A DNA stretch of 64,000 bases from Phocoena phocoena (taxonomy: Eukaryota; Chordata; Mammalia; Artiodactyla; Phocoenidae), in assembly GCF_963924675.1 (NCBI RefSeq), contig NC_089240.1, forward strand, positions 997,001 through 1,061,000, given 5' to 3'. The position numbers and the translations under genes are program-made. Positions within the stretch are counted from its first letter, which is position 1, and every line of letters starts with the position of its first letter. Below the pieces are notes generated by a model. It saw nothing but the letters and a program-made list of their open reading frames with translations, did no database searches and had not been told where the DNA came from. Positions 1 through 64,000 of the stretch are shown here, one piece after another.

Positions 1-1752
1 GGAAGAACCGGGAAGCGCGAGTGGCGTGCGGACCACCCACCCGCCCTTGTCCCAAACGGGCCTTGTCCTCCCTCTTCGAGGTGGGCCGTGACCACAAGCC
101 CCCGAGCTGGGGGGTGTAGAAGTTCCCCACGGCCTTCCTAAAGCAGCTCTGAGGTCTCGTTAAAGGCAATTTGCTTGACCTTACGGCAGGAAAAGCGGGT
201 GGGGAAACGGGACTGAGAGTGGCCTTGGAGGACACAGAGCAGGACACGTCCTGGTGAGGACCCGGCCTCGCAGCCCCAGGGCGGCGCCTCGGCTGTGGCC
301 ACGGAGCGTGGCAGGGCTGGCCTGGCACGAGCGGTGGGCCCGGGAGGCGCCCAGGGTGAGCAGTGGTGGCCAGGGCTGTGGGGCGGAACCTCGGCGTCTG
401 TGCCGCATCACGGGCGCGCGTCTCTGGGTCCTTCGGTGTTCATAGGAACAGAGTGCAACCGGCCAGTAGCGGTCGCGTTCCTGGTCGTGGCACGTCGGGG
501 GCCATGAGCTCCACAGTTGAGAGCTGTGGTCACTTGAGGCCCGTGAGGCAGCTAGGACCCGCAGCTCTTGACGGACACCTGCTGCGGGAGGCCTTCAGGT
601 GTGTGTGGCCTCCTGGACGCCGGCACCCTCGAGCTGTCCTGCTTCCCTGCGTTAGCCCGGCCTCGGTGCCCAGCCCGCCCCCCTCCTCCGCGTCCAGATG
701 AGCTTGGGTCCTCCCGCCGCCTCCTCCGGGCCTGGCGCCCTGGGAGTGATGTCGGCTCTTCTGCAGACAGTCCGCCTTCTGGCCTCAGGGGTCTCCTCTG
801 TGTCTGGTCCTAACCGCAGCGACCTCGCCTCTCTGCTGTGCCGGCCCCACCGGCAGCTCAGCGAACAGAAGCTCGCAGGAGATGCGGGTGTGCCGGGTGG
901 ACACATCCGTTGGTCTTCAGACCTTCCCTGGGGGTCTGGAGCCGTCCTGCTTTCGGGGGCATCCTCATTTCCGAACGAGGAAGGATGTTGTTAGGGTCTA
1001 GGCTGGCGGGTGCGGTGCGGGGGTGTTTATGGAACAGTCGCTGTCTCCAGGGAGTGTGTATGCAGTGATCTCGAAAGGGTTTCCCCAGGCAGTGCATCCT
1101 CTCAGGACCCCTTGATCGGGGCAGACCGGGTCGGGTTTGTGTCCCCGTGCCTTTGTCGTTTCTACCACTTCCTATGAAAGGCCATGCGGTACAGTCTCTC
1201 GTGTTTGGTCTTGGCCTTAGCTCGCTGCTTCCGGAACCTTCCTGCGGCTTTGTACGTTGCCGATTCCCTCCCGCTCAGGGCCCGCGGGTTCCCGGGGTGT
1301 GAAAGCCCGGGCCGGGTGTCTCCGCTGCCGCTGGGGCTGGGGACGGGGACGGTCCAGCACGCTGGCTCTGCGCTCAGGGTGCGTGCGGCCAGCGGAGGGG
1401 CCTCGTCGCTCCGCGCCGCAGCCCTTTCCCCGTCCGTCCATCGTCACCCCTCCGCCAGCCGGGTGCCTCTTGTTCAAAACTGAGCGACCGCTGCGTCCTC
1501 CCTGGCCATCCATCCCTTTCTTCACGATTCCGGGCTGGGGTCGCACTCAGCGAGACTCTCCCGCGGATGACGCCGGAAACTCGCAGCCCCTGAGCGCCGC
1601 GCTCCTCGGGGTCCCCGGATGCGACTGAGGTTTCTCCGGGGAGGAAGCGCCGCGATGCCGAGCCCCGCGGCCGCCACCCCGGTGCCCTGTGGACGGTGCG
1701 CCCTCGCGCATGCGGCCCGCGGCCTCACGGAGCCCGTGTCTCGCTCGCGCAG
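1..1752 (+). other. AKAP17A: AKAP17A intron sequence upstream of the first visible exon
   Basis: GC- and CpG-rich DNA that ends in an AG acceptor at 1751-1752, directly before a recognisable AKAP17A exon. Open frames here are typical chance products of GC-rich DNA. I see no further AKAP17A exon: the RRM-containing part of the protein must lie before the window. It is called an intron by position only. Confidence 0.6.
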
Positions 1753-1993
1753 GAAGCAGAAGGAGCTGGAGGAGCAGGAGCGCGAGAGGCGGCGGGAGGA
1801 GAAGCTGCGCAGGCGCGCGCAGAGGCAGCGGGAGCGCGAGCTGCGGCGCGGCCAGCGGAAGCTGGAGAGGCTGCAGGCGGAGGAGCAGCGGAAGCTGCAG
1901 GAGAAGATCCGGCTGGAGGAGCGCAAGCTGCTGCTGGCGCAGCGCAACCTGCAGTCCCTCCGGCTCATCGCCGAGCTGCTGAGCCGCGCCAAG
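1753..1993 (+). CDS. AKAP17A: AKAP17A penultimate coding exon (coiled-coil, charged region)
   Basis: The exon contributes the last base of an arginine codon and then 80 full codons, ending in phase 0. The translation runs from KQKELEEQERERRREEK to AELLSRAK, a very Glu/Arg/Gln-rich segment with heptad-like Leu spacing that should form a long charged helix or coiled coil. It matches the middle of AKAP17A (SFRS17A/XE7), an A-kinase anchoring protein and splicing regulator of nuclear speckles. The acceptor AG is at 1751-1752 and the donor GTACC begins at 1994. The frame is open throughout. Human AKAP17A has about 695 residues; this exon starts near residue 300 by my estimate. The gene identity is recognised from protein similarity and agrees with ASMT lying downstream. 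Confidence 0.9.
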
Positions 1994-2985
1994 GTACCAC
2001 CTGCCGCGCCTGCGGGACGCGGCGCCCCGGCCCGCGGGTGGGGCTCGTTGCGCGGGGCGACGCTTCTGGCGTCCCCGGGTCGTCGCTCCAGATCCGCGCC
2101 CTGTGCTGAGGGAGCCTGCGGAGCTGTGGGTCGGCCTCCCCACGTCCAGGCCTCGCAAGGCCCGGCCTGACGCGGGGCGGGGGGGGTTACGTGGCGGGAA
2201 GTGGGGGTGGGCAGAGCCCGCCGAGGGCCGCCTGCCCACCCCCGGGGCTCACTGGGGCCGCGCTGCTCAGGCCCCGTCAGGTCAGCCGCCCTGGGCCGGG
2301 GCCTGCCGGGGGTCGGGGCGGAGGCCGGAAGGTGCGCGGTCCTCGCCGTGGCCCCGGGAAGCCAGGCGCCTGGAGCCGGGCCGCGCCCCCTCGGTCCGCA
2401 GCTGCAGAGCTGACAGGTCTCAGCTGCGCTGTGCGGACGGCCCTCCCGGTTCCCGCACCTGCTTCTCCTGGAGGCCAGGCCGGTAACTGCCGCGAGCCGG
2501 GCCGGGGGCGTGGACGGACCTTGCTGGGCGCGCCTGGTGCTCAGGCGGGCCGCGGAGTCAGGCGCGGGGCGACCCTAACCTGTTGTCTGGTTACAGTTGT
2601 GATCAGTCCGCGGGAAGGAGCGTGGCGGGCGCGCTGAGACCTGTGGCAGCGTGTTCTTGTTTCATGGTGAATATTGAAGACCCTGAGCAGGCCCGGCCCC
2701 GCGCCTCCGCGCCGTAATCTCAGTTCCCCATGGCCGGCGACCTTCGCACCGACAGCAGGCGCAGAAGGCCCGCCCCGGGGCCGCGGCGAGGAGCTTTGCC
2801 AGGGCTTTCCTCCGCCAGCTGGGCAGGACACCCGGGCGCGGGCAGGTGCGGCGGGCCGGGCTCCAGCCGCCCGCCCGCCCGCCCGCCCGCCGGGTCCCCC
2901 AGGCCGGCGTCTGCAGAGCCGCGCGCCGCGGAGCGTCCGTGTGGGTTCAGAGCCCAGCTCAGGCGCGGCCCCCTCTGTCCCGCAG
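1994..2985 (+). other. AKAP17A: AKAP17A last intron
   Basis: This 992-bp, very GC-rich intron has GT at 1994 and AG at 2984-2985. It carries a short (CCCG)n run near 2872-2893. A long chance open frame runs through the intron into the next exon on the plus strand. Only the part from 2986 matches the family, so the upstream part is treated as intronic. Confidence 0.8.
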
Positions 2986-3921
2986 GCCGTGAAGCTGCGG
3001 CAGCAGGAGCAGCGGGAGGAGACGCTGCGGCTGCAGCAGCAGGAGGAGCGCCGGCGGCTGCAGGAGGCGGAGCTGCGGCGAGTGGAGGAGGAGAAGGAGC
3101 GCGCGCTGGGCCTGCAGCGCCGGGAGCGCGAGCTGCGCGAGCGTCTGCTCAGCATCCTGCTCAGCAAGAAGGCGGACGGCGCCCGCGCGCCCGCGGGCCT
3201 GGGCGCCGCGCACGCGCACCTGCTGCAGCCGGTGCTGGACATCCTGCACACCGTGTCGGCCGGCTGCGCGGGCGCCGCCCCGCCCACGCCCGGCGCCCAG
3301 CGCGAGGCCCCGCCCCGGCCGCCGGCCGCCGGCCCCGCCCAGAACGTGAACGGCGGCGCCGCGGACGAGGCCCCGAGCAAGGAGGGGCAGGATCCTCGCC
3401 GGGTCGCCCCCGACGACGGCCCCTCCGAGAAGAGGTGCCCCGGCGTCCTCGCCTGCATCCCCGACAACAACCAGCAGCCCAAGGCCGTGCCCGCCGCCTG
3501 CGAGCAGAGCGCGCCCAGGAAGGACGCGCGCTCCGAGCAAGACAAGTGCAACCGTGAGCCCAGCGGGGGCCGCGGCCGGGCCAGCGGGGACCGGGGCAGC
3601 GACGACGGGCCCAAGCGGGAGCGCAGCCGGCCACGGCGGGCGGGCAGCCGGGAGGACGCGAGGCTGCCCAAGGAGCGGCGGTCGCACAGGAAGCGCTCGC
3701 ACCAGGACGGCAGCCCCCGCCGGCGCAGCGCCAGCCCCGAGCACGAGCGCGAGCGGTCGCGGAGGTCCCACAGCAGAGACCGGCATGGCCGGCGGGAGAG
3801 GAGCCGGGACCGGGACCGGGACCGCAGGGGCAGCTCGGGCAGGAAGCGCAGCCGCCACCGACGCAGCGAGAGGTCGCGCTCGGGCTCCCCCGGCCGGCAC
3901 CGCAGCACCTGGAACAGGTAA
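2986..3921 (+). CDS. AKAP17A: AKAP17A terminal coding exon (PKA anchoring and RS-rich C-terminus)
   Basis: The exon starts in phase 0 after a CAG acceptor, encodes 311 residues and ends with TAA at 3919-3921. Order of parts: a charged coiled coil (about residues 1-65 of the exon); an amphipathic segment containing LLQPVLDILHTVS (near 3222-3260), which looks like an A-kinase anchoring helix; a Pro/Ala-rich linker; a conserved stretch with CIPDNNQQPK; then a long Arg/Ser/Asp-rich tail ending in RSTWNR. RS-type tails direct proteins to splicing speckles. The family links PKA to splicing factors; which helix binds PKA is inferred from pattern only. A CGGGAC hexamer repeat near 3805-3826 gives an Arg-Asp run that looks longer than I recall in human. 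The bases around the stop resemble a splice donor. No frameshift is seen. Confidence 0.93.
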   Translation, partial: AVKLRQQEQREETLRLQQQEERRRLQEAELRRVEEEKERALGLQRRERELRERLLSILLSKKADGARAPAGLGAAHAHLLQPVLDILHTVSAGCAGAAPPTPGAQREAPPRPPAAGPAQNVNGGAADEAPSKEGQDPRRVAPDDGPSEKRCPGVLACIPDNNQQPKAVPAACEQSAPRKDARSEQDKCNREPSGGRGRASGDRGSDDGPKRERSRPRRAGSREDARLPKERRSHRKRSHQDGSPRRRSASPEHERERSRRSHSRDRHGRRERSRDRDRDRRGSSGRKRSRHRRSERSRSGSPGRHRSTWNR

Positions 3922-4897
3922 TGCACGGAGGGCCCAGGCAGCCGTCCCGGAGGACCAGGACGGGGGAGGGGGGGCGCACGTCCTGCTGCTGCTCGCTGCC
4001 CCCCACGCCCCCCCGCCACCCCCCCAGCACACCCAGGGAGCTCCCTGGTGAGGAAGGCACCGCCTCCAGCCTCCTCTCCCTTGTGGCCGTGGGTCTAGTT
4101 CAGAGGCATCGTCCCCGGTCACGAGCTTTCGTTTCCCTTAAAACTGTCGATCCAATAGCTTTAACGTCAGCAGTCCTCTCTGAATCAGGAGGAACACGTA
4201 GGCCGCCAGCCGTGAGAATTGCAGACCGCCCCACCCTGGGCACACAGGCTGGCAGCGCCGAATCCCTGCACCTGCTCGGAGACGCCTCTCATACTCACTT
4301 CACGGGAGCTGCCTGTCGCGTCACGGGGATGGACTGTCCGGTGTGGCGGCCGCAGCCCCATGGGGCATGGAAAAGAGGAAGCCTCGCCCTGCGGATGTTT
4401 TTTTTGTGTTTTGGTTTCTTCCCTCCTTTGTAAGTTTAACGGACTGGGAACAAAGTGTGGGTGGGATGCCAATGGAAAATGGCTTTGGTGCATTTACGTC
4501 ATCGGCGGGGAAGCTGTACGTTCTGCAACGCGGAAGCTCAGGCGCGCCGTCTTTTTAGGGGTGGGCAGGTGCGGAGGTGGCACGGAGGGTCCCAGACGCT
4601 CACTTTTCTACAGATTCAAGTAATTCAGCGTAAAAAAAAAAAAGGTTGATTAAAGTTAGTTTTGGTTCCTAGTCAAGGTTAGCCTGTGTGGTTTTTTTAA
4701 GAAACCGTTTTGCTAAATTATTTTTACTTGGAACGTTTCAGATTTAATGCTGCAAACATGTTAAATTTTATAATCGTTGGCTTCTCTGAGTGAAGCTCAG
4801 AAATACTTAAAAATAGCTGTTATCGTCCGCCTTAGGAGAGATGGTGTTTATTCCAGTTTGCATTTTTATGGTGAAATAAAATCCTTTTCCAATGAAC
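3922..4897 (+). other. AKAP17A: AKAP17A 3' UTR
   Basis: Sequence after the TAA becomes steadily less GC-rich. It has a short A run at 4631-4643 and ends shortly after a canonical poly(A) signal. Its length, about 1 kb, is plausible for the gene. Its extent is inferred from the signal and is not seen as a transcript. Confidence 0.6.
4875..4880 (+). terminator. AKAP17A: Poly(A) signal AATAAA for AKAP17A
   Basis: A canonical AATAAA is followed 35-60 bases later by GT-rich sequence (TGTGTTCTCGTCTTT near 4917-4933). This is the usual layout of a cleavage and polyadenylation site. Confidence 0.6.
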
Positions 4898-6554
4898 TAA
4901 TGTTTCCCATACTTAATGTGTGTTCTCGTCTTTAAGTTCTTTGGGTTACCTCACTGACCTGAGCGTAACTTGGCATATCTGAAATCGCTGGTTCCTAAAG
5001 ATTCATTGCACATGCTGTGACTTTTGTAAAATAACCCCCTGGAGGAGAACACGGTCCCGAGACTCATTCGATTTGTTTACCGGGAACATAAAAGTGTAGC
5101 AAGTTCACAGAAGCAGTCTTTTTAAAGCTACAGTGCCATTAAAAAAAAAGGCTTAAAGAAGTGGTTCCCTCCTCACCTTGAGTTGAGGTAGCAGGTAGGT
5201 GTCAGTGCCCCTGCTGGGACCCCGAGCTGCAAGTGATCCCTCGTCTGTCTGTGTTTAAAGTCAGACCCAGATGTTCTCAGCATGTGGAGGGCAGTTACAT
5301 GCTTTTTCCACCCTAGTCACATCATCGTCAAAGTCTCAGGTCGGCACGATAGACTCGCACTTTCCTTCTCTGCGCTGGCATCGGTCTGGTCTGTCACCAG
5401 TCGAGGTGTGGGTGCAGGACGTGCTCAGATACCCAATGATTGGAGATGCCTCTCAGAGAGGCACACGGGCAGCTGTGTCGGGATTCCCGCAGCCTGGCAT
5501 TAAGTGTTTTTTGCCCCATCAGCAGCTCTGAGAAAGTCGGAGGACTGGGGGTCACTCTGGGTGCCCAGGATATGTTGCTGGATGAGACAGGCCCCCTGAA
5601 ACATGGGAATCTTGAAGGAGCAAGTACAGGACTGAGGAGCAGGCCACGTGGCATCGCGTGTGTATGTAGGGGAGGTCTCTGAAGTCAAGGGAGGTCTCCG
5701 TGAGGTCAGAGGAGGTTTCTCTGAAGCGAGGGAGAGTCAGATCAGCGGACATCTCTGAGGTCGGGGGAGGTATCGCTGTGGACGAGAGTCGGGCATCTGA
5801 ATTCTAAACCTGTTCCCCTGGTCACGCGTATCCCACCTCCCAAACCACTGAGCTACGTAGCAGAAGGCGGAGGCATAATCAGTGCCGCCCAGGCCGATCC
5901 TCCCTTACCGACTGGTCCTCCGCCTGCTGGATCTGTCAGTTCCTGAGACAGGGGTGGCACTGACGTCTCCAGCCGTAGCAGCAGATGCATCTTTTTCTCC
6001 TCAAAGGCCTGTTTGTGCCTTTTGTGTTTGACACTGTGTTATTAGTTGCGTACAAGTTAAGGATTGTCACGTCTCCTTGGAGAACTGGCTCCTTGGTCAT
6101 TTGCAGTGCCCTTCTGTACCTTGATAATTTTCCTCGTCCTGAAGTCTGTTTGGTGGTAAATGGGGAGGAAAGGAATTTGATGGAAAGAGATGTCCGTTAC
6201 GTGTATGTGTCTCCTAGACACACACACAGCATCCGAGGGTGTCAGGGGAAAAGAAGGCTTTGGCATAAGCCATGATTGTTCTCTCTTTTCAAGCCAAGCT
6301 CCGCAGAGGAGAGGACAGTAGTTTTTTGTTGTGACACAGCAGATACTTTGAGAGGCAACGTGCGTAAGAATGAGGATTCGGGAGCCTGGCTTAGAACCGT
6401 TTCACCCAACAGCCCCTCTTCTGTGAGGCTGACGGCAGTGATTTGCATGGGGACCAGGTGAAGAGCACCCATACAGCCCGTGTGGGATCCTGGTGGTTTG
6501 GACTCATCTTGGGTTTAAGACACTTGTCGTCCTTTATGACTTAGGGTGGGATTT
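4898..6554. other. Spacer without recognised gene
   Basis: Mostly unique-looking DNA. The only structure noted is a short degenerate direct repeat at 5664-5775, listed separately. No exon-like homology was recognised on either strand. Confidence 0.5.
5664..5775. repeat. Short degenerate tandem repeat around GAGGTCTCTGA
   Basis: About four diverged units contain GAGGTCTCTGAAGTCAAGGG-like cores (GAGGTCTCTG, GAGGTCTCCG, GAGGTTTCTC, CATCTCTGAGG). The spacing is irregular, about 24-32 bp. Confidence 0.5.
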
Positions 6555-6775
6555 CCCAGGTTACCCGTGCAACCAACCCTTATCCACGGGTTCCACATCC
6601 ATGGATTCAGTGAACCGCAGATTGAATACTGTGTCTACCATCCGCGGTTGGTTGAATCCGTGTGTGCGCAACCATGCATACGGGAGGTGGACTCTGGGAC
6701 TTCAGCATCGGCGAATTTTGGTACCGGCGGTGGGTCCTGGAACGGATCCCCGTAGATACCGAGGGACAATTGTGC
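6555..6775. mobile_element. Tigger/pogo-type nonautonomous DNA transposon remnant
   Basis: The ends read like inverted copies of one another: ACCCTTATCCACGGGTTCC at the left and GGATCCCCGTAGATACCGAGGG at the right (each given here only in part). Phrases of the ATCCACGGATT/AATTTTGGTACC type are internal. This is the pattern of small mammalian Tc1/mariner-Tigger elements. The family name was assigned from memory. Confidence 0.55.
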
Positions 6776-8234
6776 TTTCACTTATTTTCTATAAGTTCTC
6801 TTGTTTTCTGTAGGAGTTGTTAGCGATAAAAAATAGAGATTAATTGAAACACGTCTGTCAACTGCTTAGACTTTATCTTCACAAACCAGGATTTTTCTTA
6901 GTTCTGAGGTGACTAGATTGTAACCAAGGGCGCTGTGACTAAGGAACACGTTTATTGAGGAAATGGAAGGTTTCCACCCTAGAAGCGTTGTCCTGCCAAC
7001 TTCTGGGGTGAATGAATGGGAGGTTTGCGTCTCCTTTTCTGTGTGTCTCATAGCATTTTGTCCTGAGCCTCTTTCTAGCCGAGTGGGCTCATTATCTCAT
7101 TGTGGGTAAATAAAAACCACCCCCAATTTCTCACAGTTTCACCCGGCGGAGATGTTCTCCAGACCTGAGGGCCTGGGGGTCACCAGGTGTTCTGGGATTT
7201 GGGACTTGACTGCGGCTCTTGTGTCCTCTGGAACCTAGCAACCTGCATTCGAGGAGAGATTGGGACATGACAGAAGGCGCAGAGCTCTCAGGGAGGGCTC
7301 CAGGGACGAACGAGGTTAACGTGGCGTCGGGCAGTTGACTCACCCCTTTCACTGCCATCTTCACTCCTGCAAACCCTGCATCTGACAGGCGACTATCGAT
7401 GCAAAGGGATTTTTGACCTGCTTTCGTTTTGTGGTTGCTTTTACTTATCTGGATTTTTAAAGTTCTGGCAAAGAGGAGGGTGTCACCAGTGTAACCATGC
7501 CTCGCTCCTCCAGGCACCTGTGCTTTTCCTCACCGTGCATATCCCGGCTCAACACGCACGGTGGAAACCCCACCGAGTCACCTAGGCTGCCGTCTTGCTA
7601 GCTAGAGTCCCCACTTCCTGTCTTTGCCCTGTAATCTCCCACGTGGGGCTCCATGCCAGCTCACGGTTTGAAGGGGATCGGGTCCATTTCTAAGTCCTCG
7701 GCTTCGCTCTAAACTTGTTCTTGTAACTGATCGTCCTGGGAAAGTGCCTCCAGCATCCCCCTTCTCCTCCCTCTCGTGGCCCCCGTGGAGGCACCATGCC
7801 TCCTCCTTCCTCATACTTGGGCTCTGCTCCCCAAGGTGACGCGGCTTCTAGGGTCGCAGTGTCACCTGGAGAGGTGGGTCTGGGAGTGACACGGTGACAG
7901 CAGAACGGAAGAAGGGCCTTCTGGAGGTGTGTGCTGGGAGATTGTTAAAAAGGAAGTGACGCCCTTCTGTCCATGTTTCTGCTCCCACCAAGTACATGAA
8001 CCAGGTTCCCCCAGACCCAAGGAAAACCGGGAAAAAGTTCACTCTGAGCCGTCATGAGAGGAAGACCTGTCCACCTCGTTTAGAGGACGCATTTCCAGTC
8101 GAACGTCAGTTATTAACATTTGCAAAGTTTTCATTTATACACCTGCTCACGGTGAGTCAGAGCACGGAAAACACGTAAAACCTTCTGTTAACAGTAAAAA
8201 ACCCAAAAAACGTAAATTCTCGTACAATTTCAAT
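6776..8234. other. Spacer without recognised features
   Basis: Unique-looking DNA. Short open frames occur on both strands, but none has recognisable homology, splice context or codon bias. Confidence 0.5.
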
Positions 8235-8450
8235 TTATATATTCTATTTTTTCTAGTTTTATTGAGATATAATTGACATTGGTTTGAAATTTGTGTATAC
8301 TGCAAAACGATCACCACGGAAAGGCTAGTTAACCTCCGTCACCTCGTGTATAGACATCTTACTTCACAAGTATGATGGGATGACCAGGTACATTTCTAAG
8401 CACAAAACATAGAGCCCAGAATCCTGGCGGGGAGAAAAGTGAGTTGAGAA
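8235..8450 (-). mobile_element. Old L1 fragment (3' region, antisense)
   Basis: Contains the TTTTATTGAGATATAATTGAC phrase (in part) and the TAGTTAACCTCCGTCACCTC phrase, which I associate with old mammalian L1 3' sequence. It is heavily diverged. Confidence 0.5.
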
Positions 8451-9150
8451 CGTGGATAGAACTAGAAAAGGAAACCGCATAACATTATTATTTTAAACAC
8501 ACTGTTTTGTGGGGTTTTAAGTGGATGGATATAGTTATTAAATCGCTAGGGTGTTCAGGTTCTATCAGACACACTCTAAAAGAATGCAGCAAATTGGAAA
8601 AACGTCTATTATATGCCAAGCATTGCACCGTTTGCATTTGTATTTAGATGATATTAAAAAAAAAAAAAAGCGTAGCGGGATGGCGGTCTGGTTTCAGGCT
8701 TCCAGGCGTTCTGGACTCACCTGAGGTGAGAGGAAAAGGCAGGGTTCCACGCGGCAGGTGGGGGGGGGGGGCGGAGCTCCCGTAACGTGTTTTCCAGGTG
8801 ATGTTCATGCTCTGTCGGAGGAGGGGGTGCACTTCGTGGAGCGTCCCTTCCAGCCCCTCCCACCTGCCCCACTGCCCACACGCACATGGCGTGCCCGAGG
8901 CCCAGCCCCCTCCTCCGGGCAGGCCCTTCCCGGTTGCCATACGTACCTCCCTTTCTCATCAGGCCCCTCCAATCAGCACGCAGACAGGCTGACGTCTCCA
9001 TCCCCAAGCTGTGTACGTATCTCCCCACACCCGCTTCAGCCTGAGTCCCCCCATCTCTGCTCTTGTCCATAAAACCCCTGCAGGAGGGTCTTCTCTCCTG
9101 CCCTACAACTCAGGCACTGCCCTCATACTCCCACCACCCTCACCGCCCCG
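8451..9150. other. Spacer with a long G run
   Basis: A run of G lies near 8759-8771, and a 13-base A run at about 8657-8669. No gene was recognised. Confidence 0.5.
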
Positions 9151-9535
9151 TCAGAACGCTCGCACCCAGGCGCTGTAGATGGAACGTTCGTGTCCCCCCG
9201 AATTCAGACGTGTTGTGGGGGGCCCCTTACCCCCAAGGCGATGGTGTCAGGAGGTGGGGCCTCTGGGAGGTGATGAGGTCATGAGGGTGGAGCCCCCGTG
9301 GATGGGATTAGTGTCCTTAGAAAAGAGACCCCAGGGAGCACCCTCACCGCTTCCTCCGTGTGAGGACACAGTGAGAAGACGTCCATCTAGGAACCAGGAG
9401 AAGGGTTCTCACCAGATGCTAAATCTGCCCTCGCCGGGATCTCGGACATCCAGCCTCCGGGCCCGTGAGGAATAAGTGTGTGTTGCTTATAAGCCCCCAG
9501 TCTGAGGTATTACAGGAGCTGCAAGTAACGAATAC
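9150..9535 (+). mobile_element. Dispersed LTR-type repeat
   Basis: The sequence carries phrases seen in a common mammalian dispersed family: GGAGGTGGGGCCTCTGGGAG, GATGGGATTAGTGTCCTTA, and a 3' end with GAATAAGTG followed by CCCAGTCTGAGGTATT. It ends like an LTR with a poly(A)-type signal. I assign it to the MaLR/ERVL-like group only loosely. Confidence 0.45.
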
Positions 9536-9689
9536 CAGGTGGTCTCCAAGTACGTCTGAACTCACCCTTCTCCAATCACGTTCCCTCTTGCTTTAGGGCA
9601 GCAAGTTAAATCATCCTGCGGGCCCCAGGCTCCAAACGAAAAAGAAAACAATTTGCTCAATTAAAAAAACCAAAACCCACTAGAACGGC

Positions 9690-10400
9690 AGTACTACTAC
9701 TACTAAACCAGCATCACTGATAGTAATGATAAAAGGGAAATAAACTCTGACGAGGACGTGGAGAAACTGGGTCCCTGTGCACAGTGGTGGGAATGTAAAT
9801 AGGGCAGCTGCTGTGGGAGGCAGTATAGCAGCTTCCTAAAAAGTTAAACATAGACGTACCGTGGGACCCAGTCATCCCACTGCCAAGTGTACACCCAGAG
9901 GAACTGAAAACAGTCATCTAAGAAAAGCTTGTACAGGGATATTCATAACAGCAGTATTTACAACGGCGACAAATGTGGAAACAACCCAAGTGTCCATGGA
10001 TGGATGGATACACAGAACGGGGTCCATGCACACAGTAGAATATGACTCAGCCATGAAAAGGAGCGAAGCCCTGACACAGGCTACCACGTGGGTGGACCTT
10101 GAACACAAGATGCTCCGTGAGAGAAGCAGACACCGAAGGACACACAGTGTGTGATTCCGTTGGTAGGAGGCGTCCAGAACGGGCCAATCCGTAGAGACAA
10201 GAAAGGAGATTCATGGTTGTCGGGGGCTGGGGGAGGGGGAGGGGGAGTGACTTTTCATGGGGGCGGGGTCTCCTTGGGGGGATGAGAAGGTTTGATAGAG
10301 GTGATGTTTGCACAACACTGTGAACGTCCTAAAGGCTTCTGAGCTGTTTACCTGAAATGGTTAAAACGGTCAGTTTTACGTTACGTGCATTTTACACGAA
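9690..10400 (+). mobile_element. L1 fragment (ORF2 end and 3' UTR, sense)
   Basis: Typical L1 phrases occur in order: GGTGGGAATGTAAAT; a CACTGCCAAGTGTACACCC block; GTGTCCATGGATGGATGGAT; AGAATATGACTCAGCCATGA; then the G-rich GGGGGCTGGGGGAGGGGGAG of the 3' UTR. Reading frames are broken, so this is a dead copy. Confidence 0.8.
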
Positions 10401-10470
10401 TGAAAACCTAAGGATATGGTGTTTTGGCTTTCTCTTTGATTTCTCCTTTCCCGGCTTCTTGGTCTAACTC

Positions 10471-10945
10471 TGTAACGGAGCCAAACTCGGGTCCTGTGCG
10501 CAGTAAAGCCAATCTCCTTCACCCCTGTGGCGAAGGAAAGTACAGCTTTACTGCAGGGCCCAGCAAGGAGAACAGGGCTGGTGCTCAAAAACCCGACCGC
10601 CCCGAAGGGCTTCGGCAAGGCGTTTTTAAAGGCGGAGCACGGTAGGCGTGTCCCAGGATGTGTGATCAGCTCCTGCACAGTTCTCTGATTGGCTGACGGG
10701 GAGGGACCAGGACAGGGTCACGGGGGTTCGCGTCATCAGTCCTCAGGTGCCAGGAGGTCTGGGGGCTGTGTGCTCGTGATCATCAGGTAGTTAAATTCTT
10801 CCACTTGGTGGTGGTTTTAGCCTCTGCAGAGCAACTCTGGAAACGTGCATCAGATACTGTTATCTAAGTACTTTAGGGAGAAGCTACAGCAGAGGGCATG
10901 GGGGAGGGGTCTGTCCCGGCAAGGCCCCAGAGGGTCCCACTCGGT
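10471..10945 (-). mobile_element. ERV-like LTR (antisense, probably solo)
   Basis: Read on the minus strand, the order is LTR-like: an AGCCAATCAG CCAAT box near 10686-10695, a CTTTAAAAAC TATA-like box near 10623-10632, then an AGTAAAGCTGTAC poly(A) region near 10540-10553, with an end at CCGTTACA near 10471-10478. No internal retroviral genes flank it. The outer (5') boundary is uncertain. Confidence 0.45.
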
Positions 10946-11306
10946 TACAATTCCCTGGGCGCCTCGATCTTTGAAAAGGTTTAGAAGGCTGGTTTGGTTC
11001 AGGGACTGGAGGGTGTACAGCTCCCCAGACATCGGCCAGCCCCGCCCTCCTGGGCCGTGGGGGGGAGCAGAGGATGGTGTGGCCCTCGCCCACCCGCCAT
11101 GCTTCAGCGTCTCCAGGCTTAGGCCCACGCGGCTCACAGCCCGGGGCGTCTCTCCTGCTCATGCGTCGTCCTTACGCCAGCTCAGTATCTCCTCAGCCTT
11201 GGACCCCACCCGCTGCAAGGCGCAGAGGGAGGGGTGCACCTCTGAAACAGGAACGCCGCCGTCCAACACTGGTCCGTGACACGCCGCTACTGGTGAGAAA
11301 TCTGTA

Positions 11307-11737
11307 TGGGTTTCCTGGGGCGTCTGTGACAGATGGACACAAGCTGGGGGCTTAAAATAACAAACAGTCATCCTTCCCCAGTCCTGGAGGCCAGGCGTGT
11401 GAGGGTCAAGGTGTCCCAGGGCCGAGGTCCCTCCAGAGGCTCCAGGGGAGGGTCCTTCCGCCTCTTCCAGCTTCTGGGGGCTCCAGGCGTCCCTGGTCTC
11501 GTGGCCGCGTCCCTCCCGTCTCTGCCTCTGTCTTCCCGGGGCTTCTCCTCTGTGTCTGGGTCTCTCCTCTTCTGTCTCTTAGAAGGACCCTGTCGTTGGA
11601 TGTAGGGCCACCCTCCTCCAGGAAGCCACGTCATCTCAGACCCTTCACCGCATCACACCCGCAAAGACTGCATTTCCAAATAAGGTCTTTTCTGAGGTTC
11701 CAGGAATTTTAGGGGGACAGTCTTCAACCCAGTGCAA
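11307..11737 (+). mobile_element. Dispersed repeat family A, copy 1
   Basis: One of five roughly 400-bp copies in this window sharing the same blocks: GTCCTGGAG near the start, CTCCAGAGGCTCCAGGGGAG, CTTCTGGGGGCTCCAGGCGT, TTCTCCTCTGTGTCTG, CTTAGAAGGACCCTGTC, and a tail with CAAATAAGGTCTTTTCTGAG. It looks like a degraded LTR-type element. The family name is not assigned. Confidence 0.65.
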
Positions 11738-11918
11738 CACCCCAATTTCAGAGATGTTAAGTGTTTGGCTTTTTTAAATGTACATTTTGGAATTGATACA
11801 ACCATTTCTCACCTAATGACTAGATCATGTTGAATCTCTGATTTAACATCTTCCTTGCACGTCAGCCCCGGGAGTGTTTAAAAAGCCGAAAGCTTTTGAC
11901 ATTTGTGCTTACGTTTAA

Positions 11919-12516
11919 GTTAGAGATTTTTTTTAAAATTTAGTTTATTGAGGCAGAGTTGATTTACCATGTGTTAATTTCTGCTACACAGCAAAGTGTT
12001 TCAGTTCCACGTATATATGTATTTTTTTTCATGTTCTATTCCATGATGGTTTATCCCAGGATACTGAATATAGTCCCCTGTGCTCTACAGTAAGACCTTG
12101 TTGTTGATCCATCCTAAATGTAATAGTTTGCATCTACTAACCCCAGACTCCCACTCCATCCCTCCCCCACCCCCCTCCCCCTTGGCAACCACAAGTCTGT
12201 TCTCTGTGTCTGCGAGTCTGTTTCTGTTTCATAGGTGTTTGTGTCGTATTTTAGATTCCATGTATAAGTGATATCATATGACATTGCTCTTTCTCTGGCT
12301 GGCTGGCTTCCCTTAGTATGATCATCTCTAGGTCCACCATGTTGCTGCAAATGGCATTATTTCATTCTTTTTTATGGCTGAGTAATATTCCATTGTATGT
12401 ATGTACCACATCTTCTTTATCCAGTCCTCTGCCGACGGACACTTAGGTTGCTTCCGTGTCTTGGCTACTGAGAATAGGGCTGCTATGAACATTGGGGTGC
12501 ATGGGTCTTTACCAGT
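11919..12516 (-). mobile_element. L1 3' fragment (antisense)
   Basis: The antisense L1 3' end begins with TTTAGTTTATTGAGGCAGAG and continues through the CTGTGCTCTACAGTAAGACC and GGCAACCACAAGTCTGTTCT blocks. It then passes AATATTCCATTGTATGTATG and ends near GAACATTGGGGTGCATGGG. It is truncated at its 5' end. Confidence 0.85.
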
Positions 12517-13007
12517 CAGTGTTTTACTGGACCGTATGATTTAGAGATGGTTTTAGAACACGTATGGTTGTTTGCAGTGAAAGCAGAAGAGGCTGTTTGC
12601 AAGCTCCCGTACTGAGGAGCAGAGGAGCGGTGGGGAAATCCGTCTCTGCCCTGCACGTGTGTGTCTTCAACACTGATGTGTAGGGACCCCCGGAGGCAGA
12701 GGCAGGGCAGCCACGCAGCCCAGAACAGGCTGTGCGTTTTCATCCAGCCTGTACGTGCGATCGCCCGAGGCTACTTTGGTGTTCTGGTTCTTCCTAGGTT
12801 TCCACGGATGGGCAGACCTTGTTTCATCTTGCTTTGCTTTACTGTGCTTTACAGATGGTAGGTGTTTTAGAAATGGAAGGTTTGGGCCCCCCTGTGTCCA
12901 GCAAGTCTATTGGCGCCATTTTCCCCCATCGTTTGCTCACTTTGTGTCTCTGGGTCACATTTTGGTCATTCTCGCAGCATTTCAAACCTTTAAATTAGTT
13001 GTTATGG
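12517..13007. other. Spacer without recognised features
   Basis: No recognised repeat or exon. One plus-strand open frame runs into the following SINE and is not a gene. Confidence 0.45.
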
Positions 13008-13339
13008 TGTCTATGGTTTTTTTTTTTTTTTTTTTTTTTTTATTCATTTATTTTTGGCTGTATTGGGTCTTCGTTGCTGCACGCGGGCTTTCTCTAGCTG
13101 TCATGAGCGGGGGCTACTCTGTGTCGTGGTGTGTGGGCTTCTCTTGTTGTGGAGCATGGGCTCTTCAGTAGTTGTAGCACACGGGCTCTAGAGCGCAGGC
13201 TCAGTAGCCGTGGCACACAGGCCCAGTTGCTCCACTGCATGTGGGATCTTCCCGGACCAGGGCTTGAACCCGTGTCCCCTGCATTGGCAGGCAGATTCTT
13301 AACCACTGCGCCACCAGGGAAGCCCCTGTCTATGGTTTT
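13008..13339 (-). mobile_element. CHR-type tRNA-derived SINE with target-site duplication
   Basis: Antisense insertion: poly(T) at about 13017-13041, then the long CHR body (TTGGGTCTTCGTTGCTGC, then GGGCTTCTCTTGTTGTGGAG), ending in the tRNA-like head with TTAACCACTGCGCCACCAGG. A 13-bp direct repeat, TGTCTATGGTTTT, lies at 13008-13020 and 13327-13339. This is strong evidence for retroposition. Confidence 0.93.
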
Positions 13340-13433
13340 GGATGTTATTACTATGACTCACAATATTTGTTTTATTGGGGTGGCCTGGAACCGAACCCGC
13401 AGTCTCTCCAGCGGATATCTGTGTGCTTTTTCT

Positions 13434-13531
13434 TTTGTTTTCTTTGGCCTCGCTGCACAGCATGTGGGATCTTAGCCCCCTGCCGTGGAAGCGCGGAGTC
13501 TTTTTAACCACTGCACTGCCAGGGAAGCCCC
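13434..13531 (-). mobile_element. CHR-type SINE fragment
   Basis: A short antisense copy with TGTGGGATCTTAGCCCCCTG and AACCACTGCACTGCCAGG, inserted about 100 bp after the previous SINE. Confidence 0.8.
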
Positions 13532-13789
13532 TAGGCTCATTTTTAAAGAACACTCGTCCACATAAATTCTGGCCGATGAGAAGAGCCTTCTGTCAGGATG
13601 CCGTCTTCCTTCTTCCGGTATAAATGGGGACCGTTGAGGGCCTGGCTGTGCAGGACAGATGCTGATCCAACGGCCAGGCACCTTGGGGCTCTCGTGGCCC
13701 CTAAGTCCTTTTGAGACAGGCTGGGACCTGGGACCCTTTGCTGCAGGGCTTGCACCTGGACACACCTCTCCTGGAGCAGAAAAATACAA

Positions 13790-14182
13790 AGAAACTATAA
13801 GGGACTAAAAATAACTGCGTGCGTGCGCAGTTGGGGCAAATTCTGGACGAAAGATACAAAGAGACCAAAAACCCACCTGTGACCTCTGAAGAGCCAGGAG
13901 CAAAAGCCGGGCACTGCGCACGCCCCCTGCACTCACACCACCAGAGGGGTGGGCAGACTCCCTAAGCCTCCCCTCCGGCCCGCCCCTGGACCCACCCCTA
14001 CCTTCACCCCGTATAAGGAGCCAGCTGCCCCCCCCTCGGGGAGCGGGGCAAGGGCACCTGTTACTTGTTCTCGCTCCCCCCCTGCTGCAGCAGGGACCCC
14101 AGTAAAGCCTTGCCTGAATTTCTTGTCTGGCCTCTGATCAATTTCTATCGATTAAGGAGGCCAGGAACCCCGGTCGGTAACA
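13790..14182 (+). mobile_element. ERV1-like LTR, probably solo
   Basis: LTR layout on the plus strand: a GTATAAGGAG TATA box at 14011-14020, a CCTGTTACTTG and C-rich R region, an AGTAAAGCC poly(A) region at 14101, then TTCTTGTCTGGCCTCTGATC, ending in TCGGTAACA at 14174-14182. No gag, pol or env follows, so it is probably a solo LTR. The 5' boundary is uncertain. Confidence 0.55.
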
Positions 14183-14730
14183 CTTTCTGCCCCTGGAAGA
14201 GTAAATCCAAGCACCGACCTCGAATTTCATAGGTTCCTTCTCGTCACTCAATCTCATTACTAAACTAATCACCTTAAGTGAAGATCCGGATTGATCCTGC
14301 AGCCAAGGGGGATTTGGCTGAGAAAGGGCTGCTTGCGTTTTAATCAAGCAAATGGTCTCGATGGCCAGTCCCTCTGGCCTCCTGTGGGTCCCTCCCAGGG
14401 GTCCCCCGTCGCTCTCGCCTTCAGGCTGTGTCCACCGTGGCATGGTCAGCTGACACTGAGGTCCTGCTTGCCGGGGTCCGGGGTGGAAAAAGGAGGGCCA
14501 CCACGGCGGGGCAGGTGCGGTGGGGGGAAGCTGCAGCCCCCATCTGGGTTCTGAGGGTTTAAACTTGAGCATCAGAAATGGCTGGAGAAGGGGGGAGCAG
14601 CTCCCCAGCGGGGCTGGGCCATGGCAGGACCCGGTTCAGGGCGGGTTCTGGGCTTCCTCTGGGATTAGCATGGCTCACCATGGTTCATTGGTGATTGAAA
14701 CGCCTTCAATGGAAATAATTGATCACCCTG
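14183..14730. other. Spacer without recognised features
   Basis: GC-rich unique-looking DNA. No gene or repeat recognised. Confidence 0.45.
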
Positions 14731-15184
14731 GTGTAGCGGATTAAATGATGGCCCCCCCTAAAACATATGTCCTTGTCGTAACCCCCAGAACCCAGGAATG
14801 GGACCTTATTTGGAAAAGGGGTGTTTGCAGATGTGATGTAGTGAAGGGTCTGAGATGAGGTCCTCCTGGATGAGGGTGGCACTACATCCAATGACAGGGT
14901 CCTTCTAAGACACAGAAAAGGAGAGACACAGACATAGAGGAGAAGCCCTGGGAAGACAGAAGCAGAGACGGGAGGGATGCGGCCACGAGCCCAGGGACGC
15001 CTGGAGCCCCCAGGAGCTGGAAGAGGCGGGAAGGACCCTCCCCTGGAGCCTCTGGAGGGACCTCGGCCCTGGGACACCTTGACCTCAGACGTCTAGTCTC
15101 CAGGACTAGGTGAGGATGAATGTTTGTGGTTTACAGTCCCCCAGTCTGTGGTCATTTGTTACAGCTGCACCAGAAAATTAATAC
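14731..15184 (-). mobile_element. Dispersed repeat family A, copy 2 (antisense)
   Basis: Reverse complement of the family A blocks: GACCTTATTTGGAAAAGGGG, GACAGGGTCCTTCTAAGACA, CGCCTGGAGCCCCCAGGAGC and CCCCTGGAGCCTCTGGAGGG. Confidence 0.65.
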
Positions 15185-16009
15185 ACCCCCTCTCTCCCCA
15201 TATGAAGGGCCCAGAGCCTGTTCAATCCATCCAGTGAGTTATCAACGCCAGGGATTAGTGGGCGTACGGGTTTGGGACCAGTTCCACAGCTGACGGTGCA
15301 AGGGCGGGCAGGGGCTGGGGGTGCAGGTGATTTTAGGGCTGTGTGCTCATCAGGGACAGAAGGAGTGAGCGGAAACCCCGGGGGTCTCCCATAAGCTTTG
15401 TCATCCCCTTAATCAGGCTGTTGGAATTTTCTAGAATAATCCATCTTGGGCTCACTCCCGGCCCAAGCAAAGAGCTTGAGGCATCAGCACTGAGCCCCTG
15501 GCCGTCCCCTCAGCTTGCTCAGAGACCTGTGATTCCCGAAACCGGGACGATTGGGGTCCTCCAAGCCAGGCTGGCCTGGAGGGAAGACGGGTTTCCCCTG
15601 GGGAGGAGAACTGCGGTCTCCTGGAGGAATATTCCAGCGCCTTCGTGGTCACCCAGGTGGGGGGCTCTGAGAGCTAGCGGCCGGGCGCGTAGACAGCCTG
15701 AGGCTGCCACCGGCACTGTCTGCTCTCCTCCGGGGGGATGAGAATGTCCGGGAACTCTGGACAAGACTGTGTGCCGAAGCTTGGCCATCGGGGCCTGGGG
15801 CCCTTCTGGGGATCTGTTGACCCCCATGGACTCCATCTCAGAAAGATGTTCATGCAAGCTTAACCTGAACTAGGTAAGATTACAAAGGAAATGATGGTTA
15901 TCGGAATACAGGTATCAACTTATTTCAAACACTTGGTGATCGAGGAATACGGGTGCTCGTCTGCTACACCCTAAACACAAGGTGATGCGTTTAAAATCGA
16001 GGCAGCTTT
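15185..16009. other. Spacer, possibly old LTR-derived sequence
   Basis: No gene recognised. Parts look like worn repeat sequence, but I could not place them in a family. Confidence 0.35.
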
Positions 16010-16385
16010 GAAAGGTTCACCCAGGAGGTAGTAGACGTAAGTGTTTCATCCCTTCTCGTGGCTGAATGAATATTATGTGCAGTGAAAGTACCAGACACAG
16101 GAGGTCACAGGGTGTATGACTCTGTTCAGAGGAAACGTCCAGGACAGGCGAAGCAGACAGCCAGAAAGTGGGTTTGTGGCGCCAGGGGCTGGGGGAGGGG
16201 GATGGAGACTGACAGCTCGTGGGGACGGGGTGTGCTTTGGGGGGGTGAGAAGGTTCTGGAACCAGATAGAGGTGGTGGTTACACAACGGTGTGAATGTGC
16301 TAAAGGCCGCTGAGCTGTTTAGTCTAAAATGGTTAAAGGTGATCCTTGTGTTACTTGAATTTTTGCTTCAGTGAAAACTGGAGGG
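16010..16385 (+). mobile_element. L1 3' end (sense)
   Basis: Contains GTATGACTCTGTTCAGAGGA, the GGGGCTGGGGGAGGGGGATG block and the CGCTGAGCTGTTTAGTCTAA block, which match the L1 3' UTR seen at 9690-10400. Confidence 0.7.
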
Positions 16386-17317
16386 AAGTTGGAGTTGGAT
16401 TTTGCGTTGTAGAGAGACAGGGGTGGCAGGCGTGTTGAATGAGCTTGTGAGCGGCGGGTGCACAGGCCTTCGGCCGGATTCACTGGGAATCCAGTCCGTC
16501 CTCGCTTTGGGGTCCAAGTGGTGCAGCTTGCCGTGCGCAGAGTCGCTCAGAAGCAGGGAGGGGCAGGCCGGTCTCCGCTGGCTTGAGGGCGAGGCTGGGC
16601 CTGTCTCTCCGAAGAGCACGATTCCTCCAGGCTTTCTCGAGTGAGCCTCCGCCGTTGAGAACACACAGCCTCACCACGTGGCAGCCGACTGTCCTTGGGG
16701 CCTAGAGATGCCCCAAGCTTGGCCACACTGGCGGGAGGGGAGGGGTGTGTGGGTCTGTGGCAGCAAGACGGGGCGCCATCTGCAGCTGGTGGTCCGTCCA
16801 CACCCCCGGCTTCAGGGAGGGCGCTGCCCGCCGGCAGGGTCTCACGGTCTCCGCGGCTGCTGTCGTGCCCCTGAGGACAGTGTGACTCCTCCTGGCCACG
16901 TGGTCTCACACGTATGGTCTGGGCGGACTTCGTCCTCGAGGGGGGTGCTTAGATTCAGGAAGGGTGGACCGAAAAGGGGAGTGAAGCATCTTCCCCATCC
17001 AAGGTCCGCATCCCCTGAACGCTACCCGGGGACCCCCCTGGGCTACGACGCCTATCTTAGCGCCACTGAGATATAAGGAAGAGGACCTTACAGAAAACAG
17101 AGTAACTTGCTGCCTTCCCCTGGCTTGAAAACGTGACCTGGCTGTGCCCCCATCGCGTCCCCAGCCGGCTGGGGCTGCCCGCTCTTTACTCAGTGCCAGC
17201 TGCGCGCTCACAGGGCGTGCGGTGGCTTATAAATCTTGGGAGGAAAGTCGCTTTGGTACACGCGATTTCATGCCATGTACTGTCACCCGTAACAGAACCA
17301 GAGCAGATGCAATTTTC
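16386..17317. other. Spacer without recognised features
   Basis: Unique-looking DNA upstream of the tandem array. The first ASMT exon was looked for here by its expected protein sequence and not seen. Confidence 0.4.
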
Positions 17318-18126
17318 CTAGAATAAAACTTAATACAACCTGAACAGAACGAGAGAGTTAATAAAATCTCCGTAGAATAAAGCTGAATGCAACCTTAAAA
17401 GAATAAGTCAGTAACCTCTCAATAGAAGAGTGATTACAGCTTTACTATAATGAGTTAATACAACCTCACTACGTAAAAGCTAACACCGTCCTAATCAGAT
17501 AAAACAATACAACCTTAATAGGACAAGAGTTAATAGAATCTCAATACAACAAGAGGTTCATCCAACGTTAAGAGAATAAAACGTACTACAACCACATAGA
17601 ATAAGAGTTCGTAAAATCTTCATACACAAAGAGTGAGTACAGCCTTGATACAGGAGCTCATACAATCATAACAGGGTAAGAGGTAATGCAAACTTCACAG
17701 AGCGAGAGCCAACACAACTTTAACAGAAGAAGAAGTAGTACCACCTTTAGAGAATATACCTTAACACATCCTTAGTAGAACGAGACTTAATAAAACCTGA
17801 ATAGAAAAAGTCTGAATACAACCTTCATGGAATGAGAGTTAATAACATCTCAGTAGAACAAGAGTGATTGCCATTTACTATACCAAGAGTTAATAAAACC
17901 TTACTACAAGAGCTAATACCATCTTAATAGGATAAAACTTAGCAGTCTTAATACAGTAAGAGTTCATGCGACCTTAATAGGATAACAACCAGTAGTACCT
18001 TTAGAAGAGTAGATTCAATCTTAATGAGAGTTAATGCAACCTTAAGGGAATAGGAATGGATACAATCTTAACGAGAGTTAATATAAAATATCATCTTAGT
18101 AGAGTGAGAGTTGATGGAACTTTAAT
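17318..18126. repeat. Diverged AT-rich tandem array, about 27-31 bp unit
   Basis: About 800 bp of imperfect repeats around AGAGTTAATACAACCTTAAT followed by AGAATAA. Units vary in length by several bases, so the array is old or fast-changing. It lies upstream of ASMT exon 2, probably in its first intron or 5' flank. Confidence 0.85.
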
Positions 18127-18332
18127 ATAATGGTTCTCAAGTGGGGACTGTGCCCCTGGGGGCACACTTGTCAGTGTCTGGGGACATGTTTGCTTGTCAC
18201 AGCTGGGGAGGGGGGAGGGGAGCTCCTGACCTCCGGTGGGTGGAGACCAGGGATGCTGCTGTACACCCCGCAGTGCCCAGGACGCCCCACATCAGAGGTT
18301 GATCCAGCCCCAAACATCGGTAGTGCCGCTGC
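18127..18332 (+). mobile_element. MER20-like hAT transposon remnant embedded in the tandem array
   Basis: Starts at ATGGTTCTCAAGTGGGG and continues with CCCCTGGGGGCACACTTGTC, GTCACAGCTGGGGAGG and GGATGCTGCTGTACACCCCG. These match the nonautonomous hAT-Charlie element I know as MER20. The repeat unit resumes after it (CCTTAATAGAATAACAGTTA). Confidence 0.65.
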
Positions 18333-18400
18333 CTTAATAGAATAACAGTTACTAGAACCTTAAGAACAGAATTAGGAATTAACACAAGAGTATTACACTC
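18333..18400. repeat. Continuation of the AT-rich tandem array
   Basis: Units of the CCTTAATAGAATAACAGTTA type reappear directly after the MER20-like element. Confidence 0.65.
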
Positions 18401-18554
18401 CCCTCTCCCACATGCATTTGGAGGGCTTTCCAGTGTAATCGTGGGTCGGGAAGCAGCAACTTCCCTAGCTAACATAGACACAGGTCTTATTTTTATGCTG
18501 TTAAAACAAGCCTAATCGTATGTGTGGGAAACACATTGTCTCAAGAGACCGTCT

Positions 18555-18840
18555 GTCCACTGCACACCTGAAACTTAAGACAACACTGTAAACCAACTAC
18601 ACGCCAGAAAAAGTTTTTTTTTTAATTTTTAGAAATGAAAAAGAATAGATAAACAATAAGGACCTACTGTGTAGCACAGGGAACTATACTCAATATTTTG
18701 TAATCTATGTGGGAAAAGAATCTGAAAGAGAATGTACACGTGTATTCTTTTATGTATAACTGAATCATTCGCTGTACACCTGAAACTAACACGACATTGT
18801 AAATCAACTCTACTTCAAAAACATAAAAATAAAAATTGTA
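18555..18840 (+). mobile_element. L1 3' ends (sense)
   Basis: Two partial copies of the cetartiodactyl L1 3' terminus: CACACCTGAAACTTAAGACA with CACTGTAAACCAACTACACG, then TACACCTGAAACTAACACG with CATTGTAAATCAACTCTACT. Confidence 0.75.
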
Positions 18841-19679
18841 CCCAAAATCTAGGGTACAATTCTGGAAAAAAGAAAAATAACTGTCTCTCCTTGTGGGGCG
18901 TTTATGGATCCACCTCTCATGGCCAATATTATCCCAAACCTTGTGTGCGAGGGGAAAAAAATGCATTGATAGTTTATTCATTTTTTTTACCCTTTATGTA
19001 TTATTTGGAGGCACCCTATTCACTTCTTTAGATGGAGAGAGAAAAAGAGAAAATAAACCATCTTAAGACTCTTGACACCAGCAGGTAGGGAACACCACTG
19101 ACACCTTAAGGAAAAAAAAAAGGACTGCGTATATTTCCTTGTTTGGAAAATGCAAACAATGCAGAAGGAAGGGTGTAGAATGAAAACGCAGAAGGCCCTG
19201 TCTGTCCCCCATCCCCCGAATTTCTGCTCCCAGGTGACCAGTGTGACCAGCGAGGGACAGAGAGAGGATTATAGGATTTTGAAAACTCACGTGTGGCTTC
19301 CCGTGGTTGCATGTGCCCCTCAATATCCCTCGGGCATCCCCTTTGGGGACCTCAGAGTCCCTCACGGGGAGTGTGCATTTCCCAGGACAGGTTCTTGCTG
19401 TTCCGGGCAGGTTCCGTGAAGAGCTTCTGTGGACGGACAGGGCGGGGGCAGCTGCTGCAGGCGCCTGGACCTACCAGGCTCCCACACCTTTGCTCCTGCC
19501 CGGCTGGCCAGCCCATGAACGACCCCCTTGGCCCCTGCCCCTAGGGGGACAGCCCCCACCGGGCCCTGGCGCCCACCCTCCCTGGGGACCGATCCATCCA
19601 CTCCCATGGGGCAGGATTAGGGCTGAAACAGCAGGAGTAGTCTCTTCTTGGGTGCAAGGTGGAAGCGTCATTTAAAAAC
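18841..19679. other. Spacer without recognised features
   Basis: No exon or repeat recognised. Open frames on both strands lack recognisable homology. Confidence 0.45.
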
Positions 19680-20285
19680 TGTTCTTATCGTGATAAAATA
19701 GACATACTATAAAATTTACCATTTTTAAGGGCACAGTTCATTGGCATCAAGTCCGTTTATATTGTTGAGCAACCATCCCCACCATCATGTCCAGAACTTT
19801 CCCATCTTCCCAAACTTTGTCCCCATTAAACACTGACTCCCCCTCCCCCAGCCCCTGGACCCACCATCTACTTTCTGTGAATGTGACTCTTCTAGGGAAC
19901 CCCGGTACGTGTCCTTCTGTGTCTGGCTTCTCTCACTCAGCATCACGTCCTCAAGGTTCATCCGCATTGTACCTGGATCAGACTTCCCGTCTTTTCTAAG
20001 ACTGAGTCATATTCCATTGTCTTTACACGGTATTTTGTTTGTCCATCCATCCATCAGTGGACGCCTGGGTGGCATCCACCTTTTGGCCATTTTGAAGAAT
20101 GCTCCACGTGAACGCACGGGTGTCCACGCTATCTGTTCGGCTCCCTACTTTTGCTTCTTTTGGGTCTACACCCAGCAGTGGAATTGCTAGATCCTATGGT
20201 CATGCTACGCTGAATTTTGTGAGGAACTGCCCTGTTTCCCCGAGCACTTCCAGATGCACGCTCCCTCCCCATGGTGTGTGCGTCT
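19680..20285 (-). mobile_element. Old L1 fragment (antisense)
   Basis: Contains the AAATTTACCATTTTTAAGGG, TTGAGCAACCATCCCCACCA, GAGTCATATTCCATTGTCTT and CCAGCAGTGGAATTGCTAG blocks, typical of antisense old L1 3' sequence. It ends about 55 bp before ASMT exon 2. Confidence 0.75.
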
Positions 20286-20340
20286 GAGTGTGGTTTTTAA
20301 GAGAATTAAAGCTGAGTCTGGTTTCTGCCGTTGCCCCGAG

Positions 20341-20515
20341 GTTCTCTTCCCCGCCTGTGAGCTGGGAGTCTTTGACCTTCTGGCCGAGGTCCTGGAGGCC
20401 CTGGGCTCGGCTGCAGTGGCTGCACCTCTGGGCGTCAGCTCCTGGGGGACAGAGCTACTGCTGGATGCCTGTGTGTCCCTGAAGCTGCTTCAAGTGGAAG
20501 TGAGGAGAGAAAAAG
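20341..20515 (+). pseudogene. ASMT: ASMT exon 2 (dimerisation domain), decayed gene
   Basis: An acceptor AG lies at 20339-20340 and a donor GTAAGC begins at 20516. The exon has 58 codons plus one base and is open. The translation begins VLFPACELGVFDLLAE and includes GTELLLD and CVSLKLLQVE, aligning without gaps to human ASMT residues of about 24-81 in the N-terminal dimerisation domain. The enzyme transfers a methyl group from SAM to N-acetylserotonin, giving melatonin. The exon itself shows no inactivating change. It is listed as pseudogene because downstream parts of the gene are broken. Confidence 0.9.
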
Positions 20516-20568
20516 GTAAGCATCCTGGCTATTTTGAAGGAGGCATTTTAAAGGTACATCCTCAGCAC

Positions 20569-20592
20569 TTTTTTTTTTTTTTTTTTTTTTTT
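20569..20592. repeat. Poly(T) tract
   Basis: A run of about 24 T lies between exon 2 and the hAT-derived minisatellite. Confidence 0.9.
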
Positions 20593-20937
20593 CTGTAAAG
20601 GGCCAGAGAGTAAGTATTCTTAGCCCTGTGGGCTGGCCGTGTGGTCTCTGCAGCTGCCACCCATCTCTGCCCTTGGCGCACCCAAGCAGCTGGAGACAAA
20701 CAAATGGGAGGGGCTGAGTGCCAATAAAACTTTATTGACAAGACAGGTGGTAGGCCAGGGTTTCAATAAAACTTTATTAACAAAAGAGGTGGTGGAACGG
20801 GGTTCTAGTAAAACTTTATTGACAAAATTCGTGGTGGGCTAGGGTTCTAATAAAAGTTTATTGATAAAACAGGTAGTGGGCCAGGGTTCCAATAAAACTT
20901 TATTGACAAAAACAGGCAGAGGGCCAAACTCAGAGAG
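20592..20937 (-). mobile_element. hAT-type element with internal 42-bp minisatellite
   Basis: It opens with TTCTGTAAAGGGCCAGAGAG, the end of a common mammalian hAT nonautonomous element read in antisense. Its AATAAAACTTTATTGACAAA segment is amplified: five units of exactly 42 bp begin at 20722, 20764, 20806, 20848 and 20890. It then leaves the array with CAGAGGGCCAAACTC. Because 42 is a multiple of three, a 14-residue repeat stays open by chance. Four of the five units carry AATAAA; the third has AGTAAA. Confidence 0.8.
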
Positions 20938-22518
20938 CAAACGCGGGATGTCATTTACCAGCTCCCGATCTAGAGGTTTCCTCAGGCTGGTGTATGCACT
21001 GGAACCCCGATGAAGTATCCAAGGAACAAGATAAAAATGTGAAAAAAAGAAATCTCAAGGGAGTAATCTTCCATCAAGCTGAACTGATTCAATTCAGGGG
21101 TTGCCATTTATGATGAGAGTATATTATTTTGGTGTTGAAGCTGCTTTTCTCTTATGGAAGATGGTGATGGTAGGGTTTTTTTTTTTTTCTTTTTTTTTTA
21201 ATGTCTTTCCTTTGCAAAATTCAAAACTGTCAACCCTATGTCGGTCATCCAGATGGTTTTTTAGAGTTTTGTCAATCCGAGAAATTGCAAAGCGTAGGGA
21301 CTATCGCTTGATAGAACAGGAGTGGGTGGCCCAGAGGTGGGGGAGGGGGGTAGCTGGTGGGCTTTTCTCTTGTAGCCAAAGAACTTGTGTACCTGTTGGA
21401 TTTCTGGGGTGCAAACAGCGCGGCCGAGTTAACTTGAACAGGAAGATATCATCTGAGGGGTTGATGGTGCTCAGATAGCCCGGCTTGGAAATCAAGCAGG
21501 TGCCAGCCACACCACGTGAACAAGCTTTGCAGGTCCCCCTCCCGGCCCCCACTAGCAGCACTGCCCCTGAATGCCCAGCCCATGCTGAAACCCAGTCAGG
21601 ATACACCTGTGGAGGATGCGGGATGTTCTATGGGAAGCACCTGGGGGTGGGAGGAGCCTGTGGTTCCCGCTGACATGCGGCCCAGGCAGGTGAGGATTTG
21701 CGCAAGCGCACAGGCTGGGAAGCCCCGTGACGGCAGCGTCCACTCCGGCTGTGCCTCTGGGGTCCCCGTGGAGACCCACAAACATTGGGCAGGTACGCAT
21801 TGTGCAGGAGAAATGAAAGGCTAGATCCTTTCTCCTCGTGAGCGGGACAAGCCGCTCCTGTCCTAGGAGGGATGCCATGACCAAGAACAGGACCACGCCG
21901 GACCCCAAGCACCACAGCTGGGCCCCCAGGACAGGCCCAGGCACCGGATGAGCCGTTCGGACATGTGGCCCCGAGATGCCCAGGGCCGTCCCCGCTTGTC
22001 GGGGGCTGGAGGGATGGATGGCTTAGGGTGCAGCCGGGGAGCACGGTGCCGTCTGCCCCGGGGGGCTGTGGGCGTCCTGCCCCTTGTGGAGATGATGGCC
22101 CCACCAGGCTCGGGTCCCTGCTGCACAGCTGAGCTCACCCACAAAGCGCCCCTTTCTCCCCTGATCTTTGTTTCCTCTGCACGAGTCGGGCTTTTGCCCC
22201 CATATGTCCATTTTAAGATCAGGTGTTGCTTAAAGGTCCGCAGACTGTAATATACGTTTCCCTCGGGCTCGTTGGCTGTTCACCGCTCCGCCGGATCTTC
22301 CCATGGGATTTGCCGAAGCTGAACCCAGCAGGTGCGCCTGCTGCCCACAGGTCAGCCGGCCCTTCAGGACGAGGGTCCAGCTGTTGGGACTTCCACGGTC
22401 CCAGGCAGGAATCGCGTTTCCATCCGGGTGTTCCCAGTGCTGGTGTCGGCATGTCGGCGATGCCTTGGTATCTAATGCGTTTTGGGGTTTTTTTTTCCTC
22501 TGTTCTGTGTGTTTTCAG
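20938..22518 (+). other. ASMT: ASMT intron 2 sequence without recognised exon
   Basis: A T-rich tract occurs at about 21177-21199, then GC-rich unique-looking DNA. No gene was recognised in this interval on either strand. Confidence 0.5.
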
Positions 22519-22648
22519 CTGTGTATGAAAACACAGAGCTTGCCAGCACCTACCTGGCCAGAGCCAGCCCCAAGTCCCAGCAGGACATGCTGCTGTACAC
22601 GGCCAGGACCACCTACCTGGGCTGGGGCCACCTGGCCGCGGCTGTCAG
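22519..22648 (+). pseudogene. ASMT: ASMT exon 3, decayed gene
   Basis: The acceptor TTTTCAG ends at 22518 and the donor GTGGGT starts at 22649. The exon is 130 bases, phase 1 in and phase 2 out, compatible with exons 2 and 4. Joined to exon 2 it reads AVYENTELASTYLARASP and ends WGHLAAAVR, aligning without gaps to 44 residues of human ASMT (about 82-125). It is open, with no internal stop. Confidence 0.9.
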
Positions 22649-22967
22649 GTGGGTGCGGTGTCGGTGGCGCTCCTGAGTCCCAGGGCTGCCTGGGGGCTGC
22701 TTTTCAGGGCATCCGAGGAATCGAAATGCCGGGTTTCTTGTAGAACCAAACGCAACATCATTAGATTTGGGAATCCGGAGCAGATGTGTGAGGTCACCTG
22801 GTGTCGACCGACGGGATTACTCTAATGATGTCGTGGTGAGAATCCTTGTGCTTCAGGCGTCTCCAGGGGAAGCGGGGTGCCCCAGGGCAAAGCAGGAAGA
22901 TAATCTGGAACAGACGGTGGAAAACCCTGCGTGCTGCTCTCTGCGTGTGTGACAGCTGTGCCGCACA

Positions 22968-23182
22968 CCGGGCTTCTCAGCCTCACCCCACTGGCATCTG
23001 GGGCTGGGTGACCCTCAGATGTGGGACGTCCTGGGCCCTGTGGGGGGCAGAGCAGCTTCCCTGGTCTCCACCCGCCAGGTGCCAGGAGCACCCCCTCCCC
23101 CCAGTGCGACAACCAACAATGTCCCCAGACATTGATAGGTGTCTCCTGGGGGCAAAATCAGTTGTAATTGGGAATCACTACG
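22968..23182 (-). mobile_element. MER20-like element (antisense), locus 1 copy 1
   Basis: Contains GACGTCCTGGGCCCTGTGGG, CTTCCCTGGTCTCCACCCGC, AATGTCCCCAGACATTGATA and TCTCCTGGGGGCAAAATCA. It is followed directly by a GATA-type microsatellite. Confidence 0.65.
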
Positions 23183-23627
23183 GTAGAGACAGATGGATAG
23201 AGCTATAGATAAGTGATAGATATTGATAGATCAATATTATTAGATAACTACTGATAGATTAGTAATGATACATTATAGATGATTGATAGACAATATTGAC
23301 AGTTTGGTAGGTGATTGATAGATATAGATAAATATTGATAAAATGATAGCTATGGTTAGGTATAGATAGATGATAGGTAGATGGATCTATAGATACGTGA
23401 ATCTATAGGTAGATGTTATTGATAGATAAATATTGTTAGAGAAATGCTGATAGATAAGTACTGATAGATAGTGACCAATAGATGATAGATATTGACAGAT
23501 GATTGATAGGTAATACGCATAGTTTGAGAGATAGATGATGATGGATGGACATTATTGATAAATACTGATAGAAGATGATAAATATTGATAGGTGGGTCTA
23601 GATAGATGACAGAGAGATAGACGAATA
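23183..23627. repeat. Degenerate GATA/TAGA microsatellite
   Basis: About 440 bp of imperfect ATTGATAGA and GATAGATA repeats. It is interrupted downstream by a hAT-type element and then resumes. Confidence 0.9.
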
Positions 23628-23875
23628 CAGCAGCCCCCAACCTTTTTGACACCAAGGCCCGGTTTCATGGAAGACAGTTTCTCCACGGACGGGGCGAGGG
23701 GGCTGGCAGGATAATTCGGGCAGTAACCCAAGCGATGGCGGGATAGCTCAGACGGTAATGTGAGCCGTGGGGAGTGGCGGATGAAGCTTCGCTCCTCTGC
23801 CCCCTGCTGTGTGGCCCAGTTCCTGACAGGCCGGGAACCGGTACTGGTCCACGGCCCAGGGGTTGGGGAACCCTG
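23628..23875 (-). mobile_element. hAT-type nonautonomous element within the GATA tract
   Basis: Inverted ends: CAGCCCCCAACCTTTTTGAC at the left and CAGGGGTTGGGGAACCCTG at the right, with CGGTACTGGTCCACGGCCCA inside. This is a common mammalian hAT-like repeat. GATA units flank both sides. Confidence 0.65.
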
Positions 23876-23935
23876 GCTGGATAGATAGATAGATAGATAG
23901 ATAGATAGACAGACAATAAGTGATAGCTAGTGGAA
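23876..23935. repeat. Clean (GATA)n tract
   Basis: About eight near-perfect GATA units directly after the hAT-type element. Confidence 0.9.
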
Positions 23936-23977
23936 TTATAATAGGTGACTGATAGAGAGAATCTCTGATGCTAGGTC

Positions 23978-24148
23978 AGGGTTTCTCAGCACGACTGACA
24001 TCGGGGCTGGGTGACCCTCTGATGTGGACGTTCCGGGCCCTGTGGGCTGTGGAGCAGCTTCCCTGGTCTCCACCCACCGGGTGCCCGGAGCTCCCCCTCC
24101 CCCAGTTGTGACAACCAACTGAAGACATTGACATTGTTGAGAACCGTG
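23978..24148 (-). mobile_element. MER20-like element (antisense), locus 1 copy 2
   Basis: Preceded by the leader TCTCTGATGCTAGGTCAGGG, then the same blocks as copy 1 (GTTCCGGGCCCTGTGGGC, CTTCCCTGGTCTCCACCCAC, CCCCAGTTGTGACAACCAA). The same leader reappears about 20 kb away. Confidence 0.65.
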
Positions 24149-25533
24149 GCTCTACATTTTCTTTCTTAATTATTTTAACTTAAACCCCATCTTGAGCCTC
24201 CGGTAGCTTAGCCATGAGAACCCGAGGACCCAGTTCTGCCGCTGGTTTTGGAAAAGATACAGCTCATCAGATTCACGCTTATCATGACTGTTTGATTTCA
24301 CATTTCTCTTCCAAAATCACACCCACGTGAGACTCACCGCGCACGTGGCATCGATGCTGTTCTGAGCGTCTCCAGGTGGCCCAGGGCCGGTGGGTAATGT
24401 GCATCAGGGTCGGGCCCACAGCTTGGAGCCAAGAGGACTCTCAGTAAGTCTCTGAGGGAGACCGAAGCGTCAGGGGTCTCGTGTCACAACCAGACAAGAG
24501 GGCACAGTAGGGACAGTGGCACAGCAGAGCGTGGACGCCCGTCTAAGGGGTCAGCCCCCCGTCAGCTCCCACAAGTTGTGCCCGCGCGGCCATGGGGTGA
24601 CGGCCGCCCCAGCTTCCGAGCTTTGTGCTTTACGAGAAGCAGGATGTCACGATTTCAAGGGGACGCCCCCTGAGTTTTTGACCTTGGGGCCCATTCAGTT
24701 AAAGAAGGAAGCCGTGAGGAGCTGGACACAGCCCAATGGACTCCGCCCGAGGGTGCGAGTAACCAACGGCGCCTCCACATCTCCGCAGCCCTTGCTGGAC
24801 CCTCTGGAGTCGGTCCGAGGGACTTCAGTGCTTTGCCCCACGTGCAAAAGGAGCCTCTGGTTTCGGAGCAACGGAGAGTAACAGGCTTGTTCCTCCTGCC
24901 TCGTGCTGGCGTATCTGGGTCCCACGCGGAGGCACGGATTTCTGCTGCTGTGTATTTTTCATCAGTGTCTCCCGAAGATCAGGTGGGAAAGAGATGCCTC
25001 CCCTGACCGAAGGCTGGGTCACCTCATGTCCATGAAAGGAGCAGGGGGCTGACTGCGGCCAGACTAGATCCAGGATGGAAGGAGGACACACCGCAGGGAG
25101 CCAGCTCACCTGTACATCAGGCAGCGGGGCCCAGGACGACCCAGAAATCCCCCCCTCACTGGCCTCAGGGGAGTAGCAGGAAGCTGTGGGTAGACCCGCT
25201 GGCCCTCCAGCTACAAGGAGGGCCCCATCCCCAGGTGCCAGGGGCTGAGTCCTCCTGGACCGAGGCATCGCCTCATTTCACGGCATCTTTACACTGTCTT
25301 TCGACTGTCCCTCGTTTCTTCTTTCCGCGCATCAGAGAGGCCTGCTGGATGGGTAACCTGCAGCTCTGAATGTGCAGTTACTGTTTGCAAACTAGAGAGG
25401 GATTCGTGAGTGTCTTGGGTTACTTGTTTCCTGTTCTGTCTGCGATGTAAGGATAGGGTCTGTGAGCACCGGTGTGCGGTACGTTATGTGCGGTAAAGTC
25501 TCAGAACCCGAGTGATGCCCGCCCCGTTTTCAG
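24149..25533 (+). other. ASMT: ASMT intron 3 remainder
   Basis: Unique-looking DNA between exons 3 and 4. No coding exon recognised. Confidence 0.5.
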
Positions 25534-25602
25534 GGACAGGAGGAACCAGTACCTGAAGGCCTTTGGGGTTCCCTCCGAGGAGCTCTTCACTGCCATCTAC
25601 AG
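25534..25602 (+). pseudogene. ASMT: ASMT exon 4, decayed gene
   Basis: The acceptor TTTTCAG ends at 25533 and the donor GTAACG begins at 25603. The exon is 69 bases, phase 2 in and out. With the neighbouring bases it reads DRRNQYLKAFGVPSEELF and then TAIYR, matching human ASMT at about residues 126-148. The exon is intact. A SINE has landed seven bases after its 3' end. Confidence 0.9.
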
Positions 25603-25608
25603 GTAACG

Positions 25609-25753
25609 CCAAGCACCTGCTTTTTTTTTTTTTTTTTTTTTGGCCTCGCTGCGGGATCTTAGCTCCCCAGCCAGGGGTTGAACCCGAGCCCCCTGCAGTA
25701 GAAGTGCAGGAGTCCTAACCACTGGACCGCCAGGCAGGTCCCAAGCACCTGCT
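25609..25753 (-). mobile_element. CHR-type SINE with 13-bp target-site duplication next to the exon 4 donor
   Basis: Poly(T) begins at 25621, followed by GGGATCTTAGCTCCCCAGCC and AACCACTGGACCGCCAGGCA. The duplication CCAAGCACCTGCT lies at 25609-25621 and 25741-25753. The element is inside the ASMT intron. Confidence 0.92.
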
Positions 25754-25764
25754 CTGATAGGGTT

Positions 25765-26515
25765 ATGCTTATATTTTAAAATTTTATTGAAGTGTAGTTG
25801 ACTGACAGTGTTGTGTTACTGTGTGCTGTACAGAAAACCGACTCAGTTATACACATTGATACAATCTTTAATATTCTTTTCCGTGATGGTTTATCCCAGG
25901 ATATTGAATAGAGTTCCCTGTGCTCTGCAGTAGGACCTCGTTGTGTATCCATCCTGTATATACAAGGCTGCATCTGCTAATCCTGACCTTCCACTCCTTC
26001 CCTCCCCCACCCCCTCCCCCTTGGCAACCACTAGTCTGTTCTCTGTGTCTGTGAGTCTGTTTCTGTTTCATACATAAGTTCATTTGTGTCACATTTTAGG
26101 TTCCACATAGAAGTGGTATCATATGATATTTGTCTTTCTCTGTCTGACTGACTTCACCTAGTATGATAACCTCTAGGTCCACCCATGTTGCTGCCAATGG
26201 CATTACTTCCTTCTTTTTCATGGCTGAGTCGTATTCCACTGTGTGTATGCACCACATCTTCTTTATCCGCTCCTCTGTCAGTGGACATACAGGCTGCTGC
26301 CAGGTCCTGCATGGAAACAGTGCTGCAGTGAACACTGGGGGTGCATCTTGGGATCTTTTCAGATTATGGTTTTCTCCGGATACATGCCCAAGCGGGAATT
26401 GCAAGTTCATATGGCAACTCTGTCTTGTAGTTTTCTGAGGAACTGCATACTGTTCTCAATAGTGGCTGCGTCAATTTACATCTCCACCAACAGTGCACAA
26501 GGACACCCTGGTTTG
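25765..26515 (-). mobile_element. L1 3' fragment (antisense)
   Basis: The antisense L1 order is seen: TTGAAGTGTAGTTGACTGAC, GGTTTATCCCAGGATATTGA, CACTAGTCTGTTCTCTGTGT, GAGTCGTATTCCACTGTG and GTGGCTGCGTCAATTTACAT. Confidence 0.85.
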
Positions 26516-27605
26516 AATAGTTCCCGGTGACCCAGTGAAGGAAGAAGATGGATATCCCAGTAGGACAGTGGGGAGCATCTTCCTGTCACTTCCCGAAGGC
26601 TGTTGTGGTCCTAGCTCCTTTCACTGCAGCCAACTAGCACCGGCTCCAAGGACGAGGGCGTGGGACACAGATGTGGTTCTCCGTGTAGACGACAGTGAGA
26701 ATCCTCTGGGCGGGGTTGCAGGCTGGTCTGCTGAAACTCCAAGAGCAGAGTCTTCTCACGCTGCCTTCCTGGTGGAGGAAAACACCGTGTGAGCCTGCAA
26801 GGATCAGGAGAGTTTACTGGGGTCCCGGGGGGCAGATGTCACTCCTCCGTCGTGATGCTGGCAGGGATGAGAAGGAAGGCCGGCCGCGCCTGCACGTTGG
26901 ACACTGGGAAGCTCCCAGAACAGACGCAGGACTGGGTGGATGGTCGTCCTCCCTGTCTTACGGGATAAGGGGGTGGGGCTCGGTTGAGGGCAAGACGGCA
27001 GCGGTGAGCACCAACCCTCCGTCTGGTTTCAGGAGACCCTGCAGCTCCCTCCTGACCCAGTACTGCCTTCCCATAGAGGAGGGACGGAAAGCACGGGTCG
27101 CCCTTCGGGTAGGGATGTGAGGCTTCAGAAAATCATCTCTGGTGCACAAGGGGTGTCTTTGCCATGTTCGCTGGTAGCAGGTTCCTCTAAGCAAGAGCAG
27201 ACTTGCAATTGCTCTGCCTTGGGGCCAGCTGGGCGTGAAAACACAAGACAGGAGGGTCTCCAGGACCTGGGACGTGCATGCCGTTGGCATCTGGGAGGGT
27301 CCCCCTTGTTTCTCACTGGGGCGTCCCCTGGAAATGTCCCCCACAGGGACCCACGGGCACATCTCACTCCAGCATTTGCCCACGGCTTCCTCTGCTTGGC
27401 TGGTGTCTTGTCTTCGGGTGAACAGATGCCCTGGCACGAGAGGACACAGTCAGGTCAGAGTCTGTGTGGAAGGTTGGCATGCGCGTCGGCCCAACCAGGA
27501 AGACCCCCTAGATTCCAGGCCCTGTAGTTGAGCCTGTAACTATGGAGACCAGAGTGTGGGTACCACCCAGGTCCCCACCCTGTCACGTCCTGTGTCCGCT
27601 TGCAG
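26516..27605 (+). other. ASMT: ASMT interval where the exon 5 counterpart is not found
   Basis: In other mammals an exon of roughly 115 bases lies between exons 4 and 6; it carries the segment before the SAM-binding glycine loop. I read this interval in all frames and found nothing resembling it. The sequence is unique-looking with no N run. Confidence 0.6.
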
Positions 27606-27746
27606 GTGGTTCCGGGGCTGTGGCCAAGGCGTGCATGTCTCTGTACCCGGGGTCTCAGATCACCGTGTTTGACATCCTGGACGTGGTCCAGATGGCAAAG
27701 AGGCACTTCTCATTCCCGGAGGATGAACGGATCGGCCTCTGTGAAG
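27606..27746 (+). pseudogene. ASMT: ASMT exon 6 (SAM-binding region), decayed gene
   Basis: The acceptor GCTTGCAG ends at 27605 and the donor GTGGGT begins at 27747. In its proper frame (phase 1 in) it reads GGSGAVAKACMSLYPG, then QITVFDILDVV and a KRHFSFPEDERIGLCE end. This matches the glycine loop and following helix of human ASMT. Several usually conserved positions differ: the loop is GGSGA where human has GGGAG-type residues, and FDIL stands for FDIP. If exon 4 were spliced straight to this exon, the frame would shift and meet TGA at 27670-27672. Confidence 0.9.
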
Positions 27747-27947
27747 GTGGGTTTCCAAGTGCTGTCTATGTCCACGGGGAAACAGATGCGTCCCGGGGGG
27801 GGCGTGGGAGAAGGCGGCAGTGGATGGTCAGAGTGGGTTCCTTCACCCTCCAAATATACTCCCCCTCAACCTAGAACCGTGAGTCATGACAGATGGAAAA
27901 CTCTGGGAGGGTATATCGTTTTCTTGCAATTAATTCTTTCTTGAGTA

Positions 27948-28378
27948 TTGTACTGGGTTCAACACTGTCCCGTCAAAATTCATGTCCAGCTAGAATTTGT
28001 GAATGGGACCTTATTAGGAAATAGGGTCCTTGCAGATGTGATGAAGTGAAGGGTCTGAGATGAGGTCCCCCTGGAGGAGAGTGGCCCTACATCCAATGGC
28101 AGGGTCCTTCTAAGACACAGAAGAGGAGAGACCCAGACACAGAGGAGAAGCCCCGAGAAGACAGAGGCACAGAGGGGAGGGACGCGGCCACAAGCCCAGG
28201 GACGCCTGGAGCCCCCAGGAGCTGAAGGAGGCGGGAAGGACCCTCCCCTGGAGCCTCTGGAGGGAGCGCAGCCCTGGGACACCTTGACCTCACATGTCTG
28301 GTCTCCAGGATGGGGGAGGATGGATTTCCTGGTCTGTGTCCATTTCTTACGGCCACCGCAGGGCACCCACACAGGTAT
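27948..28378 (-). mobile_element. Dispersed repeat family A, copy 3 (antisense)
   Basis: Shares GGGACCTTATTAGGAAATAG, GGCAGGGTCCTTCTAAGACA, GACGCCTGGAGCCCCCAGGA and CCCCTGGAGCCTCTGGAGGG with the other copies. It lies in the intron after exon 6. Confidence 0.65.
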
Positions 28379-28745
28379 CTAAATCCAGGTCACTAATGAA
28401 TGACAGTAAATGACATGGGTTGAAGGTAGGATCAGGGGTCAGTTCCTGACTCAGAAGCTTGAGAAGCTTCTCAGGCTTTCCAAGGCTCAGAGACCTACAG
28501 CAGCTTTGCCAGGAGCTGGAAGGGACTTCCTCTTGCTTTGGAAACGTGGGGTGCGGCTCCCAGAGATGGGCTGTCCCAGGAACTAAGGTCTAACCAGCAG
28601 ACGCCCTGTACCTCCATTTATGGAGGAAACTGGCCTTTCGTGGTTCTATTTTTCTGCTCGCTCAGAAGAAGAACACCAGGTGGGGATATCATTTCCATCC
28701 ACTCTTAGATCTGCTGTAAATTCACTGTGATGGTGATGATCATTT
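28379..28745 (+). other. ASMT: ASMT intron 6 part without recognised features
   Basis: Unique-looking DNA. No exon or repeat recognised. Confidence 0.45.
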
Positions 28746-28855
28746 TTGGCCACACCGTACGGCTTGTGGGATCTTAGCTCCCCAGCCAGGGATTGAACCT
28801 GGACCCCCTGCAGTGGAAGTGTGTAGTCTTAACCACTGGACCACCAGGGAAGTCC
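28746..28855 (-). mobile_element. CHR-type SINE (antisense)
   Basis: GGGATCTTAGCTCCCCAGCC, GATTGAACCTGGACCCCC and ACTGGACCACCAGGGAAGTC mark the tRNA-like head in antisense. Confidence 0.9.
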
Positions 28856-28893
28856 CTCGCTATTATGTTTTTTTTTTAAAAAATCACCTGCAC

Positions 28894-29083
28894 GGGACTT
28901 CCCTGGCGGTCCAGTGGTTAAGACTTCATCTTCCAATGCAGAGGGTGCGGGTTCGATCCCTGGTCGGGGAGCTAAGATCCCACATGCCTCATGGCCAAAA
29001 AACCAAAACATAAAACCGAAGCAATATTGTAACAAATTCAATAAAATGGTCTACATCAAAAGATCTTAAAAAAAATAAAATCA
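28894..29083 (+). mobile_element. CHR-type SINE (sense)
   Basis: GGGACTTCCCTGGCGGTCCA begins the tRNA-like head. The B box GGTTCGATCCC follows, and the tail ends with A-rich sequence. It lies head to head with the preceding SINE, 38 bp apart. Confidence 0.92.
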
Positions 29084-29298
29084 CTGCCGAGTTCATGGCA
29101 TCTCATGGGACAGGCATCAGCGTTGCATCTGGGGCCAGATGTGGGGTAGGCACTGCCAAAATGTTGACTGATCCAGACGAAGGATCATCTCCTTTTGAAT
29201 AGCCCTGGATCCGACAGGCTGATTTCTAGGTAACAAGAATGTGCTGGATCATGTCCTTGAAGGGCTGGATACCATCTTTACTGAAAATTCTGAAATCT

Positions 29299-29493
29299 GG
29301 GGACGTCCCTGGTGGTCCAGTGGCTAAGACTCCACACTCCCAATGCGGGGGGCCCAGGTTCGATCCCTGGTCCGAAAACTAGACCCCGCATGCATGCTGC
29401 AACTAAGAAGTCTGCACGCCACAACTAAAGATCCTGTGTGCTGCAACTAAGACCTGGTGCAGCCTACGTGAATAAATAAATAAAAATAAATAT
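29299..29493 (+). mobile_element. CHR-type SINE (sense)
   Basis: GGGACGTCCCTGGTGGTCCA, then the B box GGTTCGATCCC, then CAACTAAGAAGTCTGCACGC and a (AATA)n tail. Confidence 0.9.
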
Positions 29494-29559
29494 TTCAAAT
29501 TCAGAAATTTTGACCATCAGGAACTTGTTGGGGGGTGTGGGGGGCTCAATGCTGATTTT

Positions 29560-29912
29560 TTTAAAATTCTTTTTAATTTTTATTTATTTTTGGCAGTGCT
29601 GGGTCTTCGTCGCTGCGCGCGGGATTTCTCTAGTTGTGGCGAGCGGAGGCTACTCTTCGTTGGGGTGTGCGGGCTTCTCATTGCGGTGGCTTCTCTTGTC
29701 GCGGAGCACGGGCTCTAGGCGCGTGGGCTTCAGTAGTTGTGGCTCGCGGGCTCAGTCGTTGTGGCTCGCGGGCTCTAGAGCGCAGGCTCAGTAGTTATGG
29801 CGCACGGGCTTAGTTGCTCCCTGGCATGTGGGATCTTCCCGGCTCAGGGCTCGAACCTGTGTCCCCTGCATTGGCAGGTGGATTCTTAACCACTGTGCCA
29901 CCAGGGAAGTCC
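29560..29912 (-). mobile_element. Long CHR-type SINE (antisense)
   Basis: A full-length long form: TGCTGGGTCTTCGTCGCTGC, CTTCTCATTGCGGTGGCTTC, CTAGAGCGCAGGCTCAGTAG, and a final GCCACCAGGGAAGTCC head. Confidence 0.93.
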
Positions 29913-31038
29913 TTAATGTTGATTTCTAAAGCCATTGTATTAAAATATATTGAATCTCAAAGACCAACTTTTGGGGCCCCTTAAATTTTGTGTGCAGAGG
30001 CAGTGCCTCACCCTGATCTTAACCCTAATCCCACCCCTGGGGAGTCTTCCTCCTACTTCTTGGAGATACACGATCAGTGTTACTTCAGTGCCTCATTTGG
30101 AAAATGGGGTGAAGAAGCAGACTTTGGAGGTTGGGGGAATTAAGTGAAATACTACTCTATTGTGTGCTGTTACCCCGTTGAGGTTGGGTGTCTGCGATTG
30201 GTCCCCAAGGGCAGCTGGTAGAAGGTGCAGGCATGTCGACCTTCATTCCTGGGTCTGCATTCTCTCCAGGCTGTAGGCAAACAGACGCCGGACCGAATTT
30301 GGCCCTTGGGCTGTAGTTTTCTAAGAAAAACCCCTGTCTTTCTTCACTGAGTGGAAGAAAACCCATTTGGAGGAACCTCCTTCTCCGTGCCCTGTCTCAT
30401 GGGGGAATATTCTGGGGTCCATGTTTCCTGGGATACTCAGCACAAGAAAGAGATCCAGGGGATAGCATCTATGTCATCCAAGACATCCTCCCCAATTCCC
30501 GTGAATTTGCAGAGTATGGACCACACAGGTCAGCTGAGGTAACCCTGTCCGGCTCAGGGCTATCCAAGCTCTCTTCCCACATTGATACTTCTTGCAGGAA
30601 AAATGGTAGGAGAGTTGAGTGTTGGCCATCACCTACAGGTAAGAGTCTCTCGTGGGCATCTTTATTCAGTCAGGGAAACACGTATGGACCTTGTTGGTCC
30701 AGTTTGACTCATCAGAATGGAGCTTCTGATCCATTGCCAGGGACCTCCTGAAACCCATGGCTTAAAGGATGCTGTCTGTTTACACGGGACCTTCGGAAAC
30801 AAAATAAAAATAAAACCATTGTCCAGATCTGATGGAGGGAAAGGGGCCCCCAAACACCGTTCAGAATGGTCCTGTCTTCACTGAGATTTCTTTTGTTCAG
30901 GGGCTGGTTGAAAGGTCACCAGCTGGGAAGATCTGGGAAAGCTCGGTCCATACAGGTGGCCTTTCCCTGCTGGATGTTGGTGTGGTCCAACGGGATTGAG
31001 ATGCGGGCTGACCCCAGGGCACTCGCCCTGGGTTACAG
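29913..31038 (+). other. ASMT: ASMT intron 6 remainder
   Basis: Mostly unique-looking DNA that ends at the acceptor TTACAG before exon 7. No other exon recognised. Confidence 0.5.
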
Positions 31039-31161
31039 GAGATTTCTTTGAAGACTGCCTTCCAGAGCCGGATCTGTGCATCCTGGCCAGGGTCCCGCAT
31101 GACTGGACGGGTGAGAAGTGTTCACACCTGCTGGTGAGAACCTATCAAGCCTGCAAGACAG
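31039..31161 (+). pseudogene. ASMT: ASMT exon 7 (catalytic His region) with mutated donor
   Basis: The acceptor GGGTTACAG ends at 31038. The exon is 123 bases in a family-consistent frame: DFFEDCLPEPDLCILARV, then PHDW and KCSHLL, then VRTYQACKT. The histidine of the HDW motif is the family's catalytic base and is kept; the residue before it is Pro where human has Leu. The expected donor reads AT at 31162-31163 (ACAG followed by ATACGTGG) instead of GT. It does not match the U12 AT-AC donor consensus. Read-through adds three residues and stops at TAG, 31170-31172. A donor-like GTGAGA starts at 31134, where human codes Glu. Confidence 0.88.
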
Positions 31162-32574
31162 ATACGTGGTAGGGCTGGGTGTCGCTGTGCTGTCAACTCG
31201 GGGCAGGGTTGGCAGACTCTCCTTGGGGTGCCGGGGACTGAGTTCATGTCACAGGTAAGGGGAGTCGTCCAACCAAATGGCTCTCCTTCCGCATCCGTAA
31301 TTAAAACCGACCAAAAAATGGCATTGATAACCATTCTGCAGCGTATCCCAACGAAAGATGGAGGTAGCCGCTGTGTGTGATGGGGACCGTATCCTGTGAG
31401 GTCGCGATGCTGAGGGTCCACGAGGGCGTGGGCACAGCCTCTGTGTGTGATGAGGTCACAGTCACAGCCGACCGCTGAAGGTTTCCTTGCTTTCGGGACA
31501 TCACCATGTCTCAGGCTTTTGAATTGCTTCTCCCTCTCCAGAATCGTCTACTTTCCCCAGAAACTGTGGTTCTGCTAGTGGGGAATCATTTTCAGAGGCA
31601 GAGTCGCCATTGCTGGGAGGGCAGTGTTTCTAGACCCCTTCCGTGGAGAGAGCTAGGAAGTGGATTGAACACGCTGAATTATTTACATTTCCATCCATAG
31701 GGACGTTACCGGGCAGTGACTCAGTGTTTCTAACGCCGTCCTTGTGTGGTGTCCTACACCCGAGCCGTGCTCCTAAGATCGTCAATAGTCCTTGTTTGCC
31801 TGTCCTGATCTGTACATGACGTCATTCCGGAGGAGCAAAACCAAGGTTACTGCAAACAAGAGAACTGCCAGGCGGTGCTGTGGCTTGTCTGCAGTTCTTC
31901 TGTTTAGAATATCCACGCATTGGTGCATCCACGTTCACAGAAACTACGGTTGTCGCCCGGAGGTGATGTTGCCCATCGGGCTCGTGGTCTTCGGTTTGCT
32001 TCCAGTGTTTAGGCCTTGCCTCCGCTTTTTATGTGTTAATTCTTGGAGGACTAACACATTTGCATGATTCGAAAACCAAATGCTGATGAAAGGTCCATGC
32101 AGAGAAGTCCAGCTTGTAATCTGACCCCCTCACACATATTTCTCCCCAGCTCTTGTAGGAGAGCTGATTTATGCTCTTTTAAAAAAAAAAAAATTACAAA
32201 AAAAATAAATAAAGCCGCCGTGTTTCCTGGGTGAAGCCACGCCCGGGAGGGACCTGGCACCGGGGCCGCTGCCCACAGCATCCACGGTCACCTTGCCGCT
32301 CACCCCCCTTGTGTCTGAGATCCAAACACAGCGCCTGCCGGTTTGCATATTTCTCTGGATGGCCGGAACTCTGCAAGGGAAGCCGTCGGTGGTGCTGAAG
32401 CCAGGGGCAGCCCTCGGAAGCAGAGGAGCATGGCTTTGCAGGTCCGGAATTTCTAGCCAGCAGGAAGCTGACCTCGGGCACGTTACCTACCTTCTCTGCA
32501 CCCTCACGCTTCAAATTTGACAGACGGGACTGGGTAATCGCTAAAGTTTGTCTTAAATGCCCTGCGATTCTTTC
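31162..32574 (+). other. Region after ASMT exon 7; C-terminal exon(s) not found
   Basis: Family members end with one or two more exons coding the GGGILVIE-like strand and the C-terminal helices. I saw no match here or further on to 64 kb. A mixed A-rich stretch lies at about 32180-32212. Confidence 0.5.
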
Positions 32575-32822
32575 ACTACGTCCAACCAATGCTTCTCAGC
32601 TGGGGTGATTTTGCCCCCCGCCCCCCGTTGGGGACACACCTGGCAGTGTCTGGAGGCATCTTGGGCTGTCACGCTGGTCTGGAGGATGCTGTGGCAGCTG
32701 GTGACTGGGCACCAGGGATGCTGCCCAACACCCCACAGTGCACAGGGTACCCCACATCAGAGAGTGGCCCAGCAGCCCCCGATGCCCACAGTGCCGGGCT
32801 AGGGAGACTGGGTGAGGATGTG
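32575..32822 (+). mobile_element. MER20-like element (sense)
   Basis: Contains TGCTTCTCAGCTGGGGTGAT, TTTTGCCCCCCGCCCCC, CTGGCAGTGTCTGGAGGCAT, CAGGGATGCTGCCCAACACC and CCCACAGTGCCGGGCTAGG. These blocks follow the MER20 order. Confidence 0.7.
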
Positions 32823-33969
32823 ATCACACTGCAGCTTCCCCGATACTCGTGGCTGTAACGACAGGACTGGCTCTTAGGGGTGCGTAGATTTCTTAAGAGT
32901 CCTTCTGAGCTGAGGGCTCTGGGAGGGTCACGCTGTCTCCTTGGGGGTAGGAAGAGAAACAGGTATTGGAAAGACCTTCAGAAGATGATGGAAAGCCAGC
33001 TGCTGGTCCCAGACTGTGCTCCCCAGCGTTGGTCCAGCTCCGTGGCCTGCGGAGGGACCGGGTGGACTCAGCAGGAAGGACCCTTCAGAGCGCCGGGAAT
33101 CACCTGCTCTGGCTTCTTCCCAAATACCTCTCAGGACAGCCTGGAGCCTTGGAGGGAGACATCCTCCCGTTGCCACGGCGACGCTGGACCACTTGGGGCA
33201 GTACCGGGATGCCTGTCTGCCAGCAGATGGCGCCGTTGGGCGGCTTAATGGACGTTGGCTCCACGGACCAGGCAGTCACCAACCAGAGGAGGCTGGGGTA
33301 GCCATAAACGGAGAAGACACACCCACTTTATGCCTTTGCCCCCGAAAATGTTAGGTTTCACGAAAACAAGTACCTTTTCATCATTTTCCCCCGCGAAGGG
33401 CGATTACAAAGTAAGAATAAAAGGCATCATTCTCCAGGTTCTAAGTAAGGGAGGGGACACTGCCCCCCGCCAACACCCTGTCCCGTGGAGAGACACCCTG
33501 GGCCTGGTGGATAAAAATGTACAGTAGGGCCGGCTGCATCTCTCGCAGCAGGGCCCTGGAGCCATTGCCGGAGACACCACCTCTTTCTGGAGGGTTTCTG
33601 CCCCAATAAAGAATTTGCGTGGTCAGCAGTGATAAGGAAGCCCCCGGTCAGCTTGTTTAGAAGAAAAGCTGCTGAAACACATAGCAGCACGGCATGAACC
33701 CTTTGGATTAAAACACACACACACAGTTCTTGTACAAGGTTGTCACAGAAAACGAAAACCCCCTCTCTTTTGTTTCTCTGACGTATTAGCTTCCACAGGG
33801 GACGACGAAGTACGCCGAACTGATGAACATTTCCCAAAGAACGTGTTTGCCGCTGCCTGGGTCATTGCAATGCCTCCTGCATCCTTCACGTGGGGCCCCA
33901 AGTCTGCACAAAGTGGAACCCCTTTATGTGCAAGGGCCGAATGCACCCATCCATGTAAGTTAACGGCTC
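32823..33969. other. Spacer without recognised gene
   Basis: Unique-looking DNA with a short (CA)n at about 33712-33725. No exon recognised. Confidence 0.45.
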
Positions 33970-34043
33970 CTTGCAGCAGAAACTAACACAGCATTGTAAA
34001 GTAACTGTACTCCAATAAAAAGTCATTTTAAAAATTTTAAAAA
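33970..34043 (+). mobile_element. L1 3' terminus (sense)
   Basis: AACTAACACAGCATTGTAAA followed by GTAACTGTACTCCAATAAA and A-rich sequence, which matches the cetartiodactyl L1 3' end. Confidence 0.75.
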
Positions 34044-34205
34044 GGGACTTCCCTGGCGGTCCAGCGGTTTAGATCCTGGGCTCCCAATGCAGGGCGCTCG
34101 GGTTCGATCCCTGGTCAGGGAACTGGATCCCACACGCCGCAGTGATGATCCCGCCTGCCGCAAACTAAGACCCAGCGCGGCCACATAAATAAATATTTTT
34201 TAAAA
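34044..34205 (+). mobile_element. CHR-type SINE (sense)
   Basis: GGGACTTCCCTGGCGGTCCA, B box GGTTCGATCCC, CCCAGCGCGGCCACATAAAT and an A-rich tail. It is inserted at the tail of the L1 3' terminus. Confidence 0.9.
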
Positions 34206-35012
34206 ATTAAAACAAAACTTTGCATTTTTGGCTTTTCTCACTCCCGCAGAACGACCGTGTCTGTGGGAAGAGCATCGAAGGGAAATATGATATTGAAGGG
34301 AGACGGCAGTAAGCACGCCCCAAACCCTCCTCTTTTACAGAGCTTTCACGCCTAGCATCTCATGGGACCCCTGGGGCTGAGTGTGCAAAAATGGACTTGC
34401 CGGGCTTGTGCAAATGCATGCAGGGAGACGTTTGCTAGGGAGCGGAGTCTGTCCCGTTTGGAACGATGCACCAGGGTGGGACTGTCACCCCCAACCCCTG
34501 CCCTGTGGAGATGCTGGTGATGAAACTGTGCTGGAGAAGGCTTACGGGGTCCTCCAGATCGACTGTGGTTCGTCTCTGGGCTGCCCTGTGCCCATGTGAC
34601 TGACACCTGCCTGGCTCTGTAACTGCCTGATTTCGGGGAGGGGGCGTCGGCCAATGGGTGAGAAGGGGCTGCTGCCTAGCAGGTTTCTCCTGGGTTCTTC
34701 TCCCCAAACTGAGCAGCTCTTTCCTTTGGTCTTCGAGACCTGGGGTGGGGGGGGGGTGTGTGCATCCCCCTCCCTTGGGGATTCCCCTTGGCCGAGCCCA
34801 CGCTGTAGGAGTGTCTCATCTATGATCTCCAAGACGCTGACCCATACAGGAAGGAAGCAAGTAGCTTCTTCAGTGCCAGGCTGAACAAACGGGTATTATT
34901 CGGACGCTATCAGAATTTCAAGGGGCCATCCTCAGCTAGACAATACCTTGGAACCGTTTATTTTAAATTTTCTAATGTGATTCTTTAACAAATATAAATC
35001 CATATAGCAGGG
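34206..35012. other. Spacer without recognised features
   Basis: A G run lies near 34747-34756. No gene or repeat recognised with confidence. Confidence 0.45.
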
Positions 35013-35183
35013 TTTTTAAAAAATATATATTTATTTATGTATTTGGCTGTGCCGGGTCTTAGTTGGGGCACACGGGATCTTTAGTTGCGGCATGCAGGAT
35101 CTAGTTCCCCGACGAGGATCGAACGCCGGGCTGCCTGCACTGGGAGTGCGGAGTCGTAACCGCTGGACCGCCAGGGCAGTCCC
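35013..35183 (-). mobile_element. CHR-type SINE (antisense, diverged)
   Basis: TTTGGCTGTGCCGGGTCTTA, GCACACGGGATCTTTAGTTG and CGCTGGACCGCCAGGGCAGT mark an older antisense copy. Confidence 0.85.
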
Positions 35184-35445
35184 TGTGCCATGTTTTCGAT
35201 TCCACCGATAAGTGACATCATATGATATTTTTCTTTGTCTGACGGACTTTACCTCATATGACAGTCTCTAGCTCCATCCACGTTGCTGCCAATGGCATGA
35301 TTTCATTCTTGTTCATGGCTGAGTCGTATTCCATTCTGTATATGCACCACATCTTCTTCATCTCTTCCTCTGTCGTTGGGCATTTAGGTTGCTTCCATGT
35401 CCTGGCTGTTGTAAACAGTGCAGCTATGAACATTATTTTACTTTT
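35184..35445 (-). mobile_element. L1 fragment (antisense)
   Basis: Includes ACATCATATGATATTTTTCT, TCTCTAGCTCCATCCACGTT and GAGTCGTATTCCATTCTGTA, and ends at GCTATGAACATTATTTTAC. Confidence 0.8.
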
Positions 35446-35679
35446 TAGAATAATAAAGTGACCTTCATGATGCTTATAGATGGACATGGCTACAAAATGG
35501 TTAGCTTTGGAAAAGTAGAACTTGCTTTAAAAATTTGTCATTAATAGTAAAGCCATCCTCCAGATACCTGACCCGCCACCCAAGTCATTAAGCTACCAGC
35601 AAATCAAAACCTGATTAGTATAGGAGACTTCAGTTGGGAAAATAGATTCTAAAATTAATCATACACAGGTTCACATCTC

Positions 35680-36375
35680 TCAGGATGACTACTATCAAAA
35701 GAGACTCCAGAAAATAACAAGTGTTGGCAAGGATGTAGAGAAACGTGAACGCTTGTGTAATGTTGGTGGGAATGTAAAATGGTGTGGCTGCTGCAGAGAA
35801 CAGAATGGAGGTTTCTCAAATAGTTAAAACACCGAACTACCATAGGATGCAGACTTTGAGTATTTACCCAAAAGAGTTGAGAGCAGAAACTCGGAGAGGT
35901 CTTTGCACACCCACGTTCACTGCAGCATTATTCACAATGGCCAAAATATGAACTGTAAACGTCCATAAACGTAAATGTTCATGCACGGGTGATGGACACA
36001 CAGAATGGGGTCCACGCACACAGTGGAATATTACTCAGTCCTAAAAAAGGAGGGAAATTCTGACGCAGGCCACGACGTGGATGGACCTTGAGGACGTGAG
36101 GCTCAGTGACACAAGGCAGTCACAGAAGGACAAATCCTGCAGGCTTCCACTTATATGAGGTCCCTAGGGGAGTCAAATCCATAGAGACAGAGAGAAGGAG
36201 GGTGGGTGCCTGGGGCTGGGGAGTGGGTGTTTAATGGGGACAGTTTCAGTCTGGGCAGATGAAAGAGTTGTGGAGATGACGCTGGCGATGGTTGTACAAC
36301 GTGAATATGCTCAAGACCGCTGAGCTGTACACTTAAAAACGGTCAATTTGATGTTGCGTCTTTTTTCCATCATTA
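35680..36375 (+). mobile_element. L1 fragment (ORF2 end and 3' UTR, sense)
   Basis: GCAAGGATGTAGAGAAACGT, GGTGGGAATGTAAAATGG, GTGGAATATTACTCAGTCCT, then GGGGCTGGGGAGTGGGTGT. It is the same segment type as 9690-10400. Confidence 0.8.
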
Positions 36376-37029
36376 AAACAAATCCCCTATAAAGAACTGT
36401 AAGCACATTCCCCTCAGCGCAGACGCGATGACCCAGGCCGCAGAAGGAATCTGCTGGATTTGGAGGACAGGCGGGTAACCCGTGCAGACAGAGGATCGAG
36501 AACAGGGGACAGACAGTTCCACACACACACACCCCCCAACCCCGGGAGCGGAAGCTAGGATTCCTGCTACCTGCCTCCGGAGAAGCAGCAGGAGGGTGAG
36601 GAACCTGCACAAGTAGGGGTGGCGGGGAGCTGGAGGACACAGGTGTCCTATCTGGGAAGCCGCATCCCAGGTGGGAGCGAGCAGGTGTCCCGACGGACAG
36701 CAGGGGGCGCTCCTGCCTCATCATCCCGTCCAGCTGCTCTGTCGACCAGTCGTCTCTAGAAATTCATCACGGAGGGAAGGCTTCGATGAGTGTTTGCAAA
36801 CGGATGTTCCGTTGATGAGGCCTGCCGTGTCGACAGCCTCCCCGTCCCCTTTAAAACGTCTGTGCTGAGACGGTACAACCCCAGTTAGCCAGGAGGATGC
36901 TTCCCTGTGTCCCCGCCCCTGTCTTTCCTTTCCTCTCCACTGAGCTCTTTACCTGAGATTTTCGAGCGTGACAATTTCCGGATAATTCGTTCGGTGGCGT
37001 CGAGAATTGGGCCACAAAGCACAACACGG
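36376..37029. other. Spacer without recognised features
   Basis: GC-moderate unique-looking DNA before the inverted L1 piece. No exon recognised. Confidence 0.45.
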
Positions 37030-37895
37030 ATTCCTCTTATTTCTTTTTCTTCTCTGATTGCTGTGGCTAAAACTTCCAAAACTATTTTGAATAAGCGTGG
37101 TGAGAGTGGGCAACCTTGTCTCGTTCCTGATCTTAGTGGAAATGCTTTCAGTTTTTCACCATTGAGGACAATGTTGGCTGTGGGTTTGTCATATATGGCC
37201 TTTATTATGTTGAGGAAAGTTCCCTCTATGCCTACTTTCTGCAGGGTTTTAATCATAAATGGGTGTTGAATTTTGTCGAAAGCTTTCTCTGCATCTATTG
37301 AGACGATCATATGGTTTTTCTCCTTCAATTTGTTAATATGGTGTATCACGTTGATTGCAATAGCCAGGACATGGAAGCAACCTAAGTGTCCATCAACAGA
37401 TGAATGGATAAAGCAGATGTGGCACATGTATACAATGGAATATGACTCAGCCTTAAAAAGAAATGAAATTGAGTTATTTGTAGTGAGGTGGATGGACCTA
37501 GAGTCTGTCATACAGAGTGAAGTAAATCAGAAAGAGAAAAACAAATACTGTATGCTAACACATATACATGGAATCTAAGAAAAAAACAAAAGGTCATGAA
37601 GAACCTAGGGGTGAGACGGGAATAAAGATGCAGATGTAGAGAATGGACTTGAGGGCACGGGGAGGGGGAAGGGTAAGCTGTGACAAAGTGAGAGAGTGGC
37701 ATGGACATATATACACTACCAAACGTAAAATAGATAGCTAGTGGGAAGCAGCCACATAGCACAGGGAGATCAGCTCGGTGCTTTGTGACCACCTAGAGGG
37801 GTGGGATAGGGAGGGTGGGAGGGAGGGAGACGCAAGAGGGAAGAGATATGGGAACATATGTATATGTATAACTGATTCACTTTGTTATATATTCA
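37030..37895 (+). mobile_element. L1 with 5' inversion (twin-primed)
   Basis: Bases 37030-37357 code, on the minus strand, part of the L1 ORF2 reverse transcriptase: an [11 protein letters not shown] lead, [16 protein letters not shown] (motif A region) and [11 protein letters not shown] (motif B region). From about 37358 the L1 3' part follows on the plus strand: AATAGCCAGGACATGGAAGC, TATGACTCAGCCTTAAAAAG, then the 3' UTR with GAGATATGGGAACATATGTA. This is the usual structure left by twin priming. The copy is 5'-truncated and dead. Confidence 0.85.
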
Positions 37896-38654
37896 CTTTG
37901 TGGTCTGTCCCGAAGAAAGATGCCTGGTGGTGGCGCTCTGGGCGTTCGCTTTGCCGCGGATTCTGGGTTGGAAGTGGCTTCCCATCTACTCGTGTCTGAT
38001 TTATGACTTCTAGTAATTGTCCTGCTGTTTTACGTGGAGACTGGACCAGTGTATGACTACATGTATTACTTCTGTAATTTTACAGCATCTGTTTATACCT
38101 GGTTCTATAATATATAATCCAAGGATGGCGCCTGTCCGTAGATATCTCCGGGTCTGTATTTATGACCCTGCATGTGTGTCTACACCCGTGTGTGTCCGGG
38201 ATGATAAGACTATGTCCGTGTCTTTAATCCCCGGTCACACTGCTTGTCTCTGTATAATCTGAAAGCTTATTCTGTGGTCTGTCTATAAGTATAGGCAACT
38301 TATGTGTTCTAAACACTTTTGTTTTTTACAACGTTACAATTTATTCAAATACTTGGCATCTCTGTGCATTTTTTTTCCAACTACAGAGACACCTCATTTA
38401 TTCCAGGTGGCGATGGAAAGAGGTATTCCACACAACTGAATTAAAGTCTGAATAAAAGAAAAATTTTGAGTATAAATCTTCCTAAATTGGGTATGAATTT
38501 CCCCTACATTCTCCAATGGAGTTTGCCAATCCTGACTCAACTTTCTCTCTTTCTTTCTTTTTCTTCTTCCTTCCTTCCTTCCCCTCTCTCCTTGTTCTGT
38601 TTATTTCTCTCTTCTTGCTTTCTTGATTTGTTTTGGCTTTTAATAACACAGGGT
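37896..38654. other. Spacer without recognised features
   Basis: A CT-rich stretch lies at about 38540-38595. No gene recognised. Confidence 0.45.
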
Positions 38655-38935
38655 TCAAAACACCTGATATACTTCTTTATGTTCTTTTCCATGGTTTATC
38701 ACAGGATATTGAGTAGAGTTCCCCGGACTCTACAGTAGGATAGGACCTCGTTGCTGATCCATCCTATATATAATTGTTTGCATCTGCTAACCCCAAACTC
38801 CCAATGCTTCCCTCCCCACCACACCTGCCTTGGCAACCACAAGTCTGTTCCCTATGTCCACAAGTCTGTTCTCTATGTCCACAAGTCTGTTCTCTATGTC
38901 CACAAGTCTGTTCTCTAGGTCTGGCTAAACACACA
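38655..38935 (-). mobile_element. L1 3' fragment (antisense) with an internal 21-bp tandem repeat
   Basis: Antisense L1 blocks run from TTTATCACAGGATATTGAGT to GGCAACCACAAGTCTGTTC. At 38839-38922 the unit ACAAGTCTGTTCTCTATGTCC-type is repeated four times with a 21-bp period. Confidence 0.8.
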
Positions 38936-39019
38936 TTGAGATATGTAATCTCAGGAAGCCATTTTCCCCCTTGGGTTTATAGAATTATTCTAATAATGAT
39001 TAATAATAATAATATTTTT

Positions 39020-39205
39020 TAAAGTGCTAACAGCCATATGGCATGTAGTCTGTGAGGGGCACCGTCCTGCATGCTTTCCGTGTTTCGTTCATTAGCAACC
39101 TCCCCCCAAGGCAGGCATTCTTATGCTCACTTTATGGATGGGGAAACGGAGGCACAGACCGTCCCTGACTTGCTGGAAGTGGGCCTCAGCACGGAGCTTT
39201 GAGCC
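39020..39205 (+). mobile_element. MIR SINE
   Basis: CTAACAGCCATATGGCATG, CATTAGCAACCTCCCC, CACTTTATGGATGGGGAAAC, GGAGGCACAGACC and TTGAGCCCGGG follow the MIR order. It is an old mammalian element. Confidence 0.65.
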
Positions 39206-41438
39206 CGGGGGTGCTGGTGCTGGTGCTGGGGTCTGATGGTCATTGGATGAGTAGAAGTCACCCGGTTGCTACGTGGAAGAGGGATGATGTGTGGACTGTT
39301 TTAAGGGACATGTCACAGTCCTTCGTTTTTCCAAATCAAGCCAGCCTGGGCTCTGTATCCCCATTTGAACTTAGGTGGAAGGGGTAATGAAAATTCTGTC
39401 GCGGGGATACCGGGGTCCTGCAGCTAAGACAGACAACCCCAGCTTTTATTTGAAGTCTACAGCCCCCAAACCTAATGTCAAGTGTGTATGGAAAGGAGAT
39501 AAAAGGCTGTGGACAGAGGGATTCAGCTTCCGGTTTCCATGGAGTTGGTCCAGCATCAGAGGGACGGCTTGTGAAGAGGTACTATGTAACCCTGGGGAAT
39601 ATTTTGGCCCTTTGGATGGGAAGGCACTAGTAGAAATGTTTTGTTGAAAGCGTGGTTTTCCAGGAAGGAAATAAACATCACTGCTCCCCTGGAGAGACAA
39701 AAAATGAGGTGTGGACACAAGGTCCACCCTCAACGCCCCCCCAGTCTCAGAAAATCAGGTCCTCCTGGCTCATTACCTGGGGGGAAGCTGAGTCCCCCGC
39801 TGCTTCTAGGTGGAATGCGTGAGGAGGGAGGGCCTCGAGAGCGTGTGGCCTTGGTGTAGACAGGAAGAAACATTTCCGGCCGGGAAGTCGTCTGGAGTGG
39901 CTGAAGTTACGGATGAGAGGGGGAAGAGAATTTGTAAGTGGGGAGAACGGGAAAAAGAGCCTCAGACGGGACAGCTGACATAGCAATGGAGCCAGACATG
40001 TGGGAGCGGGGTGCAGGGCACGCCCACCCAGGCTGCCTGCTGACTGGCCCACCTGTGGCGCCCCGGGGACAGGACATGCGGAGATGTCAAGGCCAGTTCT
40101 TGTATAACGTAGGCATCAGATAAATTTCAGTTACTTAATGCAAGAAACTACAAAACCGCTTTGAAAGTGCATGGTTTTTTTCTTTATAATTTAACACAAA
40201 ACTTGAGGAGTATCAATAAGAGTTAGGAAAAAGATAGTATGCTTAAAAATCGCACGTCTTGGTGATATAACCGCTAGTTTTAATGGGTGTATTTCTTTGC
40301 TAGGCACCAAACATTTAAAAATAGACTGATCATGTCTGTTTACTATTTCATTAGGGTCTCTCCTCCACATTCTGAAAATTTCCTTAACCATGTGATTTTT
40401 GATGGCTGTGTAAATACATTGAATGTCTTCTGTTTTGGAAGGACATTTAGGTCATTTCTGACTTTTTTCACTGTAAATAACCTACGGATGTCCTCACTCA
40501 TTGAATCATTAATGGACTGATTGATTCATTCAGTAAACGGGTTCCAAGCCAGACCCCAGACTGGGCCCCAGGAGGGGATGTGGGACCCTCAGGTATGGTC
40601 CCTGGGGATGATTCAGGGATTAGAGTTTTCATCCCACAGGCAGAAGATAAATCCTACAGAGTGTGCTGGTCCCAGAAAGCCACCGACAGTGACACTGGTT
40701 TGATCCATGTGGGGTTGAGAAATAACTGTAAAACACTGATTTCCGACTCAGATCTGAGGACCCAAGACTCATGTATATGGACAGACTTCCACCCAGAAAG
40801 ACTGTGCCGGTCCAGTCGGAGGGACCATTCCACGAAGAGCCCACCTTAGTCTTTATGACACGTGGACTCTCATTTGCGTTTCTGCCATAACTAGGAGACT
40901 TAACTTTTTACGGGATTAGCGGCCCCAGGTATCTTTTTCCTCAGATGAATCCCCAGTTCCTTGGCTTTGCTTCGGCTTCCGTCGGATGCGTTGGCCTCTT
41001 CTGCTTAATTTGTCCCGTGAAAAGAATCAACTCCCTTTCGGCTTTTATCGCTTTTTATGCATTTTGAAGGAAAAGGTGACAGGTCATTTGTATGACGATA
41101 AACGTGACCCTGCTTATTCTAAGGACTTTGGGAAACCGGGAGGATTTGTAAAAATAATAGATCCCTTCCGCCCAGAACACACTCCCGATGCCTTTTTTGT
41201 GAGATGCTTTCATCACCCCCGTGTGGCTTGTTGGTGCCGATGCTGGCTTTTGGGTTAAGTGCTGCTTCCCGAGGGGGGGTCCTCTCCCCATGCCAGCTGA
41301 GTAGGGCTGCCCGCCCGACCCCCATGCCCCCGCCCCCTCCTCTTTATCTGCATCATTTAGGCCCCGGGCTACTTGCAGCCTTGCTGGACTTTTCCCTGTC
41401 GCGTACCGGAGGCCAGGCTGCACCAAGAGGAAACCACA
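39206..41438. other. Spacer without recognised gene
   Basis: About 2.2 kb of unique-looking DNA. The part at 40270-40510 looks like worn L1 sequence. Open frames of up to about 120 codons show no homology that I recognise and no splice-consistent arrangement. Confidence 0.45.
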
Positions 41439-41775
41439 GGGACTTCCCTTGTGGCGCAGTGGTTAAGAATCCGCCTGCCAGTGCAGGGGACACGGGTTCG
41501 AGCCCTGGTCCGGGAAGATCCCACATACCGCAGAGCAACTAAGCCCGTGTGCCACAACTACTGAGCCTGCGCTCTAGAGCCCGCGAGCCACAACTACTGA
41601 AGCCCATGTGCCACAACTACTGAAGCCCACGCAACTAGAGCCTGTGCTCCGCAACAAGAGAATCCCCCGCTCGCCGCAACTAGAGAAAGCCAGCGCGCAG
41701 CAGTGAAGACCCAACGCAGCCAAAAATAAATAAATAAATAGATTAATTAATTTAAAAAGAAAGCAGAAACCACAG
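41429..41775 (+). mobile_element. Long CHR-type SINE (sense) with target-site duplication
   Basis: The body starts at 41439 with GGGACTTCCCTTGTGGCGCA. The A box region GGCGCAGTGGTTAAG and the B box GGTTCGAGCCC are intact. The tail is (AAATA)n. The duplication GAAACCACAG lies at 41429-41438 and 41766-41775. Confidence 0.93.
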
Positions 41776-42304
41776 CCTTGGACCGCCGGCCACTGCTAGC
41801 AGTCACCTTTCCCCAGGTGCGTTTTCACGTGCAGAGACACCCCACTCCAATCCCGGCTGCCCACCTCCCGAGCTGATGCTACACACAGAGCTCTTGATAC
41901 TCCGGAAACCGTCCAAATTGTGCCCGGAGGAGAGTGGCTGGACATGACAGCAAGGTGCCCAGGGCCGCCTGAGAACAGAGTCTCCGTTGACAAGAAACGA
42001 GGCTCTCACGGAAATAACACAAGTGGCTTCAAACAGCAAAATTGAAGACAGTCCCTGTGGAAAACATCAGGATGTAGAGAAAGGAAGAAAGGATCGGAAA
42101 AGTGTCAGTTACCCTCCTCGCAGGGCTAATTACTGTGTGTTTCTGGGGCACTTTTCCTATTGATGAATACTTGAAGGAGGGTGGGTTTCAGCTGGAAAAA
42201 TATGAGTCCTGGCCTGCGTGCAAAGCGTGATGACTTTGTACAAAAAGCCTGCTTGCCTGCTTTGTAATTTGCCACTTAAGTTTTTTTTAACCTTTTTAAA
42301 AATA
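41776..42304. other. Spacer without recognised features
   Basis: Unique-looking DNA between two oppositely oriented SINEs. No gene recognised. Confidence 0.45.
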
Positions 42305-42618
42305 ATTAATTAATTAATGGCTGTGCTGGGTCTTCGTTGCCGCACGCAGGCTTTCTCTAGTTGCGGCGAGCGGGGGCTACTCTTCCTTGTGGTGCGCGGG
42401 CTTCTCATTGCGGTGGCTTCTCTTGTTGCAGAGCACGGGCTCTAGGCGCCCGGGCTTCAGTACTTGTGGCTCCCGGACTCTAGAGCGCAGGCTCAGTAGT
42501 TGTGGCGCACGGGCTTAGTTACTCCGCGGCATGTGGGCTCTTCCCAGGGCCAGGGCTCGAACCCGTGTCCCCTGCATTGGCAGGCGGATTCTTAACCACT
42601 GCGCCACCAGGGAAGTCC
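42305..42618 (-). mobile_element. Long CHR-type SINE (antisense)
   Basis: TGTGCTGGGTCTTCGTTGCC, CTTCTCATTGCGGTGGCTTC, GGCATGTGGGCTCTTCCCAG and ACTGCGCCACCAGGGAAGTC. It faces the sense SINE at 41439. Confidence 0.93.
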
Positions 42619-42890
42619 CTAACTTATTTTAAAAAATTTTTTATTGGAGTAGAGTTGATTTACAGTGTTGTGTTAGTTTCAGGTGTACAGCAAAGTTAAT
42701 CAGTTACACATATACACGTATTCACTCTCTTTTTAGGTTCTTTTCCCATATAGGTCATTACAGAGCATTGAGTAGAGTTCTCCATGCTATACAGTAGGTT
42801 CTTATTAGTTATCTGTGTTATATATAGTCATGTGTCTATGTCACTCCTAATCTCCCAATTTATCCCTCCCACTTAAGTATTTTTGATTTG
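42619..42890 (-). mobile_element. L1 3' end (antisense)
   Basis: GAGTAGAGTTGATTTACAGT, GTTTCAGGTGTACAGCAAAG, CATGCTATACAGTAGGTTCT and AATTTATCCCTCCCACTTA. Confidence 0.85.
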
Positions 42891-43094
42891 CCATTTTTAA
42901 TTTGATAGGAAAACAAATCATCCAGTCTCTGTTCACCGTGTCCACCTCTGTCCGTCGTGTTTAGAAAGGCATTCCTTTATAAAAGTATAAACGTAGCTTC
43001 CAATCTCTTTTTTATTACAGTATTTTAATTTTTACGGTTAAAAATGTGTGGGATTAACTGTGTGGCATTGATGGGAGAGAGGTATTCTAGGGGT

Positions 43095-43400
43095 CTACCT
43101 CTTTGATTCATTGAAATGGGCCGTTCAAGAAAAAGGAAAGCAAAAGCAAAAAAAAAAAAAAAAAAAGAAGAAGAAGCCTGGCACGAAAGTGTAAGAAGGA
43201 GAAAGGTGAAGGAATCTCCAAAGAACGATGCAGAGTAAAAAAGCAGCTAGAACCCCAAAGAACACACGGTGTCATTCCATTTCTAGGAAAATGTACATGT
43301 CTGGAAATCCCCCGCTTAGAAAATTCTAAACGATGCAATCAATGCCATAGTGACGGGAAGCAGGTCAGTGGCTGCCTGGGGCTGGGGGTGGGGGCGCGCG
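43095..43400 (+). mobile_element. Possible L1 3' segment (sense)
   Basis: An A run at 43149-43167 is followed by CACACGGTGTCATTCCATTT and GGGAAGCAGGTCAGTGGCTG, then CCTGGGGCTGGGGGTGGGGG. This resembles the old L1 3' UTR, but it is diverged. Confidence 0.45.
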
Positions 43401-44145
43401 GGGTGGAGGAGGGAATTCAGGGAGCGATGCTCAGGGCATCTTCTTGCTTGGCCCTTTGTGTGTCATTCCCTGGGGGACGGCCACACGGGGTCCATGGAGG
43501 GCAGGTCCTGCGCTTTTCAAAGGCCGTGGCATTTGCTGACCACGAAGGGCCAGATGAAAGGGGAGGAGAAGGTCGTGTATGTCTAACTGCGCAGGCAGGT
43601 TTTGATCCCCTCCGGGGCTCAGTTGACAGCCCTGGGTTCCCCACAGCCTGTGTTTCCCGCCTCCTCAGCTGTGGCTTCTGTTGCCTGTGGCTACCGCCCC
43701 CCCGTGTTCGTTTTCAGCAACTTTAACGAGGCTTCCTGAGCAGGTGAGGCTGGACCAGGTGAGCCCCGGCTTCCCCGTGACACGTCGCAGACCAACAGCT
43801 GCACCGGGAGGCGCCCTGCATCCTCGCTTCCTGCTTTGAATTAATACACGAATCCACGCCGCCCGCTTCCCGGCGTGGCTGCTCCCCTGAGCTTTCCGTT
43901 CTGTTCCTCGCTCTTCTCCTGGCCTTTCCGTGTCCGAGTTGTAAACCGTCTTCCTCCTGAAGTCAGCCATCCTCTTCCAATTTCACATTCCCACCCACCT
44001 CTGCGTTTTCCCGTTAAAAGTCTTTTCCTGACAAGCCGGGCATGTGCGGCCTTTCAGGTGCCAGATGTCGTTGGTACCAAGTCTGGGAAAGACTGAGAGA
44101 AAAGAATGTTTTGAAAATTCATGGTGCTAGGACTTCCTTAGAGCA
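43401..44145. other. Spacer without recognised features
   Basis: GC-rich unique-looking DNA. Open frames of up to about 112 codons have no recognised homology. Confidence 0.45.
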
Positions 44146-44343
44146 GTTTTAACGGCTGACATGTGGAGCTGGGTGATGCTCTGAGGCGGGGCATCCCGGG
44201 CCCTGTGGGCTGTGGAACGGCTTCCCTGGTCTCCACCCATCAGGTGCCAGGAGCTCCCCCTCCCCCCAGTGTGACACCAAAAAACGTCTCTGGACATTGT
44301 CATATGTCCCCTGGGGGCAAAGTTATCCCTGCTTTAGAACCAC
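44146..44343 (-). mobile_element. MER20-like element (antisense), locus 2 copy 1
   Basis: Shares CATCCCGGGCCCTGTGGGCT, CTTCCCTGGTCTCCACCCAT and TGTCCCCTGGGGGCAAAGTT with locus 1. It lacks the TCTCTCATGCTAGG leader. Confidence 0.65.
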
Positions 44344-44405
44344 AGCCATAGACAGATAAATAGATGGATAGATGGATGGATGGATAGATAGATAGATAGA
44401 TGGTC
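44344..44405. repeat. GATA/GATG microsatellite
   Basis: AGATAAATAGATGGATAGAT and similar units between two MER20-like copies. Confidence 0.9.
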
Positions 44406-44420
44406 TCTCATGCTAGACAG

Positions 44421-44632
44421 CATGTCTCAGCCTCAGCACTGCTGACATCTGGGGCTGGATGACCCTCTGCTGTGGGGCGTCCTGTGTCCTGTGGGCTGTG
44501 GAGCAGCTTCCCTGGTCTCCACCCACCACAAGCCAGTAGGATCCTCCCCAAAATTGTAACAACCAAAAATGTCCCCAGACATTGTCAAGTGTCCTTCTGG
44601 GTGGCCAAGTCATCCCCAGTTATGAACCACTG
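44421..44632 (-). mobile_element. MER20-like element (antisense), locus 2 copy 2
   Basis: Preceded by the leader TCTCTCATGCTAGACAGC, then the shared blocks ending with AATGTCCCCAGACATTGTCA and GAACCACTG. Confidence 0.65.
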
Positions 44633-44900
44633 AGATAGGTAGGTAGGTAGGTAGATAGATAGATAGATATGGATGGGTAGATGGATGAATAGATAGATAG
44701 ATGGATAGATAGATGGATAAATGGGTGCGGAGAGAGAGAGGTTATGGATGGATGGATAGATATATAGATACATAGACATGGGTGGATGGATAGATTATAT
44801 ATAGAGAGAGGATATAGGGGTAGATAAGACAGGATGGATGGGTGGATGGATAGATAGATACATGAGATGATAGATAGATAGATAGATGATAGACAGATAG
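44633..44900. repeat. TAGG/GATA/GATG microsatellite
   Basis: Starts with (TAGG)n, then interrupted GATA and GATG units, over about 270 bp. Confidence 0.9.
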
Positions 44901-44917
44901 TCTCTCATGTTAGGTCA

Positions 44918-45122
44918 CGGTTTCTCAGCGTCAACACTACTGACATCGGGGCTGGGTGACGCTCTGATGCGGGGCGTCCTGGGCCCTGTGGGCTGTGGAA
45001 CAGCTTCCCTGGTCTCCACCCATCAGGTGCCAGGAGCATCCCCTCCCCAGTGGTGAAAACCAAAACTGTCCGCAGACATTGCCAAGTGTCCCCTGGGGGC
45101 AGTCACAGTGTTTGAGCGCTAC
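44918..45122 (-). mobile_element. MER20-like element (antisense), locus 2 copy 3
   Basis: Preceded by the leader TCTCTCATGTTAGGTCACGG, then GGCGTCCTGGGCCCTGTGGG and CTTCCCTGGTCTCCACCCAT. It ends near GTGTTTGAGCGCTACTA. Confidence 0.65.
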
Positions 45123-46039
45123 TATATTCAGTGAAAATTCCCTGGCGACCACATTTCACACAGCTCGTTGCTTGAGGACTTCAGTGCATCCTGTGTGACT
45201 CCACAGGGACAGCCCCCTGGAAGCTTGCACCTGGTTGCCCCCAGGATCCACCCCACACAGCTTTCCCTTTGCTAAGTTTGCTCTGTATCCGTTCACGGGA
45301 CTAAACCACCACCACGCGTTCCACCTTGTAATGAGCCTGAGTCCTTCCAGACAGTCGTCAGTCCTGGGGGGTCTTGGGAACCTTGATGCAGCGTCCAAAC
45401 CCATATCCAATCCCTGGTTTACAGAGGAGACTGGTTGGTCCGGACGACCTTCCCCAGGTGAGGCAGGCGATGATGGGGTGGGGGACATCCCCTGCTTCCA
45501 CCTGTGTTGGTTCATGAGCCCCCAGCACAGCTGAGTGTTTCTTTTTCTCCCACGTGCTTATTTCCAGAGCAGACTGTTTCTTCTGTGACTGCACACGCGC
45601 TCTTTCAGGTTTTTTCCCCACAATTTTTAACCTTTGGCGTCTGCACATTTCATTTTCTTCTCCTTCGCTGTTTCTGTTTGAACGATCCCATCCACGCTGC
45701 TAGTTTTACCCCTGAATAAGCAAGGTTATTTATATCCGGAGATGCTGAGGCATATTCTTTGGAAAAGGAAATCTATTACCTCCAACCTAGGTTTGGGAAT
45801 TTATAAAAATAAGCAGAAAATGAGTGTCTCGCCGTACCTGCTTATACGGAGGTTTCGTGCAGTCACGAGCTTGTCACTTCCAGGAAGGTATCAGTTCAGG
45901 GGCAGCTGTGTCTCTGAGATTAATTTCCATTCTGGGTCTTTGCAGGAAGGGTTGTCCATCTTGTGCGCTGGCCGTTTGGGTTGCTGTGGACAACCCACAT
46001 TCATGGATTGATTATGTGGTTACAATATGGCAATACTAG
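45123..46039. other. Spacer without recognised features
   Basis: Unique-looking DNA. No gene recognised. Confidence 0.45.
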
Positions 46040-46270
46040 CATGGCCTGGGTTCAGTGGGGGTCCCCCCAAATGTGCTCACATCCTTATCTCCAGAACCTG
46101 TGACTGTGACCGTGTTTGGAAACAGGGTCTCTGCACATGGGATGAACTGAAGGATCTCAGGATGACATCTTCCAGGATTACCCGGTTTGGGGTCACCAGG
46201 GGTAACTGTCGTCTTCACCTCAATCTTGCCTACAAACCTGGGTTAGATTTCAGAAACATCCGAGGACAAG
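46040..46270 (+). mobile_element. Dispersed LTR-type repeat fragment
   Basis: GGGGTCCCCCCAAATGTGCT, CACATCCTTATCTCCAGAAC, CTGTGACTGTGACCGTGTTT and GGAAACAGGGTCTCTGCACA match the same broad dispersed family as 62260-62760. Confidence 0.5.
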
Positions 46271-46904
46271 CAAAGCGGAAGGAAGAGGATTGTTTGCATC
46301 AGATGTGCTTTACTGAGCGGGAAGAGGATCCTCCATTCCCCTGTGAACACCAGGCAGTCAAGGTCGTCCCAATTCACCTGCAAATGCGACCCCTTGTTTA
46401 TAGGAATTCTAAGGATTCTAAGGATTTCTGCGGAGTGCAGTAAATAGGAAGGGACCCCAGGAGCGGACCCTCAAGGTCTTTGTTTCCCTCGGCTGCATCT
46501 CTCCGAGGGAAAGGAGAATGATTTCTGTTGAATTCTGCTCGTTGATATAGTCGGGGTGAGCCCCCGTGAGGAAAACGGGTTCGCATCCAAGTGCCCAGAG
46601 GAAATGGCTTCTTTCCTTCTGATGGGGATTTATTACCGACAGGCGTTTGGAACAGGCCACACGGAGAGAGGAACGACAGAGGTTTCCTCAGCTTCCTGCC
46701 AGCTTGGGACGATGTCTGTATGGGGGGCTCGCGATTCTGTCGAGACAGGAGGGTGTGAGCGCCCTGACCTCTCCTTGCAGGCAGATGCTCCCAAGAAGAG
46801 CCCCAGAGCCACGAGCCCTCTCCTGGCTGGCTTTGCAGAGAGACCTGGGGGGTCCACCCTGTTTCTTCCCCTCCGCACGGGTATTGATGCTGCTTCCCAG
46901 CTGT
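46271..46904. other. Spacer without recognised features
   Basis: No gene or named repeat. Short open frames lack homology. Confidence 0.45.
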
Positions 46905-47260
46905 GATGGTTAATTCTACGTGTCAGCTTAACTTTATAGATCACAGGGGCCCAGACAGCTGGTCAAATGTGATTCTGGGCGTGTCTGGGAGGGTGTCTCT
47001 GGATGAGATGAGCATGTGAATCAGTGGACTGAGTGAAGCAGGTGGCCCTCCCCAGGGTGGGTGGGCCTCATCTAATCAGTTGAAGGTCTGAATAGAACAA
47101 AAGTGGAGGGAGGATATATCATGGCTATGTATCTATATCTATATGTATCTATCTATCATCTATCTATCATCTCCATCTGTCATCTCTATCATCTATCCAT
47201 CTGTTATCTATCTATCTTCTTTCTATCCACACATCCCATTGGTTCTGCTTCTCTGGAGAG
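46905..47260 (+). mobile_element. Dispersed repeat carrying a TCTA microsatellite
   Basis: Starts TGATGGTTAATTCTACGTGT and continues with CAGACAGCTGGTCAAATG, GTGAATCAGTGGACTGAGT and GGTGGGTGGGCCTCATCTAA. A TCTA/TATC tract follows at 47118-47228, then CCATTGGTTCTGCTTCTCTG with GAGAGCC. This is the layout of a common mammalian repeat with an internal TATC tail. Confidence 0.6.
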
Positions 47261-47814
47261 CCCCACGGATGCAACTGGGGAATGGACCTGGGAAAGAAGA
47301 CAGGTGTGTGTGTGGATGGGGTGGGAGTCAGGACGCAGGGCCCATCTGGCAGGAGTGCAGTGAGTGGTGGGGTTGCTGTCCTGGGCAGAGCTGGTTCCAG
47401 GATAAGTAGGGAAAGGCAGGTGGGGCCCTGGGAGGAATGGGGTCGGTAGGAGGAAGGAGGGGAGACGGGGGCCAGGGAATGGACAGGGGCCTGGGGTCAC
47501 AGGTCAGGGGCTGCCTGGGGGAAGAGAGAGGGGCCGTCCTTAGTCGGAGGAGCTGCTGCACGGAGCCCAGGGGCTGCGGCTCCCGGCGTCCACACTCCCT
47601 GCAACCTGGGCACCAAGCGGGCAGCCTTCACCACCGCCATGCTCACGTCCCAGGCATCGCGTGAGGGACCAGAAAGTGCCTGGGGAGACGCCACCTTTCT
47701 TCCCCAGTTTTTGAATCCTATCCCACGTCTTGCTGAAACCCCGTGGAGTCTGTTAAAGAAAATTATGCATCGGGGTCTCAAATAACATTTTTGCGTCTCC
47801 ATTGTGCATGGTAT
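47261..47814. other. Spacer without recognised features
   Basis: GC-rich, G-skewed DNA just before the AT-rich block. No gene recognised. Confidence 0.45.
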
Positions 47815-48600
47815 GTTAACTACAAATTGTATGAGATTCATGAAAACATAAGTGTAATGTATGATTTGTATATAAATTATATACATTTAAGTATATAAAA
47901 TATAATATTCATTGTATTCTTATACTGTTATAGGTCACACTCTATAATGTATATTATACTGTATACAATGATATATATTATAATCACCTTATATATTGTA
48001 CTGTATATGATTATACGTATTTCACTGTTTATGTTGTACGGCAATCATATTATATATTATGAAATATTTATATTATATTAATTATATTATAATTTTTATA
48101 TATAAATTACATATAAATCTACTATATATTGTAACATAATTATATACATGGAACTAATATATATTAATATCTTATTAATATAATTATAATATATAATATA
48201 TAGTATACATTATATGTATAATGTATACTATACATTTAATACATTTTATATTATATAAGGAACAAAATTAAATATGTAGCATGAATATTAATATATATTA
48301 AAATATATACCATATTATTTGTAGCCATATAATCATATACCTATTATAAATTATAATAGTCATCTTTAATCACCTATAATTATAGATATAAGTATAATTC
48401 CATATGATTATAACATACAGGTAATACTGTATCTGTTTATGTATAACATATATCATATAGTTTATAAATGTATATAATGTGTACAATCTATATGTAATTA
48501 TATTGTATATGTGTGTCTCATATATTGTAACTTATGTATAATTAAAATTATAATCATATACAAAATTATATATAAATCATACTATACAATATAATATTCT
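47815..48600. repeat. Extreme AT-rich, TATA-type low-complexity block
   Basis: Nearly 800 bp built mostly of TATAAT/ATATAT/TTATAT words with rare G or C. There is no stable period, but many short palindromes such as TATACATTATATGTATAATG. It ends abruptly at a CpG-rich block. Confidence 0.9.
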
Positions 48601-48639
48601 ACGTATAAGGACGCTTATTATTGGATTTAGGGCGCATCC

Positions 48640-49080
48640 TAATGCACGGTGACCTCCCGGTTCCCGGCGCAGAGCTCCCGAAACCCCAGGAGCTTCCTGA
48701 GTGACGCAGGCCAGAGGAGCATCCTGCGACCGTCGGAACGAGCCGCGCCGCGCCCGAGTCTGCGCCGAGGCGTAGCCCTGCGAGGTGCGGGCCGGTTGCC
48801 CCGAGGAACCAACCACGTGACGAGAGGGTGGGCCCGTTCAGCCCCGCCCCCGGGCGCCACGGAGCGCAGAGGGGGCGGGGCTCGAGCGGCTCCAGGTGCG
48901 CGCGGCTTCCGACGGTCGTGCCTGGCTGCAGCCCCGTGAAACCTCTGCGTAGAGGGGTTCCGAGAGCTTCCGGGTTGGGGAACCCGTCCGCACGTTGGCA
49001 GAGTGACGCCCCCCCAGACTCCACGGAGACAGAAGCTCCCGCGCTCGGGGCCCCCCCGGGCCTCGTCCTCCACCGCTCTC
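48640..49080. promoter_or_regulatory. CpG-rich block (CpG island-like)
   Basis: Dense CG dinucleotides with GC-box words (GCCCCGCCCCC at about 48842, GGGGGCGGGGC at about 48871). It could be a real promoter island or a CpG-rich repeat. The 3' part merges into a repeat shared with 59205-59690. Long minus-strand open frames here are expected from base composition. Confidence 0.5.
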
Positions 49081-49400
49081 TCTGGCTGTTCATCCCTTTC
49101 TGATAAACGGGTGAGTCAGCCACGTGTTGCCTGCGTTCTCTGAGGAGAGCGTCACGGGGACCCTCCGTGTGTAGCCTTGTCGGACACAAGTGTGGGCGGC
49201 CTGGGCACCCAGTGCCTGCGCTTGGGGTTGACGTGGGAGCCGTCCTGGGGCACCGAGTCTTTACCCCGTGAGGTCTGCGCGCCCCCGGGCTCCTATCAGA
49301 GTTGAAGTGGACGGCACCCAGCTGGTGTCCCAGGAGAACTGGAGACCTGCTCGGTGTGGAAGAGCCACACGTTGGGTGTCGGAAGTGCTGTGAGTAGACA
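48950..49400 (+). mobile_element. LTR-type dispersed repeat, copy 1
   Basis: Shares GAGCTTCCGGGT, GGCTGTTC-type and ACACCCAGCTGG-type words with 59205-59690 in the same order. It ends with GTGTCGGAAGTGCTGTGAGT. It looks like a worn endogenous retroviral LTR; no viral genes are present. Confidence 0.45.
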
Positions 49401-50000
49401 GTTTTCTTTGAAGATTTGAAGTTTTTAAATTTATGCCTTTGGAGCAAACACCTCCTCCTGGCTGGCCTCTCTTGCCCTTCCTGTAAGCCATTCTCTGTCT
49501 AGTCGGAGAATTCTCTAAAATACCAATTAGATCATGTCCGTACCTGCAGCATCGCCCACCCCCGTGGCTTTCCAAGGCTGTTAGAATAAAGGACAAAGTC
49601 TTTCAGCTGTTCTGCTGCCCGACGAGGGGCCGCAGGTGAAGGGTGGTCCCTGATGTACTGAACATGCTTTGAGGCCGGTGGAAATGGTCTCCCACGGCGT
49701 ACGTCTCGGGGTTTATACTCTGTGTTCTGTTGTTTCAAGACCTTCAAAATGTTTTCTTATTACTTATGTTTGATGTAGAAAAGCGATTAAAATATTTGGG
49801 GGCTAAACGTTTTGCCCTACCACCTAAGAGCGGACCCATTGAGTTTTGCAAGGCAGACCGTCTTAGCATCTGTAAATACGTGGTGTGACCCATGCGCCTG
49901 TTTGTCAAGACAAGTTTGTCTCTGAAATTTAATTTTGCATTTGTTGATTCTCACGTAAGTACAGTAACCTGGGTGCTTTGCTTTCTTTGCACCGTAAATT

Positions 50001-50386
50001 GGTTTTCTGGGGTCGTTGTCATAAATGACCACAAATCAGGTGGGTTAAAACCACAGGAATTCATCCTCCCCCAGTCCTGGAGACCAGACATCTGAGGTCA
50101 GGGTGTCCCAGGGCTGTGGTCCCTCCAGAGCCTCCAGGGGAAGGTCCTTCCTGTCTCTTCCAGCTTCTGGGGGCTCCAGGCGTCCCTGGGCTCGTGGCCG
50201 CATCCCTCCCGTCTCTTCCTCCGTCTTCCCAGGGCTTCTCTGTGTCTGTCTCTTGCCTTCTGTGTCTTAGAAGGACCCTGTCATTGGATGTAGGGCCACC
50301 CTCCTCCAGGAGGACCTCATCTCAGACCCTTCACTTCATCTGCAAAGACCCTGTTTCCTAATAAGGTCCCATTTTGAGGTACCAGG
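50001..50386 (+). mobile_element. Dispersed repeat family A, copy 4
   Basis: Same block order as copies 1 and 5: GAGGTCAGGGTGTCCCAGGG, CTTCTGGGGGCTCCAGGCGT, AGAAGGACCCTGTCATTGGA, CCTAATAAGGTCCCATTTTG. Confidence 0.65.
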
Positions 50387-51385
50387 CTAGGACGTCAGCA
50401 AGCAACATGTGATACACCTTTTATTTGGGTGAATTTCCACGATTTCCACGCTTGGCGTGAGTTAAAACACGTGGAAACTTTCGTTCCTAAAGCCTTAGTT
50501 CTCCCTGTGAGGGAGTAGAGAGTATTTACGCATTTTCTGCGGTGCAGGTGAGACCCTCTCCCATTTCAAGTGGCCAGCCCCTCGCACCAGACACTGCGAT
50601 TGGGCGTGTTTTGGGTAAAATCCATCGGGGATGGATTGAGGAAGCTCCCCTCGTCTGGAAGGGTCTGCCTTTGAGAAGCGGCCCGTGCACCCTCGCCGGC
50701 ACGCGGGTCCCCTTAACCACCGTGGCCGTGACATGCAAAGGGCTGATAATTCAGGATTGGGGGCATTTGGACCCTGGAAAAAAGAGGCACGTTGTTCGCA
50801 GAAGGCTCTGGGCGTGTTCCTCGTGAAGCCAACGCCTTGTGCATTGGAGGAATCGAGAAAAAGCGGGCGGTGGGGGGTGTCCTGGGACTCAGGTCCTGGA
50901 GATTCTTGGACGTCCAGGAGAAAGTCAGGACCAGCTGCTATTCTTCACGCACCTCATTTGGCATCTTGCATCCTTTTTCATACGCCTCTTTGGGGAGGAT
51001 CTACGACTCTCCTATAGTAGGGAAGCCGTGAGGGCGTCTTGGGATTCGTGGCCGGTCAGTGTTTTACTTCCTTACCTCGGCGTTGCCTGGAATTTGCTCA
51101 GCCTCAGAGGAGCCGTGTCATATTTTCTAGTTAGCTCGCAAGCTTTGCTTCCAGCGGACACGGCGGTGGACCTACTGTGTGCACGGTGCAGTCGTGGTTC
51201 CTGGAACACCAGGAAACTCAGGGCTACGTTTTCTTCCCGTGTGACGAAGTCGCTGTCGGGGGTGGGGATGCTGAGTGGCTTTGTCACCTGCGCGTCACCC
51301 CAGACGGCAGGGAGAGTCCAGGCTTCTGAGCAAATCCTCTTCGAGGGATGAGGTCCTCCTACTTTGTCGTGAAAGCCTGTGTGGT
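50387..51385. other. Spacer without recognised features
   Basis: Open frames up to 170 codons (50839-51351, plus) have no recognised domain. No repeat recognised. Confidence 0.4.
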
Positions 51386-51710
51386 CCCTGATGCTGTGTG
51401 TCCGTGTGCACGTGTGTATCCAGGTTTATGTGTGTCTGCATATGTGCACGTGTGTCCGTGTTTGTGTGTGTGTAGCTGTGTCTGTATAAGTTTACATGTG
51501 TGTGCATCTTTGTTCCGCATCTGTGTGTGTCTCTGCAATTGTATGTGTGTGTGCCCGTTTATTCCTGCGTCTGTGTGTGTACGCCTGTGTGCATCTATAT
51601 TTATTCCTGCATCTGTGTGCATCTTTTTTTGTCCTCCATGTGTGTGTCTTTGGTTACGTATCTGTATTTATTCCTGCATCCGCGTGTCTGTGTCTCTTGT
51701 GTCCGTGCGT
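51386..51710. repeat. TG-rich degenerate minisatellite
   Basis: Alternating TGTGTG and GTGTCTG words with a recurring TTTATTCCTGCATCTGTGTG block at about 50-60 bp spacing. Cysteine-rich open frames on the plus strand are products of the repeat. Confidence 0.85.
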
Positions 51711-52859
51711 GTCCCTGTGAGCTCCCCCCGAGGCTCTCACTGCAGGCTCTTATCCCCCCGCACCCCCTGTGGCTGTGTTCCCAGGCCGGTTGTCTCTCTG
51801 TGACCATAAAGCTTGATTTAGGGGGGGCGATTATGCCTTTCGTCGGCTCTGTCAGCCCTGTTTCCTACCGTGCGGGGCCATGGAAGTTCAGGGAGTGAGT
51901 ACACACGTGGCTGAGATTAAACATTCTCTGGGATTCAGCATCCTACCATTCTCGGTAGGATGCCGAGAGCAAAACGGTCTCACCTCCTAGGAGACCAGGA
52001 GGCCCGTAAACACATGCCATAGGACCGCGCGCCCTTAAACCAGCACCGTGCATCGTGTTGCTGGGGACACAGGGCTCAGTCTCGGGGGCGCGGGTTGGGG
52101 GCAGCAGGGTTTACGAGGCCCTAAAGCCGCCAGGGCCCCATGCTTTGCGTGGTTTTTATCGCACTGTGGCCGCTCTCTCGTCCCCGAGGACTTCATTCTC
52201 GTGCACGAGGATTAGCCGGCAGAATGTCATAAACTGGAGACCGCGCCTGTCTCGAAGAGGAATTTTATTCTGTTGTGTTCTGTTCTGTTTTTTTTTATTC
52301 TGTTCTGTTTATTCAGACCTGGGCCTGAGCAGAGCCTCGGGATCCTGAATTAAAACACGAACCACACACTTGTTCCATTTCTTCTCTGCTAAATGCGCGA
52401 TTCCATTTTTTGGTACAAATGCGCATTGATTAAACGTGAGTCTCACCAGGCATTGAACTAAAACCTGTGAACGTGTTACGGAAACCTGCAACCTGCATGT
52501 CTTTACAAAAGTATCCGTGGTCTGAAAGCGGGAATGAAATGATTTATTCGTCCGTCGCTGTGATGGATCGTTTCTGGGGGATTCACGGCGAACCGTCAGA
52601 GTTGTGATAGTGATTCTTTGTGATAACGACTCGTTGGATGATTATTTTATTCTCTGGCTTTTGGCTCCTTGTGGGTAGATGGGGGACGGTTCTTGAACGA
52701 TCGTCGAGGTCAACTAGCAGCTAGAAGCTGGTCGCTGTATAACCAGTTCACCGAAAGAAGTATCTCTAAGTCAGAACATCGGACCTCTTGCTCCGCGGAA
52801 TTCAGTGAAAGAAGGTCTAGTTCTGAGGGTGTTCACTTATTTTTGACTAGAGAGGATTT
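51711..52859. other. Spacer without recognised features
   Basis: A TTCTG-type repeat (TCTGTTGTGTTCTGTTCTG) lies at about 52270-52310. No gene recognised. Confidence 0.45.
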
Positions 52860-53517
52860 TTTTTAAATTGAAGTATAGTTGTTTGACAGTGTTCTGTTCA
52901 TTTCAGGTATACAGCAAAGTGATTCAGTTATACATATGTACATATATATATCTGTGTGTATATATATTCTTTTTTAGATTGTTTTTTAGATTTTTTTCCA
53001 TTATAGGTTATTACAAAATATTGGGTGTTGTTCCCTGTGCTATACAGTAGGTCCTTGTTGTTAATCTACTTTACATATAGTAGTTTGTATCTCTTGATCC
53101 CAAACTCCTAATTTATCCCTCCCCACCTTTCCCCTTTGGTAACCGTAAGTTTGTGTTCTATGTCTGCGAGTCTCTTCCTGTTTTGTAAATAAGTTCATTT
53201 GTGTCATATTTTAGGTTTCACAAATAAGTGATATCATATAATATTTGCCTTTCCCCTTGTTGCTTATCCATCCTATATATAATAGTTTGCATCTGCTAAC
53301 CCCAAACTCCCAATCCATCCGTCCCCCACTCCCCCTTGGCAACCACATGTCTGTTCTCTATATTGGTGAACTTAGCTAAGTTCATTTGACTTGTATTTTA
53401 GATTCCACATATGAGTGATATCATACAGTATTGGTTTTTCTCTGACTTACTTCACTTAGTATGATAATCTCTAAGTGCAAATGGCATTATTTTATTCTTT
53501 TTTATGGCTGAATAGTA

Positions 53518-53555
<38 letters not shown>

Positions 53556-53600
53556 ATATGTATATATATATATGTATATATATATATACCACAAGGAGAT
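52860..53600 (-). mobile_element. L1 3' sequence (antisense), internally rearranged
   Basis: AATTGAAGTATAGTTGTTTG through CTATACAGTAGGTCCTTGTT, then the CTAATTTATCCCTCCCCACC block. The order then jumps back near 53258: the ATCCATCCTATATATAATAG to GGCAACCACATGTCTGTTCT segment repeats one already passed. A (GT)n/(TA)n microsatellite lies at 53522-53588. Confidence 0.8.
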
Positions 53601-54639
53601 GGGTTCTTTTTTCGGTTTAATATGGATTGATTGGGACACCATTTCATCATAGGATCCTTGGAGGCTGTTAGGGCTGCCAAGGAGGGCGAGGTAGTGGATG
53701 CCAGGGCTCCAGGAGCCCTCTCCCTGGAGCCACATGGGGTGGAGGACAGTGGGCTTCCAAGGTGGGCCCCCAGGGTGCACTGCCCTGTGGGGGAGTATCC
53801 GATGTGTCCCTCTCTGTCCTGGGTTCCAGACACTGTCCTGAGGGTGGAGGCCAGCAGACGCCTGCTGTGGGTTGTCCCCGTGCCCTGTGGTCACTGTGCC
53901 CCTTGGGCGTGGCAAGAGTTCCCCAGAGGGTTCATCTGGTGCATCCTGCCATCCCTGGTTCACTGGTTCATTGGTCCTCATTCCACTGATGTGATGTTCT
54001 CACCAGGCTGCCACTTGACCTCTGCTGGGGGGCTTTGAGGACTTGGGAAAGAGCTGATACTACCCGTTTGTAGTCCCCAAATACCAGTTTGTAGCCTTAG
54101 ACCCATGGGTGATTCCACCCTGTTGCCTGAGACATAGAAGCTAGGACACCCAGGTTCCCCCACTCAGGACCAGAGTCCCGGGGTGAGGGGCCCCTCCTTG
54201 ATCCAAAATGCTGATATGTTATGCGATGTTTGTATTCATTTTGATTTTTCAAAATCTTCCACTAGACATGATTTATCTTCTTTCTGGTTGGTTTTTCATC
54301 TTCAGTTTTCTGCCTGGGGGCAGTGCCTTGCTCTCCTCACCATAATCCTGACCCTGCTTAGCAGCGAGCTTTTTTCACTGTTTACCTGTACAAACGGGAT
54401 GCAGATACCCTCATTCTGGGGCGTTCGTGAGTTATGTGCCCAGCAGAACATCTGGCCACAAAATAAATTCAAGTATCGATGTTACCCTTTAGGGCAACTA
54501 GTAATAATACCAGCACAGAGAAAGAAGAGAGCGCGGGGCTCTGTGGAGCCCTGAACAGGAAGGGGACCATCAGTCAGTCACTCGGATGCAACGCGCAGAA
54601 ACAAAATCTTCTAACGACTTGATCTGCCCCCTTTGCCGT
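53601..54639. other. Spacer without recognised features
   Basis: A plus-strand open frame of 135 codons (53631-54038) has no recognised homology. No named repeat. Confidence 0.4.
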
Positions 54640-54785
54640 TGTTTTTAAAAATTTTCTTTTAATTGAAGTGTGGTTGATTTACAATGTTGTGTTGCTTTCA
54701 GGTGTACAGCGAGGTGATTCCGTTATATTTACGTACATATATATGTATTTTTTCCAGATTCTTTTCCCTTATAGTTTATGACGTG
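54640..54785 (-). mobile_element. L1 3' end fragment (antisense)
   Basis: TTGAAGTGTGGTTGATTTAC, GCTTTCAGGTGTACAGCGAG and TTCTTTTCCCTTATAGTTTA. Confidence 0.8.
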
Positions 54786-55019
54786 TGGGGTAGAGGTGAG
54801 ATTTTCAGATGTCGCAGGTGCTGGTGGAAATGTGTCTACATCGGATCTCTTCACTTCCTATTTCGATTTAATGGAGTATTCCGTTCCTTTCTTGGTGTGG
54901 ACCAAGGGGTGTTTTTGGAAGCCTCCCGGAGAGGGAAATAGAAAAACTCTCCCTCTTTTCCTCTCACTTCTGGTGGGAGGGACCAAGTGAATTAAGGAAC
55001 TTTGTTCTTTATTTTAAAA

Positions 55020-55725
55020 TTTAATTTAATTATTTTAAAAAATTTTAAACTTTTTTGTTGAAGTATAGTTGATTTACAGTGTTGTGTTAGTTTCAGGTGT
55101 ACAGTGAGGTGACTTTATATATGTGTTATATATATAATATGTATATTATTTATATATATTATATATTCTTTTTCAGATTGTTTTCCATTATAGATTATTA
55201 CAAGATATTGAATATAATTCTGTGATACAGCAGGTCCTTGTTGTTTATCTATTTTATACACAGTAGTGTGTACTGTTAATCCCAAATTCCTAATTTATCC
55301 CTCCCCCACTTCCCCTTAGGTAACCATAAGTTTGCTTTTTATGCCTGTGAGTCTATTTCTGTTTTGTAAATAAGTTCACTTGTATCACTTTTTAGATTCC
55401 ACATAGAAGTGACATCATAGGGTGTTTGTCTTTCTCTGGCTGGCTTACTTCACTTAGTGTGATAATCTCTAGGTCCATCCATGTTGCTGCCAATGGCATG
55501 ATTTCATCATTCTCTTTTGTGGCTGAGTAGTATTCCATTGTATATATGTACCACGTCTTCTTTATCCATTCCCCTGTCGATAGACGTTAGGTGCTTCCGT
55601 GTCTCGGCTGTCGTGAATAGTGCTGCTGTGAACATTGGGGTGCACATATCTTTTTGAATTAGAGTTTTGTTCGGGTATATGCCCAGGAGTGGGATTGCTG
55701 GATTATATGGTCAGCTTTCTCTTTC
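55020..55725 (-). mobile_element. L1 3' sequence (antisense)
   Basis: A long collinear antisense L1 piece: GTTGAAGTATAGTTGATTTA, CTAATTTATCCCTCCCCCAC, AGTAGTATTCCATTGTATAT, GAACATTGGGGTGCACATAT, GCCCAGGAGTGGGATTGCTG. Confidence 0.88.
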
Positions 55726-56220
55726 TTGGTTGTGTTAATGGTGGAGCCTTCAAAACTAAAATAAGCACATCTTTTTCTATGCACTGCTTCCTAATGCCTT
55801 TTTTTTGGGTGGGGGGCACAGGCGGGGGCCAGTTCATGAAATGTTCTGCCTTTTCAGTGCATTTTCCTCGTCATTGTATTTCCCTTGCCTTCCTTCCCCT
55901 CCCCCTCCCCCCTTTCTGGGGTATCCACTTCAGTCACCTTCTCCAGTCTCCACTCTCAGGACCCAGAGTCTGATGTTCTGGATTTCATGGAATTGCAGAT
56001 GCGTGTCTCTCTGCCGTTTTGCATCTGATTTCAAAGTGTAGGGAGTATACTTTGTAAAGAACCCAGATGATATAAGTGCCGTGTGCTTCATATGGGATCT
56101 GCTTCTTGAGTGCCTGGGCCTCTGTTCTGTGGTTCCACCAAGAAACATACATGGTATTGTTACTGTTTTGTTTTTTAAGCTTTTCAGCTAAGCCTCTTTG
56201 GGCGGGGGCAGGGGGCAGAC
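55726..56220. other. Spacer without recognised features
   Basis: C-rich and T-rich stretches (about 55890-55915). No gene recognised. Confidence 0.45.
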
Positions 56221-56375
56221 GTGATAGGTAGGTAGGTAGGTAGACACATAGATATAGATGGATATTGATGTACATATAGGTAGATAGATGGTTAGGTAGA
56301 TGGACAGATAGATGGATGGACAGAGAGAAAAGTGATAGGTAGATACATAGATGTTAGGTAGGTAGGTAGATAATA
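56221..56375. repeat. TAGG/GATA microsatellite
   Basis: GATAGGTAGGTAGGTAGGTA followed by imperfect GATAGATGG and TAGATA units. Confidence 0.88.
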
Positions 56376-57384
56376 GAGATTATACATGTAAGTGAAACTG
56401 TGGACAGTATATCGTGGACTTTTATTATGTCATGTTCTTCTGGAGAGTATTTAGTTTTGTTTCAAGAAGCGGACGCACCATCACCTTGAGCTTGAGGACA
56501 CCTGGTTTCGGGTTTCTGTGGGTGGATTGGTTTTCGTTTTGCCCTTGGTCCTGGGGCGTACTCTCTCGACCTGGGTCGTGGTCCTTACTCCTCAGACGTG
56601 GTCATTCCGGGGGCTCCGTGGAAGGTCTCCGATGTCCGTCAAGCCTGTCTGACGGGCAGGATGAGAACTGCAGACTTTACGGCCCGTCAGGGAGCCGCTG
56701 CAGAAATGGCAGCTGTTGACCTCAGACTCCCAGCTACCGCATGCCCTGGGGTCTTTGGAGCTGTGTCCCCACCCCGCTCCAACGTGTAACAGGGGAGTCG
56801 GCCACGATGTGAGCAGAAATTTGTTCTGCAAACGTTGGTGTTCCACAGTTCCTTTCTCTTCTTTTACTTCCTCAGTTTCCACCCACGTTGAGCCGCTCAG
56901 CAAGGCCGTCCCTTGCTTCCTGACCTCTGACCCCCAGAAGCTGTGGACCATGGCAGGGGGGCTGCCCTCAGACAGCAGTGTGGATGGATATCAGTTTCAC
57001 CCTTGTGATTCCTTTTCCGCAAGGACCCTTCCTCCACCAGCTTCTGCTTTTGGTGGTCCCAGCTCAGTGCCTTCAACACGCATTTCTCTATTTTATCCAA
57101 AGTTCATCGTTGCTCTTAGCATGAGATTTTATCTTTCTCCAGCAAATACGCCGTCACTGGTGTCCTGACATCGATGGCACTCTACTTTTTTTGCACTTTG
57201 TAATTATGGTAGTTTGGACAAAGATAGATACTAAAATAGAATAACAGCCAGAAACTTTCATTTCTGCAGTTCTGCATTGATGATTGGATGGAAACTTAGA
57301 AGTTGGTCATTTTCCCATAAGAATACATAAAGAAGAATCACCTAAGCAAACATAGGATTGCCTTTTTTAAAATAAAGATTTAAT
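56376..57384. other. Spacer without recognised features
   Basis: Open frames up to 150 codons (56716-57168, plus) lack recognised domains. No named repeat. Confidence 0.4.
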
Positions 57385-57790
57385 TAACAGCTATTTTTCT
57401 TCCAGTTTTATTGAGCTGTCATTGGCACACGGCACTGGATAAGTTGAAGGTACACGACATAATGAGTTGAGTGCCTGCGTCATGAAACGATGACCTCAGT
57501 AAGTTTTGTGACCATCCATCATCCCGTATAGACACAGAATGAAAGCAATAGAAATTTTTTTCCTGGTGATGAGAATTCTTAGGATATATACTTTCTTAAC
57601 AGCTGGCATCCATAACACAGAGCAGTGTTCATTGCATTTATCACGTTGTACCTTACATCCCTAGGACTTACAGCTGAACATCTTCTATATCTCAGCAATC
57701 ATCCAATTCCTCCACCTCTGGCGACCACAGATCTGACCTCTTTTTCGATGATGGCTCTCTTTAATTTTGCTGACTTCTTTTCTTGGCTGT
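57385..57790 (-). mobile_element. Old L1 fragment (antisense)
   Basis: CAGTTTTATTGAGCTGTCAT, AAGGTACACGACATAATGAG and CCTCTGGCGACCACAGATC match antisense old L1 3' sequence. Confidence 0.65.
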
Positions 57791-58387
57791 TATTTGTAAG
57801 AGTGCGGTTTCTTCCAGAGCGCTGGGACTCTGTCAGGAGGATGTACTGCCCTGCCCGTATCCTGAGACGCCGTCTGCAGACCGTTTCCACTGGGGCTGTG
57901 GGTTCCTGTGTGCCTCTGACCCGTTTAAACTCACGCGTGGTGAAGCAAGAGTCTGGGACATAATAGCATCGGGTGAACACCCAGGAGGAACAGGAGGGTG
58001 AGACCGAAGGACCCTGCTTTGTCCTCCTGCAGGGCGAAAATTCCGGGTGTGCTCCAGAAGCCACCCCAGAAGGGCAAGCCCCTCCCCACTCCAGTGACCT
58101 AATAAGAAATGTATGCATGTAGTCTCTGCCCCTGCCTTCTGGCACAGGACACTGAAAATCCTCGGAATCTCCGAAGCCATGAGATCTTTTGTAGGCTCCT
58201 GGATGGCCTCAGGGTGGAGCTCGTTGCCATGGAGACCAACCCTGACTAGAGAGTTGGAACTTTCAGGCCAGCCCCCTGACCATCATCTGGGGAGAAGGGG
58301 GAGCGCTGGGGGTTGAGTTTAATCCCCCCCCCGGACAGTGATTTATTCAGTCATGCCTACCGTACTGTGGACAAAAAAGGTCACCTG
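57791..58387. other. Spacer without recognised features
   Basis: No gene or named repeat recognised. Confidence 0.45.
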
Positions 58388-59204
58388 TGTCGACTGAAAA
58401 AAGAAAAAAAAGCAGAACCTAAAAGTTGAGAATTATGTTTCATTTGGTGGAGAAAACTGAGGACTTAAGCCCAGGAGACAGCTTCTCAGATAGCTTGGAG
58501 GGACGGCTCCAAAGAAGTCCATGCGGAACCTGGGTGTATAAGAGGTTTTGCAACAAAAAACCCGGGTAGTCTGAACTCAAAAGATTGCTGTTGATTAAAG
58601 AAATCAGGCATCTCATTCACCGCTTTTCTTTGTATGGAAAGATGCAAGAGTCTGGGCATCCTGTGTGCTCCCATCCTGAGTCCCCGCAGGGCTCACCTTC
58701 CAGGGCCAAGGCTGAGGGCTTGATGTCTGCAGCATCCTTTGTTTGTTGATATGTCAGGTGACATTTTCCATTCACACCTGCGTATCAGTAAATGAAGGAT
58801 GTTGAGGCCGTCAAGCCCTCGGCCACTGCAGCGCCCCCAGCGGTGCACCCTGGGGGCACTCAGGTTGGAGAAAAACTGGATGCTGGCCCTAGGTAGCTGA
58901 GGTGCACATCAGAGGAATGACTTGGGTGAGCCTGGACTCTTGCATCTTCCCATACATAGAAACGCGCTACATTCATTGACTTGAGAGGTCTTCGTTTTGT
59001 AATTAGCAGTAATCTTTTGATGTTCAAAGAGAGGTGTTCTTTTTTCTCCAGCAAAAACTCCTATATAACCGGCCTCCTCCCTGACCTCTTTGGAACCATC
59101 CCTCAGCGCTATGAGAGGCTGCCTCTCAGGCTTAAGTCCTCAGTAAGGTCACCGAATAAAACATAATTCTCAATCTTTAGGTCGTGCATTTTTTTCAGTC
59201 GATA
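58388..59204. mobile_element. Long imperfect inverted repeat with LTR-like arms
   Basis: The left arm (58388-58670) starts TGTCGACTGAAAAAAG and has GTTGAGAATTATGTTT and GAGGACTTAAGCCCAGGAG. The right arm (about 58925-59204) is its reverse complement in the same order and ends TTTTTTCAGTCGATA. Each arm has an AATAAAACATAATT-type poly(A) region in one orientation, as LTRs do. It is either two LTR fragments tail to tail or one element with long terminal inverted repeats. No viral gene lies between. Confidence 0.7.
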
Positions 59205-59690
59205 GTCTGAAGCCTCCGTAAAAATCCCTGAGCTGTGGGTGTCAGCGAGCTTCCGGGTCGGTGAGCGGTTTTCCACGCACAGCTTCCGTGGGGCTGTTCC
59301 CGAGTTTTATCGTTCCGTAGGAAACCTGTACTCCAACAAGTGCACTGTTTTTCTAAGTTCTGTGAGCCCCTCTAGCAGATTACGGAACCTAGAAATGAGA
59401 TCACGGGAACCTCCGTTGCATACCTGGTCGGTGAGAAGCACAGGTGACGTGCTGGGGCTTTTGGATGGGCGTCTGAAGTGGGGGCAGTTTTGTAGGGCCG
59501 AGTCCTCAACCTGTGGCATCAGACACTGGCCCCACGATAGTATCTGGACCGAATTGCATGGTAGGACACCCAGCTGGTCGATGTGGTGGCCAGAGGTATT
59601 GGGAGTAACGTGATGTATAAATAGAGAAGCCCCCCGTCCCCCCGAAAAAAACACGCTTCTTTGGAGCACCTTTCAAGTAAATTCCTGTCC
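59205..59690 (+). mobile_element. LTR-type dispersed repeat, copy 2
   Basis: GAGCTTCCGGGTCGGTGAGC, AAGTTCTGTGAGCCCCTCTA, AGAAGCACAGGTGACGTGCT, TCAACCTGTGGCATCAGACA and TAGGACACCCAGCTGGTCGA. It shares its order with 48950-49400. Confidence 0.5.
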
Positions 59691-59914
59691 CCTACTCCGT
59701 GTCAGAGGGTCTGCTTTGGGGGAAGGTTTTGGGGTGGGGGAGCCCCCTTCGCCCCCATGCTGTTGTGCAAGAAATCTAGGAATCCCAGCCCCCAAATAAG
59801 CTCGCTTTGCCTATTCTTTCCGCGCTTCTAGTGTGTGGACGGAATGGGGTCCTCCATGTGTGAACGTGCAGTCATGCACTGCCTCAGTCAGAAGCTGGTT
59901 CTTTGCGACTGGAG

Positions 59915-60225
59915 ATGGTCATACTGAGTGAAGTAAGGCAGACAGAGAAAGACAAATACCGTGTGACGTCCCTTACGTGTGGATTCTAAAATATGACATA
60001 AATGGACTTACCTATGAAAGAGAAACAGGCTCACAGACGGAGACAACAGACTTGAGGTTGCCAAGGGGGATGGGAGGTGGGGGAGGGATGGTCTGGGAGT
60101 TTGGGATTAGTGGATGCAAACTATTATATATATAGGATGGATGAACAACAAGGTCCTACCGTAGAGCACGGGGAACTCTATTCCGTGTCCTGCGATAAAC
60201 CGTCATGGAAAAGAACATGAAAAAA
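59915..60225 (+). mobile_element. L1 3' end (sense)
   Basis: CATACTGAGTGAAGTAAGGC, GACAGAGAAAGACAAATACC, AAGGGGGATGGGAGGTGGGG and GAACAACAAGGTCCTACCGT. Confidence 0.85.
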
Positions 60226-61654
60226 GAAGGCGATTCTTGTTGTACAGAACGTTTCTTTCACCCCAAGGCATCAGGAAAAGGGTGAGGTCTGGGCCAACCC
60301 AGGTCCCGAAGAGCATGTGTTTGATGCGTCCTTTGAAGGGGACAGGAACACTTATGTGGAGGTGACACGAACATACCCTGAGAGACAACCATCATTATTT
60401 TATACCAACGACCCACGTGGTTTGCTCTTCTGACCACAGATAATGAGCCCCTTGATGGGTTATCCTGCTGTGTAATTAAGTGTCCTCCAGATCTCATCAG
60501 TTGGTCCCTAAATTTCCAGGTGGACTGTTTTATTCTGTGAAAGGTGCTCAAAAGACTCCCTGGGTATTTCTACCGAGTGTACATTCCAGACGAGCAAAGA
60601 CGCAACAAAAGCAAAAATAGTTACTGTTTCCGGTTCTCTTCACCATATCACAAACCCTTCCCTGCAGAGAGGCAGAGATGGATGCAGTGAAAGAGCCTTT
60701 GCTTATGAATCACGTTTCCATTGTTGAGAAAAAGGAAACGTAAACTGTTGACATCTGTGCATTTATCAGCTCACTCCACTCAAAGCCACCTTGTTGCCGG
60801 GCGCGTGCTTTCCCGTAATTTCTCAGGTTGGCCTCCGTCGTTGCAGTTAAAATGCAAATCTACTCGCTGAGGATGCTTCATGGTTATTATTCCAGTCTTG
60901 ATGTTCTGGAGCCTAGAATAACAGGAGGTGCAGAGGACCATGGGGACGTGCATCTTCCCTCATTCAAGGTCATCTCAATGTCACAGAGCTGACAGGGGCA
61001 CAGACAGATCCCCCTCCTCCCTGTCATCGGATCTCTGTTCTCCTCCGCCCCCACCAGATCCTTAGGCAAAGGCATGAGGAATAAGCAAAGACCCTTTTCC
61101 CGAGACGATACCTGTCTGGCTCTGGGTTCCATCCTCTGCTTTGCCAGCTCAGGACTCCACCTTCCTCCCTGGAAACATTCCACGAACTTGCCTGATGGAT
61201 GCTTTTTCCTGAGACGCCCAGGCAGGGGCAGCGGCCCACAGGGATGCCCTGGGACTGAGCCGGCGGGACAGACAGAAGCCTCGCCCCTCCTGGATTCATG
61301 GGGACCCCGCTTGAAGCCCCCTAAACAGCCACAGTCTGTCCCAGAGAAAGAGAGGAAGCCGCCATCATGTGCATTCTCTATCAGATGGAAGTTCTTCACA
61401 CACTAGCAGCTCTTTCTTCGGATTTCTAGGAACAGGCGTGAGTGGGTTTATTTCAAAGAAGAAATATAAGGTTTTTTTTTTTGCTGGGGAACTTGTTCAA
61501 GATATAGCCAGAAAGCTCAAAAAGGAAGAAAATATCTCATATCTTTAAGAATTAAAAAAGAGACGTATTGTTTTGAATTATTTAACATTTATTTACAAAT
61601 TTGTAGTGTTTTTGGTATAAAAATAAATGAAATGTGCTAGTAGTAATGGGTGAG
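60226..61654. other. Spacer without recognised gene
   Basis: A minus-strand open frame of 170 codons (60887-61399) starts MKNFHLIENAHDGG. It has no domain that I recognise and no clear promoter or poly(A) context. AT content rises toward 61.5 kb. Confidence 0.4.
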
Positions 61655-62096
61655 TTGAGTATATAAAATGTCACAGTATTAAATGAAGATATAGACAAAT
61701 AAAGGAAATACATAAAATATCACAATATTAAATGAAAATACAAAGAAAACATATAAAATGTTACAATGTTAAATGCAAATAGAGACAAATAGACTATATA
61801 AAATGTCACAACATCAAATGCAAATATAAAGGAAATATATAAAATGTCATAATATTAAATGCAAATACAGACAAAGACAGTATGTAAAATGTCACATTAA
61901 ATGCAAATACAAAGAATATATATAAAATGTTGCGATATTAAATGCAAATACAGACAAAGACAGTATGTAAAATGTCACATTAAATGCAAATACAAAGAAA
62001 ATATATAAAATGTCACAATATTAAATGCAAATATAGACAAATAAAGACAGTATATAAAATGTCACAGTATTAAATGCAAATACAGGTGAATAAAAA
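61655..62096. repeat. Tandem array, about 41-42 bp unit, with POU octamers
   Basis: About ten units of the ATATAAAATGTCACAATATT, AAATGCAAATACAGACAAA type. Perfect octamers ATGCAAAT begin at 61773, 61818, 61859, 61901, 61942, 61984, 62025 and 62074. The first two units have ATGAAGAT and ATGAAAAT instead. Two subtypes alternate, with or without the ATATT before the octamer. Confidence 0.92.
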
Positions 62097-62259
62097 TGAT
62101 TTCATATTTACTCTGTCTTCTCCCTCCTGAACATGGTATATCAATTCCGTTGCAGAAACGGTGATGCTTTAAGAAAACCGGCCCTTATAGACTAAGTGGC
62201 CCACTAGCTTGCTATCGTCATAATGAGGACCTGGAATGATTCAGTTGCAAAAAAATGTA

Positions 62260-62760
62260 CAGATGTTACACTGGGCAGAATGACGCCCCCCACCAGAAGG
62301 ATGTCCACATCCAAATCCCCAGAACATGAGAATAGGTTACCTGGTAAAGGAAAAAGGAACTTTGCATATTTGGGGGAAGAAGCAGCCTGAGATGGAAGAT
62401 GACCCTTGATTATCGGGGTGGCCCCGAATGCCATCACAAGGGTCCTTATAAGAGGGACACAGGAGGGTCAGCATCAGAGAAGCAGATGTGACAATGAAAG
62501 CAGAAGTCAGAGTGATGTATCTACCAGCCAAGGATGCAGGCACCTCTGGAAGCTGGAGAAAGCAAGGACCTGATCTCCCCTGGAGCCTCCGGAAGGTCCA
62601 GCCCTGACCACACCTGGATCTCAGCCCCATGAGACCCACGTCAGACTCCTCACTTCCGCTGAGTATGAGACACACGTGTGTTCTAAGCCGCCAAGTGTGT
62701 GGTAGATTTTTACAGCGGCCGCAGGAAACTAACCCAGAGCTACGGAAACCACAGGAGCCT
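62260..62760 (+). mobile_element. Dispersed LTR-type repeat
   Basis: CAGAATGACGCCCCCCACCA, ATGTCCACATCCAAATCCCC, GGGTCCTTATAAGAGGGACA and TTCTAAGCCGCCAAGTGTGT. The layout agrees with the family at 9150-9535 and 46040-46270. Confidence 0.55.
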
Positions 62761-62965
62761 GCACAGAACATCCATAAATGTGCAAAAGGATGAAATTCGA
62801 GAACAGGTTTGCCAAAACGACTGTTAAGATGGCTTGTTTTACTCTTCAGCTTGGAGATCCTGCACGCCCTCAAAAGCACTTTTATTGATGCTAATCACAG
62901 TGATTTCCCAATAATGAGACAAAGAATAGGACAAGACAAAGTCCACCAACACGGTGCGTGCAGGG

Positions 62966-63390
62966 GTGTCCTGGGGTGGCCAGAGCAAATAACCCAAACC
63001 AGGAGGCTTTAAATTACGGGTATCCATCCTCCCCAGTCCTGGGGACCAGACGTCTGAGGTCAAGGTGTCCCAGGGCCGCGCTCCCTCCAGAGGCTCCAGG
63101 GGAGGGTCCTTCCTGCCTCGGAAGCTTCTGGGGGCTCCGGGCATCCCTGGGCTTGTGGCCGCGTCCCTCCCGTCTCTGCCTCTGTCTTCTCGGGGCTTCT
63201 CCTCTGTGTCTGTGTCTCTCCTCTCCTGTCTCTTAGAAGGACCCAGTCACTGGATGTAGGGGCGCCCTCATCCAGGAGGACCTCATCTCAGACCCTTCAC
63301 TGCATCACATCTGCAGAGACCCTGTTTCCAAATGAGGTTCCATTCACATGTGTGGGGGTTAGGATGTGGGCATATTTTGGGGGGCACCAC
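62966..63390 (+). mobile_element. Dispersed repeat family A, copy 5
   Basis: CAGTCCTGGGGACCAGACGT, CTCCAGAGGCTCCAGGGGAG, CTTCTGGGGGCTCCGGGCAT, CTCTTAGAAGGACCCAGTCA and GTTTCCAAATGAGGTTCCAT. Confidence 0.65.
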
Positions 63391-64000
63391 CTTTGTCTGG
63401 AAAGATGAGAGTCGGTTCTCTCAAGTCCTCCGGCCAGCACCTCCCCATCCCTCCCCGGAGTTCATCGTCCCTTTCTTTCCTTCGCGAGTGGCTCAGAGCT
63501 GCTCTTGCAGCGAGATGAACAACAAGGTCCCTGCTGGCCGCTGCCCAGCTCGTCCCAAGGCTGACCAAGGGCTGTGTTGATTGAGTGTTTGGGAGAATCA
63601 CATGCGCTGAGCTGATGCAGGGCACTGGCTTGGGGAGAAAGTCAATATTTGCTCATAAAGTGTTACCCTTGAGGAGTCCCTGGTTGTCGCTGCCTTTCGT
63701 GCATACTTCCCGGGCGTCTGGAACTCTGCTTGGCGTCCTGTGTAAATCCTGGTGTGACCTTTACAAAAATGCTGGGGACTTGTGTTTCCCTTTCAAGAGG
63801 GTACAGGAACCACCTCTGACAAGGCAAATATCCCAGACAGTTTCGTCTTCGAAACTCACACTCAGGGTCTCCCTTGACGCCTTCTGAAGGGGCCGGAGAC
63901 CAGGAGAAGATGGGGGCCAGTGCGGGAGAGTCAGTGAGGACAGCAGGATGGAGGACAGCAGGAAAGGGGCAGAGACAGCTCTGCGTGTTTTGTAGGTTTT
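63391..64000. other. Spacer without recognised features, cut by window end
   Basis: No gene or named repeat recognised in the final 600 bases. Confidence 0.45.

Follow-up and report, generated by a model that had tools for sequence, protein, structure and literature searches.

The window, a stretch of 64,000 nucleotides from Phocoena phocoena (positions 997,001 to 1,061,000 of contig NC_089240.1, assembly GCF_963924675.1), contains the 3′ coding exons of AKAP17A and, downstream, an ASMT locus (Table 1). Over 307 residues, the AKAP17A match is 99% identical to the Phocoena sinus protein and 95% identical to that of Tursiops, which points to a porpoise. ASMTL is found on the minus strand of the same contig at 890–901 kb, about 110 kb from the ASMT locus, and has a Maf exon, which ASMTL is expected to carry, beside its ASMT-like exons. 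The local gene order is ASMTL (−), AKAP17A (+), ASMT (+), which we take to be the human order. Roughly 1 Mb separates the ASMT locus from one end of this 130-Mb contig, which is probably the X chromosome. A comparison with Rfam gave just two tRNA matches, read as SINE-like repeats.

Table 1. Features in and around the porpoise ASMT locus, numbered from the first nucleotide of the window.
Feature	Position	Strand	Remarks
AKAP17A 3′ coding exons, upstream neighbour	1751..3918 (blocks 1751–1993 and ~2983–3918)	+	Protein match
ASMT exon 1	15488..15656	+	15488 edge from the narwhal gene model; coding part 15587–15656; GT donor intact
ASMT exon 2	20341..20515	+	Open frame; AG acceptor, GT donor
ASMT exon 3	22519..22648	+	Open frame; canonical sites
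ASMT exon 4	25534..25602	+	Open frame; canonical sites; ends 2 bases into codon 148
Interval due to hold ASMT exon 5	25603..27605	+	Exon 5 unrecognisable; two stretches repeated many times nearby
Cryptic frame-keeping stretch, 32 nt	27077..27108	+	AG/GT edges; counterpart of the narwhal model's exon 5 substitute; putative exon
ASMT exon 6 (probably exon 7 in the 9-exon human numbering)	27606..27746	+	Open frame; canonical sites
ASMT exon 7 (probably exon 8 in the 9-exon human numbering)	31039..31161	+	Open frame; A245P, Y248C, L254P
Mutated ASMT splice donor (AT)	31162..31163	+	Read-through gives three more codons (D T W), then a stop

The five exons placed by the original prediction, whose numbering is kept here, are where it put them. 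In a search of the window with human ASMT, exons 2, 3, 4, 6 and 7 were matched with 61–79% identity (E 2.5e-7 to 2e-17). All five have open reading frames and are bounded by AG/GT splice sites throughout, save for AT as the last donor. Exon 7 is equated with the published exon 8 on account of the extra human exon; its L254P change adjoins His255-Asp256. The exons are spread across some 15.6 kb with introns present, which rules out a processed pseudogene.

The first exon had been reported as not found. It is present upstream of the region originally described, with a GT donor and matches to ASMT queries and models. At position 15587 the expected ATG is replaced by ACG, and there is no ATG in 15400–15656. 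The coding part comprises 70 nt rather than the 69 expected, provided that this ACG is the old start; we infer one extra nucleotide in the exon, and likewise its exact place, and the length would fit the published 1-nt insertion. Six of seven mammalian ASMT queries matched exon 1 in a 144-kb search, at weak E values (0.05–2.5). Positions 15489–15659 share 93% identity over 57 residues with part of the narwhal ASMT model, and the stretch immediately upstream matches the N-terminal extension of a horse ASMT model (E 2.3e-7). A shuffle test gave a score of 36 against a maximum of 24 in 200 shuffles, but it is not independent because the probe was picked after the match had been seen. The narwhal, horse and 144-kb matches give better support for exon 1 than does the shuffle test.

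The absence of an exon 5 counterpart was confirmed. Its expected length, calculated by hand from the flanking phases, is about 119 nt, and the best scores in the interval due to hold it were no higher than those of shuffles. The same probes find exon 5 of ASMTL (six of six, E 1e-7 to 3e-5), and this control, together with the shuffles, rules out a failure of sensitivity. The two repeated stretches in the interval are presumably a SINE and a LINE-1 fragment. The AT donor reported after exon 7 is likewise real.

The C-terminal exon (exon 9), which had been reported as unfound, is not recognisable in 31162–64000 or in the following 80 kb of the contig. This search covered about 113 kb of near-continuous sequence, with 67 N confined to a single 10-kb piece within the outer 80 kb, and ASMTL again served as the control. 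Six of six probes matched ASMTL exon 9 (E 7e-4 to 0.37), the three best values lying under all 30 shuffles; the margin is thin for some probes, and with the camel probe, one of the six, another match ranked above the ASMTL exon. By this control and the shuffles, insufficient sensitivity is rejected with less margin than for exon 5, and the search could miss an exon 9 in an advanced state of decay. One exon-9-like match 45 kb past the last exon (79840–80001 of the joined stretch) was discarded; it has 33% identity, two stops and no AG ahead of it, and its E of 0.099 is mid-range among 30 shuffles (0.006–0.53).

Constraint on the remaining exons was examined at the level of conserved residues. 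The comparison set consisted of human ASMT and 24 of 120 listed proteins (out of 1260), mostly near 345 residues, with annotated models treated as functional. Eight of 69 placental-invariant residues are altered at the porpoise locus, compared with 0–4 in each of 23 placental ASMTs. When two marsupials were added, 6 of 61 were altered, compared with 0–3 (0–4.7%) in the comparison sequences. Sapajus was highest (4/73), and the dugong had 3/72; lone lineages such as the latter are the fairer comparison because close pairs (camels, bovids) reduce their own counts. It is these residues, rather than dN/dS, that point to relaxed constraint. The intactness of five exons and of most splice sites counts against a pseudogene. 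In a rough neutral simulation with assumed rates, a divergence of 0.02 substitutions per site left all five exons without stops or frameshifts in 16–30% of runs, compared with 3–16% at 0.03–0.04 and 0.2–2.6% at 0.06, so their openness would be surprising at high divergence.

Two other melatonin genes are broken in the same genome. The AANAT start codon reads AGG, exon 1 of that gene is interrupted by an in-frame TGA, and its frame changes in exon 3; in MTNR1B the frame changes in exon 2.

Ten cetacean ASMT models from nine species were found among 120 listed of 279 entries, which are 90% clusters and may represent others. Exon 5 is recognisable in the gray, humpback and blue whale models, and its 3′ end in minke, but in none of the five toothed-whale models listed. 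Three of these five include exon 7, and they terminate in ACKTDTW (narwhal and beluga) or ACKTDAW (common dolphin); these endings are the dead-donor read-through seen at the porpoise locus, whereas the two listed baleen models with exon 7 (gray and minke) have ACKTG. All ten lack exon 9, and none has its first residue at the exon 1 start. A 345-residue humpback model (P0247) was considered as an intact whale ASMT and rejected; it starts outside exon 1 and lacks exons 7 and 9, and its terminal part is intron in the porpoise.

The loss of melatonin-pathway genes in cetaceans, to which the original prediction alluded, is on record, with ASMT loss published in 2019 and 2021. Lopes-Marques et al. 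(2019; PMC6410235) describe a 1-nt insertion in cetacean Asmt exon 1, confirmed by read checks in six species. According to the same study, exon 5 is eroded in five toothed whales including the porpoise N. asiaeorientalis, and intact in sperm and gray whale; the toothed-whale exon 8 splice site is non-canonical, and exon 9 was in none of the assemblies analysed. Emerling et al. (2021; PMC7613276) give the exon 1 insertion as common to 21 of 25 cetaceans sampled, together with a shared AANAT stop, a shared MTNR1B deletion and relaxed selection (omega 0.93 in crown and 0.7 in stem Cetacea), and put ASMT loss before ~37 million years ago.

It is conceivable, though very improbable, that the toothed-whale locus, once its enzyme was lost, came through rewiring to encode a new, non-methyltransferase protein some 301 residues long. 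A new ATG would come from an upstream exon (6674–6729), bypassing the exon 1 frameshift; the cryptic 32-nt exon, in phase with the 119-nt exon 5 that it replaces, would preserve the frame; and the stop would be reached by reading through the dead donor. Such a chain of 301 codons is indeed uninterrupted in the window, every junction being GT-AG, and it agrees with the narwhal model P0241 (301 residues); the same upstream exon is used by the common dolphin and Pacific white-sided dolphin models. However, the 2-kb interval offers 232 frame-keeping bridges, compared with a mean of 190 in 20 shuffles, and exon 1 could be reached in frame from 216 upstream ATG exons, a count made without a shuffle comparison. 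With so many of each, an open 301-codon chain is expected by chance, and the open frame was rejected as evidence of function since chance gives hundreds of such paths. An automatic annotator will meet the same chance exons in related assemblies, and the five listed toothed-whale models disagree on the replacement for exon 5.

Even less probable is an intact ASMT in the animal, with the gaps arising as artefacts of assembly or base calling. Start, donor and single-base lesions can come from sequencing error, and one genome was examined. Against this, the window is without N and lies inside the 130-Mb contig, the related models lack exon 5 and exon 9 as described above, those of narwhal, beluga and common dolphin repeat the donor lesion, and the exon 1 insertion is backed by the published read checks (PMC6410235). 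That the exons belong to the ASMTL paralogue, which lies about 110 kb away and has an ASMT-like domain built from corresponding exons, or to a retired second copy with a working one elsewhere, may be dismissed for this assembly, since the window exons, compared exon by exon, have 61–79% identity to human ASMT and those of ASMTL 45–61%, and among the best candidates scored genome-wide ASMT-like exons occur at just these two loci, with one noise match (E 4.3) and no third locus at E below 4.

Taken together, the single copy found in the assembly, the published toothed-whale lesions and the changed invariant residues uphold the interpretation, to which we give a probability of about 0.96, that the locus is a unitary pseudogene of ASMT, which encodes the last enzyme of melatonin synthesis. 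With the start codon lost, exon 1 would also carry a frameshift. Loss of exon 5 would remove the conserved active-site Gly187, and skipping of this exon would cause exon 6 to be read in a frame that contains stops. The donor after exon 7 is destroyed, and read-through there ends after three codons; the C-terminal exon is unrecognisable. The locus would be unable to make the enzyme, and we infer from its sequence a loss of function in the animal. By the literature, decay presumably began in the cetacean stem.

The loss of ASMT in whales and dolphins is already known, and its shared lesions, dating and dN/dS have been published; here it is confirmed in a chromosome-scale assembly. The literature links this loss to a reduced pineal gland in whales. 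The 2019 work left open if exon 9 had really disappeared or was just absent from the assemblies, and this one genome adds weight to the former. The whale entries examined here that are labelled acetylserotonin O-methyltransferase are models stitched together from a dead gene, and are unfit for use as functional sequences.

Compared with human ASMT (PDB 4a6d), exons 1–4, 6 and 7 of the porpoise locus are alike in order, phase and sequence; the losses at this locus are the start codon, one donor and exons 5 and 9. ASMTL in the same genome likewise has an ASMT-like domain made up of corresponding exons, and retains those equivalent to exons 5 and 9. The published cetacean Asmt pseudogene (PMC6410235) shares with the porpoise locus the loss of exon 5 and the mutated exon 8 donor; the present analysis differs in the search for exon 9 over about 113 kb with a paralogue control, and perhaps in the ACG at the start. 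Emerling et al. (2021; PMC7613276) estimated dN/dS across many species, while here residue conservation was assessed in one genome.

The ASMT locus between 20341 and 31161 is a pseudogene, as the original prediction held, and its loss is already known. The reading is correct in substance given the lesions at the locus, the single ASMT locus in the assembly and the published record: two papers describe this cetacean ASMT pseudogene with shared lesions and relaxed selection (Lopes-Marques et al., 2019, PMC6410235; Emerling et al., 2021, PMC7613276). Judged by titles and the beginnings of abstracts, no later literature on whale ASMT was found among the papers listed. A 2019 paper by Huelsmann et al. 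is cited in these accounts as well.

Alignment of the human ASMT protein (identical to PDB 4a6d) with the window matched five exons (E 2.5e-7 to 2e-17), in place as predicted and with open frames. The predicted AT donor after exon 7 was likewise found, all other splice sites of the five being canonical; read-through there meets a stop three codons on. Intron 2 contains a 42-bp tandem repeat (20721-20916, about 4.6 copies, consensus beginning CCAATAAAACTTTATTGAC).

ASMT exons in the window (numbering of the original prediction)
Exon	Position	State	Source
1	15587-15656	codes for GLLEEYSSAFVVTQ, then GT; phase right for exon 2	
2	20341-20515	frame open, canonical splice sites	human ASMT alignment
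3	22519-22648	frame open, canonical splice sites	human ASMT alignment
4	25534-25602	frame open, canonical splice sites	human ASMT alignment
6	27606-27746	frame open, canonical splice sites	human ASMT alignment
7	31039-31161	frame open; donor AT	human ASMT alignment

A search of all 439 contigs of the assembly (2.51 Gb) with Methyltransf_2 (PF00891) matched two exons at this locus and one of ASMTL; with the ASMT protein it matched five at this locus and three at ASMTL (C22:890-901 kb, minus strand, on the window's contig). A ninth ASMT protein match, on contig C1 (E 4.3), was taken as noise. ASMTL was so named because a Maf-like exon (Pfam Maf, E 2.8e-10) adjoins the ASMT-like exons on one strand, this fusion being the defining trait of ASMTL. 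On C22 (130.3 Mb) the window begins at 997,001; contig size and the human gene order suggest that C22 is the X chromosome, with ASMT at its pseudoautosomal end. The upstream neighbour, AKAP17A, is 99% identical to that of Phocoena sinus and 95% to that of Tursiops over the 307 residues searched, in a database of 90% clusters within which closer relatives may sit. Among the cetacean models compared, VLEALG, AAPLG and DILDVV are shared only with the Phocoena sinus ASMT model. Both comparisons indicate that the animal is probably a porpoise. An AT-rich minisatellite (83-bp unit, about five copies) occupies 61660-62084.

The first exon, not found in the original prediction, lies about 4.7 kb upstream of the original left edge. 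In a 144-kb search it was matched by six of seven mammalian ASMT queries, with weak E values (0.05-2.5). Directly upstream, 50 residues match the N-terminal extension of an ASMT model from horse at 40% (E 2.3e-7), and 15489-15659 is 93% identical to the narwhal model over 57 residues. There is no ATG in 15400-15656. If the ACG at 15587 is the old start, the coding part measures 70 nt up to the donor, one more than the 69 of 23 codons, which fits the 1-nt insertion reported for cetacean exon 1 by Lopes-Marques et al. (2019, PMC6410235). The position of the extra base we infer from the window's own sequence.

Exon 5 is missing, as predicted: nothing recognisable lies between exons 4 and 6 (best E 3.3, within the range of 30 shuffles). 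At ASMTL, on the same contig, which served as positive control, the identical probes recovered exon 5 in six of six cases (E 1e-7 to 3e-5). The phases of the neighbouring exons give exon 5 an expected size of 119 nt, so an exon 4-exon 6 junction shifts the frame and runs into stops. As in the original prediction, no C-terminal exon (exon 9 in human numbering) was recognisable downstream of exon 7. The search there covered 112.8 kb, including 67 N within a single piece; its best match (E 0.099 vs. 0.006-0.53 in 30 shuffles) has two stops and no preceding AG, and was rejected. All six probes recovered the last exon of ASMTL (E 7e-4 to 0.37), the three best values falling under all 30 shuffles; with camel, the weakest probe, another site outscored it. 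Since the best downstream match stays within the shuffles and those three values lie below them, exon 9 does not survive there in reasonably preserved form, though a heavily decayed copy could remain.

Could the open frames indicate a working gene? In a rough neutral simulation with assumed rates, 16-30% of runs kept all five exons clear of stops and frameshifts when divergence was 0.02 substitutions per site; the share was 3-16% for 0.03-0.04 and 0.2-2.6% for 0.06. At the likelier divergences the open frames do not argue strongly for function. A set of 23 placental ASMTs agrees throughout at 69 of 212 aligned positions. Of these 69, the window differs at eight (A40V, P43A, C116G, G127R, L193V, A245P, Y248C, L254P), and each placental at 0-4 on an equal test; with two marsupials included, the counts are 6/61 vs. 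0-3. L254P adjoins His255-Asp256 and is common to the window, narwhal and beluga.

A rewired product is an unlikely alternative. An open chain of 301 codons (6674-6729, 15488-15656, exons 2-4, 27077-27108, exon 6, and exon 7 with read-through to 31175), with GT-AG at every junction, skirts the exon 1 frameshift, holds frame across the lost exon 5 and corresponds to the narwhal model (P0241); chance explains it, because the exon 4-6 interval offers 232 frame-keeping bridges (mean of 20 shuffles, 190) and 216 upstream ATG exons would serve equally.

The database models of relatives we read as pieced together from a dead gene. Ten ASMT-named models from nine cetacean species (P0241-P0248, P0253, P0254) are among the 120 of 279 matches listed; all ten lack exon 9, and none begins at the start in exon 1. 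Among the matches listed, exon 5 can be recognised in gray and humpback whale, in two models of blue whale, by its 3' end only in minke, and in none of the narwhal, beluga, common dolphin, vaquita and Pacific white-sided dolphin models. Of the models with exon 7, those of narwhal and beluga (ACKTDTW) and of common dolphin (ACKTDAW) end with the mutated-donor read-through of the window, and those of gray and minke whale retain ACKTG. Several models carry odd ends or fillers that are intron or flanking sequence of the window.

Elsewhere in this assembly (G000), AANAT and MTNR1B are pseudogenes too. AANAT (C19:7.94 Mb; G000:C19:7939426-7940688) has AGG for ATG; its exon 1 contains a TGA, and the frame changes within exon 3. 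The MTNR1B search gave, among the 113 of 296 candidates that were scored, one other locus of at least 50% identity (50 and 56%), at C22:126.26 Mb, which we take to be probably GPR50; this suggests that MTNR1A is probably absent from the genome. That locus (G000:C22:126258717-126259490) holds a 569-residue frame, 50-56% identical to MTNR1B, open though its relatives are broken. In MTNR1B itself (C8:41.195 Mb; G000:C8:41195202-41195941), two overlapping matches in exon 2 lie in different frames. The AANAT and MTNR1B lesions agree with the published toothed-whale pattern (PMC6410235, PMC7613276).
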